A DNA stretch of 64,000 nt from an uncultured Elusimicrobiales bacterium (lineage in GTDB: Bacteria; Elusimicrobiota; Elusimicrobia; Elusimicrobiales; Elusimicrobiaceae): positions 70,694 to 134,693 of the forward strand of contig CALUXE010000001.1 of NCBI GenBank assembly GCA_944324675.1, given 5' to 3'. This document shows positions 1 through 64,000 of this stretch, piece by piece; positions within the stretch are counted from its first letter, which is position 1; every line of letters begins with the position of its first letter. The notes beneath the pieces are model-generated. The model was not told the origin of the DNA and made no database searches. It saw only the letters and a list, made by a program, of their open reading frames with translations. The translations under genes and the position numbers were made by a program.

Positions 1-76
1 CATAAAGAAAGTTTTGGTGGAGAACGGCCAGCCGGTAAAACCCGGCGATTTGCTTTTCGCGATAGAAAAGATTTAA
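1..76 (+). CDS. accB: Biotin carboxyl carrier protein of acetyl-CoA carboxylase, C-terminal end (partial)
   Basis: Only the last 24 codons are inside the window, ending in TAA at 74-76. They read ENGQPVKPGDLLFAIEKI near the end, the closing strands of a biotinyl/lipoyl domain (the family pattern is ENGQPVEYGQPLFxI). The biotin-accepting lysine lies upstream of the window, so function is inferred from this tail alone. AccB carries biotin between biotin carboxylase and carboxyltransferase in fatty acid synthesis. A lipoyl domain of another carrier protein is the main alternative. Confidence 0.6.
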   Translation, partial: IKKVLVENGQPVKPGDLLFAIEKI

Positions 77-88
77 TTGGCGGTATTT

Positions 89-304
89 ATGCCTTTCAGA
101 GAAAACATTGACAACATTTCCGCTCGCATATACGAGTTTTTAAAAGACAAACAGGAAGCCACTTCTTGGCAGATAAAGCTGTCGCTGAACCTATCCAGTT
201 CCACGATGTATTTGGCTTTGGGCTCGCTTATGCAAAGCGGGAAGATAACGATAGAACCTGACGGAATTAACTATAAGATAGCTAAAACCCCGCAGCAGAA
301 CTAA
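89..304 (+). CDS. Small winged-helix protein (DUF2582-like)
   Basis: A protein of about 71 residues with the layout of a winged helix: N-terminal helix (IDNISARIYEFLKDK), a TSWQIKLSLNLSSSTMYLALG helix-turn-helix, and a hairpin wing (GKITIEPDGINYKI). It matches what I recall of the DUF2582 winged-helix family, whose members are about this length and carry the same LYLALGWL-like core. Either an ATG at 89 or an in-frame TTG at 77 could be the start; neither has a clear Shine-Dalgarno. It sits 12 nt after accB and just before ftsK, so it is probably co-transcribed. DNA binding is plausible; the target is unknown. Confidence 0.7.
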   Translation: MPFRENIDNISARIYEFLKDKQEATSWQIKLSLNLSSSTMYLALGSLMQSGKITIEPDGINYKIAKTPQQN

Positions 305-313
305 GGGGTGCTT

Positions 314-2596
314 GTGGCTTACAGGACTATACATAAAAGATCTAAAAATAAAAAACCCGCGCGCAAACAAGGACAAGGTTTGGGCTTGTTGGCGGTGTGG
401 GTTTTTTCTTTGGCTTTTTGTATGTGGCTTACTTGGGTTCTGTGGATAGGGGTCCAAAACGGGCCGAGCGGGAAAGCCGTGCACGATTGGATTTTCGGCA
501 AGTTCGGTCAAATATCTTTACTGTTGCCGCTGTTTTTGATGTATTGGCTGGCTAGGACGATAAAAAGCAAAAAGCTGTCGATTTTTACTTCTATGTTGGG
601 CTTTTTCTTTACGTTCGGCGGACTGTGCACCGCGTTTACCTTCCTTGGCAGTTTATTCCCCAAAAGTTCTATAACGGGCGGAGCGTTCGGCGGCTGGATA
701 TTCGAGTTCGTAGCCTCTATAGCTGGCAAAGTCGGGGCGATAATATTCGCTTTGGCGTGCATATTTATAGGGCTGCATATACTTTTCGCGATACCGTGGC
801 TGGCGACTTTAAGAAAGACCAAGGAGCTTTTAAGCGAAGATTTTAACTCCTGGATGCAGGCACGGGCGGAATTTAAGGAGAAAGTGGAAGAAGCCAAACG
901 CGAGGAAAAACAAAACCAACCCAGGCGCGTAACGGAAGAAAGCGCCCCCCCCGCGCAAGAGTCCGCAGCCGAAAAGCAGCCCCCCAAGATAAGCCGCCCC
1001 GTAGCGGAAATGATAAAAATGCCGCCGCGTCAAAACACTCCGCTTCATCATATAGAGAAAGAGGGCGAAAACGTTTCAAAAGAGAAGAAAGCGGGCGAAG
1101 ATTTTATTCTCCCCCCATTGGATTTGCTTAAAGAGCCTTCAACAACCAACATCATCGGCCCTACTGACGAGGAAATCGCCGCGGCGACAAAACGTTTGGA
1201 AGCCACTCTTAAAAGCTTTGATATCGCCGCCAGCGTAACGGGCGTAGCCCCCGGGCCGGTGGTAACGAGATACGAAATCAAACCCGACCCCGGCGTAAAA
1301 ATAAGCTCCATAGTATCGATATCAAACGACATAGCTTTGGCGATGAAAGCGCGCGGAATAAGGGTTGAAGCGCCTATCCCCGGCAAAGACGCCATCGGCT
1401 TTGAAATCCCCAACGACAAACCCTTGATGGTAACCATGCGCGAGATTTTACAAGACCCAAGCTTCGTCAATTCCAAATTTAAAACGACCGTCGCTTTGGG
1501 CCGATACGCCGACGGAATGCCCGCCACTTCCGTACTGGCAAAAATGCCACACCTTTTAATAGCGGGCGCGACCAACAGCGGTAAAAGCATCTGCGTACAT
1601 TCCATAATCATATCGCTTTTATACAGGGCCAAACCCAATGAAATCAAATTCCTGCTGGTCGACCCCAAACGCGTAGAACTAACTTTATACGAAGGTATCC
1701 CCCACCTCTACGACCCTAAAACCGACTGCGAAGACGTCAGCGTGGTAAAAGACGCCAACGGCGCGGTAAAATCCTTGCAAGCCTTGGTAAAGGTAATGGA
1801 AAAACGCATGAAAATGTTTGAATTCGCAAAGGTAAAGAACATAGAAGGCTATAACGCCTGGGCGGAAAAGAACAATGAGGAAAAAGTATTTTATATAGTG
1901 GTAATTATCGACGAAATGGCCGATCTTATGCTCCAAACCAAAGCCGCGATAGAAGATTCCGTACAAAGGCTTACGCAAATGGGCAGGGCTTTGGGCATAC
2001 ATCTGATTTTATGTACGCAAAGGCCGTCCACCAACGTGATAACGGGCGTAATCAAGGCGAATTTGCCCTCAAGAATAGCTTTGCAGGTAACCTCGAAAAT
2101 AGACTCCAGAGTCGTCTTGGACGCCAACGGCGCAGACGCCTTGCTCGGCAAAGGCGATATGCTTTACTTGGGCATATCCGACCCGAAACCCAAACGCATA
2201 CAAGGCTGTTACATATCGGAAGAAGAAATAACGAAAGTGGCCGATTTCCTAAGAGCGCAGGGCGGGCCGGATTATCCGGTGCAAATCCAGCCGGAACAAA
2301 ATACGGCGGGCGGAAGGCCGGGGGAAGGATTGGGGACTTCGCCGGAAGAACTTTTATCGGCTTTAAAACTAATAAAGGAAAGACGACGGGTATCGCAGGA
2401 TTTGCTTAAGGCGAACTTCGGCTCCAGCGCGCGCGCGACTAATATCCTAAGCGTATTGGAAATGAAAGGCTTTATCAGCAAGCCCGAAGGCTCCAACCGC
2501 TGGGAAATACACTTTGACGCTATCGACGAGCAAATAGAGCAGCTGCAAAAAGGCCCCGCCGCGCAGGATACTCAATACGATACGGTGTATAAATGA
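314..2596 (+). CDS. ftsK: DNA translocase FtsK/SpoIIIE
   Basis: This is the septal DNA pump that moves chromosome dimers and termini through the closing division site. The N-terminal 170 residues hold about four membrane segments, followed by a charged Pro/Glu linker. The alpha domain starts near residue 280 (ATKRLEATLKSFDI). Walker A is GATNSGKS near residue 420 and Walker B is VVIIDEMADLM near 530. A C-terminal winged-helix gamma domain spans about 680-750 (LLKANFGSSARATNILSVLE). About 760 residues is normal. I chose GTG at 314 because AGGGG lies 5 nt upstream; GTG at 308 is also in frame but abuts that site. Its stop overlaps lolA by ATGA. Confidence 0.96.
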   Translation: MAYRTIHKRSKNKKPARKQGQGLGLLAVWVFSLAFCMWLTWVLWIGVQNGPSGKAVHDWIFGKFGQISLLLPLFLMYWLARTIKSKKLSIFTSMLGFFFTFGGLCTAFTFLGSLFPKSSITGGAFGGWIFEFVASIAGKVGAIIFALACIFIGLHILFAIPWLATLRKTKELLSEDFNSWMQARAEFKEKVEEAKREEKQNQPRRVTEESAPPAQESAAEKQPPKISRPVAEMIKMPPRQNTPLHHIEKEGENVSKEKKAGEDFILPPLDLLKEPSTTNIIGPTDEEIAAATKRLEATLKSFDIAASVTGVAPGPVVTRYEIKPDPGVKISSIVSISNDIALAMKARGIRVEAPIPGKDAIGFEIPNDKPLMVTMREILQDPSFVNSKFKTTVALGRYADGMPATSVLAKMPHLLIAGATNSGKSICVHSIIISLLYRAKPNEIKFLLVDPKRVELTLYEGIPHLYDPKTDCEDVSVVKDANGAVKSLQALVKVMEKRMKMFEFAKVKNIEGYNAWAEKNNEEKVFYIVVIIDEMADLMLQTKAAIEDSVQRLTQMGRALGIHLILCTQRPSTNVITGVIKANLPSRIALQVTSKIDSRVVLDANGADALLGKGDMLYLGISDPKPKRIQGCYISEEEITKVADFLRAQGGPDYPVQIQPEQNTAGGRPGEGLGTSPEELLSALKLIKERRRVSQDLLKANFGSSARATNILSVLEMKGFISKPEGSNRWEIHFDAIDEQIEQLQKGPAAQDTQYDTVYK

Positions 2597-3312
2597 AAAA
2601 TATAGCTTTAATAATTCTTTTACTTTTGCCTGCCGTCTTTATCAATGCGGCCGATACGGACGCGGACAAACCCGCCCAAGCCAAAACGCAAGCGCCCCAA
2701 AAACAGAGCATAAAAAATAAGGCAGCGGCAAAAACTCACGAGTCGAAAAAAGCTCCCAACAAGAACACCGTTACCGCAGATCAAGCCTTGGCCGGGCTTA
2801 TCGCCTGGGACGCGAAATTAAAAACTTTAAAATCAGATTTTACGCAAGCCACCACTTTTGAAGGCACGCCGATATCTTCCTCCGAAGGCAAAATATACAA
2901 AATGGGGCAAAATATACGCCTGGACACTTTTGAAAGCGGCACTCTTGCGCAAAGCGCGCTGACCGATAAAAAAACAATTAAAATAAAAGACGGTCAAGGT
3001 GAACTTATTACCACGATGTCTTGGGCCGATTGGGAAGCGGGGCAAAGCAATAAAGCCTTGTTCGACTTCGGCAATTACGGCGAAGTGGTAAAAGGCCATA
3101 AGATAAAAGATTTCTCGGCCGAAAGCGACGCCTTAACTTTAACCCTTACGCCCGAAAAAGAACAAGCGGGCGGATACGAATTAACTTTCAAACTCGACCC
3201 AAAAGATTTTTTTGTTAAAGAAATATCCCTGGAAAACGAAGGCGTAAAAACCACCACCGTTTTAAAAGGAACTCAAAAGAACATTAAATTAAAAGAGAGC
3301 ATATTCAAATGA
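2593..3312 (+). CDS. lolA: LolA-like outer-membrane lipoprotein carrier protein
   Basis: A periplasmic protein with a signal peptide (MKNIALIILLLLPAVFINA) and a Lys/Ala-rich spacer to about residue 55. A LolA-type fold follows: LKTLKSDFTQATTFEG, then SSEGKIYKMGQNIRLD, then alternating beta strands to the end. LolA ferries lipoproteins from the LolCDE exporter to the outer membrane, so this supports a diderm envelope. It is ATGA-coupled to ftsK upstream and pgsA downstream; lolA after ftsK is a familiar order. LolA sequences diverge widely, so the call rests on topology, the SDFxQ motif and gene order. The longer N-terminal spacer is unusual. Confidence 0.8.
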   Translation: MKNIALIILLLLPAVFINAADTDADKPAQAKTQAPQKQSIKNKAAAKTHESKKAPNKNTVTADQALAGLIAWDAKLKTLKSDFTQATTFEGTPISSSEGKIYKMGQNIRLDTFESGTLAQSALTDKKTIKIKDGQGELITTMSWADWEAGQSNKALFDFGNYGEVVKGHKIKDFSAESDALTLTLTPEKEQAGGYELTFKLDPKDFFVKEISLENEGVKTTTVLKGTQKNIKLKESIFK

Positions 3313-3938
3313 AATTAAAAATGACGCTTGCCAACAAAATAACTTTGATAAGGGCGGGAATGTCGATAATAATGTTCCTGCTGATGATAGCGGAAAACGG
3401 CTTTGCGATGATAGCCGCTTCGCTTATTTTCGGCGTAGCGGCCAGCACCGATTGGATAGACGGCCGCATCGCAAGAAGCACCAATACAGCGACGCCTTTC
3501 GGCGCGATAGTGGATCCTTTCGTGGACAAGGTATTGGTGGGCGCGGCGTTCTTCGCGTTTACGGAAGTGTCTTATGTCAATGTTCCGGTGTGGGCGGTAT
3601 TCGTGATAATACTAAGGGAATTGATGGTATCTACTTTGCGGGTATTGGCGGCCCTGGACAACCACGTAATGGCGGCGGAACGGTGGGGCAAATTCAAAAC
3701 TACCGTACAGCTTATAGCTTTGGGGTTGATATTCTTTATAGCGGACGTCAAACTGCTTTTGCCTTTAACGGGCGGCTCATTAAAGAGCGCTTTGGCTTTC
3801 TTGGACAATCTGCTCGGCGCTTTGCCCTATTGCATTACCGTAATAACGGCGCTGGTGACGGCAATAAGCGGGATATCGTACTTAAAGAACAACTGGGAGA
3901 TGCTGGTAAAATCTTGGAGCTTGCCGGTAAATGACTAA
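3309..3938 (+). CDS. pgsA: CDP-diacylglycerol-glycerol-3-phosphate 3-phosphatidyltransferase
   Basis: This enzyme makes phosphatidylglycerophosphate, the committed step to phosphatidylglycerol and cardiolipin. The CDP-alcohol phosphotransferase signature is complete: D48, D51-G52, A55-R56, G65, D69 and D73 in the order DxxDGxxARx8Gx3Dx3D. Several hydrophobic segments surround it, as expected for an integral membrane enzyme. About 209 residues is near the usual length. The start overlaps the lolA stop (ATGA) and the end overlaps the next gene by 8 nt. That next gene looks like the phosphatase for the following step, which strengthens PgsA over other CDP-alcohol transferases. Confidence 0.92.
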   Translation: MKLKMTLANKITLIRAGMSIIMFLLMIAENGFAMIAASLIFGVAASTDWIDGRIARSTNTATPFGAIVDPFVDKVLVGAAFFAFTEVSYVNVPVWAVFVIILRELMVSTLRVLAALDNHVMAAERWGKFKTTVQLIALGLIFFIADVKLLLPLTGGSLKSALAFLDNLLGALPYCITVITALVTAISGISYLKNNWEMLVKSWSLPVND

Positions 3939-4452
3939 TTTTTGGCTTAAATTTTTCGCCACGGGCGCGTTTATAAGCTATATTCCCACGGCAATACTCA
4001 GGAACAAAAAGAACAGCGGCGCGGGCCTTTTGGGCACCTTTGAAGCTTTTGTCCTCTACTTGTTCTTTATGCCCAAAGAACCGCTTTACCAAGCTATGGC
4101 CGTGCTGGGAGTAATACTCATATCCGTATACGTATCGGATAAAGTAAGATTTAAAGACGAAAAGAAAGACAATCCCAAAATAGTAATAGATGAAATAGCG
4201 GGATACTTTACCGCAACCGCCTTTTTGCCGAAAGAATTTCTGATAATGGTTTTGGCCTTTATTCTGTTTAGAGTATTCGACACGACTAAGCTGGCTTTTA
4301 TAAAAAAAGCGGAAAATTTTGGTCAGAATCTGCCGGAAAAAACAAAAAACAAATACTGCTTAAACGGCGCGGCGGTCGTTTTGGACGATGTGCTGGCGGG
4401 TATCATATCAAATTTGATAATATGGATTTTAATATATCTTAATTTATTGTAA
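3931..4452 (+). CDS. pgpA: Phosphatidylglycerophosphatase A-like membrane protein
   Basis: The family features are visible in order: GAGLLGTFEAF near residue 30, KIVIDEIAGYFTA near 88, FRVFDTTKLAFIKK near 115 and VVLDDVLAGIISN near 150. These match PgpA blocks (GTxGT, IDExxG, FRxFDxxKP, DDxxAG), and the acidic clusters IDE and LDD thought to bind metal are kept. It would dephosphorylate phosphatidylglycerophosphate made by the adjacent PgsA. The usual KPWP after the FD motif is changed to KLAFI. It overlaps pgsA by 8 nt. I am fairly confident of the family and slightly less of the substrate. Confidence 0.82.
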   Translation: MTNFWLKFFATGAFISYIPTAILRNKKNSGAGLLGTFEAFVLYLFFMPKEPLYQAMAVLGVILISVYVSDKVRFKDEKKDNPKIVIDEIAGYFTATAFLPKEFLIMVLAFILFRVFDTTKLAFIKKAENFGQNLPEKTKNKYCLNGAAVVLDDVLAGIISNLIIWILIYLNLL

Positions 4453-4464
4453 AGAGGTTGATCT

Positions 4465-5169
4465 ATGGATTTTGCAAGTATGGGAAGCGTAAAAGAACTT
4501 ATAAAAGCGGGCGGGCCGGTACTGTTCCTTTTAATAGCTTTGTCGATATATTCCTTATCGATAATGATAGACAGGTTTTTCAAATACAGAGCGAATATAA
4601 ACAAATCCAGGCGTTTGATGGAATACGTACGCTACCAACTGCCGGCGCGCAATTTCAACAAAATAACGGATGCGTGCCGGAAAAACGGATATTCCAATAC
4701 TTCCGCGGCGAAATTGGTGATAAACTTAATTAAGTCGGACAAAAACGATATAGGCAGTCTAAACGATTTGGCCGACTCCATAATCAACTGGGAAACGGCC
4801 CAGCTTTCCCGCAAACTTTCCGTCTTGGCGACCTTGGCCAGCACGACGCCTTTTATAGGTCTGTTCGGAACGGTGCTGGGCGTAATGAGGGCTTTTGCCG
4901 ATTTGTCTTCGATAAGCGGTACGGCGGCGGGGCCTTCGGTAGTGGCAAAAGGCATAGCGGAAGCTTTGGTAAATACGGCGGCGGGTTTGTTCGTGGCGGT
5001 GCCCGCATTGATAGCCTATAACTATTTCTTGAGCAAGGTAAATTTCTTCGCGCAGAATATGCAATACTTGGCGCAGGAAGTAATCTCGGCGAAACTCTAT
5101 AAGGAACCCGAAAAAACCGAAAATACCTTCGCCGCGGTGGAAGATCTTATCTCGGCCGGCAAATTATGA
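4465..5169 (+). CDS. tolQ: MotA/TolQ/ExbB proton channel family protein
   Basis: An inner-membrane proton-channel subunit that powers a TolR/ExbD partner. It has an N-terminal membrane helix (residues 18-35), a cytoplasmic loop with several basic residues, and two later helices. These carry the conserved block TTPFIGLFGTVLGVMRAF and the segment GIAEALVNTAAGLFVAVPAL. About 234 residues is normal. An AAGAGG Shine-Dalgarno lies 7 nt before ATG. It is ATGA-coupled to the next gene. With a TolR/ExbD and a TonB/TolA-like protein following, this forms a complete energy-transducing trio. I cannot tell Tol-Pal from TonB-ExbBD service from the sequence. Confidence 0.9.
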   Translation: MDFASMGSVKELIKAGGPVLFLLIALSIYSLSIMIDRFFKYRANINKSRRLMEYVRYQLPARNFNKITDACRKNGYSNTSAAKLVINLIKSDKNDIGSLNDLADSIINWETAQLSRKLSVLATLASTTPFIGLFGTVLGVMRAFADLSSISGTAAGPSVVAKGIAEALVNTAAGLFVAVPALIAYNYFLSKVNFFAQNMQYLAQEVISAKLYKEPEKTENTFAAVEDLISAGKL

Positions 5170-5573
5170 AGAACAGAATGCAGACCCGCGGCATCATGGG
5201 CGAAATCAATATGGTGCCGTTTATAGACATTACTTTGATACTGCTAATTATCTTTATGGTAATGACGCCCTTTATCGTGCAGTCGCAAATCAATGTGGAT
5301 TTACCGTCGTCCAGCGCGGTAAACACGATAACTGAAGACAATGTAATACGGGTGGAAATCAACAAGAAAGGCCAACTTAAAGTAATGGACAAAGAGGTGG
5401 CTTTTTCCGGTTTGCAGGAGGAACTTGTCCTGCTGCTGGGCCGCGCGCACGAAAAGACTATTCTCGTACAGGCCGATAAAGATGTTCCTATCCAACAAGT
5501 GGTGAAGGTTTTCGACGTCGCCAAGAAACTCGGCGCGGCTAAACTGGGGATAGGAGTAAGCGAAGGGAAATAA
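5166..5573 (+). CDS. tolR: TolR/ExbD family biopolymer transport protein
   Basis: A single-pass inner-membrane protein with a periplasmic C-terminal domain. The signature block INMVPFIDITLILLIIFMV sits at residues 14-32 and includes the conserved membrane aspartate (PFIDI) needed for proton use. The periplasmic part ends with the typical DKDVPIQQVVKVFDVAKKLG segment. About 135 residues matches the family. It is coupled to the TolQ-like gene by ATGA overlap and works with it as the channel; the TonB/TolA-like protein downstream is the probable transducer. Confidence 0.92.
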   Translation: MKNRMQTRGIMGEINMVPFIDITLILLIIFMVMTPFIVQSQINVDLPSSSAVNTITEDNVIRVEINKKGQLKVMDKEVAFSGLQEELVLLLGRAHEKTILVQADKDVPIQQVVKVFDVAKKLGAAKLGIGVSEGK

Positions 5574-5599
5574 AAGCCACCTCGGTATTTTAAAACTTT

Positions 5600-6391
5600 A
5601 TGAATTTATCATTGGTTTATTCCGCAGCGATACACTTCTTGCTATTCTTGGCGATGTTTGCCTTGATGCAAGGCGCGCCCGCGAAGAAACCCAAAGCGAT
5701 ATACACTATAGATTTTATAGGCATGGCCTCCCAGCCTTTAAGATACGGCGAACCGGAAACAAAACCTGCGCCCGCGCCCGCCAAAACGCAAGAGCCCGAG
5801 ATAAAGGCGCCCGCCAAGCAGGAAACGCCCCCTTCCGAAATTAAGGAAGTAAAAAAAGAAGCCCCCAAAAAAGCGGCGAAGAAGGAATATAACTCCAAAG
5901 AACAAATTTCCGCCAAAGCCAAGAAAAACAAGAAAGCCGAACCAAAAAAAGAAGCAAAGGCAAAAGCCGAACCGGAAAAAAAGGTAACGCTTTCAAAACC
6001 GAGCATATTGGGGGAGGTGAAATCAACAAATATAGATCCATCTTTGTTGCATAATTTATCGGGCGGATCCGACGGGGGCCCCAAAGCGGTAAGGGCGAGC
6101 TTCACCAATTTCCCCTATCCTTGGTACATAACGCAGGTCAGAAATTCGCTTTGGGAACAATGGCAAAAACATATGCCCAAGAAAAGCGCGGGGCTTTCCA
6201 CGCTAGTATCTTTCAATATAGACAGATACGGCGCCGTATACGGCGTACAGATAGAAAAGAGCTCGGGCAACGATTCCTACGATTACGCGGCTACTTCAGC
6301 GGCGGAAAAATCGGCGCCGTATCCGCCTCTGCCCAAGGATTTCCCCAAAAACTTGCTTACCGTCACGGTAGAATTTAAAAATGAGGAGTAA
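5600..6391 (+). CDS. TonB/TolA-like energy transducer
   Basis: Residues 1-20 form a signal-anchor helix. A long Lys/Pro/Ala/Glu-rich stretch (about 55-125) is able to span the periplasm. A C-terminal TonB-type domain follows (LVSFNIDRYGAVYGVQIEK, then YDYAATSAAEKSAPYPPLP). This is the layout of TonB or TolA: the N-terminus plugs into the TolQR/ExbBD channel and the C-terminus contacts outer-membrane partners. It lies 26 nt after tolR with no obvious Shine-Dalgarno, so translation may be coupled. No Pal or TolB follows, so TonB-type and Tol-type function remain open. Confidence 0.82.
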   Translation: MNLSLVYSAAIHFLLFLAMFALMQGAPAKKPKAIYTIDFIGMASQPLRYGEPETKPAPAPAKTQEPEIKAPAKQETPPSEIKEVKKEAPKKAAKKEYNSKEQISAKAKKNKKAEPKKEAKAKAEPEKKVTLSKPSILGEVKSTNIDPSLLHNLSGGSDGGPKAVRASFTNFPYPWYITQVRNSLWEQWQKHMPKKSAGLSTLVSFNIDRYGAVYGVQIEKSSGNDSYDYAATSAAEKSAPYPPLPKDFPKNLLTVTVEFKNEE

Positions 6392-6394
6392 TTT

Positions 6395-6835
6395 ATGCTT
6401 ATAATATGGCGTTTTATATTGCTTACGATAATTTTCTTGGCCGCTTTGATATGTTTCCCCGACTATCCGCAGACCGCGCCGATAACGATATTCATAATGT
6501 TCATCATATCGTTCGTGGCGGTATTGGTGCTGACCTTCTTCTCCTCCGTTTTGCTCCTGAGCAGATCCGCCGCGTTTAATTGCGTATTTGATTTGGCGAC
6601 GATACTCGTGGTGGGATACTTTTTGCTTAACATAATGCCGCAAACGGACGGGGTTTCCCCCTACGACAAAGTAAGAAGCGGCAAATACCCTACGGAAAGC
6701 CAAATCAAAAGAGGTCTGAAAAAACTGGATTTCACAACCGAGGGGCTGGGAGAGGATATCAAAAGAACCGGCGAAGATCTAAATAAAGGGATAGGCGAAA
6801 TCCAAAAGGTAATAACGAAAGAGGTGAAAGACTGA
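6395..6835 (+). CDS. Membrane protein of unknown function with amphipathic tail
   Basis: I do not recognise this family. About 146 residues, with three hydrophobic segments (roughly 4-20, 28-52 and 62-82), then a hydrophilic tail from residue 85. The tail repeats short GLxEDIKRTGEDLNKGIGEIQK units and should form an amphipathic helix or coiled coil on one membrane face. It starts 3 nt after the TonB-like gene (Shine-Dalgarno GAGGAG) and overlaps the epimerase start by one base. It is therefore in the same operon and may be an accessory of the Tol/Ton trio. Confidence 0.6.
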   Translation: MLIIWRFILLTIIFLAALICFPDYPQTAPITIFIMFIISFVAVLVLTFFSSVLLLSRSAAFNCVFDLATILVVGYFLLNIMPQTDGVSPYDKVRSGKYPTESQIKRGLKKLDFTTEGLGEDIKRTGEDLNKGIGEIQKVITKEVKD

Positions 6836-7791
6836 TGAAAACCGCCGTAATAACCGGGGGGCGAGGTTTCGTAGGCGGACGCTTGACGGAACTCTTGCTG
6901 AAAGAGGGATACCGTGTTAAACTATTAACAAGGGGGCGCGGCGGACCGAGCGACAACCCCCTGCTGGAAACGGTCGGCGTAGACTATAACGACGTACAAG
7001 ATTTAAAATACGCTTTAAAAGGGACCGATTGCGTATTTCATTTGGCGGCGGCGATATTCGCTTTCAACAGGGAAGAGTTTTATAAAGCGAATGTGGAAGT
7101 GACAAAAAATTTATGCCAAGCCGCGGCCCAAACGCCGGAGATAAAGAGCTTTGTTTATTTATCAAGCCAAGCGGCGGCCGGGCCAAGCGAGTACAAGAAC
7201 AATCCTATCGACGAAAGGTCCGCCGCGGCTCCGGTATCCGATTACGGAGCGACAAAACTTGCCGCGGAAGAATACGTTTTAAAACTCCCGCGGAATATAC
7301 ACAAGACCGTTATAAGAGCGCCGGTAGTATACGGCAAGAACGATTCGGGCGTATCAAAAATAGCCTCTTGGGTGGCAAGAGGGATAATGGTCAACACCTC
7401 CTCTTCGGAAATGTTCTTTAATTTCGTTTACGTTGAAGATTTGGTCTTGGCATTGTATAAAGCCTCGCAGCTGCCGCAGGCCGACGGAGAAACTTTCTTC
7501 GTATGCGAGCCGGCAAGCTACAGCTGGAAACATTTTATCAATACCATGGCCGACGCAATGGGCAAACCGCGGCCGCTGATGTTCAATCTGCCGTATTTTA
7601 TGCTGGAGGCGGCGGCGTTTGTCTACGAGAGCGCGGCGCGCGTCTTTTCCATCACGCCTGCTTTGAATTACGATAAAATTAAAGAGGCGTCGATAAAAGG
7701 CCACTGGACCTGCAGCTCCCGCAAATGGACGACCCTGACGGGGCAGGAATTTACGCCTTTGGATCAGGGCCTTAGAAAGAGTTTCCAATGA
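6835..7791 (+). CDS. NAD(P)-dependent epimerase/dehydratase (extended SDR family)
   Basis: A Rossmann-fold enzyme. The N-terminus gives the nucleotide-binding GGRGFVGG motif in beta-alpha-beta context. VFHLAAAIF follows at about residue 65, a Ser-rich LSSQAAAGPS strand at about 107, and the catalytic YGATK pair near residue 138. About 318 residues fits extended SDR sugar-nucleotide epimerases, dehydratases or hydroxysteroid-type dehydrogenases. The substrate cannot be read from the sequence. It is coupled on both sides: a one-base overlap with the membrane protein upstream and ATGA with the membrane protein downstream. A role in envelope glycan or lipid modification is reasonable but inferred. 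Confidence 0.85.
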   Translation: MKTAVITGGRGFVGGRLTELLLKEGYRVKLLTRGRGGPSDNPLLETVGVDYNDVQDLKYALKGTDCVFHLAAAIFAFNREEFYKANVEVTKNLCQAAAQTPEIKSFVYLSSQAAAGPSEYKNNPIDERSAAAPVSDYGATKLAAEEYVLKLPRNIHKTVIRAPVVYGKNDSGVSKIASWVARGIMVNTSSSEMFFNFVYVEDLVLALYKASQLPQADGETFFVCEPASYSWKHFINTMADAMGKPRPLMFNLPYFMLEAAAFVYESAARVFSITPALNYDKIKEASIKGHWTCSSRKWTTLTGQEFTPLDQGLRKSFQ

Positions 7792-8660
7792 CAAACAATA
7801 AACAGTTAAACGGATCTGACGTTTTCTTTTCGCCTTCTTACGTCTTGGCGCAAATCTGCACCTTGACGATATTCTTTTTGGGCTTTAAGTGGACCTTGTT
7901 CGGCCTCTACTGGATCCCCCCTCTGTTAAACCCGGTTCTTTATACCTGCGTGGCTTTATTCTGGCTTTATTACAACTTTCTATGGATAAGAACGGCTTTA
8001 TATCTGCCCAGCACCTATTTGGCGGTAATAAACGTCTACGCCGATTTGGGCGTAAAAATGAGCGCGTTTCAATGCTTTTATATAGCGCTGTGCAAGCTCA
8101 ACCGCGCGAGAAAAGCGGAACTCAAAATGAGGCGCGAGAATAAATTCATAAGAATGGCCGCCTTAAGTTTCGTCAAGATAGGCATATTAGCCAATATGCG
8201 GCGCACGGAAGCAAAAGAACTTTCAAAAGCGATTTTCATACATACCAAGAAAAGCGTAATAGACGGCTTTAAATTTGTTCTGCCCTACTTCGCGCCCACC
8301 TTTGCGGTAATACTTGTTTTAACGCCTTTGATAGTACTGTTATCCTCTCATAATTACCGATACCTGATAGAACATTTTATAGACAAGCCGGTAATGATTT
8401 CCTTTTGGGTACACATAATCCTGCTCCCATTTAAGCTTATATGGGTATTTATGACGCTTTCGACATTGGCGGCCAATATAATATCACCGCTGTTGACGCT
8501 GCCCTTCAGCAAAGTGTTCGCGAAATACGTTAAAGAGAATCATATCGAGCTGGATCTGAAAAGGAAGCACCATTTGCCTGTTGAAGGGCTGGTTGCCCTG
8601 TTTATGATTTTAACGGCCTCGGTGTTTTATGTTTCTATTTTGTTAAATATTTTGTTATAA
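7788..8660 (+). CDS. Polytopic membrane protein of unknown function
   Basis: About 290 residues with roughly six hydrophobic segments (near 20-40, 43-68, 160-182, 202-222, 225-245 and 268-288). A basic amphipathic region sits between the second and third (KLNRARKAELKMRRENK). No catalytic motif that I recognise. The start overlaps the epimerase stop by ATGA, so it closes the operon that runs from ftsK. The last codons hold the -10 element of the following tRNA-Ser promoter. Function unknown. Confidence 0.62.
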   Translation: MTNNKQLNGSDVFFSPSYVLAQICTLTIFFLGFKWTLFGLYWIPPLLNPVLYTCVALFWLYYNFLWIRTALYLPSTYLAVINVYADLGVKMSAFQCFYIALCKLNRARKAELKMRRENKFIRMAALSFVKIGILANMRRTEAKELSKAIFIHTKKSVIDGFKFVLPYFAPTFAVILVLTPLIVLLSSHNYRYLIEHFIDKPVMISFWVHIILLPFKLIWVFMTLSTLAANIISPLLTLPFSKVFAKYVKENHIELDLKRKHHLPVEGLVALFMILTASVFYVSILLNILL

Positions 8661-8661
8661 T
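8653..8661 (+). promoter_or_regulatory. Extended -10 promoter for tRNA-Ser
   Basis: TGT-TATAAT, with the hexamer at 8656-8661, overlaps the stop of the preceding gene and lies about 54 nt before the mature tRNA. The flanking TTTTGTTATAAT matches the -10 regions of the tRNA-Met and tRNA-Lys genes in this window. The -35 region is weak. Confidence 0.6.
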
Positions 8662-8714
8662 TAATATATCCGACTGGAAATGCGGTTTGCGAAAAGCCGT
8701 ATTTTTGCTGGAAT

Positions 8715-8805
8715 GGAGAGGTGGCCGAGAGGCTGAAGGCAACGGTTTGCTAAACCGTCATACGGGGGATTTCCCGTATCGAGGGTTCGAATCCCTCCCT
8801 CTCCG
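8715..8805 (+). tRNA. tRNA-Ser (GCT)
   Basis: Acceptor GGAGAGG (8715-8721) pairs with CCTCTCC (8798-8804), with discriminator G at 8805. The anticodon loop is TTGCTAA with GCT at 8749-8751, in stem ACGGT/ACCGT. A long variable arm (TACGGGGGATTTCCCGTA) marks a class II tRNA, and the T loop is GTTCGAATC. It reads AGC/AGU serine codons. The 3' CCA is not encoded. Confidence 0.97.
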
Positions 8806-8834
8806 TTTTTTAGTTTTAAGTTTCTTATAAAAAG

Positions 8835-8861
8835 CCCCGTTAGGCGCTATGCCCGACGGGG
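8835..8861 (+). terminator. Hairpin terminator after tRNA-Ser
   Basis: CCCCGTTAGGC (8835-8845) pairs with GCCCGACGGGG (8851-8861) around loop GCTAT, with one mismatched step. The following T-run is short (ATTTCCTTATTT), so strength is moderate. Confidence 0.65.
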
Positions 8862-9067
8862 ATTTCCTTATTTCTGAGCTTATTTTACTCTGTTCGGAGC
8901 TCATTTTCCGTCTTTTTTCGCCGGAAATATCGTTAATTTGCTTTAACTTTCGTTAAGCTATACAAAATACTTAAGCATAAAACTGGCTACATACTTGCTT
9001 TTAGAAGCGGGGAACACAAAGTAAAAACGGGCTTGCTAACAAGATTAAAAAGCAAATCTTAAAAGTA
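8862..9067. other. Gene-free spacer between tRNA-Ser and ppa
   Basis: Apart from the terminators at its two ends I see no gene here. It is AT-rich and contains small dyads (TGAGCT/AGCTCA around 8873-8902, and TTAACTTTCGTTAA near 8943-8956). There is no convincing promoter, Shine-Dalgarno plus ORF, or RNA fold. Confidence 0.5.
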
Positions 9068-9094
9068 AAACGGACGCCTTTTAGGCATCCGTTT
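9068..9094 (-). terminator. Terminator of ppa (may work in both directions)
   Basis: AAACGGACGCC (9068-9078) pairs with GGCATCCGTTT (9084-9094), allowing one G-T wobble, around loop TTTTA. On the minus strand the stem is followed by TTTACTTTT, consistent with an intrinsic terminator 22 nt after the ppa stop. Confidence 0.7.
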
Positions 9095-9115
9095 CGTTAT
9101 CTGCCGAAAAATATC

Positions 9116-9691
9116 TCACTTGCCGCACGCTTGCGAGAAATTGCTGAATGTTACGTATTTTTCCTCATAGGCGATAAACGCCTCTTGAAGAATTTTTACG
9201 GCCGTATTTTTATCGAATATTTTTTCGACCACCACGGTCTTGTTCTCCAGCTTTTTGTAATCCTCGAAAAAACTCATCGTTTCAGATACCAAATGGTCCG
9301 GCAGTTCGGAAATGTTTGTGTAGTGGCTGACGTTCGGATCGCCCTGCGCTACGGCTATTATTTTATCGTCGGCTTCGCCGGCGTCGAGCATTCTCATAAC
9401 GCCGATAATGCGCGCTGGAACGATACACATCGGCACCACTTCCGCCTGGGACAAAATCAAAATATCCAACGGGTCCTTATCCGCGCCATAAGTGCGGGGT
9501 ATAAACCCGTAATTTGCCGGATAATAAACCGACGAATACAAAACTCTGTCCAATTTAAGCATACCGCTTTCTTTATCCAGCTCGTATTTGGCGCGGGTGC
9601 CTTTAGGGATCTCTATTATGCCGTTTACTATATAAGGCAAAGTTTCTTTATCGCCGGGGGACACATGATGCCACGGATTAAAATTATACAT
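9116..9691 (-). CDS. ppa: Inorganic pyrophosphatase (family I)
   Basis: This soluble enzyme hydrolyses pyrophosphate to phosphate and so pulls biosynthetic reactions forward. Family I hallmarks are present: [17 protein letters not shown] near residue 27, [13 protein letters not shown] near 57, and the metal-binding DKDPLDILI near 72 (DxDPxD pattern, with Lys at the variable position). About 191 residues is standard. GAGAGG lies upstream of ATG, and an extended -10 TGCTATAAT sits 33 nt before the start. The gene stands alone between terminators. Confidence 0.95.
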
Positions 9692-9723
9692 TTGAGCCTC
9701 TCTACCAACTTGTATTTATTATG

Positions 9724-9732
9724 ATTATAGCA
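9724..9732 (-). promoter_or_regulatory. Extended -10 promoter of ppa
   Basis: On the minus strand this reads TGC-TATAAT followed by CATAATAA, giving a transcription start near 9717 and a leader of about 26 nt. The same TATAATCATAA core occurs before the nucleoside deaminase gene (10264) and the 612-residue secreted protein gene (61128). Confidence 0.65.
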
Positions 9733-9889
9733 ATTTAAACGCGACAAATAGCGTTCCGCCGCCGCGGAAAGAGACTTTTATCCTCTTTAAAAGGCAAAAT
9801 GGTTTGGAGAATTATTGAAAATGAACCCGCCAAAGAGTACAAACGGCCCGAATTTTTTAACCTCAGTCCGCTTATTTTAGCGGGAAATA

Positions 9890-10177
9890 CTATTTATTCC
9901 TTTTCGGATTCTTGGGGAACCACCCCTTTTCCACGCGTTCTTTCTGCTCAAAAAGCTCCTTTATGCTCCACAGACAGGTAAACCCCGTTATGCTTAATAC
10001 GCAAGCAAGGAAATTGCCTTTGGTAGCCAAGGCAGCGCAAATAAACAAAATGCCCGCTATCAAAAACAAAGGCCAAATTTTTTTGGAAAAATAATATTCC
10101 CCCTTTATCACTATCGGGTGAAACACCCCTATAATTACAAAAGCGGCCAAACCGATAAAAATACTCTCCCAATTCAT
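9890..10177 (-). CDS. DUF4491 family membrane protein
   Basis: About 95 residues with three hydrophobic segments and the diagnostic features of DUF4491 as I recall them: IGLAAFVIIGVFHPIVIKGE at the N-terminus and LWSIKELFEQKERVEKGWF near the C-terminus, ending NPKRNK. The family is common in gut bacteria and has no known function. The Shine-Dalgarno is AGGGGG, 6 nt before ATG. A TATAAT at 10203-10208 on the minus strand is a likely -10. It stands as a single gene. Confidence 0.85.
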   Translation of the reverse strand: MNWESIFIGLAAFVIIGVFHPIVIKGEYYFSKKIWPLFLIAGILFICAALATKGNFLACVLSITGFTCLWSIKELFEQKERVEKGWFPKNPKRNK

Positions 10178-10263
10178 AAATACCCCCTATCAAGACAAAG
10201 CTATTATAACTAAAAGGATTTTCCTCCGCAACAGGGATATAGTCTGCGGCGGGCCATCGCTTA

Positions 10264-10272
10264 TGATATAAT
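10264..10272 (+). promoter_or_regulatory. Extended -10 promoter of the deaminase-lyase pair
   Basis: TGA-TATAAT followed by CATAATAAG. It gives a leader of about 75 nt that ends in AAAAGGA before ATG at 10354. The TATAATCATAA core is shared with ppa and the 612-residue protein gene. Confidence 0.65.
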
Positions 10273-10353
10273 CATAATAAGAGCACTCTAGACAAAAAAT
10301 ACTTTCCGCGCCGATGATTTTATCGCGCGGGAATTTTTCTCAAAAGGATTTAT

Positions 10354-10896
10354 ATGATAAAAAATACTAAAACCGATCTACCGCAGGATGAGCTTGAAAG
10401 AGCAAAAAAAATAATACTTGATTTACAAGCGGAAACCGCCCTTTTGACGGATAAAGGCTACGGGCCGTTCCTCGCCGCGATATATGACGACAAAGGCAAT
10501 TTAATCGCAAAACGCGCCAACAGCGTCGCGCGGGAACAATGCTGTTTAAACCACGCGGAAGTGAACACCATAAGGCAGGCACACGAAGTATTAAAAACTT
10601 ATGATTTGGCCCCGTATAATCTTTCCATATACGTTACGGCAGAGCCTTGCGTAATGTGCATGGGCGCGATAATGTGGAGCGGAATAAAGAGGATTTTCTA
10701 CGGAGTAAACTCCTCCGACGTTGAAGCTATAACTGGCTTTGACGAGGGCTTTAAGCCGGGGTGGTTTGAGGCTTTCGCCAAACGCGGGATAGAGGTTTAT
10801 GGTGAAATAGAGCCTGAAGCGGGCAAAAAAGTCCTCAAAGATTATATAGCCAAAGGTAAAGAGGTGTATAAACCCTCCTGCCAAAGAGGCAAATAA
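10354..10896 (+). CDS. Nucleoside/nucleobase deaminase (cytidine deaminase-like zinc family)
   Basis: A zinc-dependent hydrolytic deaminase. The zinc and proton-shuttle motifs are HAE at about residue 67 and PCVMC at about 97-101. The phrase YVTAEPCVMCMGAIMWSGIKRIFYG is typical of the guanine deaminase / tRNA adenosine deaminase branch. The N-terminal half (GPFLAAIYDDKGNLIA) and the CCLNHAEVN context resemble GuaD-like guanine deaminases more than TadA. About 180 residues. The Shine-Dalgarno is AAAGGA. The stop and the next start overlap by one base, linking it to the PatB-like gene. The substrate is not provable from sequence. Confidence 0.85.
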   Translation: MIKNTKTDLPQDELERAKKIILDLQAETALLTDKGYGPFLAAIYDDKGNLIAKRANSVAREQCCLNHAEVNTIRQAHEVLKTYDLAPYNLSIYVTAEPCVMCMGAIMWSGIKRIFYGVNSSDVEAITGFDEGFKPGWFEAFAKRGIEVYGEIEPEAGKKVLKDYIAKGKEVYKPSCQRGK

Positions 10897-12074
10897 TGCC
10901 TAGCAAATACGATTTTGACGCCCTTGTATCCAGGCGCTCTACGCAAAGCGTAAAGTGGGATTTTACATCTGACGAGAAGATGATACCCCTTTGGGTCGCC
11001 GATATGGATTTTAAAGCGGCGCCCCAGATAATAGAGGCTTTACAAAAGCGCTTGGAACACAGCGTATTCGGCTACAGCGAGCCCTCGGCCTCTTATTACG
11101 AGTCGATAGTAAAATGGTTTGACGGCCGCCACGGTCTCAAAATACGGCCAGGCTGGATTTTGCCCGTTACCGGCGTGGTGGCGGCTTTGACGGCCGTAAT
11201 AAAAGCTTTGGCGCAAAGCGGCGACAATGTCCTATTTCAAACCCCGGTATACAACTGTTTCTTTTCTTCCGTACTGAACAACGGCTGCGCCATACAAACC
11301 AATCCTTTGAAACGCGAAAATAATTCTTACGCCATCAATTTCGAAGATTTGGCGCGCAAAGCGGCCGACCCGAAAGTAAAACTGATGATACTGTGCAACC
11401 CGCACAACCCCGTCGGCAGAGTCTGGAGCAAAGCCGAACTGGAAAAAATCGGCCGAATCTGCTTGGACAACAAAGTATTCGTAATAGCAGACGAAATACA
11501 TTGCGAACTTATCCGCCCCGGCTTCACCTATACACCCTTTGCTTCCATCTGCGAAGATTTCTTGCTAAACAGCGTTACCTGCACCTCGCCCAGCAAAGCT
11601 TTTAATTTGGCGGGCCTTCAATGCGCCAATATCTTTGCCGCGGACAAGGGCGTACGCTCCAAAATAGAGAAGGCTCTGCACGAAAACGAAGTATCAATGA
11701 TAGGCCCCTTCGGCATAGACGCTTTAACTGCGGCATATAACCAATGCGGGGATTGGCTCGATCAGCTAAACATTTACCTTAACGAAAACTATCTTATGCT
11801 AAAGGATTTCTTTCAAACGCAGCTGCCGCAATTCCCCGTTACCCCTCTTGAGGGGACTTATTTGGCATGGGCGGATTGTTCGATATTGGGCAAAACCTCG
11901 CAGGAAATATCGGATCTTCTTCTAAAAGAAGGAGTAAGGATTAATCCCGGCTCCATTTATGGCAAAGAGGGCGAAGGTTTTATAAGAATAAACTTCGCCT
12001 GTCCTAAGGGGACCTTAAAAGAAGGTCTTTTAAGAATAAAAAGCGCGCTTTTAAATGCTCTAAAGGGAAAATAG
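10896..12074 (+). CDS. patB: PatB/MalY-type PLP-dependent cystathionine beta-lyase/aminotransferase
   Basis: A fold-type I PLP enzyme. The N-terminus (RRSTQSVKWD, then IPLWVADMDFKAAPQI) is the hallmark of the PatB/MalY branch that cleaves cystathionine to homocysteine, pyruvate and ammonia. The cofactor pocket is visible: NPHNPVGRVW near residue 168, ADEIHCELI near 200, and the Schiff-base lysine in SPSKAFNLAG near 231. About 392 residues is the family length. It is translationally coupled to the deaminase upstream and followed by a strong terminator. Methionine synthesis or sulfur amino acid breakdown are both plausible. Confidence 0.88.
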   Translation: MPSKYDFDALVSRRSTQSVKWDFTSDEKMIPLWVADMDFKAAPQIIEALQKRLEHSVFGYSEPSASYYESIVKWFDGRHGLKIRPGWILPVTGVVAALTAVIKALAQSGDNVLFQTPVYNCFFSSVLNNGCAIQTNPLKRENNSYAINFEDLARKAADPKVKLMILCNPHNPVGRVWSKAELEKIGRICLDNKVFVIADEIHCELIRPGFTYTPFASICEDFLLNSVTCTSPSKAFNLAGLQCANIFAADKGVRSKIEKALHENEVSMIGPFGIDALTAAYNQCGDWLDQLNIYLNENYLMLKDFFQTQLPQFPVTPLEGTYLAWADCSILGKTSQEISDLLLKEGVRINPGSIYGKEGEGFIRINFACPKGTLKEGLLRIKSALLNALKGK

Positions 12075-12151
12075 GCTCCTGCCAAAAGCAAAGCGCCATA
12101 TGCCAATTTTGGGGTCAAGGAGCCAAGCTTTTGATATTTTTGCCGATAAAA

Positions 12152-12177
12152 AAGGCCGAAGAAAATTCTTCGGCCTT
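12152..12177 (+). terminator. Intrinsic terminator after patB (bidirectional)
   Basis: AAGGCCGAAGAA (12152-12163) and TTCTTCGGCCTT (12166-12177) form a perfect stem with a two-base core. It lies between the convergent patB and the small membrane protein gene and has flanking A and T runs. Confidence 0.85.
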
Positions 12178-12198
12178 ATTGATTTAAACGACAAAACA

Positions 12199-12684
12199 TT
12201 ACATCTTCCTTGCGGAATTTATCTGCGACGCCCCCACCAAAACGGCAAAAAGCGCCACAAAAAACAAAATTAGATTGTTTAAGGAAAACACTCTGGCGTT
12301 AAAAATAAAAACTTTGGGATTATCCAAAAAAGACGACGCCTTTTGGGCTATGGATTTCATCTTCCCCGAACCGGAAACGCAAAAAGGGAATATGGTCTCT
12401 TTTTCGCCGTCAGCTTTGGTCATTTCCAAGTTATAGCACAAGCTGCCCTGCGCCGAAAAAAAGCCCTTTTTATAAACGGCTTTAACCTTAAAAGAACGGG
12501 CCTGCACAAGCGGCGCCACCTTCTTTTGCCCGAACAGCCCGCTTACATAAACCGCATTATCGACGCTGTTTAATGTCATTTTGGAATAAAATATACCCGA
12601 TGTTAAAGTGGAAAGCATAATCATAATGCCGACGACAATAAGGATAGCGCCAATAATAAATTTTTCTTTTCTTTTGCTAATCAT
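12199..12684 (-). CDS. Membrane protein with two flanking helices, unknown function
   Basis: About 161 residues: a basic N-terminus, a membrane helix at about 9-30, a 95-residue domain with predicted beta strands, and a second helix at about 135-153. The layout recalls DUF3592-type proteins, but no diagnostic motif is evident, so I leave it unnamed. The start ATG at 12684 has no Shine-Dalgarno. TATAAA ends 7 nt before it, so the mRNA is probably leaderless. It is a single gene convergent with patB. Confidence 0.65.
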   Translation of the reverse strand: MISKRKEKFIIGAILIVVGIMIMLSTLTSGIFYSKMTLNSVDNAVYVSGLFGQKKVAPLVQARSFKVKAVYKKGFFSAQGSLCYNLEMTKADGEKETIFPFCVSGSGKMKSIAQKASSFLDNPKVFIFNARVFSLNNLILFFVALFAVLVGASQINSARKM

Positions 12685-12691
12685 AGTAATA

Positions 12692-12697
12692 TTTATA
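12692..12697 (-). promoter_or_regulatory. -10 element of a predicted leaderless gene
   Basis: Minus-strand TATAAA, preceded by TTG, is separated from ATG at 12684 by 7 nt (TATTACT). A transcript would begin at or next to the start codon. Confidence 0.5.
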
Positions 12698-12880
12698 CAA
12701 AAAACCGATTTTAAAAATCAATAAACAAAAAGGGTAATCAGAAAATCTTTTGGGCGGGGATAAGGTTTTTCTAACGAACGCATCAACATTTCTCTTTTAC
12801 GGCCAGGCTTTAAGACGAATTTTCCGCGCCGGGAATTCTGCTCGCCAATCTCCAAGCGTTCTGCGCGGCGCGCTTTAAGT

Positions 12881-12889
12881 TGGTATAAT
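12881..12889 (+). promoter_or_regulatory. Extended -10 promoter of the SpoIID-like gene (predicted leaderless)
   Basis: TGG-TATAAT is a full extended -10. Only 6 nt (TATATT) separate it from ATG at 12896, so initiation 7 nt after the hexamer falls on the A of ATG. No Shine-Dalgarno is possible in that space. Confidence 0.65.
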
Positions 12890-12895
12890 TATATT

Positions 12896-15142
12896 ATGAA
12901 AATCATTAAGGATATTTTATTTAAGGGTATTTTATTTATAGCCGTTTTTGCGGCTTTGCCGCTTATATCTTTCGGGCAAAGCCTCAACGATTATATGGCG
13001 GGCAATTCCGCCTTGACCGTAAAGACCGAAGACGATCTGTCAAAAGAGAATGTCCCGCAGGAACAGTCCGAAAGCCAAGAACCTTCGCAAAACATAATGG
13101 CCGTAAACCATCTGCCCGACGTAAAACTAAACGACAATATCATAACAAAAACCGTTATCAAATATAATATTTATCCGCAAATTTCCCAAGCGGACGCTTT
13201 ATATTCCCAAGGTAAAATACAAGAAGCCTTAAATCTTTATACCGAGCTGGCGCAAAACGAAGGCCTTATGCCTGAGATAAGACTGGAAGCGGCTTTAAAC
13301 GCTTTGATAATACATCTGCAAAGGGCAGAATACAAACAAGCGCTTAAACTATCCGATTTATCTTTATCTTTGAACCCGAATTATCCTTTCGCCCAGCTCA
13401 TGAGAATTTGGATATACGCCGCGCAGGGCAAAATAAAGGAAGCTCAAAAAGAGTACGACCAACTGCCTTTTTTGACGGCGGACTTTGAATATATATCTTC
13501 GGCCAAACTGGCGATGGCGCAGGCTTACTTTAATGCCGGCAAAGACGAAAAGGCGATGGAAATACTGCAAAACCTCTACGGCACCGATCCGTATGTAATA
13601 TCGCACGCGGCTTATTTAATGGCAAGACTATCGGGCAAGGATAAAAAGGCCGCCTCCGCCCTTATAGAACAAGCCTTGGCGCACGATTCCAACAATTATA
13701 TGGCGCAAAAATATCAAGCCGATATTCAATATAAACTCAAACAACGCATACCCGCATGGCAGAGCTACGCCAGTTTGTACATCTTGGACAATGGCGACAA
13801 AACCAGCGCCAAAAGGCTTAAGAAACTATCCAAATATCTGCCCTACGCGCCGGAAAATTATTTATTCTACACTAAACTTTCCGAGATTTATACTAAACAG
13901 CCTTCCGTTTCCAATTCAAAACAAGTTAGGGTAGGATTGTTCTCCAACTATCAGGCGCGGCTGACGCCGATAACGAGTTTCAATATAATGCCGGGGGCGG
14001 ATTTCGTCATAAAGGACGATCTGATGGGCGAAGTGATCTCGGGCGAAGCCTATACCCCCAAGGCCATAAGCTTCGATAAAGAGCATAAAGGCATACATAT
14101 ACAAAACAAATGGGGCGCGGCGGATTTTTCGACCAAGCGGCCTTTTGTCATCAGCTTGAAAAAAGAGGGCTATTCCTTTATCGTCAAAGACGCTAAGGCG
14201 GAAAATATCTTCGCGGCCAATTTGGGCGACAAAGAACTTAAAGGCAGTTTATTGGTAATACCCGTAGAGCAGGGAATGGTTCTGGTAAACTACACTTCTC
14301 TGGAAGACGTAATGCCCGCTTTGCTTATGTCGATGACGCGCGGCATAAAGACGCCCGCCGCTCTGGAAGCCGCGGCATTGGCCTTAAGGACTGCTTTAGT
14401 CTGGCAGTTATCCGCGGGCGGAAATGAGCTTTTTGACATTCCCGACAACTCCCCCCGCATAAATTACGGCGGCGTAAATATGGAATCGCGCTACGTGCGG
14501 GACGCGGCGAAAAATACGGAAAACCAAGTTTTGGCGCAGCCCGCGAAAGAGGGCGATATTCCTCTTCTGGCGCAGGCGGAAATATATAAATCCTGCTCTT
14601 GGGCAAGCGAAGACGGGACGAGAAACACTCAAGAAAATAGGGATTACAGCTTCTCGCCCGTCAATTTGTTTAAATATATGCTTTCAAACCCACCCAAAGA
14701 CCTTTTCTCCGCACCGCAGGACCCGACTTTGTGGTCTTCGACAAAATGGATATACCTGATGCCATTAAAGGAAATAGAAGCACGCCTTAAACAGAAATAC
14801 GACATCGGTTCCTTAAAATATTTCGAACCCGCCCAAACGACGCCTTACGGAAGGGTAAAGGCTATGCGGTTTGTCGGCAGTAAAAAAAGCGTGGAAACGG
14901 ATTTTGACGAGGCCAATTTCATCATAGCCGCGGGTACTTTAAGATCTCCGTTCTTTACCTTCGTGCCGTTTAAGAAAGACATTCTGCTGCTCGGCAGCGA
15001 CAGCGGCGCCGGCAAAGGCTTATGCATAGACGGCGCCTTCGGCTTGGCGCGCGAAGGGAAATCCGCGAGCGAAATATTAAAATATTATTACCCCGATTTG
15101 GAAATAACGGAAAAATGGCAAATAAGAAAATCGCTTTTATAA
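12896..15142 (+). CDS. Secreted TPR protein with a degenerate SpoIID/LytB domain
   Basis: A signal peptide (residues 1-27, ending SFGQS) is followed by a disordered linker. TPR-like helices span about 95-300 (ADALYSQGKIQEALNLYTEL and similar), and a SpoIID/LytB-type domain runs from about 340 to 745. That family trims peptidoglycan glycan strands from which stem peptides have been removed. The C-terminal block GAFGLAREGKSASEILKYYYPD is clear family sequence, as is VNYTSLEDVMP near 463. However, the usual catalytic Glu after VxP is missing (ALLMSM follows), and the GxGHGVGMSQ motif is replaced by GAGKGLCIDG. So it probably binds rather than cuts. It overlaps the glycosyltransferase gene by 28 nt. 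Confidence 0.8.
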   Translation: MKIIKDILFKGILFIAVFAALPLISFGQSLNDYMAGNSALTVKTEDDLSKENVPQEQSESQEPSQNIMAVNHLPDVKLNDNIITKTVIKYNIYPQISQADALYSQGKIQEALNLYTELAQNEGLMPEIRLEAALNALIIHLQRAEYKQALKLSDLSLSLNPNYPFAQLMRIWIYAAQGKIKEAQKEYDQLPFLTADFEYISSAKLAMAQAYFNAGKDEKAMEILQNLYGTDPYVISHAAYLMARLSGKDKKAASALIEQALAHDSNNYMAQKYQADIQYKLKQRIPAWQSYASLYILDNGDKTSAKRLKKLSKYLPYAPENYLFYTKLSEIYTKQPSVSNSKQVRVGLFSNYQARLTPITSFNIMPGADFVIKDDLMGEVISGEAYTPKAISFDKEHKGIHIQNKWGAADFSTKRPFVISLKKEGYSFIVKDAKAENIFAANLGDKELKGSLLVIPVEQGMVLVNYTSLEDVMPALLMSMTRGIKTPAALEAAALALRTALVWQLSAGGNELFDIPDNSPRINYGGVNMESRYVRDAAKNTENQVLAQPAKEGDIPLLAQAEIYKSCSWASEDGTRNTQENRDYSFSPVNLFKYMLSNPPKDLFSAPQDPTLWSSTKWIYLMPLKEIEARLKQKYDIGSLKYFEPAQTTPYGRVKAMRFVGSKKSVETDFDEANFIIAAGTLRSPFFTFVPFKKDILLLGSDSGAGKGLCIDGAFGLAREGKSASEILKYYYPDLEITEKWQIRKSLL

Positions 15143-16251
15143 TAACCAAGCTGGAATTGGGCGGCGCGCAGAAAAGCGTGCTTTACAGCGTAAGAAACCT
15201 CAACCGACCGCCTTTCAAAACCTATCTTTTATGCGGCAAGGGCGGTTTCCTGGATAAAACGACCAAGAAAAACATCAAATCCGTTTTCTTTATACCCGAT
15301 ATGGTGCGGGAAATATCGCCCGTAAAAGACGTAAAAGCGTTTTTCCAAATACGCAAAAGGCTGAATAATATCCGCCCCGATATCGTGCACACCAATTCTT
15401 CCAAGGCGGGCATATTGGGCAGACTGGCGGCCGCCTCTTTAATTAAGAAGCCGAAGATAGTACATACCGTTCACGGCTTTTCCTTTTACGAAGGGCAGAA
15501 ACCGACGCAAAAATATTTCTATATTTTGGCGGAAAAGTTCTTGGCGGGATTTACCGACCTCCTTATTTTCGTATCCAGGGAAGATATGGATAATGCCCTA
15601 AGGCTCAAAATCGCGAAAGCCTCCCAATGCCGCCTTATAAGGGCGGGCGTGGAAGTCAAACGGCGGGCGGATTTTAAGGATTTTGACAGAGCGGCCAAAC
15701 TAAAAGAGCTCGGCCTAAAGCCCAATGCCAGAATAATACTAAGCACCGCCAACTTAAAACCGCAGAAAAACCCGCTGGATATGATACGCGCCGCGGCGAT
15801 AGTATGCCGCAAGGAGCCCCGCTGCGTATATTTGTATACCGGCACCGGCCCTCTAAAAAAAGCGGCCGCAAAACTTATCGCCAGATATAAACTCAAAAAC
15901 AATTTTAAACTTTTGGGGCACCGCAAGGATATTGAGCAATTGCTGGCCGTAGCGGAAGTCTTTTCGCTCAGCTCGCTTTGGGAAGGTTTGCCGATGGCTT
16001 TGGCCGAAGCCCTGTTTATGAACGTGCCCGCCGTATGTTATGACAGCGGCGGCGTTAAGGAAATACTCAAAGACGGTCAAAACGGTTTTTTAATAAAACG
16101 CGGCGATTACAAAGCCTTGGCGCAAGGACATATCAAAGCCTTAAAGAGGAAGGATTTTTCCTTCAAGGAAGAAGATTTGGAAGATTTCGACATAAAAAAT
16201 ATGATTAACCGACAGCGCGAACTTTACATGAATTTAGGAGGACGGAGATGA
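15115..16251 (+). CDS. Glycosyltransferase family 4 protein
   Basis: A GT-B fold retaining sugar transferase of about 378 residues. The N-terminus has the acceptor-side LGGAQKSVLYS loop and the middle has HTVHGFSFYEG. The donor-binding C-terminal half has ILSTANLKPQKNPLD, and SLWEGLPMALAEALFMNVP carries the E-x7-E-like signature. Such enzymes build lipopolysaccharide, capsule or glycolipids; the sugars are unknown. I chose ATG at 15115, which begins the MANKKIAFI strand of the Rossmann fold. Earlier in-frame starts lie inside the upstream gene and would add a non-homologous extension. It is ATGA-coupled to the acyl-CoA dehydrogenase. Confidence 0.88.
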   Translation: MANKKIAFIITKLELGGAQKSVLYSVRNLNRPPFKTYLLCGKGGFLDKTTKKNIKSVFFIPDMVREISPVKDVKAFFQIRKRLNNIRPDIVHTNSSKAGILGRLAAASLIKKPKIVHTVHGFSFYEGQKPTQKYFYILAEKFLAGFTDLLIFVSREDMDNALRLKIAKASQCRLIRAGVEVKRRADFKDFDRAAKLKELGLKPNARIILSTANLKPQKNPLDMIRAAAIVCRKEPRCVYLYTGTGPLKKAAAKLIARYKLKNNFKLLGHRKDIEQLLAVAEVFSLSSLWEGLPMALAEALFMNVPAVCYDSGGVKEILKDGQNGFLIKRGDYKALAQGHIKALKRKDFSFKEEDLEDFDIKNMINRQRELYMNLGGRR

Positions 16252-17462
16252 ACTATTTCAATAACGAAGCGGAACGCGAAGCCGTGGAAAGAGCAAAAAA
16301 AGTGGCTTTGGAAGTATTTAAACCGCTTAGGGCCAAATACGACGAAAAGGAAGAATTTTGTCCCGAGGCCGTGGAAGCCATGGCGGCGCAAAAACTGTTT
16401 GGGCTTTGGCTGCCCAAAGAATACGGCGGCGAAGGTTTGGGCGTAAATGCTTTGGCTTTGGTATTGGAGGAGCTTTCAAAAGTATGTATGGGTTTGGCGC
16501 TGCCCGCGGGCACAAGCGCTTTGGGCGGAATGCCGATGTTCTTCTGGGCAACGCCCGAGCAGCGTGCGAAATGGCTGCCGGATTTGGCTTCGGGCAAAAA
16601 ATTATGGAGTTTTGCGCTCTCCGAGGCGCAGGCGGGATCTGACGCAACCTCCATAAAAACCACCGCCGTAAAGGAAAGCGACTATTATATTTTAAACGGC
16701 TCAAAACATTATATATCCACGGGCGAGGCCGCAGATTTCTATACCGTCGCGGTATCGACTAACCCCTCCAGAGGCGCGAGAGGAATATCGCTTATCGTGG
16801 TGGAAAAGGGAACGCCTGGCTTTACCTTCGGCAAGAAAGAACGCAAAATGGGGCTTAGAACTAACCCCACTTACGACTTGCTTTTCAGAGATTGCAAAGT
16901 ACCGGCTTCAAATCTGCTCGGCGGCGAAGGCAAAGGGCTTTTCATCGTGCAGGAAACTTTTGACTACTCCCGCCCCGGCATCGCGGCACAAGCGTTGGGC
17001 TTGGCGCAAGGCGCGATGGCGGAAGCCGTCAAATATCTAAAAATAAGGAAACAATTTGACCAGCCCGTAATATCCTTCCAAAGCATAGGCCACGAATTGG
17101 CCGAACTTACCGCCAAAGTGGAAGCGGGCAGAGCCCTGGTCTATAAAATAACCTCTTTAATGGATAAGGAATTTTTGGCGGCTTCGGCCAACGCTTTAAA
17201 GAACAACACCACCGTACACGACGAACTTAAAGCCCTTAAAGGGCCGCGCTGGACAAAATACAGCGCTATGGCGAAGTTGTTCTGCTCCGACACCGCCATG
17301 CAAGTGGCCGACCGCTGCATAAACCTTTGCGGCGGCATAGCATATACGCGAGATTTCCCGCTGGAGAAATTCGCCCGCGACGCCAAAGTAACCCAAATTT
17401 ACGAAGGCACCAACCATATCCAGAAAAACGAGATTATGGCCTCTATAATAAAAGAGAGCTGA
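16248..17462 (+). CDS. Acyl-CoA dehydrogenase
   Basis: A flavoprotein that oxidises acyl-CoA to trans-2-enoyl-CoA and passes electrons to ETF. Family blocks are in order: LPKEYGGEGLG near residue 50, SFALSEAQAGSDATSIKT near 122 (FAD and substrate binding), YYILNGSKHYISTG, RKQFDQPVISFQ near 267, and the C-terminal VTQIYEGTNHIQ. The Glu in that last block is the catalytic base of the short/medium-chain group. About 404 residues is slightly long. It is ATGA-coupled to a glycosyltransferase rather than to ETF or thiolase genes, so its pathway cannot be named. A perfect terminator follows. Confidence 0.92.
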   Translation: MNYFNNEAEREAVERAKKVALEVFKPLRAKYDEKEEFCPEAVEAMAAQKLFGLWLPKEYGGEGLGVNALALVLEELSKVCMGLALPAGTSALGGMPMFFWATPEQRAKWLPDLASGKKLWSFALSEAQAGSDATSIKTTAVKESDYYILNGSKHYISTGEAADFYTVAVSTNPSRGARGISLIVVEKGTPGFTFGKKERKMGLRTNPTYDLLFRDCKVPASNLLGGEGKGLFIVQETFDYSRPGIAAQALGLAQGAMAEAVKYLKIRKQFDQPVISFQSIGHELAELTAKVEAGRALVYKITSLMDKEFLAASANALKNNTTVHDELKALKGPRWTKYSAMAKLFCSDTAMQVADRCINLCGGIAYTRDFPLEKFARDAKVTQIYEGTNHIQKNEIMASIIKES

Positions 17463-17482
17463 ATTATTATCAATATAGCCGT

Positions 17483-17525
17483 AACAAGAACAAGCCCCGC
17501 AATAACTGCGGGGCTTGTTCTTGTT
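17483..17525 (+). terminator. Long intrinsic terminator after acyl-CoA dehydrogenase
   Basis: A perfect 19-bp stem: the arms at 17483-17501 and 17507-17525 (core CAAGCCCCGCA / TGCGGGGCTTG) close over loop ATAAC. The 3' arm itself is T-rich (TTGTTCTTGTT). Confidence 0.85.
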
Positions 17526-17581
17526 ATGCAAATTCACGATGATAAATTTCCGGATTGACGAGAAACAAAGAAACGGCAATA

Positions 17582-17614
17582 AAAAACCTCGGCCAAATCA
17601 AGCCGAGGGTTTTT
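17582..17614 (-). terminator. Terminator of the 83-residue membrane protein gene
   Basis: AAAAACCTCGGC and GCCGAGGGTTTTT form a stem with one bulged G. The minus-strand transcript gains a terminal run of T (TTTTTTAT). It lies 15 nt beyond the stop and may serve both directions. Confidence 0.75.
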
Positions 17615-17628
17615 ATTTATTTCAAATT

Positions 17629-17880
17629 TTATTCTCTGTCCCAAACGGCCTCGTAGGCCAAAGCCGTAACGGTGATAAACATCAAGAAAGAATAGACGCA
17701 CCACCATATCGTTTCGGAAAACAGCGGCTCCTGGAAAAGCGCCTCATAAACGAAAACGCATAAAAGTTTTACCGTGGCGAACCATATAAACAATGCCGCC
17801 AGCCTGAATACTATATCCAGCAGGCCGAAAATAATGCCTTTCCTGAAAGAAGCCTTAAATGATTTTATTATCTTTTCCAT
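17629..17880 (-). CDS. Small membrane protein of unknown function
   Basis: About 83 residues, rich in aromatic and hydrophobic residues. It has an N-terminal amphipathic basic stretch (MEKIIKSFKASFRKG), a long hydrophobic region at about 17-45, and a second one at about 55-76. I do not recognise a family. There is no Shine-Dalgarno; TAAAAT ends 6 nt before ATG, so a leaderless mRNA is predicted. Its own terminator follows. It is a single gene. Confidence 0.55.
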   Translation of the reverse strand: MEKIIKSFKASFRKGIIFGLLDIVFRLAALFIWFATVKLLCVFVYEALFQEPLFSETIWWCVYSFLMFITVTALAYEAVWDRE

Positions 17881-17886
17881 ATTAAG

Positions 17887-17892
17887 ATTTTA
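17887..17892 (-). promoter_or_regulatory. -10 element of a predicted leaderless gene
   Basis: Minus-strand TAAAAT is separated from ATG at 17880 by 6 nt (CTTAAT). This matches the spacing seen at other predicted leaderless genes in the window. Confidence 0.45.
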
Positions 17893-18051
17893 ACTATGTA
17901 TGAGAGTTTTGTCAATATTCTTTATTCCGCCGCACCGTCGGACGGCATTTGCTTGTTTCCCGCCTTGTCCTAACCTCGCCCAGCAGCCGCGAAGCGGCGG
18001 CGTGTTTCCCCGCTTTAAACCCCTATTTAACCGCATCTTGCCAATAAAAAA

Positions 18052-18067
18052 CCCGCCTTAGGGCGGG
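18052..18067 (-). terminator. Terminator of tRNA-Met
   Basis: CCCGCC and GGCGGG form a short GC stem around TTAG. On the minus strand it is followed by TTTTTTATTGG. It lies 12 nt beyond the tRNA 3' end. Confidence 0.8.
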
Positions 18068-18079
18068 TAATATTAAAAA

Positions 18080-18156
18080 TGGTGTCACCGGGTGGGCTTG
18101 AACCACCGACCTGGCGCTTATGAAACGCCCGCTCTAACCAGCTGAGCTACGGTGAC
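18080..18156 (-). tRNA. tRNA-Met (CAT), probably elongator
   Basis: On the minus strand the acceptor GTCACCG pairs with CGGTGAC, with discriminator A. The D arm is GCTCAGCTGGTTAGAGC, the anticodon loop TTCATAA sits in stem GGCGT/GCGCC, and the T arm is GGTGG-TTCAAGC-CCACC. The genomic sequence continues CCA, so CCA is encoded. G1-C72 pairing excludes initiator tRNA. CAT could also be the lysidine-modified Ile2 tRNA, but position 4 is A rather than the C4-G69 that TilS prefers, so elongator Met is favoured. Confidence 0.9.
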
Positions 18157-18165
18157 GTCCTATTT

Positions 18166-18194
18166 ATTATAACAAATACTGAAATCCTTGTAAA
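18166..18194 (-). promoter_or_regulatory. Promoter of tRNA-Met
   Basis: On the minus strand TTTACA (18189-18194) and TATAAT (18166-18171) are 17 nt apart, with TGT before the -10. It lies just upstream of the tRNA and well after the ribF stop, so the tRNA can be transcribed on its own. Confidence 0.75.
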
Positions 18195-18241
18195 TATTCA
18201 GCCTCGGAAATCATTCCCTTAATATTGACAATCGGCCTCAA

Positions 18242-19120
18242 TTACGAATGTTTCATTAATTTATATGCCAAAATTGAATCTCTGTTTATCTGCTGGGTCA
18301 ATTCGCCAAGCGTAGCGAATTTACGCTCCGGCCTTATCTTTGCCACAAATTCCGCCGTCAACTCCCGCCCGTATATATCGCGGTTAAAGTCCAGGATATG
18401 CACCTCGCACGTGGGCAAGCCGCCTTCTTCCACCGTCGGTCTGCGCCCGATATTGCATACGCCGTTATATTCCTTGCGGCCGAGCTTCGCCTTTACGGCG
18501 TACACGCCGCGCGGCAATATCTTAAGCGGATCAAAATCTATATTGGCGGTGGGAAACCCTATCTTGCGCCCCATCTGCCGCCCTTTCACTATCTTCCCGC
18601 CGACTTCGTATCTGGAGCCGAGCATAGCGTTGACGGCCTCTATATCGCCCGCCTTCAAGGCCCTTCTTATCAAAGAGGAAGATACTTTCTCCCCGCCCGT
18701 TTCCAAAAACGAACAGCTTTCAAATATAACTCCATTCTCAAAACATGCTTTCTTTATGAAATCTATTTTACCGCCGCGATCCTTGCCGAAGGCGAAATCC
18801 TTGCCGCATAAAATCCCGCCCATATTGTACTTCTTAAGCAGAATTCCAAAAAAGCGTTCTTTGCTCAAGTCTTTAATTTTTTTAAAATCCAAAAATTCCA
18901 CGCGCGTCATTCCGCTTTTTTTAAGCAGAGCTTTTTTCTCTTCGGGCGTGGTAAGCACGCCGTGCGAAGCGTCCATAACCACTTTGGGCGGAATATTAAA
19001 TACCAGCAAAAGCGGCTTCATTTTGTGCTCCGCCGCCAATTCCTTAAGCACGCCAAACAAATGCCTGTGCCCCAAATGGACTCCGTCAAAACTGCCGATA
19101 GCTATAAAATTCTTAACCAC
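18242..19120 (-). CDS. ribF: Bifunctional riboflavin kinase/FAD synthetase
   Basis: This makes FMN from riboflavin and then FAD. The N-terminal nucleotidyltransferase half shows IGSFDGVHLGHRHLF (HxGH motif) at about residue 7. The C-terminal kinase half shows KIGFPTANIDFDPLKILPRG near 173 and the IYGRELTAEFVAKIRPE block near 257. About 292 residues is typical. It overlaps truB by 19 nt and ends the rbfA-nrnA-truB-ribF operon. The truB-ribF pairing is very common in bacteria. Confidence 0.95.
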   Translation of the reverse strand: MVKNFIAIGSFDGVHLGHRHLFGVLKELAAEHKMKPLLLVFNIPPKVVMDASHGVLTTPEEKKALLKKSGMTRVEFLDFKKIKDLSKERFFGILLKKYNMGGILCGKDFAFGKDRGGKIDFIKKACFENGVIFESCSFLETGGEKVSSSLIRRALKAGDIEAVNAMLGSRYEVGGKIVKGRQMGRKIGFPTANIDFDPLKILPRGVYAVKAKLGRKEYNGVCNIGRRPTVEEGGLPTCEVHILDFNRDIYGRELTAEFVAKIRPERKFATLGELTQQINRDSILAYKLMKHS

Positions 19121-19785
19121 TTTTCTATTTCCTCTGCCCGCATTGTTTTTATTTTATCTATTCCCAATGCGTCTTTGACGTCAAAATTACCTATGCTAAG
19201 CCTTCTAAGCTCACTCAAATGCCCAACCGTTCCCAACTCTCGCGCGATCATAACCGCCAAAGAACGGATATAGGTGCCGCTGGAACAGGAAACCTCAAAC
19301 TCTATCTTAGCGCCGTCAATGGACACTTTTTCCCAAGAGTATATCTCTATTTCGCTCTCGCGCTCTATATTTTCGCCCATGCGCGCTTTTTTGTACATGG
19401 CTTGCCCGTTTACTTTTTTGGCGCTGTAAAAAGGTATCGGCTGCTTTATTTTACCCGTAAGATCCTTTAAAACTTTGTCCAAATCTTCTCGGCCGAAAGA
19501 CGGAACCGGCGCCGTCTTTACCGTTTTGCCTTCCGCGTCCCAAGTGTCCGTTTCCGCGCCAAGCGTAATTTGCCCGGCATATTTCTTATCAAGCCCCAAA
19601 TATTCGCTTTGCGATTTTGTCGCTTTGCCGAGCAATAAAATAAGAAGCCCGCCGGCCATAGGGTCCAGCGTGCCGCTATGCCCGACTTTCTTTATTTTAA
19701 GCACGCCGCGCGTATAGGCTATGACGTCGTGGGAAGTCCACCCCGGCGCTTTGTCCACAAGAAGTATCGCGCTCTCTACGCTCAT
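19102..19785 (-). CDS. truB: tRNA pseudouridine(55) synthase TruB
   Basis: Converts U55 of the tRNA T loop to pseudouridine. It has the start VDKAPGWTSHDVIAYTRG, the catalytic aspartate in GHSGTLDPMAGGLL near residue 41, and the YAGQITLGAETDTWDAEG block. About 227 residues is on the short side: the C-terminal PUA-like extension of longer TruB proteins is largely absent, as in several other bacteria. It is coupled to nrnA by ATGA and overlaps ribF by 19 nt. Confidence 0.95.
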   Translation of the reverse strand: MSVESAILLVDKAPGWTSHDVIAYTRGVLKIKKVGHSGTLDPMAGGLLILLLGKATKSQSEYLGLDKKYAGQITLGAETDTWDAEGKTVKTAPVPSFGREDLDKVLKDLTGKIKQPIPFYSAKKVNGQAMYKKARMGENIERESEIEIYSWEKVSIDGAKIEFEVSCSSGTYIRSLAVMIARELGTVGHLSELRRLSIGNFDVKDALGIDKIKTMRAEEIEKWLRIL

Positions 19786-20771
19786 TGCAGTTTTGATATT
19801 TCCTTGGTTACGGAAGATATAAGACGGTTTTTTATCTCGTCGAGTTTCGCGCCCTCAACCTTAAAGCCCGCCGCTCTCGCGTGGCCGCCGCCGCCGAAAA
19901 GCACCGCGACCTTGCTTACGTCGACTCTGCCCTTAGAGCGGAGATTTACCGCTATTCTGCCAGGCTCCTCCCTCAATAATACCGAAACTTCCACCGAGGG
20001 TATCATTATCGGCTGGCTTACTATCCCCTGCGTATGACGCGGATCTACGCCGAGCAACTCGAAATCTTTGGAAGTCAAAGTAATCTCCGCCAAGGTATTG
20101 CCGTTTAACAGATTGAGTTTTTCCAACGCGCGGCCCAAAAGTTTTAGTTCTTTATAAGGCTTGGTGTTATATATTATCGTGTTTATCTTTTGTATATCTG
20201 CGCCGCACGACAAAAGCACCGCACCCACCCGCATACTCTCGGACGTGGTATTGGAATGCAGGAAACGCCCCGTATCCGTCACCAGGCCCGTATAGAGGCA
20301 GGTGGCTTCGTCGGGGGTTATTTCGGCCTTCATATATTCAAAAAGCTGGGTAATGATTTCCGCCGTAGAGGAAGCCATCGCGTTAATATAATTGATAGTC
20401 CCGTAATTCTCGCCGGTGATGTGGTGGTCTATGTTTATAACGGTTTTTACGCTGTCGAACAACGGGTCCAAATTGCCGCCGCGGTTTTTATCGGAACACT
20501 CAAGCAAAATCATGGTGTCAAAATCGAATTCGTCAGGCAATACGGAAAAATTAATGCTGTCCAGACCGGGCATAAATAACAAATCGTCGCCGGGCCTGTC
20601 ATTGCTGAAAGGATAAACATCTTTGCCCAGGCGCTTTAAAAAACTGCATACGGCCAAAGTAGAGCCCAAGCTGTCGCCGTCGGGGTTTTGATGGCCCGCC
20701 ACAAAAAATTTGCGGCCTTTGGCTATGGCTTTTGATATGGCTTTAAAAGCGGGATTAACTTTCTTGCTCAT
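19782..20771 (-). CDS. nrnA: DHH/DHHA1 phosphoesterase, NrnA-like oligoribonuclease/pAp phosphatase
   Basis: Degrades nano-RNAs and probably 3'-phosphoadenosine 5'-phosphate. The DHH domain shows GHQNPDGDSLGS near residue 20 and INIDHHITGENYGTIN near 112. The C-terminal DHHA1 domain has GGGGHARAAGF near 293. About 329 residues is standard. It overlaps rbfA by 17 nt and truB by 4 nt. A DHH protein between rbfA and truB is a recurrent gene order, which supports the assignment. Confidence 0.93.
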   Translation of the reverse strand: MSKKVNPAFKAISKAIAKGRKFFVAGHQNPDGDSLGSTLAVCSFLKRLGKDVYPFSNDRPGDDLLFMPGLDSINFSVLPDEFDFDTMILLECSDKNRGGNLDPLFDSVKTVINIDHHITGENYGTINYINAMASSTAEIITQLFEYMKAEITPDEATCLYTGLVTDTGRFLHSNTTSESMRVGAVLLSCGADIQKINTIIYNTKPYKELKLLGRALEKLNLLNGNTLAEITLTSKDFELLGVDPRHTQGIVSQPIMIPSVEVSVLLREEPGRIAVNLRSKGRVDVSKVAVLFGGGGHARAAGFKVEGAKLDEIKNRLISSVTKEISKLQ

Positions 20772-21114
20772 GGTCCTTCTCTATCTTGGAAAATATTTTT
20801 TCGACTCTGGAGGCGCGCTCGGGCGTATCGTCGATTTCAAAAGAAAAAGACGGTATTCTCTTAATGTGAATTCTCTTTCTCAACAAAGAGCCTATTTCAC
20901 CCCTAAGCGCGGAAAGATTATGCGCGGCGCGCTTTTTGTCCTCGTCGCTGCCGAAAACGGAATAAAATACTTTCGCCATAGATAAATCCTTAGATATTCT
21001 TACGCCCGTAACGGTGATAAACCCGCTGAAGCTGCCGCTGGCTATCATACGGCTGATTATGGTATTGATTTCTTCCAGAAACAGAGTTTCCAATCTTTTT
21101 GTTCTTTCTATCAT
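20755..21114 (-). CDS. rbfA: Ribosome-binding factor A
   Basis: A small KH-type factor that helps mature the 5' end of 16S rRNA in the 30S subunit. It opens RTKRLETLFLEEINTIISR, and the central ITVTGVRISKDLSMAKVFYSV and C-terminal RIPSFSFEIDDTPERASRVE blocks are classic. About 119 residues fits. There is no Shine-Dalgarno; TGG-TAAAAT ends 6 nt before ATG, predicting a leaderless mRNA for the whole operon. infB, the usual upstream neighbour, is absent here. Confidence 0.93.
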   Translation of the reverse strand: MIERTKRLETLFLEEINTIISRMIASGSFSGFITVTGVRISKDLSMAKVFYSVFGSDEDKKRAAHNLSALRGEIGSLLRKRIHIKRIPSFSFEIDDTPERASRVEKIFSKIEKDHEQES

Positions 21115-21120
21115 ATCTAT

Positions 21121-21129
21121 ATTTTACCA
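21121..21129 (-). promoter_or_regulatory. Extended -10 promoter of the rbfA operon (predicted leaderless)
   Basis: Minus-strand TGG-TAAAAT is followed by ATAGAT and then ATG at 21114. With initiation 7 nt after the hexamer, the transcript starts at the start codon. Confidence 0.55.
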
Positions 21130-21178
21130 AAATAAACTCTTATAAAATATCATGCGCAGAAGGGGCGCTAAAAAAAGA

Positions 21179-21200
21179 CGGGGCGGATTTATCCGCCCCG
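21179..21200 (-). terminator. Terminator of the trigger factor gene
   Basis: CGGGGCGGAT and ATCCGCCCCG are perfectly complementary around TT. The minus-strand transcript runs on into TCTTTTTTT. It lies 23 nt beyond the tig stop. Confidence 0.88.
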
Positions 21201-21222
21201 CAAAGTCAAATCGCGCCGATGT

Positions 21223-22503
21223 TTATTTTATTTTGGCGTTGCTTTTAAGGAAATCAAACACTTTACGTTCGTTTATCGTCGCCATTACTTCGTCCTTGCG
21301 ATCGTTAAAGAATTTCTTTATGCCGCTTTCCTCTTTGGGCTGAGAGGCCAAAGCCTTGTCAAGTTCGGCTTTCCAATCATCTTCCGTAGCCTCAAGTTTT
21401 TCCGCTTCCGCTATGGCGTGTACGATATAGCCTATCCTCAAATCCCTTTCCACGCCCGGGCGCATCCTTTCTGCAAAAGCCTTTCTGTTTTCTTCCGTAA
21501 GTTCAGGCGTCTTGCCGCCAAACATCCTGTTAATAAAATTACCCACAGAAATCTGCGTGTAATACTCAACCAAACCGGAAGGCAAATCGAAATCGTTCTC
21601 TTTTACCAAAGCGTCCTCTATTTGTTTTACCACGTCGCGTTCGCTCGCGCTTTTGGCTTCGCGCTCCATGGAGGTTTTTACGGTTTCTCTAAGTTTCTCG
21701 ACATTGTCAAAACCCATATCTTTCGCGAAGGCGTCGTTAAGTTGGGGTTTGACTTTCTTTTTGATTTCTTCCACCTGTACGGTAAAATTGATCGTACCGT
21801 CGTCGACTTTCGCGTCAAAAGTTCTGCTCTCGCCTTTTTTGGCGCCTTTGATGGCGTCGGCAAGGCCGGCCACCGTCTGCGGGGCGGACATATCGACAAG
21901 TTCGCCGTCGCTGGAATACTTAGCCTCGGCTTTGCCGTCTTTGCTGCCGCTGTATTTTACCACTACGTAGCTGCTGTCGGTTACCTGCGCGCTTTCGCCT
22001 TCACTTTCCAAGCTGGAGTTATGCTCCAAAACCTCGTCTAAATGTTTGTTTATGTCTTCCTCGCTGACGGTTTCGGATTTTTTGGTTATCTCTATGCCTT
22101 TATAGCCCTTCGCTTTAAATTCGGGCGCTACATCTACGCTCATCTCAAAGGAAAAAGGTTTATTCTCCGCCAAAGAAGTGAAATCCGCCTTTGTTACCGC
22201 CGGCGCCATTACAGCCTTAAGAGCGCTCTGCTCCAAAGCCTTGGCCGAAGCGTTCCTTATAACCAAATCGGCCGCACGCTCCATAATGTGGGCGGTAAAA
22301 TTCTTCTTTACTATATCCAAGGGCACTTTGCCCGCTCTAAAACCCTGCATCTGCGCTTTCGCCTGGACTTGCAGCAAAGCGTTGTGAAAACATTTGTTTA
22401 CCAAACCGGCTTGCGCCGTAACTTCCAAATTTACGGTACAACCTTTTTTCGAAAGCTCTTTCGTTTTTACTTCATTATCCTGAGCTACAGCAAAACTGGA
22501 CAT
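21223..22503 (-). CDS. tig: Trigger factor
   Basis: A ribosome-bound chaperone and peptidyl-prolyl isomerase that meets nascent chains at the exit tunnel. The ribosome-docking signature reads MQGFRAGKVP near residue 56. The middle FKBP-type domain is degenerate (KSRTFDAKVDD-like strands at about 200-250), and the helical C-terminal arms follow. About 426 residues is normal. The Shine-Dalgarno is AGGAG, 5 nt before ATG. The start lies only 24 nt after the 3' end of tRNA-Leu with no promoter between, so the mRNA must arise from the tRNA transcript. Confidence 0.95.
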   Translation of the reverse strand: MSSFAVAQDNEVKTKELSKKGCTVNLEVTAQAGLVNKCFHNALLQVQAKAQMQGFRAGKVPLDIVKKNFTAHIMERAADLVIRNASAKALEQSALKAVMAPAVTKADFTSLAENKPFSFEMSVDVAPEFKAKGYKGIEITKKSETVSEEDINKHLDEVLEHNSSLESEGESAQVTDSSYVVVKYSGSKDGKAEAKYSSDGELVDMSAPQTVAGLADAIKGAKKGESRTFDAKVDDGTINFTVQVEEIKKKVKPQLNDAFAKDMGFDNVEKLRETVKTSMEREAKSASERDVVKQIEDALVKENDFDLPSGLVEYYTQISVGNFINRMFGGKTPELTEENRKAFAERMRPGVERDLRIGYIVHAIAEAEKLEATEDDWKAELDKALASQPKEESGIKKFFNDRKDEVMATINERKVFDFLKSNAKIK

Positions 22504-22527
22504 AATTTCTCCTATATAAAAAAACTA

Positions 22528-22608
22528 TGGACGGAGAGGGACTTGAACCCTCACGGAAAATCCATACGGTCCTAAGCCGTACGCGTCTGCCAATTCCGCC
22601 ATCCGTCC
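22528..22608 (-). tRNA. tRNA-Leu (TAG)
   Basis: Minus-strand acceptor GGACGGA/TCCGTCC with discriminator A. The anticodon loop CTTAGGA, carrying TAG, sits in stem TACGG/CCGTA. There is a short variable arm (TGGATTTTCC) and a T arm GAGGG-TTCAAGT-CCCTC. CCA is not encoded. It is followed after 24 nt by the tig start codon. Confidence 0.95.
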
Positions 22609-22634
22609 ATGGTATTAACTGATTTAAAATGAAG

Positions 22635-22707
22635 TGGGCCATACAAGGCTCGAACTTGTGACCTTACGCTTAAGAGGCGTCTGCTCTACCAACTGAGCTA
22701 ATGGCCC
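22635..22707 (-). tRNA. tRNA-Lys (CTT)
   Basis: Minus-strand acceptor GGGCCAT/ATGGCCC with discriminator A. The D arm is GCTCAGTTGGTAGAGC, and the anticodon loop CTCTTAA carries CTT. The anticodon stem GACGC/GCGTA has a G-A mismatch at its outer pair. The T arm is ACAAG-TTCGAGC-CTTGT. CCA is not encoded. It lies 26 nt upstream of tRNA-Leu, in the same direction. Confidence 0.93.
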
Positions 22708-22722
22708 TTCCCTTATGAAGAA

Positions 22723-22751
22723 ATTATAACAAATATTTTTAAAGCCTGCAA
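22723..22751 (-). promoter_or_regulatory. Promoter of the tRNA-Lys / tRNA-Leu / tig unit
   Basis: Minus-strand TTGCAG (22746-22751) and TATAAT (22723-22728) are spaced 17 nt apart, with TGT directly before the -10. It is the only good promoter seen upstream of tRNA-Lys, tRNA-Leu and trigger factor. Confidence 0.72.
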
Positions 22752-22818
22752 ATAATTTGGCGAACCGCCGCGCCTGAAAACCGTTTTGGCAAGCTATATG
22801 CAAATTATATCAAAAAAG

Positions 22819-22827
22819 TGATACAAT
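22819..22827 (+). promoter_or_regulatory. Extended -10 promoter of the DUF885-like gene
   Basis: TGA-TACAAT gives a leader of about 50 nt that ends in AAAGGAGAG before ATG at 22884. Confidence 0.6.
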
Positions 22828-22883
22828 AGCAGTATCCTTAATAATGATTTTTACTTTTGACTATATAAAAGGAGAGATATTCA

Positions 22884-24710
22884 ATGAGAAAAATAATACT
22901 GACGGCAGTCGCTTTTCTGCTCGGCGCAGGGGTTTTGACGTCGCAAGCGCTGGCGAAAAGTTACTCGGGCGATACGGACACCGATATTTTGATGATGGAT
23001 CACAAAGTGTTGGAGCTGGGCGATAAATACGTCGCCATTTTAAGCTCGATGTATCAGGAGGAAGCCACCCGCGCGGGAACTTTGGGGTATCATTCCAGCC
23101 TGCAGGAGAGGGACGTCCAAGCCCAAATAGGCAGAAAGCAAACCCTGCTTTCCTTGCAAAACGCTTTAAACAAAATAAACCCGGAAACGCTTTCTTCTTA
23201 TACCAAAGTCGACTATTATATCCTTAAGGAGCTTGTCGGGGAAAAGCTGTTCGCAATAGAAAACGAAAACGAACTCTCCAAAAACCCGCTTTGGTATCTG
23301 CAGGCCGTAGACGCTATTTACGATATACTGCTTAAAAATTATACCTCAGAGGCGGACAGACAGCGCGACGCCTTGAAAAGGGTTCAGGCCCTGCCGCAAA
23401 TACTGGAACAAGGCAAACTCAATATTGACAATCCGCCCGATTTGTTTTTAAGGCTCGCCATAGAAAAAGCGCAGCTTGCCTATTCCTCTTTTAACAACGT
23501 AAACTTCATGCTGACGAAAATCAGCTATGACAAGTATAATAAAGAGCAAGCGAAAAAAGCCTCTACAGCGGCGCAGACGGCCCTCAAAAACTACGCCGAT
23601 TTTTTAAAGGAAATTATGCTAAAAAAAGAATATGTGGATTTCCGGCTCGGCGAAGAAAATTACGAAAAGCTCTTTAACGGCGTGTATCAGCAGGAAATGC
23701 CTTTCTCCAAGTTAAAGAAAGTTCTGGACAAAGAACTTGAAACCAGCAAAAAAGAACTTATCAAAGCCATTACCCCTGTCGTAGAATCTACCTTGACCGA
23801 TGAGGAAAAGGCCGACAGAACCGACAAAAAAGGCGTGATAACCATCTTCCCGCAAGACTATTACAAAGCCGTTTCCACCTATACGGCCAACCCCGGCGCG
23901 AAGAAACTGTTGGATTCTTATGCCGATACTTTCAAAAAAGCGACCGTATTCTTTGCGGAAAATAAAATTTTCCCGGTCGGCGCATTACAAGTAGTAATCG
24001 CGCCGGCGCCAAAATACTTGGCCAATAAACTCACCCCTATTTCCTATCTGCCTCCGTTCCCGCTGCTAAACAGACAGATGGGCGACATTCTTATAACCAT
24101 GCCCAAAGCCGAAGATAAGAATTTATTGGCCTCCCGCTTTAACTACGGAATGATTAAGCTCGACGTGCTACAATACATCACCCCGGGCAAAAACCTTATG
24201 TATTCCATATCTACGGAAGAAGGCCGCGTGCTCAGGAAACTTTCCAACGATCCGTTTTTCGCCAACGGCTGGGTAAAATACGCGCTTAATCTCGCCGGCA
24301 CGACGGATTATTTTTCTTCGCAGGAAGACAAAATAAATTTGGCTTGGTTCAATTACACCAAAGCCTTGCTGGCTGTAGCGGAATACAATATGCAGACCAT
24401 GGCCGCCAATTATACCCAAACCGTAGACTACCTGGTGGAAAACGGCCTTAAAAAGGAAGACGCCGAAGCCAATACCGATTACTTGGCGCTTAATCCTTTG
24501 GACGCCGTGTCATACGTAATAGGCGCGCAGGAATTTGACGCTTTAAAGAGCAAATATTCCAAGAAGATAAACAAGGATATGTCCCTTGCCGATTATCACA
24601 AGAAGTTGCTTTCTATCGGACGCGCCCCCATTACGGTTTTAGACGAGGCTATGGCAAAAGAAATGGAAGGCAAAAAAGTGGAAAGCTTTTTCAATATGAC
24701 CTATTTCTAA
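22884..24710 (+). CDS. Secreted DUF885-like protein lacking the HExxH site
   Basis: A signal peptide (residues 1-24, ending SQALA) precedes a mostly helical protein of 608 residues. The C-terminal block LNPLDAVSYVIGAQEFDALK near 535, followed by DYHKKLLSIGRAPITVLDEA, is typical of DUF885, whose members carry a zinc-peptidase-like HExxH in an AYPGHH context. At the matching place here the sequence is STEEGRVLRKL (near 442), with no histidine. The next conserved EGW motif reads ANGW. So the metal site is lost and hydrolysis is unlikely. The Shine-Dalgarno is AAAGGAG. It stands alone and is followed by a strong terminator. Confidence 0.75.
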   Translation: MRKIILTAVAFLLGAGVLTSQALAKSYSGDTDTDILMMDHKVLELGDKYVAILSSMYQEEATRAGTLGYHSSLQERDVQAQIGRKQTLLSLQNALNKINPETLSSYTKVDYYILKELVGEKLFAIENENELSKNPLWYLQAVDAIYDILLKNYTSEADRQRDALKRVQALPQILEQGKLNIDNPPDLFLRLAIEKAQLAYSSFNNVNFMLTKISYDKYNKEQAKKASTAAQTALKNYADFLKEIMLKKEYVDFRLGEENYEKLFNGVYQQEMPFSKLKKVLDKELETSKKELIKAITPVVESTLTDEEKADRTDKKGVITIFPQDYYKAVSTYTANPGAKKLLDSYADTFKKATVFFAENKIFPVGALQVVIAPAPKYLANKLTPISYLPPFPLLNRQMGDILITMPKAEDKNLLASRFNYGMIKLDVLQYITPGKNLMYSISTEEGRVLRKLSNDPFFANGWVKYALNLAGTTDYFSSQEDKINLAWFNYTKALLAVAEYNMQTMAANYTQTVDYLVENGLKKEDAEANTDYLALNPLDAVSYVIGAQEFDALKSKYSKKINKDMSLADYHKKLLSIGRAPITVLDEAMAKEMEGKKVESFFNMTYF

Positions 24711-24730
24711 ACCGTAACACCTCACAAACA

Positions 24731-24760
24731 AAAGACCTCGGCTTTGAAGCCGAGGTCTTT
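24731..24760 (+). terminator. Intrinsic terminator after the DUF885-like gene
   Basis: AAAGACCTCGGC (24731-24742) and GCCGAGGTCTTT (24749-24760) form a perfect 12-bp stem around TTTGAA, followed by ATTTTTAT. Confidence 0.9.
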
Positions 24761-24824
24761 ATTTTTATCCTTTCCGGAATTAAAGAGCCCGCCCCATTCC
24801 CGTAAGAAACTCGCCGACATAATT

Positions 24825-24833
24825 TGATAAAAT
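24825..24833 (+). promoter_or_regulatory. Extended -10 promoter of the MATE gene (predicted leaderless)
   Basis: TGA-TAAAAT is followed by 8 nt (ATATATAA) and ATG at 24842. There is no Shine-Dalgarno. Confidence 0.55.
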
Positions 24834-24841
24834 ATATATAA

Positions 24842-26212
24842 ATGGAAACGGCTTATAAAAATCCTTTTAAAGCGCGGAAACTGGGACAGCTGCTTATAAA
24901 ATTCTCCGCGCCCGCCGTAGCGGGAATGTTCGTGAACGCATTGTACAATATAGCGTCCAGAATATTCATAGGCAACGAAGTCGGCTCGCTGGGCATAGCG
25001 GGCATAAGCATATTGTTCCCGATGGGGCTGATATTCATAGCGTTCAGTATGCTTATCGGCGTGGGAAGCAACGCCTTATTCTCCATACGCCTGGGCGAGA
25101 AACGCGACGAAGACGCCCAATTAATATTATGCAACGCTTTTGTCTATTTGGCCATAATAGCCGCCATAGAAGTAACGGTATCTTATCTTTTTTTGGACGA
25201 AATACTCGCCTTTATGGGCGCCACTCCGGAAATTATGCCATACGCTTTGGAATATGCCCGCCCGATATTGTTCGGATATTTCTTTTTTATAATAGGTTTG
25301 GGTTTAAACAATTTTATCAGATCCAGCGGCCACCCTAAAACGGCAATGGCTACACAGATTATCGGTGCGTGTATAAACATAATTTTCGCGCCTTTGTTCA
25401 TTTTCAAATTCGGCTGGGGTATGAAGGGCGCGGCGTGGGCGGTGGTAATAGGACAGATAGTATCGTTTATATGGATAATGGCGTTCTTCACCGGCAAACG
25501 CGCGACTTATAAAATATCATGGAAATACATTAATACCCGCTTTGATATTTTCAAAGACAGCGTGGTTGTGGGTTTGGCGCAATTCGTGTTCCAAATAGCC
25601 AGCGGCACGCTTAATATAATACTTAACCACGCGCTTATCAAATACGGCGGCAATATAGCGGTATCGGCTATGGGCATAGTAATAGCGGTAAACACGATAG
25701 TCATTATGCCGCTCATAGGCATCAGCCAAGGGGCGCAGCCGCTGATAGGCTACAATTACGGCGCAAAGAAATACGCCACCTCCATTCAGACTTTAAAAAT
25801 GGCCATAAGATGGGGCACCGTTTTAAGCGTGACGGGCTTCATTTTAATACAGATTTTCGCAAGGCAAATAGTATCAATGTTTAACAGCACCGACCAAAAC
25901 CTGATAGCTCTATCGGCCAAGGCGCTGAGGATATTCCACATAATGCTGCCTTTGACGGCAATTCCTATTTTGGCGACCAGCTTCTTCCAAGCGATAAACA
26001 AACCGCTCAAGGCGGGCATATTGAGTTTGTCCAGGCAGGTTCTGTTGCTGCTGCCGATGGTAATGATACTGCCGATGTTTTTTGGGCTGGACGGGGTATT
26101 TTACGCGCCGCCTACGGCTGATTTTATGTCGGTACTGCTGGCTTCATACCTGTTAAACAAATACTTTACCAAACATAAACAGAATTTCTTTTTCCGCAGG
26201 AAGAAATTTTAA
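24842..26212 (+). CDS. MATE family efflux transporter
   Basis: An inner-membrane antiporter of about 456 residues with about 12 hydrophobic segments in two related halves. The first half shows LIKFSAPAVAGMFVNALYN and the GSLGIAGISILFPMG loop. The second shows IVIMPLIGISQGAQPLIGYN, the diagnostic MATE segment near residue 290. Members export drugs, lipids or metabolites with Na+ or H+ uptake; the NorM/DinF subgroup cannot be resolved here. It is predicted to be translated from a leaderless mRNA. It stands alone between a terminator and the kdsA promoter. Confidence 0.93.
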   Translation: METAYKNPFKARKLGQLLIKFSAPAVAGMFVNALYNIASRIFIGNEVGSLGIAGISILFPMGLIFIAFSMLIGVGSNALFSIRLGEKRDEDAQLILCNAFVYLAIIAAIEVTVSYLFLDEILAFMGATPEIMPYALEYARPILFGYFFFIIGLGLNNFIRSSGHPKTAMATQIIGACINIIFAPLFIFKFGWGMKGAAWAVVIGQIVSFIWIMAFFTGKRATYKISWKYINTRFDIFKDSVVVGLAQFVFQIASGTLNIILNHALIKYGGNIAVSAMGIVIAVNTIVIMPLIGISQGAQPLIGYNYGAKKYATSIQTLKMAIRWGTVLSVTGFILIQIFARQIVSMFNSTDQNLIALSAKALRIFHIMLPLTAIPILATSFFQAINKPLKAGILSLSRQVLLLLPMVMILPMFFGLDGVFYAPPTADFMSVLLASYLLNKYFTKHKQNFFFRRKKF

Positions 26213-26267
26213 ACTTTACCGCTTGGCTCCGGCCGGGTAATTCTCTCGTAAAACGGCATAAAAAATA

Positions 26268-26276
26268 TGCTAATAT
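26268..26276 (+). promoter_or_regulatory. Extended -10 promoter of the Kdo/Lpt operon
   Basis: TGC-TAATAT ends 10 nt before ATG at 26287. Transcription would start at about 26283, leaving almost no leader. Confidence 0.5.
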
Positions 26277-26286
26277 GTTAATTAGT

Positions 26287-27114
26287 ATGAATATATCCAT
26301 AGGTCCCATAAAGATTTCGAACGAGGGCCCGCTTGTCTATATAGGCGGGCCGTGCGTGATTGAGGGCGAAAAAGCCTATATCGAGGCCGCAAAGAAAATA
26401 AAAGCGGCCGCCGATAAAGCGGGCGTAAAATTTATATTAAAAGCGTCTTTCGACAAGGCAAACAGAACGTCTATCAACGCGTACCGCGGCCCGGGCATAG
26501 AGGAAGGCCTACGCATTTTGGCGCAAGCCAAAGCCTTGCTTAAAGTGCCCGTCCTAACCGACATACACGAGCCCTGGCAGGCGGAAAAAGCGGCAAAAGT
26601 GGCGGACATATTGCAAATACCGGCCTTCTTGTGCCGCCAAACGGATTTATTGCTGGCCGCCGGCAATACGGGCAAAGCGGTAAACGTAAAGAAAGGGCAG
26701 TTCCTTTCCCCCTCAAGCGTGGGCAATATTATAAAGAAGATAGAAAGTACGGGCAACAAAAAGATTATGCTCACCGAACGGGGAGCGAGCTTCGGATACG
26801 GAGATTTGATTGTCGATATGCGCTCGCTGGAAATTATGAAGCGAAGCGGATATCCAGTCATTTTCGATTTGACGCACTCTTTGCAAAAGCCCGGCGCGCT
26901 GGCCTGCGGAACGGGCGGGGATAAGAGCGTGGCTTTCGCTTTGGCAAGAAGCGCGGCGGCTGTGGGAATAGCGGGAATATTCTTTGAGGCACACCCCAAC
27001 CCGCCCAAAGCGCTTTCCGACAGCGCGAACTCGCTGGATATGAAAGAAACGCTCGTTATGATAGACGAAACTAAGATCATAGACAAAGCGGTAAAGAAAT
27101 GTCTGAAGAAGTAA
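26287..27114 (+). CDS. kdsA: 3-deoxy-8-phosphooctulonate synthase (KDO-8-phosphate synthase)
   Basis: Condenses phosphoenolpyruvate with arabinose 5-phosphate to KDO-8-phosphate for the lipopolysaccharide core. Family blocks: IGGPCVIEGE near residue 18, FKASFDKANRTS near 50, LTDIHEPWQA near 94, QIPAFLCRQTDLL near 113 and KKGQFLSP near 135. The Cys in GGPCVIE sits where metal-dependent enzymes have Cys and metal-independent ones have Asn, so this is the metal-dependent class. I prefer ATG at 26287; ATG at 26275 lies too close to the -10 element. It overlaps the start of the next small gene by 16 nt. Confidence 0.95.
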   Translation: MNISIGPIKISNEGPLVYIGGPCVIEGEKAYIEAAKKIKAAADKAGVKFILKASFDKANRTSINAYRGPGIEEGLRILAQAKALLKVPVLTDIHEPWQAEKAAKVADILQIPAFLCRQTDLLLAAGNTGKAVNVKKGQFLSPSSVGNIIKKIESTGNKKIMLTERGASFGYGDLIVDMRSLEIMKRSGYPVIFDLTHSLQKPGALACGTGGDKSVAFALARSAAAVGIAGIFFEAHPNPPKALSDSANSLDMKETLVMIDETKIIDKAVKKCLKK

Positions 27115-27272
27115 AATTTAAATCCGTACTCATAAAGAGTTTAAAGATATTGGGCATTATATATTGCATTACGGCGGTATCGTTTGCGGCGATCATATAC
27201 TTTGCCAATACGTTAGACAGGCCGTATCACAAAAGGCAGATACCTGCGGAGATTACGCCATGGCTGAAATAA
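27099..27272 (+). CDS. 57-residue single-span membrane protein in the Kdo/Lpt operon
   Basis: ATG at 27099 overlaps the kdsA stop, and TAA at 27270-27272 overlaps the kdsD start by 13 nt. The product has a basic N-terminus (VKFKSVLIKSLK), one membrane helix at about 17-36 (ILGIIYCITAVSFAAIIYF), and a short tail NTLDRPYHKRQIPAEITPWL. GAAGAAG-like purines lie upstream within kdsA. I recognise no family. The tight overlaps on both sides, in a Kdo and lipopolysaccharide transport operon, make it a probable real gene, perhaps a membrane tether or Lpt accessory. The function is inference only. Confidence 0.68.
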   Translation: MSEEVKFKSVLIKSLKILGIIYCITAVSFAAIIYFANTLDRPYHKRQIPAEITPWLK

Positions 27273-28258
27273 AAAAATATACCGATAAAGATATAATTTC
27301 CATCGCGAAGAAAGTTTTTGAAATAGAGGAGCACGCCCTTAAAACAACGGGGGCGGCTTTTGACGGGAACTTCGTCAAGGCGGTAAGAACGATAGCGGCC
27401 TGCAAAGGCCGTTTGGTGCTTATAGGGATAGGCAAGAGCGGGCATATCGGACGCAAAATCGCGGCGACTTTGGCCTCTACGGGAACGCCGTCGTTCTTCG
27501 TTCACCCGACGGAAGCTCTGCACGGCGATCTGGGTATGATAACCAAGGAAGACTTGGTATTGGCCTTATCCTTTTCGGGGCAGACGGAAGAAATCAGCAA
27601 AATTTTATTGCCGTTGAAAAAGGAGAAAGTAAAAATAATCTCGATGACGGGCAACCCAAAATCCAATCTGGCCATGATGTCGGACTTGCATATACACGTG
27701 GTGGTGGAGCGGGAAGCCTGCCCCTATAATCTAGCGCCGACGGCCTCTACTACGGCAATGCTCGCCTGCGGCGACGCTTTGGCGATAGCCTTAATGAAGA
27801 TAAAACACTTTGAGAAGAAAGACTTTGCTATGTTTCACCCCGGCGGATCTTTGGGCAAATTGCTGACTTATACTGTAAAAGACATTATGTTTACCGATAA
27901 AAACCCTATTGTTCCTTTAACGGCCAGCGTGCAGGATACACTTTTGGTGATGACAAAAAACAAATCCGGCGCGGCCAGCGTGGTGGATAAGAACGGCAGG
28001 CTTAAAGGCTATTTTACCGACGGCGATTTAAGGCGCGCTTTGCAAAAGAAACAGGATATTTTAAAACTTAAAATAACCGACGTTATGACTGTTTCCCCCT
28101 TCGCTTTCAAGCCGGCAACGCCCGCGGTTGAGGCGGCAAAAATAATCAACGATAAAAAAATAGACAATGCCCCGGTAACGGACGAAAAAGGCAAGGTAAT
28201 AGGATTTTTGGATAAGGATAATCTGATAGAGTTTATAGCTCTTATAGACAAGAAATAA
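27260..28258 (+). CDS. kdsD: Arabinose-5-phosphate isomerase
   Basis: Interconverts ribulose 5-phosphate and arabinose 5-phosphate, the KdsA substrate. The SIS domain shows RLVLIGIGKSGHIGRKIAAT near residue 50, the STGTPSFFVHPTEALHGDLGM block and the active-site His in FHPGGSLGK near 193. Two CBS repeats follow (VKDIMFTDKNPIVPL and ITDVMTVSPFAF). About 332 residues is normal. I chose ATG at 27260 because GGAG lies 8 nt upstream and SIS homology begins soon after; starts further upstream read through the small membrane protein gene. The KdsC phosphatase is not in this operon. Confidence 0.94.
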   Translation: MAEIKKYTDKDIISIAKKVFEIEEHALKTTGAAFDGNFVKAVRTIAACKGRLVLIGIGKSGHIGRKIAATLASTGTPSFFVHPTEALHGDLGMITKEDLVLALSFSGQTEEISKILLPLKKEKVKIISMTGNPKSNLAMMSDLHIHVVVEREACPYNLAPTASTTAMLACGDALAIALMKIKHFEKKDFAMFHPGGSLGKLLTYTVKDIMFTDKNPIVPLTASVQDTLLVMTKNKSGAASVVDKNGRLKGYFTDGDLRRALQKKQDILKLKITDVMTVSPFAFKPATPAVEAAKIINDKKIDNAPVTDEKGKVIGFLDKDNLIEFIALIDKK

Positions 28259-28259
28259 A

Positions 28260-28820
28260 ATGGAACCGATTAAACGTCTTAAAATAATCTTTTTGGCTTC
28301 GCTTTTGGCGGCGGGTTTGACGGCATGCGGTCAAAAAGGGAAGGACAATGTCAGCAACGGGCCGACGCAAAGAGCGCAAGACGTTATCATATCGGAATCG
28401 GAAATGGGGCAAAGCAAGTGGCTTCTAACCACTAAAACGGCCGACTATTACGACGAAGAACAGAAAGTGGTTATGACCGATCCGAAACTGATAAACAAAA
28501 CCGACGGGAAAGAGGAATCCTCGATAAAAGCCGACAAAGGTTCCTATGAATTTGAAAAGAATCTTATAACTTTAAGCGAGGGCGTAACGGGAGTATCTTT
28601 AAGCGAGGGCGCGACGATAAAAACCTCAAAAATGTACTATAACACAAAGACCAGAAACGTCTGGACTGACAAACCCGTAACATTAAAGCGCGGCGGCGTG
28701 ACGGTAAAGGGGCAAGCGTTGCAGGCCAATGCCGATTTTTCGGAAATACAACTATATAAACAAGTTACCCAGCTGCCCAAAGAACTGCGGGACTTTGACA
28801 AAGGCGAGGTGGAGTTATGA
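28260..28820 (+). CDS. lptC: LptC-like lipopolysaccharide export protein (lipoprotein form)
   Basis: About 186 residues. The N-terminus ends LLAAGLTACGQ, a lipobox with Cys22, rather than the uncleaved membrane anchor of E. coli LptC. The rest is a beta-rich LptC/OstA-like fold with repeated short strands (TTKTADYYDEEQKVVMTDP, GSYEFEKNLITLSEGVTG). LptC links the LptBFG exporter to periplasmic LptA. It starts one base after the kdsD stop and is ATGA-coupled to lptA. Position and fold make LptC likely, although pairwise similarity within the family is always weak. Confidence 0.78.
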   Translation: MEPIKRLKIIFLASLLAAGLTACGQKGKDNVSNGPTQRAQDVIISESEMGQSKWLLTTKTADYYDEEQKVVMTDPKLINKTDGKEESSIKADKGSYEFEKNLITLSEGVTGVSLSEGATIKTSKMYYNTKTRNVWTDKPVTLKRGGVTVKGQALQANADFSEIQLYKQVTQLPKELRDFDKGEVEL

Positions 28821-29551
28821 AACGTAAAATTGCTCTGCTTGCCCTGTTTTTTGCCTTTGCGCCCGCTTTGACTTTTGCGCAAAGCGCCAACAATGACGCG
28901 GAACTATCTGCGCTTTTGGGCGGGCTGGTCAAAAGCGACAGCTGGATAATAAGGAAAGACAAAGCCGAGGAAGAATTTATCGGTAATGTAAAATACGAAA
29001 ACGAAATTTACAAAATATCGGCCGACAGGGCGCTTTCGCAAAGGAAACTCAACGCCTACACGATAAGCGGGAACGTGCAAGCCTCAAGAAAGCAGGACGG
29101 CGAGGAAATATCGCTTAAGGCGAACAAAGTGTTTTTCAACGCCAAGAAAGATTACGGCTACGCGCAGGGCTCAAAGAGCAAGCAGGCGCAAGCGCGTTTT
29201 TCCACTCCGAACAACACCTTTAATCTTTATGCCGACAAAATCAATTTCGGCAAGAAGTTTACCTCGTTTGAAGCCGAAGGCGACTGCGAGCTGAACGATA
29301 TGAACAATACCCTTTACGCGGGCAAAATGACTTACGATACGCAAAGTGAACTTTTCACCGCTTCAGAGAAACGCCCCGTACTCTTCGGCTACACCGAAGA
29401 CGGCGATTACGCTTTACAGGGCGATAAAATAACCGCCGACAACAAAAACGGAACCTATAAAGCCTCGGGGCGGGTGACGGGCTGGCTAGTGCCCGCGGAG
29501 GATATATCAAAATATACGCAAGGACAGAAAGATGGAGCTCAGATCTTCTAA
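28817..29551 (+). CDS. lptA: LptA/OstA-like periplasmic lipopolysaccharide transport protein
   Basis: A signal peptide (residues 1-22, ending TFAQS) precedes a chain of beta strands typical of the LptA jelly roll: FIGNVKYENEIYKISADRAL, then ISGNVQASRKQDGEEISLKA, and so on through GDKITADNKNGTYKASGRV. At about 244 residues it is longer than E. coli LptA (about 185) and could carry extra bridge strands. It would shuttle lipopolysaccharide across the periplasm. It is ATGA-coupled to lptC and overlaps lptB by 20 nt. Confidence 0.82.
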   Translation: MKRKIALLALFFAFAPALTFAQSANNDAELSALLGGLVKSDSWIIRKDKAEEEFIGNVKYENEIYKISADRALSQRKLNAYTISGNVQASRKQDGEEISLKANKVFFNAKKDYGYAQGSKSKQAQARFSTPNNTFNLYADKINFGKKFTSFEAEGDCELNDMNNTLYAGKMTYDTQSELFTASEKRPVLFGYTEDGDYALQGDKITADNKNGTYKASGRVTGWLVPAEDISKYTQGQKDGAQIF

Positions 29552-30251
29552 CATAGAAAAAGTATACAAGGAAAGACGCGTCGTCAAAGGGGTGGACATA
29601 TACGTTCGCTCGGGCGAAATCGTGGGGCTTTTGGGCCCCAACGGCGCCGGCAAGACGACAAGTTTTTATATGCTGGTCGGATTTATCAAGCCGACTTCCG
29701 GCAAAGTATTTATCAACGGGGAAGACGTTACCCCCCTGCCGATGTACGAAAGGGCGCGCCACGGGCTTGGCTACTTGGCGCAGGAGCCGACTATCTTCCG
29801 CGGGCTTACCGTGGAAAACAATCTGCTAGCCATTTTGGAGCGCATAGAACCCGACAAAAATAAACGTAAAGAGAAAGTAGCTCAGCTGCTGGAAGAGTTC
29901 GGCCTTACAAGACTGGCCAAACAAAAAGCCTGGACGCTTTCCGGCGGAGAGAAAAGAAGAATGGAAATCGCCCGCTGTATGATAAGCAACCCCAAAATCA
30001 TTCTGCTGGACGAGCCTTTCGTAGGGATTGACCCAATTACCGTATCGGAGCTAAGGCAAATGATTTTCAAACTGAAAGACAAAGGCATCGGCGTCCTGAT
30101 TACCGATCATAACGTAAGGGAAACCCTGCCGCTGACCGAAAGAGCCTATCTTATTTACGACGGCAAAATATTGGTGGAAGGCGATCAGAACACCCTGCTT
30201 AACGACCCTAACGCGCGCAAATTCTATTTGGGCGAAGACTTTAAGATGTAA
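29532..30251 (+). CDS. lptB: Lipopolysaccharide export ABC transporter ATPase LptB
   Basis: The cytoplasmic ATPase that powers lipopolysaccharide extraction. It shows Walker A GPNGAGKTTSFYMLVG near residue 36, the LptB-type IARHGLGYLAQEP-like stretch (here RARHGLGYLAQEPTIFRGLT), signature LSGGEKRRMEIARC near 136, Walker B IILLDEPFVGIDP near 156 and switch His in ITDHNVRETL near 193. About 239 residues is exact for LptB. It overlaps lptA by 20 nt. LptF and LptG are not in this window. Confidence 0.96.
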   Translation: MELRSSNIEKVYKERRVVKGVDIYVRSGEIVGLLGPNGAGKTTSFYMLVGFIKPTSGKVFINGEDVTPLPMYERARHGLGYLAQEPTIFRGLTVENNLLAILERIEPDKNKRKEKVAQLLEEFGLTRLAKQKAWTLSGGEKRRMEIARCMISNPKIILLDEPFVGIDPITVSELRQMIFKLKDKGIGVLITDHNVRETLPLTERAYLIYDGKILVEGDQNTLLNDPNARKFYLGEDFKM

Positions 30252-30262
30252 AGGAGTTTATT

Positions 30263-31513
30263 ATGGCATTTAATTACGAAGAAAGATTTTTGTATATGGA
30301 AGACGTAAGCATAAGGGAAATATCAAAAAAGGTTCCCACGCCGTTTTTTTGCTACAGCAAAAGAGCTCTAAAAGAAAATTTTGACAAATTCAAAAAGGTG
30401 TTCCCCAAAGCGACTATATGTTACGCCATAAAAGCCAACTCCAATATAGCCGTGGTAAAGACTTTGGCGGCCTGCGGCGCTGGCGCGGACGTGGTAAGCG
30501 GCGGGGAACTGTTCCTGGCCCTAAAATGCGGTATACCGGGCAACAAGATTGTTTACTCCGGTGTGGGCAAGACGGAAAAGGACATCAGCCTCGCCATACA
30601 AAACGAGATAAAACAAATCAACATAGAATCCGCCGAGGAGCTTGAAGCCGTCAACCAAACGGCGATAAGGCTCTGCACGCGCGCAAATATCGCCATAAGG
30701 GTAAACCCGGAAGTCGACGCGCACAGCCACGATAAAATAACCACCGCCCGCGTTACCGATAAGTTCGGCATTTTATGGCCCGACGCTTTGGAACTTTACA
30801 AGAAAGCCTCTAACATGAGCGGAGTACGCATAAAAGGCATAGCGGTGCATATAGGCTCGCAAATACTGGACTTGAAACCTTTTGAGGAAACTTTCAAAAA
30901 GCTGGCCAAAATGGTTAAAGAATTGGAAAAAAACGATATCGTTATAGAAAATATCGACATAGGCGGCGGGCTCGGCGTAGTATACAAGTATAAAGAAGAC
31001 AAACCGGTAAGGACGGAAGCCTTCGCCAAACTGGTGGACAAATATCTCACCCCTTTAAAGAAGCATATCATTATGGAGCCGGGCCGCAAAATCGTGGCCA
31101 ATGCCGGGATATTGGTTTCCAGCGTACTCTATAACAAGAAAATCGGCCGCAAGGACTTTTTGATAATAGACGCCGGCATGAACGATTTTATGCGCCCCGC
31201 CTTATACAGCGCCTGGCACGAGATCTTGCCCGTACGCGACTGGAACAATAGAGTAATGAAGAAGTATGACGTCGTCGGCCCGATATGCGAAAGCGGGGAT
31301 ACCTTCGCCAAGAACCGGCAGCTGCCCCAGCTTGAACACGGCGAACTGGTGGCGATAATGGGCGCGGGCGCGTACGGCAGCAGTATGGGAAGCACGTACA
31401 ACTTCAGGCCGCTGACGGCGGAAGTATTGGTGGACGGCGCAAAATACAAAGTTATAAGAAAGCGCCAAAGTTACGAGGAAATGATAGACTCCCAGCTGGA
31501 CTTGCTGAAATAA
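30263..31513 (+). CDS. lysA: Diaminopimelate decarboxylase
   Basis: Makes lysine from meso-diaminopimelate. A fold-type III PLP enzyme: cofactor lysine in CYAIKANSNIAVVK near residue 56, GADVVSGGEL, VNPEVDAHSHDKI, the phosphate-binding DIGGGLGVVYK near 233 and the conserved ICESGDTFAKNRQLP near 340. About 416 residues is normal. AAAGGAG lies 8 nt before ATG. It follows lptB by 11 nt and may be read from the Kdo/Lpt operon. Confidence 0.95.
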   Translation: MAFNYEERFLYMEDVSIREISKKVPTPFFCYSKRALKENFDKFKKVFPKATICYAIKANSNIAVVKTLAACGAGADVVSGGELFLALKCGIPGNKIVYSGVGKTEKDISLAIQNEIKQINIESAEELEAVNQTAIRLCTRANIAIRVNPEVDAHSHDKITTARVTDKFGILWPDALELYKKASNMSGVRIKGIAVHIGSQILDLKPFEETFKKLAKMVKELEKNDIVIENIDIGGGLGVVYKYKEDKPVRTEAFAKLVDKYLTPLKKHIIMEPGRKIVANAGILVSSVLYNKKIGRKDFLIIDAGMNDFMRPALYSAWHEILPVRDWNNRVMKKYDVVGPICESGDTFAKNRQLPQLEHGELVAIMGAGAYGSSMGSTYNFRPLTAEVLVDGAKYKVIRKRQSYEEMIDSQLDLLK

Positions 31514-31532
31514 AGCGCAAAAGGCAAAATCT

Positions 31533-31805
31533 ATGCTGAAAATTATTTCTTCCTTTTTAATTGTTTTTATTGCGGCGGTTTCTCTTTTTGCACAAACGGT
31601 AGCGTTTAACGTAAAAACAAAGAAATACCACGCCTTATCTTGCAGATGGGCTAAAGCGTGTACGGTAAACTGCATACAAATAGATAAAAAAGAGGCTATA
31701 TCCAGAGGCGGTATCGCCTGCAAAGTATGTAACGGCGGGAATATCGCAAAAATATCGCCGCTGCCTCTTTTCCCTATTATGCATGCGCATAAAAAAAGCA
31801 TATAG
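31533..31805 (+). CDS. Small secreted Cys-rich protein (Ada-like metal-binding segment)
   Basis: About 90 residues: a signal peptide (1-21, ending LFAQT), then FNVKTKKYHALSCRWAKAC, VNCIQI and GGIACKVCNGG. The spacing of four or five Cys, with KYH and a conserved Trp, recalls the metal-binding domain found in Ada and in small secreted bacterial proteins that read K-Y-H-x-x-x-C. A zinc or redox role is plausible but unproven. It lies 19 nt after lysA and before a strong terminator, so it may be the last gene of the operon. Confidence 0.65.
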   Translation: MLKIISSFLIVFIAAVSLFAQTVAFNVKTKKYHALSCRWAKACTVNCIQIDKKEAISRGGIACKVCNGGNIAKISPLPLFPIMHAHKKSI

Positions 31806-31841
31806 GAGTTTCCACCTCTATAATGCCCGTGTTTCATTTAA

Positions 31842-31873
31842 AAAAGGCCCGCGGTTTAAACCGCGGGCCTTTT
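31842..31873. terminator. Bidirectional intrinsic terminator
   Basis: A perfect 32-base palindrome (AAAAGGCCCGCGGTTT and its complement) lies between convergent genes. It carries A and T runs on both sides and so can stop transcription from either direction. Confidence 0.9.
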
Positions 31874-31896
31874 CGCGTTAGGGCAAAGCGAATTAA

Positions 31897-32625
31897 TTAG
31901 AACCGTACGCCTAGGGAAGCCTCTCCGCCAAAACCGTAATTGGCGTAGTTGGCCGCCACGCTTAAATCTATATAGGCGGGCAGTTTGAAATTCAAACCAG
32001 CGCTCGCCCTTGGCGTAGTGGCATATTCCCTCATACCGATTAAAGCCGCGTTGTCTGCCCCTTCAACGGTCAGCTTGGTATAATCCACTCCGCCGCCTAT
32101 GTAAGGCGTAACCACAGGCATCTTAAACGATATTACCAAGTTTGCGTTATAATGGGTAAGTGAAAAATCTTTATGAACGCCCGACTGCGCCATAACGGTT
32201 ATCATCGTCTGAAAGCTGTATAAAGTATCCACGGGGCGCGTTATCCCCCATTTTAAACCGCCGCCGGCCAAAGTAAGGCCGTCCCACGAGGTCGCCCTGA
32301 TAAAACCGTCTAAGCGGAACGGGAGGCCGATTTCGCCCTGTATCCAAGGCATATACATCACTTCCGGGTCTGGGCCCAAAGCGGTGTTTTCCTCGCTCGG
32401 CTCAGGCATTACGGCCGCCCGCGCAGAAAGCAAAAATCCGCCCCAGCCCAATATGCGCCCCGTACTGTATGTGCCAGATCCCAAAAGTCCGCCCATATCT
32501 TTGGTAAACGCTTCTAAATTATCCGCCGTGATATTGGCGGAAAAATTATCAAATTTATAGTCAGACGCCTCTAACGGCAGCACAGACGCCAGCGCCAAAA
32601 ACAGTATACAAAACGCTCTTTTCAT
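31897..32625 (-). CDS. Outer-membrane beta-barrel-like protein
   Basis: A signal peptide (about residues 1-21, ending PLEAS) is followed by amphipathic beta strands with alternating hydrophobic and polar residues. The protein ends in an aromatic (EASLGVRF), the usual outer-membrane barrel terminus. Segments such as MPVVTPYIGGGVDYTKLTVEG and YIDLSVAANYANYGF fit barrel strands. About 242 residues would give 8 to 12 strands. I chose ATG at 32625 because GGGAGA lies 6 nt upstream; a TTG at 32640 is in frame but poorer. Family not recognised. Confidence 0.72.
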   Translation of the reverse strand: MKRAFCILFLALASVLPLEASDYKFDNFSANITADNLEAFTKDMGGLLGSGTYSTGRILGWGGFLLSARAAVMPEPSEENTALGPDPEVMYMPWIQGEIGLPFRLDGFIRATSWDGLTLAGGGLKWGITRPVDTLYSFQTMITVMAQSGVHKDFSLTHYNANLVISFKMPVVTPYIGGGVDYTKLTVEGADNAALIGMREYATTPRASAGLNFKLPAYIDLSVAANYANYGFGGEASLGVRF

Positions 32626-32643
32626 TTTAGTTTCTCCCAAAAT

Positions 32644-32988
32644 TTAATCTTCTAAAGCAAGCCTGTCGCCCGCTTTTACCCCGCCTTTTAAATATCCGCC
32701 CCGTACTTCCAAGGTATACTTCGCCTTAAAATACAGGGGGCTTATACGCCAAGGCTTCAAACCCTCTATTACCGATATAACTTCAAAATCCCTGCTTAAA
32801 AAAACCGCGTCAATAGCAAAACGCATAAAAAATGTGTGTATCTGTCCGCACGGTTTTAAAACTATACCCTCGCCGTCTTTTAGGCCGCTTCTGCCCAAAA
32901 GCCCGATAAGCCGCCCGAAAAAACTGTCCTTCATCTCCAGCCTATCGGCTATTACTTTCCCGCCCGCGCTTAAATTGACGCATCTCAT
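32644..32988 (-). CDS. DUF192 family protein
   Basis: About 114 residues with the DUF192 blocks in order: DSFFGRLIGLLGRSGLKDGEG, CGQIHTFFMRFAIDAVFLSRD (the IHTxxMxFxIDxxF signature) and YTLEVRGGYLKGG near the end. The family is widespread; its members are small, sometimes secreted, and without an established function. This copy has no signal peptide. It is ATGA-coupled to the secreted protein gene upstream. Confidence 0.88.
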   Translation of the reverse strand: MRCVNLSAGGKVIADRLEMKDSFFGRLIGLLGRSGLKDGEGIVLKPCGQIHTFFMRFAIDAVFLSRDFEVISVIEGLKPWRISPLYFKAKYTLEVRGGYLKGGVKAGDRLALED

Positions 32989-33506
32989 AATAAACTCTTT
33001 ACTTCTTTTATAACAAATTCCCTAAAACTTTTGCGATACTTATCATCAATAAATTTAAAATCAGTCGCGGGGCTTAACTTATAATAGGGCTTGCCCAAAC
33101 GCTTATATTTCCCCAAAAAGAATACCGCCGTCAATTCTCCGTCAAAGCTAACTTTCAATAATACGGATTTATCGCTCACTTTCCTGCTGAAAATTATTTC
33201 GGCTTTAGGTTCGCAATTTTGCGCTTCAAACGCGCATTTGCCGAGCAGACAGTTCTTTATTTTCCCTTCCAAAATGGGGGAAGTCAAAAGCAAATTCTCG
33301 TATCCGCCCCAATCAAGCGGCATTTCAACTTTTCCGTCTTGCTCGCCCGCCTTTAGGGAAATATTTTCCGCCTTAAACTTGCCGCAGAATTCCGCTTCCG
33401 CCGCACCGTCTTCGTAAGACTTAAAGCCCGATATTTCCAAAGCGCAAGCCGCACAGGCCATAGTCGCAAAAACCGCGGCGGCGGCTATGCGCTTTGCAAA
33501 AAGCAT
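32985..33506 (-). CDS. Secreted protein of unknown function
   Basis: About 173 residues with a signal peptide (1-22, ending CACAL). The mature part has four Cys clustered around NCLLGKCAFEAQNCEPK and ends in a basic helix (DDKYRKSFREFVIKEVKSLL). I recognise no family. It starts directly after the efp stop and is ATGA-coupled to the DUF192 gene, so the three form an operon. Two Cys pairs suggest disulfides in the periplasm. Confidence 0.6.
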   Translation of the reverse strand: MLFAKRIAAAAVFATMACAACALEISGFKSYEDGAAEAEFCGKFKAENISLKAGEQDGKVEMPLDWGGYENLLLTSPILEGKIKNCLLGKCAFEAQNCEPKAEIIFSRKVSDKSVLLKVSFDGELTAVFFLGKYKRLGKPYYKLSPATDFKFIDDKYRKSFREFVIKEVKSLL

Positions 33507-34073
33507 TTACTCGTTTACCCTTTCCACATAGGTGTCCGTACGGGTGTCTATGCGGATTTTGTCGCCTTCGTTTATGAAAAGCGGCACCTTTATTTCCAAG
33601 CCCGATTCCAAAGTCGCCGGTTTGGTCAAATTGGACACCGTATCGCCTTTTACGCCCGGCACCGTGGAAACGACTTTCATATCTATCTTTATCGGCAGCT
33701 CCATAGTAAAAAGTTTGCCGTTGATAAACAAGCCCGTCGCCGCCATATTGTCCGTAAGATAATGGCGCTGATGCCCCATCTTCTCGGCCGGTATCGCGAT
33801 TTGTTCATAAGTTTCGGCGTCCATAAAATAGATCATATCGCCTTCGGTGTAAAGATAATTATGCGGGCGTTTTTCAATATCAACTTCTTTAAATTTGTCT
33901 TCCGGCCTATACGCCGTTTCTATTACCGAGCCGGTATTTAAATTTCTCAGTTTTACGCGAACCACGGCCCTCGCCTGCGATTTGCGGTGGTGTTGATATT
34001 CTATAATTTCCACAAGTTCGCCGTTCTCGTTTTCAAATATCAAACCCTCTTTAAAGTCTGGTGTTCCTATCAT
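33507..34073 (-). CDS. efp: Elongation factor P
   Basis: Relieves ribosome stalling at polyproline stretches. Three beta-barrel domains are visible: N-terminal KOW-like (TPDFKEGLIFENENGELVEI), the middle EKRPHNYLYTEGDMIYFMD and the C-terminal VSTVPGVKGDTVSNLTKPATLE block. About 188 residues is standard. The tip loop that carries the modified residue reads HHRKSQAR, with Lys31 at the usual position. The normal PGKGxA surroundings are altered, so the modification route is uncertain. Its stop abuts the next gene. Confidence 0.95.
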   Translation of the reverse strand: MIGTPDFKEGLIFENENGELVEIIEYQHHRKSQARAVVRVKLRNLNTGSVIETAYRPEDKFKEVDIEKRPHNYLYTEGDMIYFMDAETYEQIAIPAEKMGHQRHYLTDNMAATGLFINGKLFTMELPIKIDMKVVSTVPGVKGDTVSNLTKPATLESGLEIKVPLFINEGDKIRIDTRTDTYVERVNE

Positions 34074-34082
34074 AAATGCTCC

Positions 34083-35135
34083 TTATTGCTTAGTTAAAAT
34101 TTTAACGGATTTATCCGTTATAAGAACCGTATTCTCGTAACGTACGCCGAATTTGCCCTCAAAATAAAGGCCCGGCTCTACGGTGACGATATTCCCCGTT
34201 CCAAGCGTTTTGGCGCTGCGGGCGTTAAGGTAGGGCTCTTCATGGATAGCCGTACCCAAGCTGTGCCCCAAACCGTGTATAAAATATTTGGCAAGCTTGC
34301 CGTTTTTATCAAAAAATTCACATACGCGCTTATGCGCCGCGCCGGCCGCCGACCCCGACTTGACATTCTTTAGCGCTTCGTCGTGGGCGGCTTTCACTAT
34401 ATCAAAAATTTTAACGAACTCCGCGGACGGCTTCTTGCCGAACCAAAAAGTTCTCGTTATATCGGAACAGTAGCCGCCGTATTTGCAGCCGTAGTCCATT
34501 AAGACGATTTCCCCCTCTTTTAACTTCCTGGAAGAATTTATATGGTGAGGATTAGCGCTGTTCTCGCCGAAAGCCATAATCGTGGTAAAAGCCAACCCCT
34601 GCCCGCCCAAGTCGGTCATTATGCCTTCCAAAAGCGAGGCGGCCTCTATTTCGCTAATGCCAGCCTTCAATTTCTCGCGGAAAATATCATAGGCCTTGGC
34701 CGATATGGAACAAGCTTTCCTTATTCTCTTTATCTCAAGAGGCGTCTTAACTTCCTTGACTTCGGCTATAAGGCCCGGAGCCTCTTTGAAACCGTTCTTA
34801 TAAAACAGCTTGCCCGCCAAATAACCGGTAGCCGCGGCGTCAAAAACGCAATTCGCCGCTTTTAAAGAACGCGCTTTTTTTACGATATCCTCGCAAGCTA
34901 AACTGCCCACCAAGGAAAGATAGGGCGTCTTCTTCTTTAAATCCGCGGCATACATCTGTTTGGTAAAGCAATAGGCTTTCTTGCGGGTAATAAGCAAATA
35001 CGCGTCGCCCTGGCCCGAGAAAGTAAAATCTGAGAAAAAATTTACCCCGTCCAAATCGGTAACGGCGCAGGCGTCAAGGCCTTTGCGCTTCATATAAGAC
35101 TGCAGATTTTTTATTTTCTCGCCGCTGCATTTCAT
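34083..35135 (-). CDS. pepP: M24 family Xaa-Pro peptidase, copy 2
   Basis: A cytoplasmic two-metal aminopeptidase of about 350 residues with a creatinase-like N-terminal domain and a pita-bread catalytic domain. Metal ligands are visible: MDYGCKYGGYCSDITRTFW (two Asp), HGLGHSLGTAIHE (His), VTVEPGLYFEG (Glu) and VRYENTVLI (Glu). It would remove N-terminal residues preceding proline. I chose ATG at 35135, which overlaps the stop of the upstream paralogue as ATGA. It is followed by efp after 9 nt. Confidence 0.9.
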   Translation of the reverse strand: MKCSGEKIKNLQSYMKRKGLDACAVTDLDGVNFFSDFTFSGQGDAYLLITRKKAYCFTKQMYAADLKKKTPYLSLVGSLACEDIVKKARSLKAANCVFDAAATGYLAGKLFYKNGFKEAPGLIAEVKEVKTPLEIKRIRKACSISAKAYDIFREKLKAGISEIEAASLLEGIMTDLGGQGLAFTTIMAFGENSANPHHINSSRKLKEGEIVLMDYGCKYGGYCSDITRTFWFGKKPSAEFVKIFDIVKAAHDEALKNVKSGSAAGAAHKRVCEFFDKNGKLAKYFIHGLGHSLGTAIHEEPYLNARSAKTLGTGNIVTVEPGLYFEGKFGVRYENTVLITDKSVKILTKQ

Positions 35136-36184
35136 TTTATTTGTTTTATCCCGTTTTTCGTCATATAAAAGCAATCCTCATAGCGGACGCCTATTCTGCC
35201 CGGTATGTATATGCCGGGCTCCACGCTGAAGCAGTAATTCTCCTTTATAGGCATAGAGGTATTGTCTTGGCTTAGGCAAGCGTCTTCATGTATCTGCATG
35301 CCTATGCCATGCCCCGTACGATGGGTAAAATATTTGCCGTAACCGGCGGCTTGTATATAGTTTCTCGCTATGGAGTCTATCTCCGCCCCGCTCTGCCCGC
35401 AGCGGGCTTTTTTCACCACTTCGTCATGGGCCGCTTTTACTATACTGAAAATTTTTATAAACTCCTCGCTGGGGGTATCCCCGAACCAAAAGGTTCTTGT
35501 TATATCCGAACAATAATCTTTATAAACACAGCCGTAATCCATCAATACCGGCATATTTTTCTTCAACTTGGTCCGCCCCGTAATGTAGTGAGGGTTGGCC
35601 GCGTTCGGGCCGAAAGCCACTATCGTCTTGAAAGAAGTTCCGCTGGCGCCGTTTTTCCTCATAAAGGATTCCAACTCTTCCGCGGCCTGCTTTTCCGTTA
35701 CGCCGGGCTCCAGCCAGGCAAGCATATGGCGATAGGCTTTATAAAGTATTTTCGCGGAATCTTTCATTATTTTCAATTCCGCCGCCGTTTTGCCCGCCCT
35801 TACGGGCGTCAAAAATTTTTCCCTGTTTAAAAAGCCCGCTTCTTCATAGATTTTCCCCGCGTGGTAGGTTTCTTTCAATCCGTCAAAGCCAACTTTCTTA
35901 AGTTTCATCTTCCTGACGGTTTGAACCACCCTCAATTCCCGGTCGACATCGCACCCTTCCACTTTTATCTCCGGGAAATCGGCCGTAAGAGGAGCCTCAT
36001 ACAAACTGCGCCCCGTCAGATACACACCCTTGGAATGGATAAGCATTATAACTTCCCCGGGATTGAAAATAGAACCCATAAGATATTTCACGTCATGGTA
36101 ATCGCTTAAAATAAAAGCGTCCAGGCCTTGCTTCTTTATGTTTTTCCTTATTAGGGCTAGTTTATCCGCGTCCAGTTTTGGCAT
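35132..36184 (-). CDS. pepP: M24 family Xaa-Pro peptidase, copy 1
   Basis: Also about 350 residues and clearly paralogous to the adjacent gene. It has MDYGCVYKDYCSDITRTFWF, HRTGHGIGMQIHE, FSVEPGIYIPGRIGVRYED, with all five metal ligands kept. The ATG at 36184 has GGAG 6 nt upstream and is preferred over an earlier in-frame start at 36199. A minus-strand TATAAT at 36215-36220 is the likely promoter for this gene and the paralogue, efp and secreted-protein genes downstream. Having a pepP/pepQ-type gene beside efp is common; having two in tandem is less so. Confidence 0.9.
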   Translation of the reverse strand: MPKLDADKLALIRKNIKKQGLDAFILSDYHDVKYLMGSIFNPGEVIMLIHSKGVYLTGRSLYEAPLTADFPEIKVEGCDVDRELRVVQTVRKMKLKKVGFDGLKETYHAGKIYEEAGFLNREKFLTPVRAGKTAAELKIMKDSAKILYKAYRHMLAWLEPGVTEKQAAEELESFMRKNGASGTSFKTIVAFGPNAANPHYITGRTKLKKNMPVLMDYGCVYKDYCSDITRTFWFGDTPSEEFIKIFSIVKAAHDEVVKKARCGQSGAEIDSIARNYIQAAGYGKYFTHRTGHGIGMQIHEDACLSQDNTSMPIKENYCFSVEPGIYIPGRIGVRYEDCFYMTKNGIKQIK

Positions 36185-36214
36185 ATCCGACTCCTTCAAT
36201 GTTTAATTATTTAT

Positions 36215-36220
36215 ATTATA
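36215..36220 (-). promoter_or_regulatory. -10 element of the M24/efp operon
   Basis: Minus-strand TATAAT preceded by TTG, in the divergent spacer. It gives a leader of about 25 nt that contains the GGAG used for ATG at 36184. Confidence 0.55.
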
Positions 36221-36315
36221 CAATTTGGCCGCGCCGCAATAAAAGGGCGAAAGACAAAAACTTACTCCGCATTTGATTATTTCGGGTAATTTAACCTTTA
36301 ACAAAAAATCTTTTG

Positions 36316-36321
36316 TACCAT
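36316..36321 (+). promoter_or_regulatory. -10 element of the flavoprotein gene (predicted leaderless)
   Basis: TACCAT preceded by TTG, then 6 nt (TACTGT) and ATG at 36328. There is no Shine-Dalgarno. The hexamer is a weak match, so confidence is lower than for the other leaderless candidates. Confidence 0.35.
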
Positions 36322-36327
36322 TACTGT

Positions 36328-37488
36328 ATGATCTTCGATTGCATAATACTAGGCGCGGGCGCTAGCGGGCTTATGTGCGCCTCAAAAATAAAAACCGCAA
36401 AAACATTGATTGTCGAGGGCAATCCCCAACCAGGCCTTAAACTGTTGGCCAGCGGCGGAGGGCTTTGCAATTTCTACAATAGCGAAATATCCTTTAAAAA
36501 TTATTACGGACAAAACCCGCATTTCTGCATATCGGCTTTAAAATCTTTCGACTTTGAAGACTTCAAAAAAATGCTGGCGAAAAATAAAGCGGAATTTACC
36601 CTTAGGGAAGATGGAAAATTCTTCGCGCGATCTTCAAAATCGGTATTGGACGCTTTACTCAATTCCCTACCACAAAACATAGATTTAAGACTTGGCTGCA
36701 AATTTGATAAAGCTTCAAAAAATAGAGATATTTTCGAGGTTTTTGCGGGCGGAAAAGTTTTTAAATGCAAAAATTTAGTCTGCTCGCTTGGCGCATTAAG
36801 CCGCAAAAGTATGGGGGCTTCTCCGTCCGCTTTTGATTTGGCGGAAAGCTTCGGGCACGAAATCGCAAAGCCTTATCCCGCCTTGTGCGGAGTAATTTTC
36901 ACAGGCGATTTAAAAAAACGCTTCGCCGATACGGCGGGCATTTCCCTGCAGGCGGAACTCTCTTGCGGTAAAAATAAATTCGAGGGAGGACTACTGTTTA
37001 CCCACGAAGGCCTAAGCGGCCCGGCACTGTTTAATCTCTCGCTCTACGGAATAAAAAATAAGACGCTAGAAATAAACTTTTGCCCGAAAATTAAAGCCGA
37101 AGATTTTATAAAACAAAACAAAAACGGACCCAAACATTTGCTTGCCCTACTTGAACGGCTCGTCCCGCCGAGGCTCGCGAAAGCGCTTTTAAACGGTTTT
37201 GACAAAAGAACGGCCGATCTTACAAAATCGGAAATAGCCCTAACCGCAAGGGAAATCAACGCGTTTTCTTTTACGGTCGATAAATTGGGCGGCTATGAAA
37301 AAGCCGAAATAACGGCAGGCGGCGTATCCACAAAAGACATATCTTCAAGAACTATGATGTCCCAAAAAGTGAAAAACCTCTATTTTACGGGCGAGTGTCT
37401 GGACGTAAGCGGACAATTGGGCGGATACAATTTGGCCTGGGCTTGGGCCAGCGCCTGCGCCGCGGCCAAAACAATAAACGAAGCCTGA
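36328..37488 (+). CDS. BaiN/HI0933-type FAD-dependent oxidoreductase
   Basis: A Rossmann flavoprotein of about 386 residues. The N-terminus has the dinucleotide motif ILGAGASGLMCASK, then NPQPGLKLLASGGGLCNFYN, which is diagnostic of the HI0933/YhiN/BaiN family. Further family blocks are LVCSLGALSRKSMGASPSAF, LFTHEGLSGPALFNLS, ITAGGVSTKDISSRTMMS and the C-terminal GECLDVSGQLGGYNLAWAWAS. Some gut relatives act in bile acid dehydroxylation, but most are uncharacterised, so the substrate is open. I chose ATG at 36328, directly before the Rossmann strand. Confidence 0.92.
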   Translation: MIFDCIILGAGASGLMCASKIKTAKTLIVEGNPQPGLKLLASGGGLCNFYNSEISFKNYYGQNPHFCISALKSFDFEDFKKMLAKNKAEFTLREDGKFFARSSKSVLDALLNSLPQNIDLRLGCKFDKASKNRDIFEVFAGGKVFKCKNLVCSLGALSRKSMGASPSAFDLAESFGHEIAKPYPALCGVIFTGDLKKRFADTAGISLQAELSCGKNKFEGGLLFTHEGLSGPALFNLSLYGIKNKTLEINFCPKIKAEDFIKQNKNGPKHLLALLERLVPPRLAKALLNGFDKRTADLTKSEIALTAREINAFSFTVDKLGGYEKAEITAGGVSTKDISSRTMMSQKVKNLYFTGECLDVSGQLGGYNLAWAWASACAAAKTINEA

Positions 37489-37683
37489 CCCTTTCACTTG
37501 GAATCGAACGGGAAAAGCATAACCCGAAACGAAATTTCCGCTTTATATACACAGTTTATTTTCCCTCCGAAAATAAATTTTTCATTTCCCTAGCCGCATA
37601 AACAATACAAACCCTCGAAACCGAGCTAAATACTTTCTGCCCGCATAAAAACTTTTGCGGCGCCAATATATCCCCATATTTTG

Positions 37684-37689
37684 TAGAAT
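37684..37689 (+). promoter_or_regulatory. -10 element of the 46-residue protein gene (predicted leaderless)
   Basis: TAGAAT preceded by TTG, with 7 nt (AGTTTAT) to ATG at 37697 and no Shine-Dalgarno. Transcription would begin at or beside the start codon. Confidence 0.5.
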
Positions 37690-37696
37690 AGTTTAT

Positions 37697-37837
37697 ATGA
37701 CGAATAACAATACCGGCAGATACGTTTTTGACAAAAAAACGGGCAAAGTAATAAAAATATCAGATGATGTTCCGTCTTTAAACAAGAAAGAGCACCATTG
37801 CGATTCCTGCTGCGGATGCTGCGGACATCACGATTAA
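37697..37837 (+). CDS. 46-residue Cys/His-rich protein
   Basis: The product reads as a short beta-hairpin-like head (GRYVFDKKTGKVIKISDD) followed by a metal-binding tail with HHCDSCCGCCGHHD: five Cys and four His in the last 14 residues. Small proteins with the FDKKTGKVVKVS head and a Cys-rich tail are familiar to me as uncharacterised zinc-ribbon-like proteins, but I cannot name the family. The coding signal is the intact frame with a plausible leaderless promoter. It ends 26 nt before the next gene and may be co-transcribed with it. Confidence 0.6.
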   Translation: MTNNNTGRYVFDKKTGKVIKISDDVPSLNKKEHHCDSCCGCCGHHD

Positions 37838-37863
37838 CGGCTGTATTCATATTAAGGGGTTAT

Positions 37864-38724
37864 ATGGCAGAAAAACAAAATCAATCCGAACCGATAAAAA
37901 CACATGTCCTTCAACCGGTCGAAAGACGCGAAGGCGGCCGCGGCGGCGGGCCCTATCCAAAAGAAAAAGCGCGCCATTCCAAACGATACCCGATAAGAAA
38001 GCACGAAGGCGCTATTTCGCGCCGCTTTTACGGCAAAACCAATAAATCGAGCTTGGCCGAAAAGCTGGTAAAGACTTTTACCTCCTTAATATCAAAAGGG
38101 ATAAAGACGATAATACCGTGGACGCTTTTAAGCGCGGTATTGTTTCTCGTAGGGGCCTATTATGTATTCCACGCCTGTTTCGCTGGGCATGGATACCCGC
38201 TCTGGTATCTTATAACAACGGGGATAATACTGTTTGGATTTTACGGGGTTTTCGGGCTTTTTTACGGTACTTCAATGGGTCTGCTGTATACGATAAAAGC
38301 CTTCTCGGAAGCCTTCGGCAATTTGATAAGGGAAACCATTAACCGCGTAAAGAACTCCATCGAGAGCAAAATAGACAATATAGCCGACACCCTTTCCCGC
38401 AATGAAGTTTCCCGCGTGGTAAAGCAGACCTTCGACGATTTATCCGCGAATATGCGTAAATACGCGGCAAAGACCGCCGCGGGAATAACGGCTTTGGCCG
38501 TTCTGGGCGGAGTAATATTTGTTTGCAGGAAAGTATTGTTAAGCAGCCTTTCCAAAATAAAGAACAAGGCGGATTTCTTCGCGATAATGTCGGCAAAAGC
38601 GGCCTTGGTGGCGGCGGTAATATTAAATCTTACTTTCTTTGCGAAGCTGGCCATAGCGGCGGGCTATCTTATAGGCATAATTATGCTGGCGAGCCAGGTT
38701 CTCATTATACTTTTGCTTAAATGA
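37864..38724 (+). CDS. Membrane protein of unknown function
   Basis: About 286 residues. A basic, Gly/Arg-rich cytoplasmic N-terminus (residues 1-75, with REGGRGGGP) is followed by membrane segments near 82-103, 113-140, 205-222, 238-256 and 260-285. An amphipathic helical region (about 145-200, INRVKNSIESKIDNIADTL) lies between them. No family recognised. AAGGGG precedes ATG at 37864; upstream in-frame starts run into the Cys/His gene and are rejected. It is ATGA-coupled to the TPR gene, so the two probably work together. Confidence 0.62.
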   Translation: MAEKQNQSEPIKTHVLQPVERREGGRGGGPYPKEKARHSKRYPIRKHEGAISRRFYGKTNKSSLAEKLVKTFTSLISKGIKTIIPWTLLSAVLFLVGAYYVFHACFAGHGYPLWYLITTGIILFGFYGVFGLFYGTSMGLLYTIKAFSEAFGNLIRETINRVKNSIESKIDNIADTLSRNEVSRVVKQTFDDLSANMRKYAAKTAAGITALAVLGGVIFVCRKVLLSSLSKIKNKADFFAIMSAKAALVAAVILNLTFFAKLAIAAGYLIGIIMLASQVLIILLLK

Positions 38725-39896
38725 AACACTTTATCTTTCTGCTTCTGATACTCTTTACCCTCGCGCCTTTGAGCTACGGCCAAAGCGCGCGGCAATACTA
38801 CAATAAAGCCTTGAAGACGGAAGACGTCAACGAACGGATAAAACTGCTGACAAAGGCGATAGACAAATCTCCTAAATTTACCAATGCCTACCACCACCGC
38901 GCAGACGCTTATAAAGAGAAGGGGCTTTTTAAAAAGGCCTTGGCGGACTATAACAAGATAATAAGCCTCTCTCCCAAAGATCCTTTCAAATACTATGCTC
39001 GAGGTTTGGCCTATATGGAGAGGAACGACTGCGCTTCGGCGATACGGGATTTTTCCGAAGCGATAAAATTAAAAAGCAATTACGACGATTTTTATTATAA
39101 CCGCGCCCTATGCTATATGACTTTGGAAAAGTATTCCCCCGCCCTTAATGATTTGGAGAAAATAAAGAACCGGAAGACTAAGGAGCACACTATCGAAATA
39201 ATGGAAGGCAAAGCCAATTTCTTTTTATACCGATATGACAAAGCGCGCAAGGTTTTCGACAAGCTGCTCAAACAAAACCCCAACGATACGGAAGCCTTAT
39301 TTTATATAGGGCGCATATACTTTAACAATGAGCTCTACGACGAGGCCATTTCCTATTTCAGCAAAACTTTAAACAGAGATCCTTCCTTTGATACCGCCTG
39401 GCTGCTTAGGGGTTCGGCCTTCAGGGAAATAGGAGAGTACGAACAGGCCGCCCAGGATTATACCCAACTTATAGCGTTAAAGCCGGAATATTCCTATTAC
39501 AATCGCCGCGGCTTGATTTATGAGGATCTGGACGATTGGCGCGCCGCCGCGGAAGATTATTCCTACGCCATAGCTTTAAATCCCAAGTGGGCGATACCGT
39601 ACAACAATCGGGGATACGCTTATTTAAAGCTGAAAAATTACAGGAAAGCCAAGAAGGATTTTGATATGTCTTTAAAATTGTCTTCTTATCTGCCTACTAC
39701 GCACATTAATATGGCGGGCTATTATTGGACCGTCAAAAGAGACAAGCGCAATATGTACAAACATTTGGACTTGGCTTTGAAGAACAATTTTAAAGATTTT
39801 GATTCCCTCTACGAAAGCGGGAAAAAGGCTTGGCTGTTCAAAAACATAAACAACAGCGTAGAGTTTAGAAGTTTCATCTCGGGCTATAACAAATAA
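38721..39896 (+). CDS. Secreted TPR protein
   Basis: A signal peptide (1-20, ending LSYGQS) is followed by about eight tandem tetratricopeptide repeats filling almost all of the 391 residues. Examples are AYHHRADAYKEKGLFKKALADY, ALFYIGRIYFNNELYDEAIS and PYNNRGYAYLKLKNYRKAK. TPRs are protein-protein interaction scaffolds; this one would act in the periplasm. It is ATGA-coupled to the membrane protein gene upstream. No enzymatic domain is present. Confidence 0.85.
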   Translation: MKHFIFLLLILFTLAPLSYGQSARQYYNKALKTEDVNERIKLLTKAIDKSPKFTNAYHHRADAYKEKGLFKKALADYNKIISLSPKDPFKYYARGLAYMERNDCASAIRDFSEAIKLKSNYDDFYYNRALCYMTLEKYSPALNDLEKIKNRKTKEHTIEIMEGKANFFLYRYDKARKVFDKLLKQNPNDTEALFYIGRIYFNNELYDEAISYFSKTLNRDPSFDTAWLLRGSAFREIGEYEQAAQDYTQLIALKPEYSYYNRRGLIYEDLDDWRAAAEDYSYAIALNPKWAIPYNNRGYAYLKLKNYRKAKKDFDMSLKLSSYLPTTHINMAGYYWTVKRDKRNMYKHLDLALKNNFKDFDSLYESGKKAWLFKNINNSVEFRSFISGYNK

Positions 39897-39969
39897 GCGA
39901 GCGGCGGCCTATAACCCGCCCGCGCGCTTGCCCGCAGAGGCAATATATTCTCCGTCTTCAATCGACAAA

Positions 39970-40773
39970 CTATCTGTAAACAAAATAGTAATCGGGTTCT
40001 ATACCGTATATGTCCTGGCTTACGCCTTTTACGTCCTTAAGGGGCAAAAGATACTTTTCCGTAAGGGAAAAAACTACCACCGCCATACCTTTAACGCCTA
40101 CGGCGGAAGCGTCTTCATAGAAAGTAAGCCTTATCGGGAAATTATCGTCTTCGCGCTTCTGCATAAGATTGTGTATTTCCCAAGCGAGCGGCAAATCGGC
40201 GTAATTATACAAACTGCGTATTTTGTCTTTGCTCGTCAGTATTTTTTTAAATACGCCTTTTTCCTCAAAAGATATTACGGCGGCGGAAGGTTTTTTGTCT
40301 TTAATGTTAAAATCGTTTCTGTCGCTTTGGATGATTTGAGCGTCCTTGATATATAGGGACTGCACCTCCCCCAAGTCGCGCAAGGCGCCCTGAACAGCCA
40401 AGCCTTTCCCGGCCAAATCCGCGCCCGCGTAATAAACCCCGCAAACATATTTGCGCCCGTGGTCCACAATGGTATATTTATCCGGGAGAGTTTGCCCCGT
40501 TTGATTTTCATAATCTAAAATTTCCTGCGGCTTCACGTTTTTCTGGCTTATATCGGTTATTATCATACCGCATATGGTATAACGGACAAGCTCCGATATT
40601 TTGCGGCCTAAAAGCATTTCGTCGTCTATCTCGGGCTGCATTGCGATATCGTCTTTGGGATTCAGCGGCAAAACTTCTTCTTTAGGGGAGGTGTCCTCCA
40701 TAGGCATAACGAAAACCTCAGCCTTGGCAAAAGAGGCCGAAATCAAAAGCAAGAGGAAAAGAAATATTTTCAT
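39970..40773 (-). CDS. Secreted protein of unknown function
   Basis: About 267 residues: a signal peptide (1-18, ending FAKAE), an acidic proline-containing linker, then a mixed alpha/beta domain with no motif I recognise. There are two Cys in the mature part (YTICGM and YVCGVYY). It stands alone between the TPR gene (convergent) and the ORF6N gene, with GGAGCGATATG giving a GGAG Shine-Dalgarno. Function unknown. Confidence 0.6.
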   Translation of the reverse strand: MKIFLFLLLLISASFAKAEVFVMPMEDTSPKEEVLPLNPKDDIAMQPEIDDEMLLGRKISELVRYTICGMIITDISQKNVKPQEILDYENQTGQTLPDKYTIVDHGRKYVCGVYYAGADLAGKGLAVQGALRDLGEVQSLYIKDAQIIQSDRNDFNIKDKKPSAAVISFEEKGVFKKILTSKDKIRSLYNYADLPLAWEIHNLMQKREDDNFPIRLTFYEDASAVGVKGMAVVVFSLTEKYLLPLKDVKGVSQDIYGIEPDYYFVYR

Positions 40774-40825
40774 ATCGCTCCAAGCCCGCGGGCAATTTTC
40801 GCGTAAGATTTTATATTGTTCGAAC

Positions 40826-41182
40826 TTATTTCAGCAAGGCTTCTATATCGATGACGGAAAAAACGTCCGCAGAAAAAAACCTGTTTCTGTAAACCTTTGC
40901 CATCGGGTTTTTCCTTAAAATACAAAGCAGCATAATTATGGCGCTTTTGGTAAAGACGAAAGGCAGTCTTTTGGCGTACCTAAGGCGCTCGGCGTGGGTA
41001 AAACAATAGTTTTTCACCAAATCGCGCTGTTCCTCATAAGTAAGCTGGAAGTATGAATCTTGAGGAAAATATTCTTTTGACCGCCTAAACATCGAGGTCA
41101 AAATTTTACACTGCATATTTAGAGCCTCGGCAAAGTCCGCGTCGGTTACCACTTTTTGGTTTCTTATGATACGAAATTTCAT
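40826..41182 (-). CDS. ORF6N domain protein
   Basis: About 118 residues, nearly all ORF6N domain: RIIRNQKVVTDADFAEALNM, CKILTSMFRRSKEYFP, then DSYFQLTYEEQRDLVKNY and LPFVFTKSAIIMLLCILRKN. This matches the family pattern of IRGQxVMxDxDLAxLYxVxTxxL, then N-x-x-R-F-P-x-D-F-x-F-x-L, then A/F-T-E-x-G. ORF6N/KilA-N domains are mostly found in phage and mobile-element proteins and are thought to bind DNA. Here the domain stands alone without the usual C-terminal part and lies 6 nt after a response regulator in an apparent chromosomal operon. Confidence 0.82.
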   Translation of the reverse strand: MKFRIIRNQKVVTDADFAEALNMQCKILTSMFRRSKEYFPQDSYFQLTYEEQRDLVKNYCFTHAERLRYAKRLPFVFTKSAIIMLLCILRKNPMAKVYRNRFFSADVFSVIDIEALLK

Positions 41183-41188
41183 ATAAAT

Positions 41189-41563
41189 CTAAACTCCTTT
41201 TTTAGGAATATATTTTTCTATTTCCGCCAGGGTCCGTTTCAAATCATATGGTTTGGCTATAAAATGATTTGCGCCTGCGGATACGGCTCTTTCCCTGTCT
41301 TCCGCACCCGTCAAAGTAGACATTATCACTATCGGCGTTTTATATAAGGCGCTGTCGCTTTTGACGGCTTTGCATATCTCGAAACCGCTTATGTGCGGAA
41401 GCATCAAATCAAGTAATATTATATCGGGCTTATTCTTCTTAACCGTTTGGAATGCCAAGCGCCCGTCGTTTACCCAAACGACTTCGTGCCCTTTAATCTC
41501 CAGAGCGCCTTTCAACGCGTTGCCGAGGATTTTGGAATCCTCTATCATAACTATCTTTGCCAA
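41189..41563 (-). CDS. Stand-alone response regulator receiver protein
   Basis: A CheY-like single receiver domain of about 124 residues. It has the acidic pair in VMIEDSKILG (E8, D9), the phospho-acceptor Asp in DIILLDLMLPH near residue 52, the Thr/Ser in PIVIMSTLTG near 82 and the conserved Lys in HFIAKPYDLKR near 105. There is no output domain and no kinase gene nearby, so the partner is unknown. ATG directly follows the carbonic anhydrase stop, and the ORF6N gene lies 6 nt downstream. Confidence 0.93.
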   Translation of the reverse strand: MAKIVMIEDSKILGNALKGALEIKGHEVVWVNDGRLAFQTVKKNKPDIILLDLMLPHISGFEICKAVKSDSALYKTPIVIMSTLTGAEDRERAVSAGANHFIAKPYDLKRTLAEIEKYIPKKGV

Positions 41564-42079
41564 TTAACACTCCTTGCAACTTTTCTTATAGACGCCGGCC
41601 AATTTGGCGTACACTTCTGCGTTTTCTTTTATTTTCGCTATTTCATCTAAGCTCAATTTGCGCACCGCTTTTGCCGGCACGCCCATCACCATACTGCCCG
41701 CTTCTATCTTTTTGCCCGCCGGCAATACGCTGCCCGCGGCTATAATACAGTTGGGGCCTATTTCGCTTTCCATTACAACAGCCCCCATTCCGATAAGCGT
41801 ACTATCGCCGACTTTCGCGCCGTGCACTACGGCATTATGCCCGATGGTAACATTTTCGCCTATCAGGGCCGGCTTATCGAAATCCACGTGTATACAGGCA
41901 TTATCCTGTACATTGCTGCCGCGTCCTATTTTTATGGCGGCGATATCGGCGCGCAATACGGCGTTGGGCCATATGGAGGCGTTGTCTTCCAGCGTGACCT
42001 TCCCTATTATCACGGCGCGCTCATGCACGTAAGAACTGCTTGAAATTTGAGGTTCTGATTTTTCAATTTTCTGCTTCAT
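41564..42079 (-). CDS. Gamma-class carbonic anhydrase family protein
   Basis: A left-handed beta helix of hexapeptide repeats over about 171 residues (NASIWPNAVLRAD, IGRGSNVQDNACIHVD, IGENVTIGHNAVVHGAKVG). The metal-binding histidines are present (IHVD, GHNAVVH), as is the GVPAKAVR C-terminal motif of the YrdA/PaaY/CaiE group. Members hydrate carbon dioxide or have uncertain substrates. It overlaps the UPF0104 gene by 17 nt and abuts the response regulator gene. Confidence 0.9.
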   Translation of the reverse strand: MKQKIEKSEPQISSSSYVHERAVIIGKVTLEDNASIWPNAVLRADIAAIKIGRGSNVQDNACIHVDFDKPALIGENVTIGHNAVVHGAKVGDSTLIGMGAVVMESEIGPNCIIAAGSVLPAGKKIEAGSMVMGVPAKAVRKLSLDEIAKIKENAEVYAKLAGVYKKSCKEC

Positions 42080-43130
42080 TGTCCATATACTCCTTGGCTT
42101 TGTTTTTGGTCAGGACCATAGGCTCGGAAAGTTTTAATCCCCAATATACAAACACGCTTATTATGCCAGGTATTATATAGTATACCACCCTGTAAATAAG
42201 GCAGGCCATTAGGGCGGAATCCCAGTCTATGCCCATTTGGGAGAAAACGGACGTCATCGCTATTTCCATAGCGCCCAGGCCGCCGGGCAATATCGGGATA
42301 AGCGTCGTCGCCATACCTACGGCGAAGCCCGCCAAAAGAACGCCTATAGATATTTTTATGCCCACCGCCAAAAAAGCCAAATACAAAATAAGTATCGTAA
42401 AAATCCAATCGCCGCAGATATAGGCTATCGCGCGGCTGAGTTTCAATTTATTGTTGTGGATTGTGTTTATGCCGTTGTCGAGCTGTTTGGTAAAGGCGGA
42501 ATAATTGTTTTTAGGTATCAAAGCGCCAAACAAATTGTAAATCACTTTATTGATAAGCATAAAGATTTTCCTTATGCCTTTATAGCGGAACTCGTTATTG
42601 AACAAAAATCCCGTCACCAAAGCGCCAATACCCGCGATTACAACTACAAGAATAAAATTCCGCAGCATTTGCCCCGGCGCTGCGTGATGAGACAAAATCA
42701 GCAAAAGAGATCCCTGCAAGATAATAATTATCAGCACGAAGTACAAAAGCACGCTTATAACGATGCTCGACATCACGCTCGCGCCAAGCGGTATATTTCG
42801 CTTGCCCAGCAAATGCGCCCTTAAAGCGAACCCGCTCACGCCCATGGTAGACACCAAATAATTTACCGTAGTGGAAACGAAAGCTATGCTTATGGCCGCG
42901 CCCAAATTTATTCTTTGGCCCAACAGTTTTAGCGTTTCCCAAAGCGACATACCCATACAAACATAAATCGCCGCGGAAGAAAGACAAGCCAAAACCAAAT
43001 ACAGAGTATTGACCTCGTTCCATATCCTTACAAAATTGTCCTTGGCGTCATATATCAGCCAGCCGACTATCGAGACGGATAAAAGGCAAGTCAGCGCGAC
43101 TATTGTGTTCTTCTTGTTAAATATGCTCAC
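42063..43130 (-). CDS. UPF0104/LPG-synthase-type transmembrane protein
   Basis: About 355 residues with about eight membrane helices, of the AglD/MprF flippase-domain family. It has ISIAFVSTTVNYLVSTMGVSG, the polar RAHLLGKRNIPLGASVMSS segment and the diagnostic TLIPILPGGLGAMEIAMTSVF block near residue 285. Family members are lipid flippases or have roles in glycolipid export; this copy lacks the soluble synthase domain of MprF. The start is GTG, with AGGAG about 11 nt upstream, which is long. It is divergent from uvrA. Confidence 0.85.
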   Translation of the reverse strand: MSIFNKKNTIVALTCLLSVSIVGWLIYDAKDNFVRIWNEVNTLYLVLACLSSAAIYVCMGMSLWETLKLLGQRINLGAAISIAFVSTTVNYLVSTMGVSGFALRAHLLGKRNIPLGASVMSSIVISVLLYFVLIIIILQGSLLLILSHHAAPGQMLRNFILVVVIAGIGALVTGFLFNNEFRYKGIRKIFMLINKVIYNLFGALIPKNNYSAFTKQLDNGINTIHNNKLKLSRAIAYICGDWIFTILILYLAFLAVGIKISIGVLLAGFAVGMATTLIPILPGGLGAMEIAMTSVFSQMGIDWDSALMACLIYRVVYYIIPGIISVFVYWGLKLSEPMVLTKNKAKEYMDNEAEN

Positions 43131-43208
43131 AGCTAAAAAATCTCCTGCGAAAATCGGAACCGTTTTAATTCCACATCGTCCGAGTTTTCACTATCCTTTT
43201 ATAAATTA

Positions 43209-43214
43209 TATAAT
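43209..43214 (+). promoter_or_regulatory. uvrA: -10 promoter element of uvrA (predicted leaderless)
   Basis: Perfect TATAAT with TTTTCA 18 nt upstream as a -35. Only 7 nt (TTTAATT) separate the hexamer from ATG at 43222, and there is no Shine-Dalgarno. Confidence 0.65.
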
Positions 43215-43221
43215 TTTAATT

Positions 43222-46053
43222 ATGAAATATATCACTATTACCGGCGCCAAGACGAACAATCTTAAAAATATCAGTTTAAAAATACCCAGAGGCAAAATGG
43301 TGGTGGTAACGGGTCTTTCGGGCTCGGGCAAAAGCTCTTTGGCTTTTGATACCATCTATGCCGAGGGGCAGAGAAGATATGTAGAGAGTATGTCGGCCTA
43401 TGCCAGACAGTTTTTGGAACTTATGGAAAAGCCCGACGTGGAAATGATAGACGGCCTTTCGCCCGCGATTTCCATCGAGCAGAGAAACCCCTCCCGCAAC
43501 CCGCGTTCCACCGTGGCGACGGTAACGGAGATATACGATTATTTCCGTCTTTTATTTGCGCGTATCGGCCACAGGCACTGCCCGCAATGCGGCAGGCCGG
43601 TGGAACAATGGTCGATAGCGGCGATAACAAAAGACATTTTAACCAAATTCGACCAACAAACCGTAATGATCTGCGCCCCCGTAATACAGGGCAAGAAGGG
43701 CACTTACGAGGAGCTTTTCAACCGTCTTAAAAAAGAGGGTTTCGTAAAGATAATTTACAACGGCGAACTTTTCGATCTTGCCAATCCCCCAAAACTCGAA
43801 CGCTACAAAAAGCACGACCTTGATTTGCTGATAGACGAAATTTACATAGACCCTTCCGACAGGGAACGCATTACCGACGCTTTGGAACTTGCGGTAAAAT
43901 ACTCCAAGGGGCTGGTCAAGATAAGGAAAGAGAAAGAAGAATTTACTTACAGCGAAAACAATGCCTGCACCGTCTGCGGCATAGGCTTTGGCGATTTGGA
44001 GCCGAGATTGTTTTCCTTCAACGCGCCGCAGGGCGCCTGCCCCGAATGCAACGGCTTGGGCATTAAGATAGAAATAGACGAAAATTTGGTCGTGCCCGAC
44101 GATTCCCTTTCCATAAACGAAGGCGCGCTCGCCGCGTGGGACAACCCCGTAACCAACAGGACAAACCGCTGGAAGAACTCTTGGTCGGGATATTATTACG
44201 AGATTTTACACTCCGTATGCAAAGCGCAGAAAATACCGATGAACAAACCTTGGCGGAAACTTTCGCGCCGCCAGCAGGAAATACTGCTCTACGGCGGGGA
44301 AGACGTATTATATCAAAGCGCGTTCAGCTCCAAGGAGGTCCCTTTTGAAGGCGTAATCGGCAATTTAAAACGCCGCCACAGCGAAAGCGAGAGCGAATTT
44401 GTCAAAGAGGAAGTCTACAACCGCTTTATGCACGAGGTCACCTGCCCCGTCTGCAAAGGCGCCAGGCTTAAACCGGAGGCTTTATCGGTCTACATCAACG
44501 GCAAGAACATAGCGCAAATATCGGCAATGCAGGTAAGCGCGGCTTTGGATTTTGTAAACAACTTAAAATTAAACGCGAAGGAAGAGCTTATCGCCAAACA
44601 GGTATTAAAAGAAATCAAGGCGAGGCTGGGGTTCCTAAACAGCGTCGGGCTTAATTATCTTACGCTGGAGCGGAAATCGCAAACCTTATCGGGCGGCGAG
44701 GCGCAAAGGATACATTTGGCTACGCAAATAGGCAGCGGGCTTACGGGCGTACTCTACGTACTGGACGAGCCTACCATCGGCCTGCACAGCCGCGATAATG
44801 ACAGGCTTATCGAAACGCTTAAAAACCTGCGCGATTTGGACAATACCCTTATCGTCGTGGAACACGACAAAGACACCATAATGGCGGCCGACCATCTTAT
44901 CGAACTCGGCCCCGGCGCGGGCGAACACGGCGGCAATATAACGGCGCAAGGCCCTTTAAAAGATTTCTTGAAGGACGAAAATTCCATTACCGCCCAATAC
45001 CTCAGCGACAAGAAGAAAATCCTGCCCAACCTTAACCCGCAAAAGCCTGGCAAAAAATGGATAGAGATAAAAGGCGCCAGACAATTCAACCTAAAGAATA
45101 TAGACGTAAAAATACCTTTGGGCTTGTTCGTCGCGATAACGGGCGTATCGGGCTCGGGCAAATCCACTTTGGTGCACAATATTTTATATCGGGCTTTGGC
45201 AAAGAAATTCTACGGCGCCAAAGACGCACCCGGCGAACACGACGCCATAAAAGGGCTTGAGCATATCAACAAGATAATTATTGTAGACCAAAGCCCGATA
45301 GGCAAAACGCCGCGCTCAAACCCAGCAACTTATACGGGTGCTTATACCCACATAAGGGAGCTGTTCGCGCAAATGCCGGAGGCGAAACGCCGCGGCTATA
45401 AACCGGGCAGATTTTCCTTCAACGTAAAGGGCGGCCGCTGCGAGGACTGCCAAGGCGACGGTATTTTGAAAATACAAATGCAGTTCCTGCCCGATATATA
45501 CGTCAAATGCGAAGCCTGCGGCGGAAAACGCTTTAACGAAGATACTTTGCAGGTAAAATTCAAAGGCAAGAACATCGCCGAAGTTTTGGATATGAGCGTG
45601 GACGAAGCGGTGGAATTTTTCGACGCGATACCCAAAATCAAAAATATCCTAAAGACTTTGCAGGACGTTGGCCTAGGCTACATCAAATTGGGGCAAAGCT
45701 CCACCACCCTTTCTGGCGGTGAAGCGCAGAGAGTCAAATTGGCCGACGAACTTTCAAGGCGAGATACGGGCAATACTCTTTATATCCTAGACGAGCCTAC
45801 CACAGGCCTGCACTTTGCCGATATAGACAAACTGCTTAAAGTTATGCACCGCCTGAGCGACCAGGGCAATACCATGGTGGTAATAGAGCATAACCTTGAT
45901 ATAATCAAAACGGCTGATTATATTATAGACCTCGGCCCCGAAGGCGGCGACAAGGGCGGGGAAATCGTCGCGCAGGGCAATATCCGCGATATTATAGCCT
46001 GCCCCCGTTCCTATACGGGCAAGTATTTAAAAAAGGAACTGGGCGAAGTTTAG
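43222..46053 (+). CDS. uvrA: Excinuclease ABC subunit A
   Basis: The damage-recognition ATPase of nucleotide excision repair. It has two ABC modules: Walker A GLSGSGKSSLAFD near residue 31 and GVSGSGKSTLVHN near 640; signatures TLSGGEAQRIHLATQ and TLSGGEAQRVKLADE; Walker B VLDEPTIGLH and ILDEPTTGLH. Zinc-binding Cys sets are at CTVCGIG...CPECNG and CEDCQGDG...CEACGG. About 943 residues is standard. ATG at 43222 starts the family's MKYITITGAKTNNLKNI; in-frame starts further upstream would read back through the divergent promoter region and are not supported. Confidence 0.97.
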   Translation: MKYITITGAKTNNLKNISLKIPRGKMVVVTGLSGSGKSSLAFDTIYAEGQRRYVESMSAYARQFLELMEKPDVEMIDGLSPAISIEQRNPSRNPRSTVATVTEIYDYFRLLFARIGHRHCPQCGRPVEQWSIAAITKDILTKFDQQTVMICAPVIQGKKGTYEELFNRLKKEGFVKIIYNGELFDLANPPKLERYKKHDLDLLIDEIYIDPSDRERITDALELAVKYSKGLVKIRKEKEEFTYSENNACTVCGIGFGDLEPRLFSFNAPQGACPECNGLGIKIEIDENLVVPDDSLSINEGALAAWDNPVTNRTNRWKNSWSGYYYEILHSVCKAQKIPMNKPWRKLSRRQQEILLYGGEDVLYQSAFSSKEVPFEGVIGNLKRRHSESESEFVKEEVYNRFMHEVTCPVCKGARLKPEALSVYINGKNIAQISAMQVSAALDFVNNLKLNAKEELIAKQVLKEIKARLGFLNSVGLNYLTLERKSQTLSGGEAQRIHLATQIGSGLTGVLYVLDEPTIGLHSRDNDRLIETLKNLRDLDNTLIVVEHDKDTIMAADHLIELGPGAGEHGGNITAQGPLKDFLKDENSITAQYLSDKKKILPNLNPQKPGKKWIEIKGARQFNLKNIDVKIPLGLFVAITGVSGSGKSTLVHNILYRALAKKFYGAKDAPGEHDAIKGLEHINKIIIVDQSPIGKTPRSNPATYTGAYTHIRELFAQMPEAKRRGYKPGRFSFNVKGGRCEDCQGDGILKIQMQFLPDIYVKCEACGGKRFNEDTLQVKFKGKNIAEVLDMSVDEAVEFFDAIPKIKNILKTLQDVGLGYIKLGQSSTTLSGGEAQRVKLADELSRRDTGNTLYILDEPTTGLHFADIDKLLKVMHRLSDQGNTMVVIEHNLDIIKTADYIIDLGPEGGDKGGEIVAQGNIRDIIACPRSYTGKYLKKELGEV

Positions 46054-46097
46054 CGCCTTTTTAAAGCAAATAAAATACGCTTGATAACAAAGATAAG

Positions 46098-46122
46098 ACG
46101 CTCGGCCTTAAAAGCCGAGCGT
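46098..46122 (+). terminator. Hairpin terminator after uvrA
   Basis: ACGCTCGGC (46098-46106) and GCCGAGCGT (46114-46122) pair perfectly around CTTAAAA. The T-tract is weak (TCCGCCTT). Confidence 0.65.
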
Positions 46123-46184
46123 TCCGCCTTATATGGCAAATCCCCAAAACATTAAATACCCCCCCCCAAGGGTTTTCTAAAGAC

Positions 46185-46211
46185 AAAAAAAGAGGAGGCT
46201 CGCGCCTCCTC
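46185..46211 (-). terminator. Terminator of the pilE-like gene
   Basis: GAGGAGGC and GCCTCCTC form an 8-bp GC-rich stem around TCGC. On the minus strand it runs into TTTTTTT. It lies 59 nt after the prepilin stop. Confidence 0.88.
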
Positions 46212-46269
46212 CTTGGAAGGTACTATATGATTATAGTACCAAAGTTATTTTGTTGAGTAATCTTAGCTG

Positions 46270-46734
46270 TTATGCGGTCGGCAAGCCGAGAGACTCGCAA
46301 ATACCTGCTCTGTCGCCGCTTGCGGAGCAGGTCACCTTGCCGGTATAATAGTATCTCATAAGGGTATATCCGGAGCTGCTGGCAGTACCATTCCTGGAAG
46401 CGGTTACCACTCCGTTGGCAGTAGTAGTCCCATCAACCTTAATGGTAAAGTTATTGGTGGACCAACTTTCTCCGGTCACGGGATTGCCGCTAACATCGGC
46501 GAACTCAATATCCAAAGAGTTTAGACTCTCAGGATATGTGTTAGAAGAGCTGACCAATCTCGCTCTCTCCATAGCAGCGGCCAAAGAACCCATAATGGAT
46601 AAAGCTTCAGTCGCTCTGGATTTTTCCACAGCTTTAAAATACTGCGGCAACGCTACGGCGGCCAAGATACCGATTATCAAGACCACGACAAGCATTTCAA
46701 TAAGGGTAAAACCCTTCTTGTTTAAGCTTTTCAT
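46270..46734 (-). CDS. pilE: Type IV prepilin, PilE-like (candidate major pilin)
   Basis: About 154 residues with a short basic leader (MKSLNKKG), the prepilin peptidase site G|FTLIE with Glu5, and a long hydrophobic helix (MLVVVLIIGILAAVALPQYF). A globular domain follows, ending in a Cys pair (KVTCSASGDRAGICES) that could form the D-region disulfide. The Shine-Dalgarno is AAGGAGGA. It is a single gene with its own promoter and terminator, apart from the big pilus operon, as expected for a highly expressed major pilin. The other prepilins lack such separate control. Confidence 0.93.
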   Translation of the reverse strand: MKSLNKKGFTLIEMLVVVLIIGILAAVALPQYFKAVEKSRATEALSIMGSLAAAMERARLVSSSNTYPESLNSLDIEFADVSGNPVTGESWSTNNFTIKVDGTTTANGVVTASRNGTASSSGYTLMRYYYTGKVTCSASGDRAGICESLGLPTA

Positions 46735-47009
46735 AAACTTCCTCCTTGTTTGCCCTTGCTGGGCATATAAAAATCTATCAAAAAAAGGCCGTCCCAGTCA
46801 AGCTTTTCCCGACTTCCGGCCCCCACCCGACGGGACTTCCCGCTTTTTAAAAATCGGGCAAATAGTTTTGCGCTCCCCAAAAGGGCAAAATGTTTGCGGA
46901 GCGTAATTACAACAGAACCCCGGGAGGCCCCCATAAAAACTACGCCCGGCGGCGCGATTTTAAAACAGGGCGGACTTAAATCCGGTCTATAAAGCGTTTT
47001 TTCTGGGCC
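46735..47009. other. Long intergenic spacer between pilE and the non-coding RNA
   Basis: I see no coding frame with a plausible start here. The left end holds the pilE leader and promoter. The rest contains GC-rich dyads (for example GCGCTCC/GGAGCGT arms at about 46870-46904) that might be a leader structure or regulator site, but none is diagnostic. Confidence 0.45.
46772..46801 (-). promoter_or_regulatory. Promoter of pilE
   Basis: On the minus strand TTGACT (46796-46801) and TAGATT (46772-46777) are 18 nt apart. The resulting leader of about 30 nt ends in AAGGAGGAAGTTT before ATG at 46734. Confidence 0.6.
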
Positions 47010-47039
47010 TTGACTTTTAACTTTTGCCGCTTATATTAT
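47010..47039 (+). promoter_or_regulatory. Promoter of the structured non-coding RNA
   Basis: TTGACT (47010-47015) and TATTAT (47034-47039) with 18-nt spacing, close to the sigma-70 consensus. An alternative -10, TATATT at 47032, gives 16 nt. Predicted start near 47046. No protein gene follows on this strand. Confidence 0.7.
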
Positions 47040-47045
47040 ACTTAA

Positions 47046-47210
47046 GGCTGTAGAAGGCATCTTGAGCGGGTGCCGTGATCAGGGGCAGAGGTGCCCCGGC
47101 ATGGCGCTAAGCCCCCTTAAGGAAGTACGACCTAACAGCACTTAAAGGAACAGAGAATGACCAAAGCGTCAATAACTAACTAACCCCCGAATACGAAAGC
47201 GGGGGTTTTT
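47046..47210 (+). ncRNA. Unassigned structured non-coding RNA, about 160 nt
   Basis: A closed transcription unit: a strong promoter upstream and a hairpin plus T5 at its end. The RNA can fold into a closing helix GCTGT (47047-47051) with ACAGC (47135-47139). Inside is a long arm built from AGCG/CGCT (47065-47068 with 47105-47108), GTGCC/GGCAT (47070-47074 with 47098-47102) and GGGGCA/TGCCCC (47082-47087 with 47092-47097) capped by GAGG. A terminator stem closes the 3' end. No start codon with Shine-Dalgarno and meaningful frame was seen. It does not show the conserved cores of SRP RNA, tmRNA, RNase P RNA or c-di-GMP riboswitches that I know. Size and the enclosed hairpin leave a divergent 6S-like RNA possible. 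Confidence 0.6.
47184..47210 (+). terminator. Terminator of the non-coding RNA
   Basis: CCCCCG (47184-47189) and CGGGGG (47200-47205) are followed by TTTTT. Confidence 0.85.
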
Positions 47211-47363
47211 CGTCGGCGGATAAATTCGCCTTAGCGCATTTCTTAAAAATATCTGTTGACGAGAACCCGCCGCCAAGCCGTAATATATCGCCGTAATATA
47301 TCGTTTTATAGTCTTAATTATAGATAATGCCAAATATAGCTAAGCCAAAAGAGTTTCAAAAAA

Positions 47364-47388
47364 ATCGGCCCGTTAAAATCGGGCCGAT
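47364..47388 (-). terminator. Terminator at the end of the pilus operon
   Basis: ATCGGCCCG and CGGGCCGAT pair perfectly around TTAAAAT. The minus-strand transcript continues into TTTTTT. It lies 5 nt beyond the metalloprotease stop and closes the cluster that begins upstream at 61 kb. Confidence 0.9.
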
Positions 47389-47392
47389 CGCC

Positions 47393-48772
47393 TTATATTA
47401 AACCGTTCTTTATCTTTTGGCGTTCCTGCCTTTGCATTTCCACCAGCCATTTCCAGAACTTCGTTTCAAAATCCTGCATATTTCTAAAGCCGTAGGCTTT
47501 TTTAAGGGCGGCTTCGGTCGACATTCTCTTCTTTATGACTCTGCCTTGTTCGTCGCGCATTACTTTGCCTTTGGAGTCTTTTTTGTCTTCAAAGGTCTTC
47601 ATAAGTTTGGTAAATTGCTCAAACTGTATCCTCTTATCTGGGTAATCGGAATTTTTGGAGCGGAACAAGAACCTTACCATCGCGTAAGCCTGGAAATACC
47701 AATTCTCCACGTCGCCCTTCTGCTCCGCGATATCATAAGAGCTATTCTTTACGAAATCCGCGAAATTGGTAAACACTACCGTCTTTGCCGTTACCATATT
47801 TGAAGCCGCCGCGCGCCGCTCTTCCGCCGTCAGCCTTTGCCCGCTTCTTAACCGCGAAAGCAGTTTTAATTTCTCGCTTTGGCTGATTATGTTTATTACC
47901 ACCAAATCATTTGCCCAAACACCGCCCTTCGTACTGGAGGATATATCCTCCATATTCACGGCCAGGCCCTCGTTTAGCCATATCGGCGGTTCCAGTTTAT
48001 ACCCTTCCGAAGGCGGATTGAAAAATTCTTCCACAAAAAGGTGCGTCAGCTCGTGCGTGAACTGGGACAACATCTTAGAGGTGTTCTTCGGCTCGTCGTA
48101 CATCACTATTCTGTCTTCCGTCGGGGAGAAAAACGCCCCCGACCAACTGCTGGCCACCGGCTCGTTCCTTAGAAAACTCTGCCTGTTCTGATATACGTAA
48201 ACCTTGGATTTGCCCGACATCATCCAAGATATATTCTTGCTTAAAACTTGATGGACCGTCTCAAACTTCATACCCAAATTAGGCGTCATAATACCGCTGG
48301 TTTGCGGTTCTACTTTTAGATTGAAATTGCGCGTGGAACTGTCTATCCATTTAATCCCGCGGCCGGGCTCTTTGGCTTTTTGGGAGGAGCTCTTTTCCAC
48401 CTTCTTGAATTGGGGCGTTTTTATCGATGCGGAAGCGTCGGGCTTATCGGTATTAATGATTTCCTCGCCGCCCGCTTCCCCTTCGCTCCCTTCCTGAAGG
48501 TTTATCTGTTCGGATTGCTCGTCTTTAGGCGGCCTTATCAAACTTAATGTGGACGAGGATACGGTATTCTCATAGCTATCCTCTTGATTTGACGCGGGCA
48601 AAGGCGCCTCCCCGTCCGAGGCGGCCGCCCCAGAAGCCTTAGCTTTGCGAGCCTTATCCAAAAAGCTCTGGGATAAATCGCTTTGCTCCGCTCTTAATAA
48701 GGGAGATAAACAAAATAAAATGGCAACGGCCATAACCGCTTTATGTACTTTATCGCTCTGCATTCGCCGCAT
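47393..48772 (-). CDS. Secreted gluzincin-type metalloprotease (peptidase MA-like)
   Basis: About 459 residues. A signal peptide (near 1-28, ending LLRAE) is followed by a long disordered acidic/Ser region to about 140 and a protease domain. Zinc motif HELTH lies at 240-244, with the downstream Glu in WLNEGLAVNMED at about 268: the HExxH plus Glu pattern of gluzincins, close to the peptidase-MA/DUF1570 group. It starts 9 nt after the prepilin-like gene and is the last gene of the pilus operon. It might process or turn over surface pilus components. That role is inference from position. Confidence 0.82.
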   Translation of the reverse strand: MRRMQSDKVHKAVMAVAILFCLSPLLRAEQSDLSQSFLDKARKAKASGAAASDGEAPLPASNQEDSYENTVSSSTLSLIRPPKDEQSEQINLQEGSEGEAGGEEIINTDKPDASASIKTPQFKKVEKSSSQKAKEPGRGIKWIDSSTRNFNLKVEPQTSGIMTPNLGMKFETVHQVLSKNISWMMSGKSKVYVYQNRQSFLRNEPVASSWSGAFFSPTEDRIVMYDEPKNTSKMLSQFTHELTHLFVEEFFNPPSEGYKLEPPIWLNEGLAVNMEDISSSTKGGVWANDLVVINIISQSEKLKLLSRLRSGQRLTAEERRAAASNMVTAKTVVFTNFADFVKNSSYDIAEQKGDVENWYFQAYAMVRFLFRSKNSDYPDKRIQFEQFTKLMKTFEDKKDSKGKVMRDEQGRVIKKRMSTEAALKKAYGFRNMQDFETKFWKWLVEMQRQERQKIKNGLI

Positions 48773-48781
48773 TTTTAAACG

Positions 48782-49138
48782 TTAATCAAGATCTTTCGTA
48801 TCTATCAAAAACTCTATATTGCCCAAACCGGTTGTGGTGGAACCCCACTTTATACCAATTTCAGTAGTTACTCCATCTATGGTACAAGTAAAAGTTTCGA
48901 CGTTATTGGCATCCAGCAACGGCGGTACGCCATCCAAAGCGCGCTGCACCGCTATTGCGTTATATTGCGCTATACAGCCCTCCGCATAGGCTTTTGACGA
49001 TATCATACGTTTAGTCTTAAGCATATTGCTGGTTCTGCCAACAGCGAACCTCATAAGCATAATGATAATGGCCGCGATTATGCTCCCCATTACCATAACT
49101 TGCATCAATGCCGATCCCTTTCTGCCGAAAATCCTCAT
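48782..49138 (-). CDS. Prepilin-like minor pseudopilin without Glu5
   Basis: About 118 residues. A leader RIFGRKG precedes SALMQVMVMGSIIAAIIIMLM, a prepilin-type helix in which position +5 is Gln instead of Glu. GspK and similar tip pseudopilins also lack Glu5, though GspK is much longer; PilX-type minor pilins are nearer in size. The mature domain has a Cys pair (EGCIAQ, FTCTID). GGAGG lies 9 nt before ATG. It follows the PilW-like gene by one base, which supports a role in the same tip complex. Confidence 0.75.
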   Translation of the reverse strand: MRIFGRKGSALMQVMVMGSIIAAIIIMLMRFAVGRTSNMLKTKRMISSKAYAEGCIAQYNAIAVQRALDGVPPLLDANNVETFTCTIDGVTTEIGIKWGSTTTGLGNIEFLIDTKDLD

Positions 49139-49139
49139 T

Positions 49140-49784
49140 TTACGCGCCTCCGGCCTTTATAAACGTCTTGCTCATTTCTATATGTACGGGCGGATTCTCG
49201 CTCCCTTCAAAATCCTTATGTACTATTAAGCTGACCGTATAATTTATATTGTCGTCGGTGGAAACATCAAATCCGTTTGAAACTATATAATCCATGTAAA
49301 TCCTTCCGCTTGAACATGCGCTTTCGGCATTGCTTATCAAAGTCGATTTCTCCAAAGAGTCTGTGGATAATTCCTTTAAAGGGATTTCCGCAGACCGCCT
49401 TATCGTGTTTCCTTCCAAGCAATACGCAAACGCTACAGGTTCGCTTTCTATCTGCGGGCCGCCCGGATCCTGGGTGTATGATATCGTATTTGGCTCCACA
49501 TAATAGTTCGAACCCCGTTTAACCAAATACGCATTGCGTACGGCCACTATTAGTGCGCCTGACGCGTTTTTGTCCGGCGCCAATATCAAATCGGCTTCCG
49601 TTATATCGCGGTGTAATGCCCTCATAAATATAGACAAATTGTTCCTTATTATGCTCTGGCGCTGCCCCTGCGACGTCTGCATCGACGAGGCCTTCCATAC
49701 CGTCATCAATGCTATTACCACCATGCTGGCTATAAATACCGCTACCAGCAGTTCCATTAAGGTAAAGCCTTTTCTATTGTTCAT
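49140..49784 (-). CDS. Prepilin-like minor pilin (PilW/GspJ-like)
   Basis: About 214 residues, the largest prepilin here. Leader MNNRKG, then FTLMELLVAVFIASMVVIAL with Glu5. Its length and the following WKASSMQTSQGQRQSIIRNN helix recall PilW/GspJ, which have a larger globular domain. Two Cys occur in the mature part (YCLEGN, SACSSG). It is ATGA-coupled to the preceding prepilin gene. The specific GspJ/PilW role is inferred from size and order. Confidence 0.82.
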   Translation of the reverse strand: MNNRKGFTLMELLVAVFIASMVVIALMTVWKASSMQTSQGQRQSIIRNNLSIFMRALHRDITEADLILAPDKNASGALIVAVRNAYLVKRGSNYYVEPNTISYTQDPGGPQIESEPVAFAYCLEGNTIRRSAEIPLKELSTDSLEKSTLISNAESACSSGRIYMDYIVSNGFDVSTDDNINYTVSLIVHKDFEGSENPPVHIEMSKTFIKAGGA

Positions 49785-50194
49785 AACACTTCACCATTGC
49801 AAACAATCTTTATCTTTATTTGGTTTACCGTAGGAGTATACGCCCCCGTATTATCCGATACCGAAAGGCCGCTAACCGTATACTTTAAACTGGAATTATA
49901 TCCTCCACCGGTTTTGCATACATCGGGCAATAATTCGGAACAGTCGTGCTCACCGTTTTCCAACGGCGTCGTGCTCCCGCACAAAGGGTCCAAATCCCCG
50001 CTTTCCATATCCACATAATTCTTTATGCTGTTGGCCAAACTCTCAACCGTATAAATCATCTCTTCCCTATAGCTCGGCTCCACTATCGCGCGGCGAGAAG
50101 CCATCAAAGCGGAAAATATCGCGCCGACCATTATCGCCACCAATAACATCGCTATTATGCCTTCAACTATAGTATAACCCTTTCTGTTAAACAT
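49781..50194 (-). CDS. Prepilin-like minor pilin (PilV/GspI-like)
   Basis: About 137 residues. Leader MFNRKG, then YTIVEGIIAMLLVAIMVGAIF with Tyr at +1 and Glu5. The mature domain carries four Cys around DLDPLCGSTTPLENGEHDCSELLPDVCK and a later VCNGEVL. Position before a PilW/GspJ-like and a Glu5-less protein matches the I-J-K order of tip pseudopilins. AAGGA precedes ATG, and it is ATGA-coupled downstream. Confidence 0.82.
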   Translation of the reverse strand: MFNRKGYTIVEGIIAMLLVAIMVGAIFSALMASRRAIVEPSYREEMIYTVESLANSIKNYVDMESGDLDPLCGSTTPLENGEHDCSELLPDVCKTGGGYNSSLKYTVSGLSVSDNTGAYTPTVNQIKIKIVCNGEVL

Positions 50195-50203
50195 ATATTT
50201 TCC

Positions 50204-50707
50204 TTAATCCGAGTTCTTATTGTCCTTTATATTGCCATATTCGTCTACGCATGCGCAATATGACGAACCGTAATCTCCTCCGGTGTCTGTCCCTTGCATC
50301 GACGCGTGTACCGTACCGCTGCATGCAGAACAACTTCCCCCTACCTTAAAGGTGTATTTCATACGGCTCCATTTTATCGGCCTCAAATATTTGCAGCTTA
50401 CCAATACATTCGCTTCGTTATTGCCGCTATACCGTATTGTGTTTTCGCCGCAATCCGCCGCCGTCCTGCTCTCTTTAGTCACCGTGCCGCTTACCGTAGC
50501 GTTCGGGTAATCCGTCCTAAATGTTTTATACGCCTCCGCTATCTGTATCAAGGCGGCTTTCGCCTTCCCGTTTTGCGCGTCGCGTATATACCCCTTTATA
50601 AACGGAGTACTCACAGCCGCCATTAAAGCCAATATTACCATCACCACCAATAATTCCGGCAAAGTAAAGCCTTTATCGTTTGTTCTAGGACCCGCTGACA
50701 ACGCCAT
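50204..50707 (-). CDS. Prepilin, paralogue B of an adjacent pair
   Basis: About 167 residues with an unusually long leader (MALSAGPRTNDKG), then FTLPELLVVMVILALMAAVS with Glu5. The mature domain is Cys-rich (CGENTIRYSG, SCKYLRP, SCSACSG) and ends with YGSSYCACVDEYGNIKDN. The upstream neighbour shares the helix that reads KAKAALIQIAEAYKTF and the same C-terminal motif, so the two are duplicates. The start is supported by GGAGGGG 6 nt upstream even though it overlaps the neighbour by 23 nt. Confidence 0.88.
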   Translation of the reverse strand: MALSAGPRTNDKGFTLPELLVVMVILALMAAVSTPFIKGYIRDAQNGKAKAALIQIAEAYKTFRTDYPNATVSGTVTKESRTAADCGENTIRYSGNNEANVLVSCKYLRPIKWSRMKYTFKVGGSCSACSGTVHASMQGTDTGGDYGSSYCACVDEYGNIKDNKNSD

Positions 50708-51164
50708 CTTTCGCCCCTCCGAATCTGTCTATATACGCGCAATATCCGCTGCCGTAGTTTTCCCCCACTTTGGCCCCCTCTCTGGACGTCATCGTCACCA
50801 AACTCGCCCCGCACGAAGGGGTTTCCGCGGGCGCACCTAAAGTGAAAATATATTTGCTGCCGTCTATATCCGGCTTCCCGCAATAAAAACTCGCCGTACC
50901 GCCGCCTTCAGCCGCCTTGGAGGCCATACACTTCTTATTGGTTGCGTCGTAGGTTACCTGACCGCTTAAAGGCTCCTCAGGGTATTCCATCAAATATGTT
51001 TTGTAAGCCCCCGCTATAACTTCCATCTGGGCTTTGGCCTTCTTATTCTCGCCCTCGTATATCGTTTCCGTATATTTCAAGACCGAATAGGTGGCCAATA
51101 TCATTACTATTATTATGGCTACCAATACTTCCACTAAAGTAAAACCTTTGTTTTTCGCTGTCAT
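50685..51164 (-). CDS. Prepilin, paralogue A of an adjacent pair
   Basis: About 159 residues. Leader MTAKNKG, then FTLVEVLVAIIIVMILATYS with Glu5. The next helix has KKAKAQMEVIAGAYKTYLME, and the domain ends NYGSGYCAYIDRFGGAKDG. Four Cys are present. It shares helix and C-terminal motif with the following gene, which its end overlaps by 23 nt. Such YCAxxD endings are not ones I know from standard GspG/H. Confidence 0.88.
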   Translation of the reverse strand: MTAKNKGFTLVEVLVAIIIVMILATYSVLKYTETIYEGENKKAKAQMEVIAGAYKTYLMEYPEEPLSGQVTYDATNKKCMASKAAEGGGTASFYCGKPDIDGSKYIFTLGAPAETPSCGASLVTMTSREGAKVGENYGSGYCAYIDRFGGAKDGVVSGS

Positions 51165-51196
51165 ATCTTTATCCGTCTGTTTATATATAGCCTATA

Positions 51197-51730
51197 TTAT
51201 GAGCCCGCAGAGGACTCCATTACCACTTTGCCCGGATTTTCGTTGGAAACTTTCCATACTTTCCCCACATAACGCTCGTCCGTAATATTCTCGCCCGGCG
51301 TCATTATCGCTATAACGTTTATATCTCCGCCGCAAGCGGCGTCCGCTACATCCGGCGTACATATATAAAAGTCGTAGCCCCTAAACCCGGTGCCGCTGAA
51401 AGATTCCGGATCCGTTAAGTAGGCGTAGTTTTTTGTCTCCGATTCGTTCATACCAGAGGAAGCGATATTGCTAAAAAACAAGGCCCTCGGATCACTATAG
51501 CCTGCTACAGGATTATTAAACGAACCGGCTATCCTCGCCGTACCCCGCGCGTCTTCGTTATACATCTTGGCCGCGTTGGCTATCTCGACCAACTTCGCCC
51601 GCGCCTGGTTGTTTTTGGAGGTTTCCAACCCTTTCTTGTATGAAGGCACCGCCACTAATGATATTATAGCTATCAATATCACTATTACCAATACCTCCAC
51701 GAACGTAAAGCCGTTCTTTCTCTTTGGCAT
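51197..51730 (-). CDS. Prepilin-like protein
   Basis: About 177 residues. Leader MPKRKNG, then FTFVEVLVIVILIAIISLVA with Glu5, followed by NQARAKLVEIANAAKMYNED, an alpha1-C helix of the GspG/PilA type. Two Cys (FYICTPDVADAACGG) lie in the mature domain. I start it at 51730, where GGAGGT lies 4-5 nt upstream, rather than at an in-frame start overlapping the pilC stop. It is the first prepilin after the platform gene. Confidence 0.87.
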   Translation of the reverse strand: MPKRKNGFTFVEVLVIVILIAIISLVAVPSYKKGLETSKNNQARAKLVEIANAAKMYNEDARGTARIAGSFNNPVAGYSDPRALFFSNIASSGMNESETKNYAYLTDPESFSGTGFRGYDFYICTPDVADAACGGDINVIAIMTPGENITDERYVGKVWKVSNENPGKVVMESSAGS

Positions 51731-51744
51731 ATTACCTCCGGCCC

Positions 51745-52977
51745 TCAACCCGCGCCGATCTGCGACATCTTGAATATAGGCATGAAGATGGAAAGCACTA
51801 CCACCGCTATTATCATACCGATGCCCACAATCAATATGGGGTCTATCAAGGCAGAAAACCGCGCTATAAACTGGTTAATTTGCTCCGTATAGAATTTAGA
51901 TAAAGTTTCCATAATATGCGGCAATCTTCCGGATTCCTCGCCCATCAACATCATTTCCGTCATCAACCCGGGAAACACATGCGTCTTCCTGAAAGATTCC
52001 GATATGCTCTTTCCGGAAGTTACGTCCCTTTTAGCCTCCGTTATCGCGTTCCTGATTATTACATTGCTTTCGAACGCTTCTTCCATAACGTCCAAGACAT
52101 TTATAATGCTCACGCCGCTGTTAAGAAGCGTCGCCATTGTGGAAAGTATTCTTTCAAAATATATGTTGCTTATAAACCCGCCGAATATAGGCATCGTTAT
52201 GTGGAATTTGTGCCATGCCCTTCTGCCCACCGGGTTATGCACCATCATATAAAAAGCACCCACCACGGCTAGTATCGCCACAATAAGCAGGAAAAGGTGG
52301 TTCCTAATCAAGTTAGAAATCGTCAATACCAACTGGGTAATCGCGGGCAGCTCCATATCAAAATCTTTAAATATCGTCGCGAAGGTAGGCACTATACCCA
52401 CTACGAAGTATATCAACACGCCCACCGACATCAAAAACAATATGGCGGGATATGTTACGGCCGTAATAATTTTACTCTTTAAAGTCTCTATAGATTTGAC
52501 ATATTTTGCGATTTGGAGCAAAGCCTCCGACAAATGTCCGCCTACCTCGCCCGCCTGTACCATGGCCAGCCAAGTATGATCGAATACTTTGGGGAATTTC
52601 TCCAAAGAGCCGTGAAGACTGTTCCCGCCCGCGACGTCGCGCGCCACGCTTAAAAGTATCGGCCCCAACTGCTTGTCGGTAGAATATTCGCCCAGCAGCG
52701 AAATGGCCCTTACCAACGGTACGCCTCCCGCGATAAGCGTCGCCAGCTGCTCGGCAAAAAACGCTTTCACGTGGCCCGGCACCTTCGCCGACGAGGCGTT
52801 AAGAGATGTCTGTCCAAACGCCGCAAAAAGGCTTTTCCTTATTACGGGTGTAATCTCTATAACAAATATACCCTTGGCCTGCAATATCTCCAAAGCCTTC
52901 TCTTTACTGGCGGCATTCACGTGGCTCTTATAATTCCTGCCGCTGCTGTCTTGGGCTACATAATTAAATCTCGCCAT
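51745..52977 (-). CDS. pilC: Type IV pilus / type II secretion inner-membrane platform protein PilC
   Basis: About 410 residues with two GspF domains, each ending in membrane helices. First: FFAEQLATLIAGGVPLVRAI near residue 68, with GNSLHGSLEKFPKVFDHTW. Second: FERILSTMATLLNSGVSIIN near 270, with GKSISESFRKTHVFP. The three membrane segments and a C-terminal LIVGIGMIIAVVVLSIFMPIF are typical. It sits in the inner membrane below the pilus and is driven by PilB, whose gene is 20 nt upstream. Confidence 0.95.
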   Translation of the reverse strand: MARFNYVAQDSSGRNYKSHVNAASKEKALEILQAKGIFVIEITPVIRKSLFAAFGQTSLNASSAKVPGHVKAFFAEQLATLIAGGVPLVRAISLLGEYSTDKQLGPILLSVARDVAGGNSLHGSLEKFPKVFDHTWLAMVQAGEVGGHLSEALLQIAKYVKSIETLKSKIITAVTYPAILFLMSVGVLIYFVVGIVPTFATIFKDFDMELPAITQLVLTISNLIRNHLFLLIVAILAVVGAFYMMVHNPVGRRAWHKFHITMPIFGGFISNIYFERILSTMATLLNSGVSIINVLDVMEEAFESNVIIRNAITEAKRDVTSGKSISESFRKTHVFPGLMTEMMLMGEESGRLPHIMETLSKFYTEQINQFIARFSALIDPILIVGIGMIIAVVVLSIFMPIFKMSQIGAG

Positions 52978-52997
52978 ATTAAAAACCCCTTCCCTTT

Positions 52998-54749
52998 TTA
53001 TTCGTCCGCCGTCGTCACGGAAAGCACTTCCTCCACCGAGGTTATGCCCTTCACCGCTTTACGCCAGCCGCTGGCCCTTAAGTTCCAAGCGCCCGTCGCC
53101 ATAGCCGCGTTGCGCAATTCTATTAAATCTTTAGTCTTGTATATCGTATTGCGCATTACTTCATTTATCTTAAACACTTCATATATGGCCCTTCTGCCTT
53201 TATATCCCGTACCAGCGCATTTCGGGCATCCGGCCGCTTTAAAAAACGTCCATGTCGATCTTCCCATTTCCGGCAACATTGATTCCTTGGCTATTTGGTC
53301 CAACACGTCTTGAGTCGGCAAATACGGAACTTTGCAATACGGGCACAAAACCCTTATAAGACGCTGCGCCGCCACCAACGCCAAGGAACTGGCCAATAAA
53401 AACGGCTCTATACCCATATCCGTAAGACGCGGTATGGCTCCTATAGCTTCGTTCGTGTGCAAAGTCGATAATACCAAGTGGCCGGTCATGGCGGCTTTTA
53501 AGCACGCTTCCGCAGTTTCCGAGTCGCGCACCTCACCGACCAGTATTACGTCCGGATCTTGACGTAAAAACGATCTCAGACCCGCGGCAAACGTCAAGCC
53601 TATCTGCGATTTCACCTGCACCTGGCTGATACCGTCCAATTTGTACTCGACAGGATCCTCCAATGTCATAAAGTTTAATTCCGGTGTTTTTATCGTCGAT
53701 AATACGGCGTTCAGCGTCGTAGTTTTTCCGGAGCCTGTCGGGCCGGTCAAAAATATCAGCCCGTGCGGCATTGCCGCCGCCTCCAAAAAGTCTTTCTTTT
53801 GGCGAGGCTCAAAACCCAATTTGTCTACGTTTAAATCGCTCGTCCCCTTGTCCAAGATACGAATAACCAGCTTTTCGCCAAATACAGTCGGACATACTGA
53901 GACACGGAACTCCACCGTCCTGTTGTGATACTTTACCGCGAAACTGCCGTCCTGCGGAAGCCTTTTCTCCGCAATATCCAACTTAGACAAAATCTTTATA
54001 CGCGAAATTATCGCGTTTACCGCCTCTTTCGGGGGCGAAGTCCTCTCATACAAAGAGCCGTCTATGCGGAACCTCAAACTCACGCGCTCGTCAAATATTT
54101 CCAAGTGGATATCGGATACGCGTTCGCTCATGGCCTGTCTCAAAATTACGTTTACCATCTTTACGTAATGCGATCCCGGCCCGGTCGCGCTTTCCTTATC
54201 CAAATCTATTTTGCCATCGGAATTCGTCAGATCGTCCAAGTTTTCCTGGCTGCCCAAAGGCACCGCCGCGCTCTCGTCTTCCTTCTCGGATATAACCTCC
54301 TCCAAGATATTCTTCTTGGTATAGAAGTTATCCAATGCCAAAAACAGCTGGCTCTTGCTCGCGATGAAGGGCTGTATAGCCATACCCGTCATCATCTTTA
54401 AGTTATCCAGCAGAAATACGTTTGAAGGATCGTTCATGGCAACCGCGAGAGAACCATCCTCGGCGAAAAGCGGAAGTATCAAATTCTCCCTGGCGAATTT
54501 TTCAGATATTATAGAAGCAAGATTTTGATCTTTCTCCGGCACCAATACTCCGTTCTCTTTACTCGCGTAAGGCACGGCAAGTTGTTTGGAGATGGCTATC
54601 GTTATATCCTCTTCCTTAACTATGCCCAAGGTAACCAACGAGTCCTGAACGGACATGCCCGTCTGATTCGAATGCAAAGTCGCTTTAGCTAAACCTTCTT
54701 CGTTCAGTTTGCCTTGCTCTTGTAATATATCTGTCAACTTCTTAGCCAT
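52998..54749 (-). CDS. pilB: Type IV pilus assembly / type II secretion ATPase PilB
   Basis: A hexameric ATPase that drives pilin addition. The N-terminal MshEN-type domain (LTDILQEQGKLNEEGLAKA) could bind c-di-GMP or partners. Walker A is GPTGSGKTTTLNAVL near residue 330, then LEDPVEYKLDGISQVQV, the His-box LRQDPDVILVGEVRDSETAE and AMTGHLVLSTLHTN. The tetracysteine zinc site CPYC...CPKC lies near 455-495. About 583 residues is usual. I chose ATG at 54749 (MAKKL), since AAGGA lies 7-8 nt upstream; a TTG at 54764 is in frame but inferior. Confidence 0.95.
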   Translation of the reverse strand: MAKKLTDILQEQGKLNEEGLAKATLHSNQTGMSVQDSLVTLGIVKEEDITIAISKQLAVPYASKENGVLVPEKDQNLASIISEKFARENLILPLFAEDGSLAVAMNDPSNVFLLDNLKMMTGMAIQPFIASKSQLFLALDNFYTKKNILEEVISEKEDESAAVPLGSQENLDDLTNSDGKIDLDKESATGPGSHYVKMVNVILRQAMSERVSDIHLEIFDERVSLRFRIDGSLYERTSPPKEAVNAIISRIKILSKLDIAEKRLPQDGSFAVKYHNRTVEFRVSVCPTVFGEKLVIRILDKGTSDLNVDKLGFEPRQKKDFLEAAAMPHGLIFLTGPTGSGKTTTLNAVLSTIKTPELNFMTLEDPVEYKLDGISQVQVKSQIGLTFAAGLRSFLRQDPDVILVGEVRDSETAEACLKAAMTGHLVLSTLHTNEAIGAIPRLTDMGIEPFLLASSLALVAAQRLIRVLCPYCKVPYLPTQDVLDQIAKESMLPEMGRSTWTFFKAAGCPKCAGTGYKGRRAIYEVFKINEVMRNTIYKTKDLIELRNAAMATGAWNLRASGWRKAVKGITSVEEVLSVTTADE

Positions 54750-54787
54750 AAAACGATCCTTCAATTAAATATCAGTATTCCCTAAGC

Positions 54788-56386
54788 CTATTCGGAAAGA
54801 ACCGTAGGCGTCAAGAATATTACTAAGTCCGTAGTACTCTTGGTATTCTGTTTATTCGTGAACAACCAACCGATTACGGGGATCTGTCCGAGCAAAGGAA
54901 CTTTCCTTACCGTCTCCTTTTCAACAGACTGCAATAAACCGCCAAGCACTACCGTCTGCCCGCTCTTTACTCTGACCTGGGTTGATACGGCCCTGGTTAC
55001 GGTATCGTAGGAATCGCCCGTTTCCGAAGGAATCAAGTCCGAGTAAGAAGGAGCTACCGTCAGAGTTATATAGCCTTCTTTGTTAACCTGCGGAGTTACC
55101 GTCAAAGTCAAACCGACTCTTCTTCTTTCATTGCCGGAAGTGGAACTTGTCGAAGATCCGCTGGTTTCCTTGGTAATCGTACCGATTGAAGCGTCCCTTG
55201 AAGAAGTGATGATCGCGGGATTGTTGTTCATCGTAATTACTTTCGGCTTGCCGAGTGATCTGGCTTCGTTTTTGCTCAACATCGCCTGAAACGCCACCGC
55301 GAAACCGCCAAAATCCGCGGAAATTCCGCCTTCTGAATTAGCTTCATTGATGGTGCTGCCGTAAGTAGCCTCGCCGTTGCCGTCGCCGTTCGCGCCGAAC
55401 CATTTCCAGAAATCGCTGCTGCCGCCCAACCAGTCCCAAGGTACGGCCGATACGCCGCCCAAGCTGGCCGCCGCCCAAGTACCGCTATCATTGGTCCAGT
55501 TGAAGCCGAGATTCAATCCGCTGCCTTTGCCGACTTCTATAACCTGCGCTTCTATCAAGATTTGAGGCGCCTTTATATCCAGCTCGGCCAAAATGCTTTC
55601 AACCTGCGGGAATACTTCCGGCACATCGGTAATTATCAGCTTGTTTGTTCTAGCGTCTACGGCTATCTTGCCCTGCTTTGTCAATACGCTCTTTATAATG
55701 GACAAAATAGCGCTGGCGCCATCGCCGCTGCCGCTTACTCCGCTGCCGCCGCTGCCCATTCCCACGCCCGCGCCGCCAACGCTGGTCGTATCAAACACGT
55801 TCACGTTGGAGGAAGTGGTCGTAAAACTGCTAGATGTCGTATCGGCAGGCATAATCTTGTTTATGTCCTGCGCTATCGAACTTTGCGGTTGCAATGATAC
55901 ATAGTTTAAAGTGTATACTTTCGTTACGGCGTTGGGGGCTTCTTCGGATCTCTTTGTGATTACGTAGCTGTCGCTCTTGCCGATACGTTGATATGTAAGG
56001 CCCTGCACCCTTAAAAGAGTGTCCAATGCCTCTCTTACGGTTACGTTCGACAAAGAAGCCGAGACTTTCTTTCCGGCGAATTCTTCGCCCATAATAAAGT
56101 TGATCTTCGCTTGCGCCGATATACTGTTTAAAAAAGTACCTATGGGCACATTGTTAACCCTTATAGTTACTTTCCTGTCAAGAGGAGTATTATCCTCCGT
56201 CTGCTTGTATATAGAAGATTCCCCTCCGGCGGCCGGACGAGTAGCGGCATCGTCGCCATAGGTTAAATCTTCCACTACCGCAACTTTTGCTTCGGGCCTG
56301 GAGCTTTGTGCCGACGCTTCCACAGGTACCGCTACCTGTGAACCCGCAAACACTACCGCCAGGAACAGAGCCAGTCTTTTCTTCAT
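54788..56386 (-). CDS. pilQ: Type IV pilus secretin PilQ-like
   Basis: The outer-membrane gate, about 532 residues. A signal peptide (1-27, ending EASAQ) is followed by a secretin/TonB short N-terminal domain at about 72-145 (IRVNNVPIGTFLNSISAQAK, VTVREALDTLLRVQGLTYQR). A Gly/Ser-rich loop (GGAGVGMGSGGSGVSGSG) and an N1-type domain with AVDARTNKLIITDVPEVFPQ come next. The secretin core includes ITLTVAPSYSDLIPSE and the C-terminal VPLLGQIPVIGWLFTNKQN. AMIN domains of long PilQ proteins are missing. AAGGAGGA precedes ATG. It is followed by pilB after 38 nt. Confidence 0.93.
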   Translation of the reverse strand: MKKRLALFLAVVFAGSQVAVPVEASAQSSRPEAKVAVVEDLTYGDDAATRPAAGGESSIYKQTEDNTPLDRKVTIRVNNVPIGTFLNSISAQAKINFIMGEEFAGKKVSASLSNVTVREALDTLLRVQGLTYQRIGKSDSYVITKRSEEAPNAVTKVYTLNYVSLQPQSSIAQDINKIMPADTTSSSFTTTSSNVNVFDTTSVGGAGVGMGSGGSGVSGSGDGASAILSIIKSVLTKQGKIAVDARTNKLIITDVPEVFPQVESILAELDIKAPQILIEAQVIEVGKGSGLNLGFNWTNDSGTWAAASLGGVSAVPWDWLGGSSDFWKWFGANGDGNGEATYGSTINEANSEGGISADFGGFAVAFQAMLSKNEARSLGKPKVITMNNNPAIITSSRDASIGTITKETSGSSTSSTSGNERRRVGLTLTVTPQVNKEGYITLTVAPSYSDLIPSETGDSYDTVTRAVSTQVRVKSGQTVVLGGLLQSVEKETVRKVPLLGQIPVIGWLFTNKQNTKSTTDLVIFLTPTVLSE

Positions 56387-56429
56387 TAACTTCCTCCTTA
56401 ATTTAAACCTATCAAACTACATTCCAAAA

Positions 56430-57038
56430 CTACATTAATGGTAACTTCTTTACAAATCTTTGCCCTTTATAGACGAATGTTACGGAATCGTCCGATACTT
56501 TTATGACTCTTGCGCCAAGCACCGTCCCGTTTACTCCAACTACCTCTCCATTTACTATAGCTTCCGTACCCAAAATTCCGTCCACCGTTATCTTGTCTAT
56601 GACTGCGCGAGCCGGATTACGTTTAAGTTCTTCCTCCAAGCGGCGTTGCCTCTCCAACTCCGCGCGGCGCTGGCGCTCCAATTCCTCTAGTCTTTTGCGC
56701 TCGTCGGCAATCCTTTTCTGTTCAGCCAATCTGGCTTTTTCGATAGATTCCACTTCCTCCATTGACAAAAATGGATCCCTGCTGTTCGTCGGCGCAAATA
56801 CAACCCTAGGCGCAGATTCCTTATTTTCCTTTTTTACCGCCGCTGTGGAACTGCTCGCCTGATTACCGACTGCCTTGGCCGCCTTAACCGGAACCTTGGG
56901 CATCGCTACGGGCTCTATAATATCCGTTTTGCGCTCCGCATCAACAATAACCCTGGCGGAGTTCTGAGCCCTTAACGGCATTATCGACGCCGTAAGCATC
57001 ACTATTGCACAAAAAACGATCTTTAATTCTATCCTCAT
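56430..57038 (-). CDS. pilP: PilP-like pilus assembly lipoprotein/periplasmic protein
   Basis: About 202 residues. An N-terminal hydrophobic segment (signal or anchor, 1-24) is followed by a linker with FAPTNSRDPFLSMEE (the RDPF motif typical of PilP/GspC). A highly charged helix follows (EKARLAEQKRIADERKRLEE, then repeated ELERQRR), and then a small beta domain (VDGILGTEAIVNGEVVGVNG). It would link the PilMNO inner-membrane complex to the secretin. There is no lipobox Cys. ATG at 57038 is preferred; a GTG at 57047 is in frame. Confidence 0.8.
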   Translation of the reverse strand: MRIELKIVFCAIVMLTASIMPLRAQNSARVIVDAERKTDIIEPVAMPKVPVKAAKAVGNQASSSTAAVKKENKESAPRVVFAPTNSRDPFLSMEEVESIEKARLAEQKRIADERKRLEELERQRRAELERQRRLEEELKRNPARAVIDKITVDGILGTEAIVNGEVVGVNGTVLGARVIKVSDDSVTFVYKGQRFVKKLPLM

Positions 57039-57050
57039 ATCTATCACCGC

Positions 57051-57632
57051 CTATTTCGCAGGTTTTTCCATTTCCTCTTTGTTCTTTAAGAATAGCGTGT
57101 GGACTCTAAAACCCGCCTGCAGCCGCCCCAACGAGCCCTCCGCACGCGATACGGTTAAATTGGACAACCTCATAAATTGCTCGCTGTTCTCCACCATTTC
57201 TATAAGTTTGCCCAGCTGCTCATAGGTAAGTTCCAAATCAAAAGTCACCGAAGAATGGGTAAAATCTCCGTCTTCATTCAGTATATGTTTCCCGGTTCTG
57301 GAAGGCTCCACCCCAATCTTGCCGAAAAACGACAGCATGCGGCTCAACAACCACTCGTCTTTCTTGCTATAATCGGGAAGCTGCTTTATCAAATCCTCGT
57401 AAAGAGCCTTAGACTCTTCATACTCCATTGCACTTTCCGCTTCCGCCTTTTTGGCATCTACTTTGCGCTGAGCTTCCAATACCTTCGAATTAGCCGCGCC
57501 ATTTATATACCATACTCCCGCAAACACTATCAGCAGTAGTATTAACGGCCTTACAAACGGTTTCCAGTTCTTCTCAAACATCATGTTCTGTACGTCTGCC
57601 AATCCGTCTTTTATATCGGTGAAAAATTTCAT
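57051..57632 (-). CDS. pilO: PilO-like pilus assembly protein
   Basis: About 193 residues: a cytoplasmic N-terminus, one membrane helix (about 28-45, PLILLLIVFAGVWYINGAA), a coiled coil (about 48-85, KVLEAQRKVDAKKAEAESAM), and a ferredoxin-like domain with VTFDLELTYEQLGKLIEMVE. This is the PilO layout. It works with PilN as a periplasmic heterodimer. I start at ATG 57632, where GGAGGA lies 5 nt upstream; it overlaps the pilMN stop by ATGA. It follows that gene exactly where PilO should be. Confidence 0.82.
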   Translation of the reverse strand: MKFFTDIKDGLADVQNMMFEKNWKPFVRPLILLLIVFAGVWYINGAANSKVLEAQRKVDAKKAEAESAMEYEESKALYEDLIKQLPDYSKKDEWLLSRMLSFFGKIGVEPSRTGKHILNEDGDFTHSSVTFDLELTYEQLGKLIEMVENSEQFMRLSNLTVSRAEGSLGRLQAGFRVHTLFLKNKEEMEKPAK

Positions 57633-59230
57633 TTCTTGTCCTCCTTCTCGCATCTCAAGGAGAATTTTGTGCCAAGTACAAAATCTTTCTGCTGCTGTTT
57701 TAAAGGAGCCGTAGAAAAATCGTACGATATTGTCGCCCTGCCTTTACAAAGATCCGCCATCTCGGGAGTGGAATCTACCACGGTTCTGAATCTATTGCCC
57801 AACGCTAGTTCCTTCTCCCTGCCCGAAAGCACGCTGGCGACCCCTTCCATTCTTATGTAACTTTTCTCCTTCAGCCTGGAAGCGCCGGTATCATAGGGAT
57901 ATCTTATATCAAGTTCCGTAAGCCACATCTCGGGCGGCAAAATGGCGGGCAGTATAGAGAGTTTCTCCGTATAATTAACAGGTTCCAAATAAGCAGACAA
58001 GGATTTAACCTTCCTGCTCATTGCGCTTACCTTATCCTTTATTTGTGAGGCATACAATCCCTCGAAGTCTGCTATCTCCTTCGTACTTGCAAATGTCTGC
58101 GCTGATAAGGCTTTTAATTGGAACATAGCCCTTATTTGAACAAAACCGCACCATATTATCAGCAAGACAACCAACATTAAAGCAAGTTTCCACAGCGTTA
58201 CCGTGCTGCGGATTTCCTCATCGGAGGACCTGTTCTTGCGGTACAAATCTATATCGGGAACATTCTTGTTGACGAACTTCAAACACGCCCCTATCGCCGC
58301 CATCTCCGCAAAGCCCTCAACCCTAAAGCCGAAAATGTCGGAAATTTTCCACGTCCTTACGTGGCGTTTGACCTCGCTTTCCAATATTGGAGCCCAAAAG
58401 TCCGCTTCATCCGAAATTACCACAACGTCTTCAAACGGATTTTTTTCTATCTGCTTGGATATGAAATCCATGCAGTTGTTTACTTCCAAGCGATTCCTGT
58501 TGCCTATCGCCTTTTGGACTTCCACTTCCCGCATTAAAACCGGAGCATTGTTCAAAGCGTATAAGAACTGGCCGGTATGCGCCGTAAAATTGGCGTATAT
58601 GCAGCCCTTGCCAGAAACATTCTCCTTATCGGTCTGATTGAAAAGCCTGTATATCGATATCGGCGAGGTTTCCACCGCCACCAAATTAAGGCCTATGTTT
58701 TTCATCCCCGCTTCAAGCACTTGCACTATACGGGCCGAGGTCATGGAAAACACTACGCCCAAATGTTTAGCCTTGCTTAATCCAGCATAAAACGGATAAA
58801 CGTAATAATCCGATACGCCTCTCTCAAACGGATAGTGTATATATTTGCGCGCTTGTAGAGGAATGGTATTCTTCCAGTATCGGCGCGGGGTATCCTGCAT
58901 AACAAAGTGGCGGTGTATGCTGAAATTGGAGGCTAGGGTAATAACAACGTTTTTAGTCGCCCATTGCTTGCTGTCTATAATTTTCTTTATCGGGTCAAGC
59001 CAATGTTTTGGCGTCGAGAAAAAACCCTCGTTTAGATCTGCGGGTTTCAATACGCCGGGCGGAATTTCCCCTACCGGCAGTTTTATCAGAGAATCTATCT
59101 CCAATCCGCCGGATTTCTCCCGCACCTGCGCCACATATACATCCGTCAACGATATGTATATGCCTATACATTCTTTATAGTTAGTCCTCTTGATGCCAAG
59201 GGAACTGTCTATCGTAGAAGCAAAAGACAT
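57629..59230 (-). CDS. Fused PilM-PilN pilus assembly protein
   Basis: About 533 residues in one frame. Residues 1-325 resemble PilM, an actin-like ATPase on the cytoplasmic face (CIGIYISLTDVYVAQVREK, CIYANFTAHTGQFLYALNNA, then GFAEMAAIGACLKFV at the end of the fold). At 326-335 the sequence PDIDLYRKNR resembles the PilN N-terminal motif that docks in PilM. A membrane helix at 347-366, a coiled coil and a periplasmic PilN-like domain follow to the end. In most bacteria these are two genes. The stop overlaps pilO by ATGA. No frameshift is needed. Confidence 0.82.
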   Translation of the reverse strand: MSFASTIDSSLGIKRTNYKECIGIYISLTDVYVAQVREKSGGLEIDSLIKLPVGEIPPGVLKPADLNEGFFSTPKHWLDPIKKIIDSKQWATKNVVITLASNFSIHRHFVMQDTPRRYWKNTIPLQARKYIHYPFERGVSDYYVYPFYAGLSKAKHLGVVFSMTSARIVQVLEAGMKNIGLNLVAVETSPISIYRLFNQTDKENVSGKGCIYANFTAHTGQFLYALNNAPVLMREVEVQKAIGNRNRLEVNNCMDFISKQIEKNPFEDVVVISDEADFWAPILESEVKRHVRTWKISDIFGFRVEGFAEMAAIGACLKFVNKNVPDIDLYRKNRSSDEEIRSTVTLWKLALMLVVLLIIWCGFVQIRAMFQLKALSAQTFASTKEIADFEGLYASQIKDKVSAMSRKVKSLSAYLEPVNYTEKLSILPAILPPEMWLTELDIRYPYDTGASRLKEKSYIRMEGVASVLSGREKELALGNRFRTVVDSTPEMADLCKGRATISYDFSTAPLKQQQKDFVLGTKFSLRCEKEDKK

Positions 59231-59247
59231 CTTACCCTCTCTTATAG

Positions 59248-61086
59248 TTAATAGTCGTAATTGGCCGCATCGTCAGGCACGGCTGCCGCGCTGTCAAAAG
59301 CGGCGGCATTACTTTCATATCCCCCGGTCATAGCATCGTATCCTGCGGCATTGCCAGCCGCGCCCGTATTAGCGTTATATCCCGCGGCGCCATTATTAGG
59401 CATAGCGCCATTACTAAAAGCGCCCGCGTCATATCCCGCGGCGCCGGGCATATTTACGGTATTGTATCCCGTGTCATACCCCATTCCCGTATCGGTCGAA
59501 GCCGGATTGGCATAGCCGTCGGTTGAATAGGTGCTCAAACCGTAATCATCCATCGGCATACCGGCGGGTTGTTCCATCATAAAGCCATCGGCTGACATAG
59601 CGGAAGCGCTTTCCAATTTGTCCGCGCCGGACTGCCTCATGGCTTGAGGCTTCGTCCATAAGCGTTCTTTTGTATAGTCCAGTTTCGGTTCCCTAGCAGC
59701 AGGCTGCTTGGCGGCTTTGGCCGCTTTTTCCTTCTGAGCCGCGCTTTCCAGCAGTTCCACTTTGCGCCTTACCACTTTCTCCCGGCCTTCAGTATCCGTG
59801 GCCCTCAATATTATAGTATAGCTGCCAAGCGGCAATATCTGGCCGAAATATTGTTTCTTTCCGTTCCAAAATATCTGCCTGTATATAGGCCCCTTTCCGG
59901 ACACTTGCCTTACGACATAATATTTGCCGTCTTTGCCGTGCTGTATTATCTGCAAGGTCCAATCCGCAACTTTGTCCGAAGTCTGCACAACGGAGAAATC
60001 AACTACCATGCCTTCATCCTCGTCAGGAGTTATCGTCCTAAACGGATACAACCCCAAACTGAGTACAGGCGGCAAGTTGCGCTCCGGAGATTTTAATTTT
60101 AAATTCGGTTTCGCTGTGTAATCAAATACTATTGAAATGCCTTCCAAATCGCTGAACTTGGCGGGCGGCTCTTCCGTGGTTAAACCCATATTGAAGTTCA
60201 ACTTAGCGCTCGATATGCCCATATTTATCAAATACGAATTCAACGCCACTGTCTGCCTTACGCCCTGTATTGACACATTGTCACTGTATGAACCCGGCGG
60301 CAACAATACAAATGACGGCGTACCGCTCAGTATCATCAAAGAATAAACCTGCTCCAGTATCTCTTTGGCCGATTTCTTAAAAGTTATGCCGTCGTCTTCG
60401 AATATAACGTCCGATTCCATATCAATAGCGTCTATCATACCGCCGCGCATGTATACATTTATGCCTTTATGTGTATTTAATTCCGCCAATACGGCCTCTG
60501 TCATTTCCGCTATTTGAGCGTTGACGCTGTCCTTCCTCATAGCTTTTACTTCCGCGTCTTCGCCTTCGGGCATACTGCTTTTCACTACTATTCTGTCTAC
60601 GGATTTTTCTTTCTCATAACCTTCCGGCCTATATATCGTGGGCTCCGCCACGGGGGCGGGGGCATCCGTCTCTTGTTTTACAGAAGCGCCGACGGGTTTC
60701 TTCGCTTCCTTTACGGGCTCGCCATACCCTTCAGCATCCTTGCCCGCTCTTGAGTCAAATAAAATCTTGCCTTCATGCCCCGTCTCGCGGCTCTTTTCCA
60801 ACTCGGCGTCATAGGGAACCTTTTTGGGGGGTTCCACCCCGCCGCGTTTAAAATGAATCATATTAACATATTCGTTCGCTTCGGAAATCTGTTCAGGATT
60901 GCCTTGGACGAATACGTCAATAAAATTATCCATGGCATCGTCATATTTGCCTTCCTCATACAGCATTTTACCTTTATTGAGCTTTTCCTCCGCTGTCATT
61001 TGAGCGGCGTAAACGGCTGTAAAAACAAAGCATAACGAAAACGCCATCAATGCATATTTTGTTAATCTGCTTTTGATATTATACAT
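59248..61086 (-). CDS. Large secreted protein with TPR-like start and Gly/Ala/Asn/Tyr-rich tail
   Basis: About 612 residues. A signal peptide (1-28, ending VYAAQ) is followed by a TPR-like pair at about 30-70 (KLNKGKMLYEEGKYDDAMDN), a Lys/Glu/Pro linker, and a beta-rich region. That region has an OmpA-like/FlgD-type Ig segment near 405-450 (FWNGKKQYFGQILPLGSYTI, ATDTEGREKVVRRKVEL). From about 480 the tail is low-complexity, with repeated GYD, GYN, AAGY and NNGA. The leader has AAAGGGG, and an extended -10 TGATATAAT gives it a separate promoter. It lies 18 nt upstream of pilMN, so it is in the pilus operon. Possibly a pilus-associated envelope or surface protein; function unknown. Confidence 0.75.
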   Translation of the reverse strand: MYNIKSRLTKYALMAFSLCFVFTAVYAAQMTAEEKLNKGKMLYEEGKYDDAMDNFIDVFVQGNPEQISEANEYVNMIHFKRGGVEPPKKVPYDAELEKSRETGHEGKILFDSRAGKDAEGYGEPVKEAKKPVGASVKQETDAPAPVAEPTIYRPEGYEKEKSVDRIVVKSSMPEGEDAEVKAMRKDSVNAQIAEMTEAVLAELNTHKGINVYMRGGMIDAIDMESDVIFEDDGITFKKSAKEILEQVYSLMILSGTPSFVLLPPGSYSDNVSIQGVRQTVALNSYLINMGISSAKLNFNMGLTTEEPPAKFSDLEGISIVFDYTAKPNLKLKSPERNLPPVLSLGLYPFRTITPDEDEGMVVDFSVVQTSDKVADWTLQIIQHGKDGKYYVVRQVSGKGPIYRQIFWNGKKQYFGQILPLGSYTIILRATDTEGREKVVRRKVELLESAAQKEKAAKAAKQPAAREPKLDYTKERLWTKPQAMRQSGADKLESASAMSADGFMMEQPAGMPMDDYGLSTYSTDGYANPASTDTGMGYDTGYNTVNMPGAAGYDAGAFSNGAMPNNGAAGYNANTGAAGNAAGYDAMTGGYESNAAAFDSAAAVPDDAANYDY

Positions 61087-61127
61087 AGTGTACCCCTTTA
61101 AAGGTATATAAATAACTTCACATTATG

Positions 61128-61136
61128 ATTATATCA
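61128..61136 (-). promoter_or_regulatory. Extended -10 promoter of the pilus operon
   Basis: Minus-strand TGA-TATAAT followed by CATAATGTG gives a leader of about 35 nt. It shares the TATAATCATAA core with ppa and the nucleoside deaminase gene. It probably drives the 612-residue protein gene, pilMN, pilO, pilP and genes beyond. Confidence 0.65.
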
Positions 61137-61163
61137 ATTTAGAGGTATTTGTAAAGCCCTTTT

Positions 61164-63719
61164 TTATTTATCGTCCATTCTTTCCAGTCTGAGCAAGGCT
61201 TGTTCATCGTGCGCGTCATAGGCTAAAATAGCTTCCAAAACTTCCTTGGCCTTCTCCTTTTCGCCCGCCTTCAAATAGGCCGAAGACAACGCAAACGAAA
61301 TCGGTTTCTGATGTTTATGCGCCTTGTAGTGGGACATTAAAATATCTGCGGCCTCATTATACCCGCCGCCATTGTATTTTACTTCCGCCAACAATAATCC
61401 AGCATTAGCGTCCTGCGGATATTCGGCGTAAAATTTCTCCGCTTCCTTTTCCAAAGCGGAATTATATTTTTCCGCCTTTATTTTAGCTCTAAACTTTTTG
61501 AACAGATCGGCTTTCTTTATCAGGCCTTCCTTGGCAAAACCTTTAGCCTCGCATTTTTTTACAAATTCATAATAGTCCGGATTAAAAATATCTTCCGCCA
61601 AAAATTCCGCCCCTTTAACGCAGGGCCCCTCATATTCCCCGCTTTCAAAAGACGCCAGCAAATAAGCCAGTTTTATATCCGTATCGTACGGGAACATCTT
61701 TAAAAGATTTCCCGCCATATCCGCATTATCCGCCCCACGCAATTCGGGCAGCGCCGCCACAAATTTGGACCACGCCTGCGCCGCGGCCAAGTTGTTCGGA
61801 TAGAGCTTTAAAGCCGCTTTCAAATATTCCGCCGCGCCGATATTATCGCCCAATCCGCTCTTTACGCCCGCAGCCCTAAGATAAAATTCATAATAACCGG
61901 GGTATTTTTTTATCCCGCGCAAAGCGTATTGCAAAGCTTCCTGATATTTCCGTTCCTCTATCAAGGCGTTTACCACGCTGAACGCCGCCTCCGCCCTGAC
62001 CGCCGCATTGGCGTCAGCCTCTTTCAAAAACGCCTCCGCTTGAGCGTATTCACCTTTCGCAAACGCCTTATACCCTTTTAGAGCCGTTATCTCCGCCTTA
62101 AAATAACCAATCTGCCAAGCCCCGAACAATACCGCTATCATTATGCCCGCAAACAATATGCCCCACGCGCATACGCCCCCTATTTTTCTTGTCTTTTCCA
62201 CGCAACGAAGATTGTTAAGCATTCCAAATGCGAACCAAAAAGCAAACGCCGTTATCGCCGCCCTGAAAGTTATGTTTAAAGTATTGTCCAAAATAAACGC
62301 CGCAAGACCCGAAGCAAGGCATAAATACGCAAGACGCAAATCTTCGTTTTTCTCCGCGCGCGCAGCTTTTAAAACGCCCCAAAAGCCCAGCGCCAAGAAA
62401 CAGATAAAAGAGATAAATCCCAAAAGCCCGCTTTCCGCCAAAACCTGCACAAATTGATTGTGCGCTTCGTTGGCTTGCGTCTTTAAGCCGCCCAACGCCG
62501 GATTTTTTAGCATAAGCCCGCCTTGGCATAACCCGTAATTCGTCTGGAAAGACGTCAGCCCCTTGCCCAGCAAAGGAGCCTCTTTAAACATCTCAAGCCC
62601 GCATGCCCACATCATCAATCTTTGGTGATAGGCCGCATTAAGTTTATCCGCGGGCGCGCCAAGCCCGAAGGCGGAAGCCTCGTTTAAATCGCTAAGTTCC
62701 GCTATTCTTTGCGACGCCGCGGGCGAATACTCATCGCCGCCCTGACCCGAAGGCCATAAAAAGAATACCGCAAAGCAAACCGCTATCATCGCCGCGGCGC
62801 GCGCTTTGTTCTTTAACAGCAAAACTCTGAAATCCTTAAACAGCAAAAGAAAAACACCCGCGCCAACTACGCCGAGCCAGGAAGAACGGGTCATACTTAT
62901 CGCCAAATATGCGCAAATTATCACAAGTATCGCGAAAAAGGTAAACTTCTCCCCGCCGCTTTTCGCTTTCATATATCTTAAAAATACCATCGGCAGGAAT
63001 ATTACAAGATAAGAAGAAAGAAAGTTCGGATTGCCGAACGTCGATACCGCGCGCGAGCCGAATTCGTAATTGATGTTTATCTGCCATATCATCTCCAAAC
63101 CCGCGTTTTGAAGTATCCCGTATAAACCGCATATCGCGCAGACCGCCGTAAAAACGTCGAGTAGGGCAAAAGGCGTAACTTTGTCCAAACGCTTTAAACA
63201 GACATAACCCGCCCAAAGCCACATAAAGGCCGCGTATATCCAGAAAAACACCCCCGAAAACAAATTGAACAAGAACCACGCAAAACACCATAAAAGCAAA
63301 TTAAAATAAAATTCGCCGCGGAATTTCTCCCATTTCCAAGCGCCAACATATTTGGCCAAAAACCACCCGCCGACAAAAGAAAACACGAAAACATCTCCCT
63401 TCTGGGAAAAATCTCCGATCAAAGCCAAGAACCTTCCGCCCGTCGTCAAATTATAAAACAGAGAAACCAAACTTACCGCGGCAAATAAAAGCATGAACAA
63501 ATCCGCCAAACCGTATGCAAACTTTAACTCCCGCTTGATAAATACCTCAACCGACCAGCAAATCAAAAAACCGCTCATCAGCAAAGCCAAAAGCAGATCC
63601 TGCGCGATATACGGATTTTTGGTCAAATCGGTAAAAAAAACAAGCGGCGCCATAAAAACCGAGCCCGCCAAAAGAAGCTTCCGCGCGATAGTCAAAAAGT
63701 TTATTGTCTTTTCTCTCAT
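61164..63719 (-). CDS. O-antigen ligase family protein with C-terminal TPRs
   Basis: About 851 residues. The first 530 hold about 12 or more membrane helices with a large periplasmic loop in which GLTSFQTNYGLC and NEAHNQFVQVLAESGLLGF appear, the Wzy_C/WaaL signature with its key His and Glu. Residues 560-851 are TPR-like repeats (GYKAFAKGEYAQAEAFLKEA, AAEYLKAALKLYPNNLAAAQ). Such proteins transfer lipid-linked glycan to lipid A or to pilins (PglL/PilO-type O-oligosaccharyltransferases, some with TPRs). Adjacency to the pilus operon makes pilin glycosylation possible but unproven. It is ATGA-coupled to the TPR gene upstream. Confidence 0.85.
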   Translation of the reverse strand: MREKTINFLTIARKLLLAGSVFMAPLVFFTDLTKNPYIAQDLLLALLMSGFLICWSVEVFIKRELKFAYGLADLFMLLFAAVSLVSLFYNLTTGGRFLALIGDFSQKGDVFVFSFVGGWFLAKYVGAWKWEKFRGEFYFNLLLWCFAWFLFNLFSGVFFWIYAAFMWLWAGYVCLKRLDKVTPFALLDVFTAVCAICGLYGILQNAGLEMIWQININYEFGSRAVSTFGNPNFLSSYLVIFLPMVFLRYMKAKSGGEKFTFFAILVIICAYLAISMTRSSWLGVVGAGVFLLLFKDFRVLLLKNKARAAAMIAVCFAVFFLWPSGQGGDEYSPAASQRIAELSDLNEASAFGLGAPADKLNAAYHQRLMMWACGLEMFKEAPLLGKGLTSFQTNYGLCQGGLMLKNPALGGLKTQANEAHNQFVQVLAESGLLGFISFICFLALGFWGVLKAARAEKNEDLRLAYLCLASGLAAFILDNTLNITFRAAITAFAFWFAFGMLNNLRCVEKTRKIGGVCAWGILFAGIMIAVLFGAWQIGYFKAEITALKGYKAFAKGEYAQAEAFLKEADANAAVRAEAAFSVVNALIEERKYQEALQYALRGIKKYPGYYEFYLRAAGVKSGLGDNIGAAEYLKAALKLYPNNLAAAQAWSKFVAALPELRGADNADMAGNLLKMFPYDTDIKLAYLLASFESGEYEGPCVKGAEFLAEDIFNPDYYEFVKKCEAKGFAKEGLIKKADLFKKFRAKIKAEKYNSALEKEAEKFYAEYPQDANAGLLLAEVKYNGGGYNEAADILMSHYKAHKHQKPISFALSSAYLKAGEKEKAKEVLEAILAYDAHDEQALLRLERMDDK

Positions 63720-64000
63720 ATTCCCCCAGCAGATCTTATCCCTCTAAGATGATTTTGCGCCACGGCGTCGTTTCTGTGTTTGGCGATATACAGAGGATTG
63801 GAAACTTCCTCGGGGCCCTCGATATAGAGGCTTACCCAATTTGCCGCGCGTCTGTAATCGTTATGTTCCAAAGCGATGTTGGCAAGCTGATAATAGGCAT
63901 TATCGTAAGTGGGATCAAGCAATAAAGACTTCTTTAAAGACTCTTCCGAAAGTTTATAATACTGCTCCGCCTTATCCTTGTTCCCTTTTTGCACCTCGTA
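63716..64000 (-). CDS. TPR protein, C-terminal part (partial)
   Basis: The reading frame enters from beyond the right edge, so the N-terminus is missing. The visible 95 or so residues contain one clear tetratricopeptide repeat pair (AEQYYKLSEESLKKSLLLDP, AYYQLANIALEHNDYRRAAN) and end HLRGIRSAGGI. It is coupled by ATGA to the O-antigen ligase-like gene, so the two are probably co-expressed. Confidence 0.75.
   Translation of the reverse strand, partial: YEVQKGNKDKAEQYYKLSEESLKKSLLLDPTYDNAYYQLANIALEHNDYRRAANWVSLYIEGPEEVSNPLYIAKHRNDAVAQNHLRGIRSAGGI

What the first reader, a model, noticed from the sequence alone, without database searches (positions are those of the whole stretch)
47010..47210. 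Orphan structured RNA gene between the pilus operon and the major prepilin gene
A near-consensus promoter (TTGACT, 18 nt, TATTAT) and an intrinsic terminator bound a unit of about 160 nt that has no protein frame. The sequence folds into a closing helix around a three-tiered hairpin arm whose helices (GGGGCA/TGCCCC, GTGCC/GGCAT, AGCG/CGCT) are listed with the feature. I do not recognise the conserved cores of SRP RNA, tmRNA, RNase P RNA or known riboswitches. It is transcribed away from the prepilin gene and towards the end of the pilus operon, so it could regulate pilus genes or be a general RNA such as a divergent 6S.
Basis: partly seen in the sequence, partly recalled or inferred. Interest (0 to 1): 0.68.

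Follow-up and report, generated by a model that had tools for sequence, protein, structure and literature searches.

The report
New gut-bacterial RNA with tiny ORF
The stretch is a real, previously undescribed small RNA gene found only in one family of mostly gut-dwelling bacteria (Elusimicrobiaceae); it folds into a strongly conserved rod and ends with a ribosome-binding site and a tiny reading frame of about 5-8 codons, so it probably works by engaging ribosomes rather than by regulating the neighbouring pilus genes.

Summary
Window 47044-47210 (+) is a stand-alone RNA gene with a conserved sigma-70-type promoter, an intrinsic terminator and a ~100-nt folded domain. No Rfam family matches, even permissively. 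A covariance model built from the genus finds it in 77 of 90 Elusimicrobiaceae genomes (75 full length, 2 cut at contig ends), nearly always one copy, and in none of the other 251 phylum genomes convincingly. Compensatory changes strongly support the fold (15 of 24 pairs across genera, 17 of 39 within the genus; 0 of 500 shuffles match). Flanking genes change between genera, so there is no link to pilus genes. The genome has recognised tmRNA and RNase P RNA but no recognisable 6S or SRP RNA, and no Ffh. The peptide is not conserved between genera; start and stop are. Best reading: a lineage-specific, ribosome-engaging small RNA. Expression, translation and targets are untested.

The parts
47010..47037 (+). 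sigma-70-type promoter: -35 TTGACT (47010-47015), 16-nt spacer, -10 TATATT (47032-47037)
   Evidence: One search lists both registers; alignment of 12 relatives shows the -10 as TATACT/TATATT/TATAAT at this register.
47044..47210 (+). RNA gene, about 167 nt, predicted start to end of U run
   Evidence: Covariance model R1 match 47041-47212, 182.9 bits; homologues. The start site is inferred from the promoter.
47045..47142 (+). 5' structured domain; closing helix P1: 47045-47051 with 47135-47139 and 47141-47142
   Evidence: All 7 pairs of P1 carry a change on both sides within the genus.
47055..47133 (+). short helix P1b: 47055-47057 with 47131-47133
   Evidence: 2 of 3 pairs with compensatory changes.
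47060..47122 (+). helix P2: 47060-47066 with 47116-47122
   Evidence: Compensatory changes, e.g. UA/CG/GC at one pair.
47068..47114 (+). helix P3: 47068-47071 with 47111-47114; 5-nt one-sided bulge GCUAA at 47106-47110 (nearly always ending AA in relatives)
   Evidence: Third pair varies UA/GC/CG across genera with no cell unpaired.
47072..47105 (+). helix P4: 47072-47077 with 47100-47105
   Evidence: Compensatory changes at several pairs across genera.
47082..47097 (+). apical hairpin P5: GGGGCA/UGCCCC
   Evidence: Most pairs with compensatory changes across genera.
47144..47149 (+). Shine-Dalgarno-like AAAGGA in the single-stranded tail, 7 nt before the AUG
   Evidence: present in all 76 homologues; mean pairing energy with an assumed anti-SD -8.3 kcal/mol against -5.7 for 737 long ORFs of this genome and -3.1 for a control.
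47157..47183 (+). micro-ORF ATGACCAAAGCGTCAATAACTAACTAA (MTKASITN*); the last 11 bases hold UAA in all three frames
   Evidence: 76 of 76 homologues have an AUG whose frame ends at or within 5 nt before the terminator-proximal stop; 1-5% of shuffled tails do so for genera g1 and g2, 7-27% for g6.
47184..47210 (+). intrinsic terminator: stem 47184-47205 plus U run

Best explanation
This is a family-specific, stand-alone small RNA of Elusimicrobiaceae. It is made from its own sigma-70-type promoter and ended by an intrinsic terminator. Its 5' part folds into a rod (P1-P5 with a 5-nt bulge) that probably binds a protein or ligand or shields the RNA. Its 3' part is a mostly single-stranded tail that recruits 30S subunits through a strong Shine-Dalgarno sequence, starts at AUG, and releases ribosomes after a few codons at a stop abutting the terminator. 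Because start and stop are kept while the peptide changes between genera, and in genus g1 even between species by frame-shifting indels, the likely function lies in engaging the ribosome (a trans-acting or housekeeping RNA acting on or with ribosomes), not in the peptide and not in the neighbouring genes. Shown computationally: gene boundaries, fold, conservation, the ORF pattern. Inferred: transcription, translation, ribosome engagement as the function.
For: No Rfam match. Found in 77/90 family genomes, nearly always single copy, and not convincingly in 251 other genomes of the phylum. Covariation 0/500 shuffles. Conserved promoter. Neighbours not conserved. SD + AUG + short frame closed at the terminator in 76/76; rare in shuffled tails of g1/g2. 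In g6, length changes between AUG and stop are multiples of 3 (18, 21 or 24 nt) while the SD-AUG spacer varies freely; in g1, frame-shifting changes are caught by stops in three frames.
Against: No transcript or ribosome-profiling data. In g6 the AUG lies in a small GUCAU/AUGAC hairpin, so part of the conservation there may be structural, and AUG-rich g6 tails meet the ORF criterion in up to 27% of shuffles. Some sequences have an alternative upstream AUG, in or out of register. No target, ligand or partner identified. Some members of the genus appear to lack it (G006, G009, G010, G013).
Confidence: 0.45

Rival explanations
1. A conventional trans-acting antisense small RNA: loops or the single-stranded tail pair with mRNAs; the SD-like stretch and AUG are incidental or pairing sites.
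For: Size, own promoter, terminator and single-stranded tail fit typical bacterial sRNAs.
Against: All lineages keep SD, AUG and an in-frame stop despite little other tail similarity. No Hfq or CsrA found by pairwise search of the genome (weak evidence). The tail is purine-rich like an SD, not pyrimidine-rich like usual seeds.
Confidence: 0.25
2. A dual-function RNA or orphan riboswitch: the folded domain controls translation of a functional micro-peptide.
For: Aptamer-like 5' domain followed by SD and ORF; Thr near the start and Ser/Asn before the stop recur (M-x-M-T-x-M-S in g6; MTxxSITN in much of g1).
Against: Peptides of 5-8 residues differ between genera and even by frame within g1 (MTKASITN, MTKVYN, MTIRVNN). 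The SD is predicted mostly open, with no conserved alternative pairing seen.
Confidence: 0.15
3. A divergent 6S RNA that binds RNA polymerase.
For: Single copy, ~170 nt, rod-like; no recognisable 6S in the genome.
Against: No Rfam 6S hit even at E<=10; only small internal loops, no large central bubble; SD and ORF in the tail; intrinsic terminator included.
Confidence: 0.06
4. A divergent SRP (4.5S) RNA.
For: Rfam finds no SRP RNA in this genome.
Against: The genome has no Ffh M domain (all 14 controls positive) and no Ffh-like sequence by tblastn while EF-Tu is found at 65% identity. The apical hairpin lacks the domain IV core. It is absent from sister family f2, where the SRP RNA search also gave nothing.
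Confidence: 0.01
5. A cis or antisense regulator of the adjacent prepilin or pilus genes.
For: It lies between a prepilin gene and a putative peptidase gene in the window; prepilin-like genes flank some homologues.
Against: Most homologues have other neighbours; prepilin genes are simply frequent in this family. Promoter and terminator are self-contained.
Confidence: 0.03

Closest known systems
Dual-function (coding) bacterial sRNAs such as SgrS/SgrT, RNAIII/hld, SR1/SR1P (from general knowledge)
   Same: Small RNA with its own promoter and terminator that also carries an SD and a short ORF.
   Different: Known ones encode peptides of tens of residues conserved in sequence; here mostly 5-8 codons, the peptide is not conserved, and the stop abuts the terminator.
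Minigenes such as lambda bar (from general knowledge)
   Same: SD, AUG, very few codons, stop; the act of translation matters rather than the product.
   Different: Here it is the 3' tail of a structured, independently transcribed chromosomal RNA conserved across a family.
6S RNA (RF00013)
   Same: Stand-alone, structured, single-copy, similar length.
   Different: No Rfam match, no large central bubble, has SD and ORF.
Leader-peptide attenuators
   Same: Short ORF directly in front of an intrinsic terminator.
   Different: No conserved downstream gene; often a convergent gene follows.

Membership tests
6S RNA (RF00013) | Match to the 6S covariance model | tested here: not met
   Searches (locus; whole genome, E<=10): none.
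6S RNA (RF00013) | Long closing stem, large central bubble, apical stem | tested here: not met
   The covarying fold is a rod of helices P1-P5 with small internal loops.
6S RNA (RF00013) | RNA polymerase binding and pRNA synthesis | not testable with these tools
   Needs biochemistry.
SRP RNA (RF00169/RF01854) | Domain IV core and match to the models | tested here: not met
   at the locus; and 18 genome-wide: none.
SRP RNA (RF00169/RF01854) | Presence of the partner protein Ffh | tested here: not met
   PF02978 absent; no tblastn hit.
tmRNA (RF00023) / RNase P RNA (RF00010) | Match to the models | tested here: not met
   The genome's real ones lie elsewhere.
Dual-function small RNA | Own promoter and terminator, structured or base-pairing RNA | tested here: met
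Dual-function small RNA | Translated ORF with a functional, conserved peptide | tested here: inconclusive
   SD, AUG and stop conserved, peptide sequence not conserved between genera; translation untested.
Riboswitch or leader attenuator | Conserved downstream gene under its control | tested here: not met
   Downstream genes vary in identity and strand.

The most novel reading that the evidence does not exclude
A new class of bacterial RNA in which a structured domain is joined to a micro-ORF whose initiation and immediate termination, not its peptide, is the function: a ribosome-engaging RNA, in a lineage whose genome shows neither an SRP nor (by weak evidence) Hfq or CsrA.
Probability: 0.3. 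Interest if true: 0.82.

Novelty: new variant of a known kind. Interest (0 to 1): 0.6.

Why it matters
It adds an RNA family absent from Rfam 15, carried by most genomes of a poorly studied gut-associated bacterial family and by what is, from its genome length, the cultured species E. minutum, where it can be tested. If the micro-ORF is translated, it would be a natural case in which starting and stopping a ribosome on a small RNA is selected for without conservation of the product.

Tried and rejected
Pilus regulation (neighbours not conserved). 6S and SRP identity. Phage origin (no match in the phage collection). Leader or attenuator of a downstream gene. Weak matches of R1/R2 below about 37 bits: those read were 3' ends of coding genes plus a similar terminator (e.g. 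L086, L099, L100, L102, and G332 outside the family), so they were not counted. The two weak SRP hits in relatives (L031, L032) gave no SRP match up to E=1 when scanned directly. An SRP motif scan was too loose to inform. The genome-wide name search with a short pattern mostly returned chance matches; only L212 was useful. Literature searches found no report of this RNA.

Full report
WHAT IS THERE. The feature is on the + strand. In relatives the aligned positions read TATACT, TATATT or TATAAT, so the 16-nt register is preferred and the start is near 47044. The terminator stem is 47184-47205 with a U run. The whole-window Rfam scan finds only four tRNAs; a permissive scan of the locus gives only sub-threshold chance matches. 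The 169-nt RNA folds at -58.7 kcal/mol, z = -2.8, 0 of 200 shuffles as stable.

CONSERVATION. blastn finds near-full or partial matches in 12 of 18 genomes of the genus. A covariance model from these (R1), then a second from three genera (R2), finds the RNA in 77 of 90 genomes of the family: 75 with full-length matches of at least 81 bits (58 in genus g6, 14 in g1, 3 in g2), and two cut at contig ends (G084, G092). It is single copy except in one draft genome, G096, with two. None of the 251 other genomes of the phylum has more than 30.5 bits, and that match is the end of a coding region plus a terminator. Within the family it was not found in g3, g4, g5 or in four g1 genomes. The family belongs to Elusimicrobiales: contig G001:C3 has the length of CALUXD010000003.1, an uncultured Elusimicrobiales genome. 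G018 is a single contig of 1,643,562 bases, which from memory is the length of the Elusimicrobium minutum Pei191 chromosome.

FOLD. Across genera (35 sequences) 96.7% of cells are paired, 15 of 24 pairs show changes on both sides and the covariation score is 0.467 against 0.166 in shuffles (0 of 500) and at most 0.124 for slid partners. Within the genus 17 of 39 pairs have double changes, including all seven pairs of closing helix P1. Architecture: P1, P1b, P2, P3, a 5-nt one-sided bulge nearly always ending in AA, P4, apical hairpin P5, then a mostly single-stranded tail and the terminator. Individual folds of members of all three genera agree.

THE TAIL. In all 76 homologous sequences a Shine-Dalgarno-like stretch is followed by an AUG whose frame closes at, or within 5 nt before, the stop that abuts the terminator. 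The frames are mostly 5-8 codons; five g1 sequences also have a longer in-register start. Pairing energy with an assumed anti-SD averages -8.3 kcal/mol, against -5.7 for 737 long ORFs of this genome and -3.1 for a downstream control (the 16S 3' end itself was not found in the fetched assembly). Dinucleotide shuffles meet the same criterion in 1-5% of g1/g2 tails and 7-27% of the AUG-rich g6 tails. The lineages are related, so these numbers cannot simply be multiplied, but the tails differ strongly between genera. In g6 the AUG-to-stop length is 18, 21 or 24 nt, always in frame, while the SD-to-AUG spacer varies freely. In g1 the +1 and -2 length changes are tolerated because UAACUAACUAA stops all three frames; this 11-mer occurs once in the whole genome. 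This points to selection on starting and promptly stopping a ribosome, not on the peptide. A caveat is the small GUCAU/AUGAC hairpin around the AUG in g6; it is not present in the g2 sequences or in one g6 sequence (L058), where the frame is kept.

NEIGHBOURS. Upstream and downstream genes differ between genera and clades and the downstream gene is often convergent, so this is neither a leader nor a pilus-linked element.

MECHANISM. Most likely a constitutively made RNA whose rod binds something or protects it and whose tail engages ribosomes. Steps shown: gene limits, fold, conservation, SD-AUG-stop pattern. Steps inferred: transcription, translation, the consequence for the cell. No experimental data were available.

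WHAT IT IS NOT. Not 6S, not tmRNA or RNase P RNA (both found elsewhere), not SRP RNA. The genome lacks the Ffh M domain and any Ffh-like sequence by tblastn, in line with a published observation that few Elusimicrobia have SRP homologues (PMC7987157).

Noticed in passing
whole genome G000 (window = G000:C1:70694-134693): No SRP system detected: no small or large SRP RNA, no Ffh M domain although all 14 control genomes have one, no Ffh tblastn hit while EF-Tu is found. RF00169 also gave nothing credible in 60 genomes of the order. PMC7987157 already notes that few Elusimicrobia have SRP homologues.
   Followed up: partly
window 46270-51748, - strand: A run of short genes with type IV prepilin N-terminal motifs (46270-46734 matches PF07963) next to a T2SS F-type gene at 51745-52977; prepilin-like genes also lie near many RNA homologues in other species.
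   Followed up: no
window 47393-48772, - strand: Gene convergent with the RNA, putative zinc metallopeptidase (HELTH motif; weak Peptidase_MA_2 match just below its cut-off), syntenic in the closest relatives.
   Followed up: no
genus g6 loci, e.g. L055, L062: Just upstream of the modelled RNA start lies a short palindrome (GTAC AAA GTAC), which would form a 5'-end hairpin if the transcript starts a few bases earlier.
   Followed up: no
whole genome G000: No Hfq or CsrA by pairwise tblastn with the E. coli proteins; weak evidence only.
   Followed up: partly
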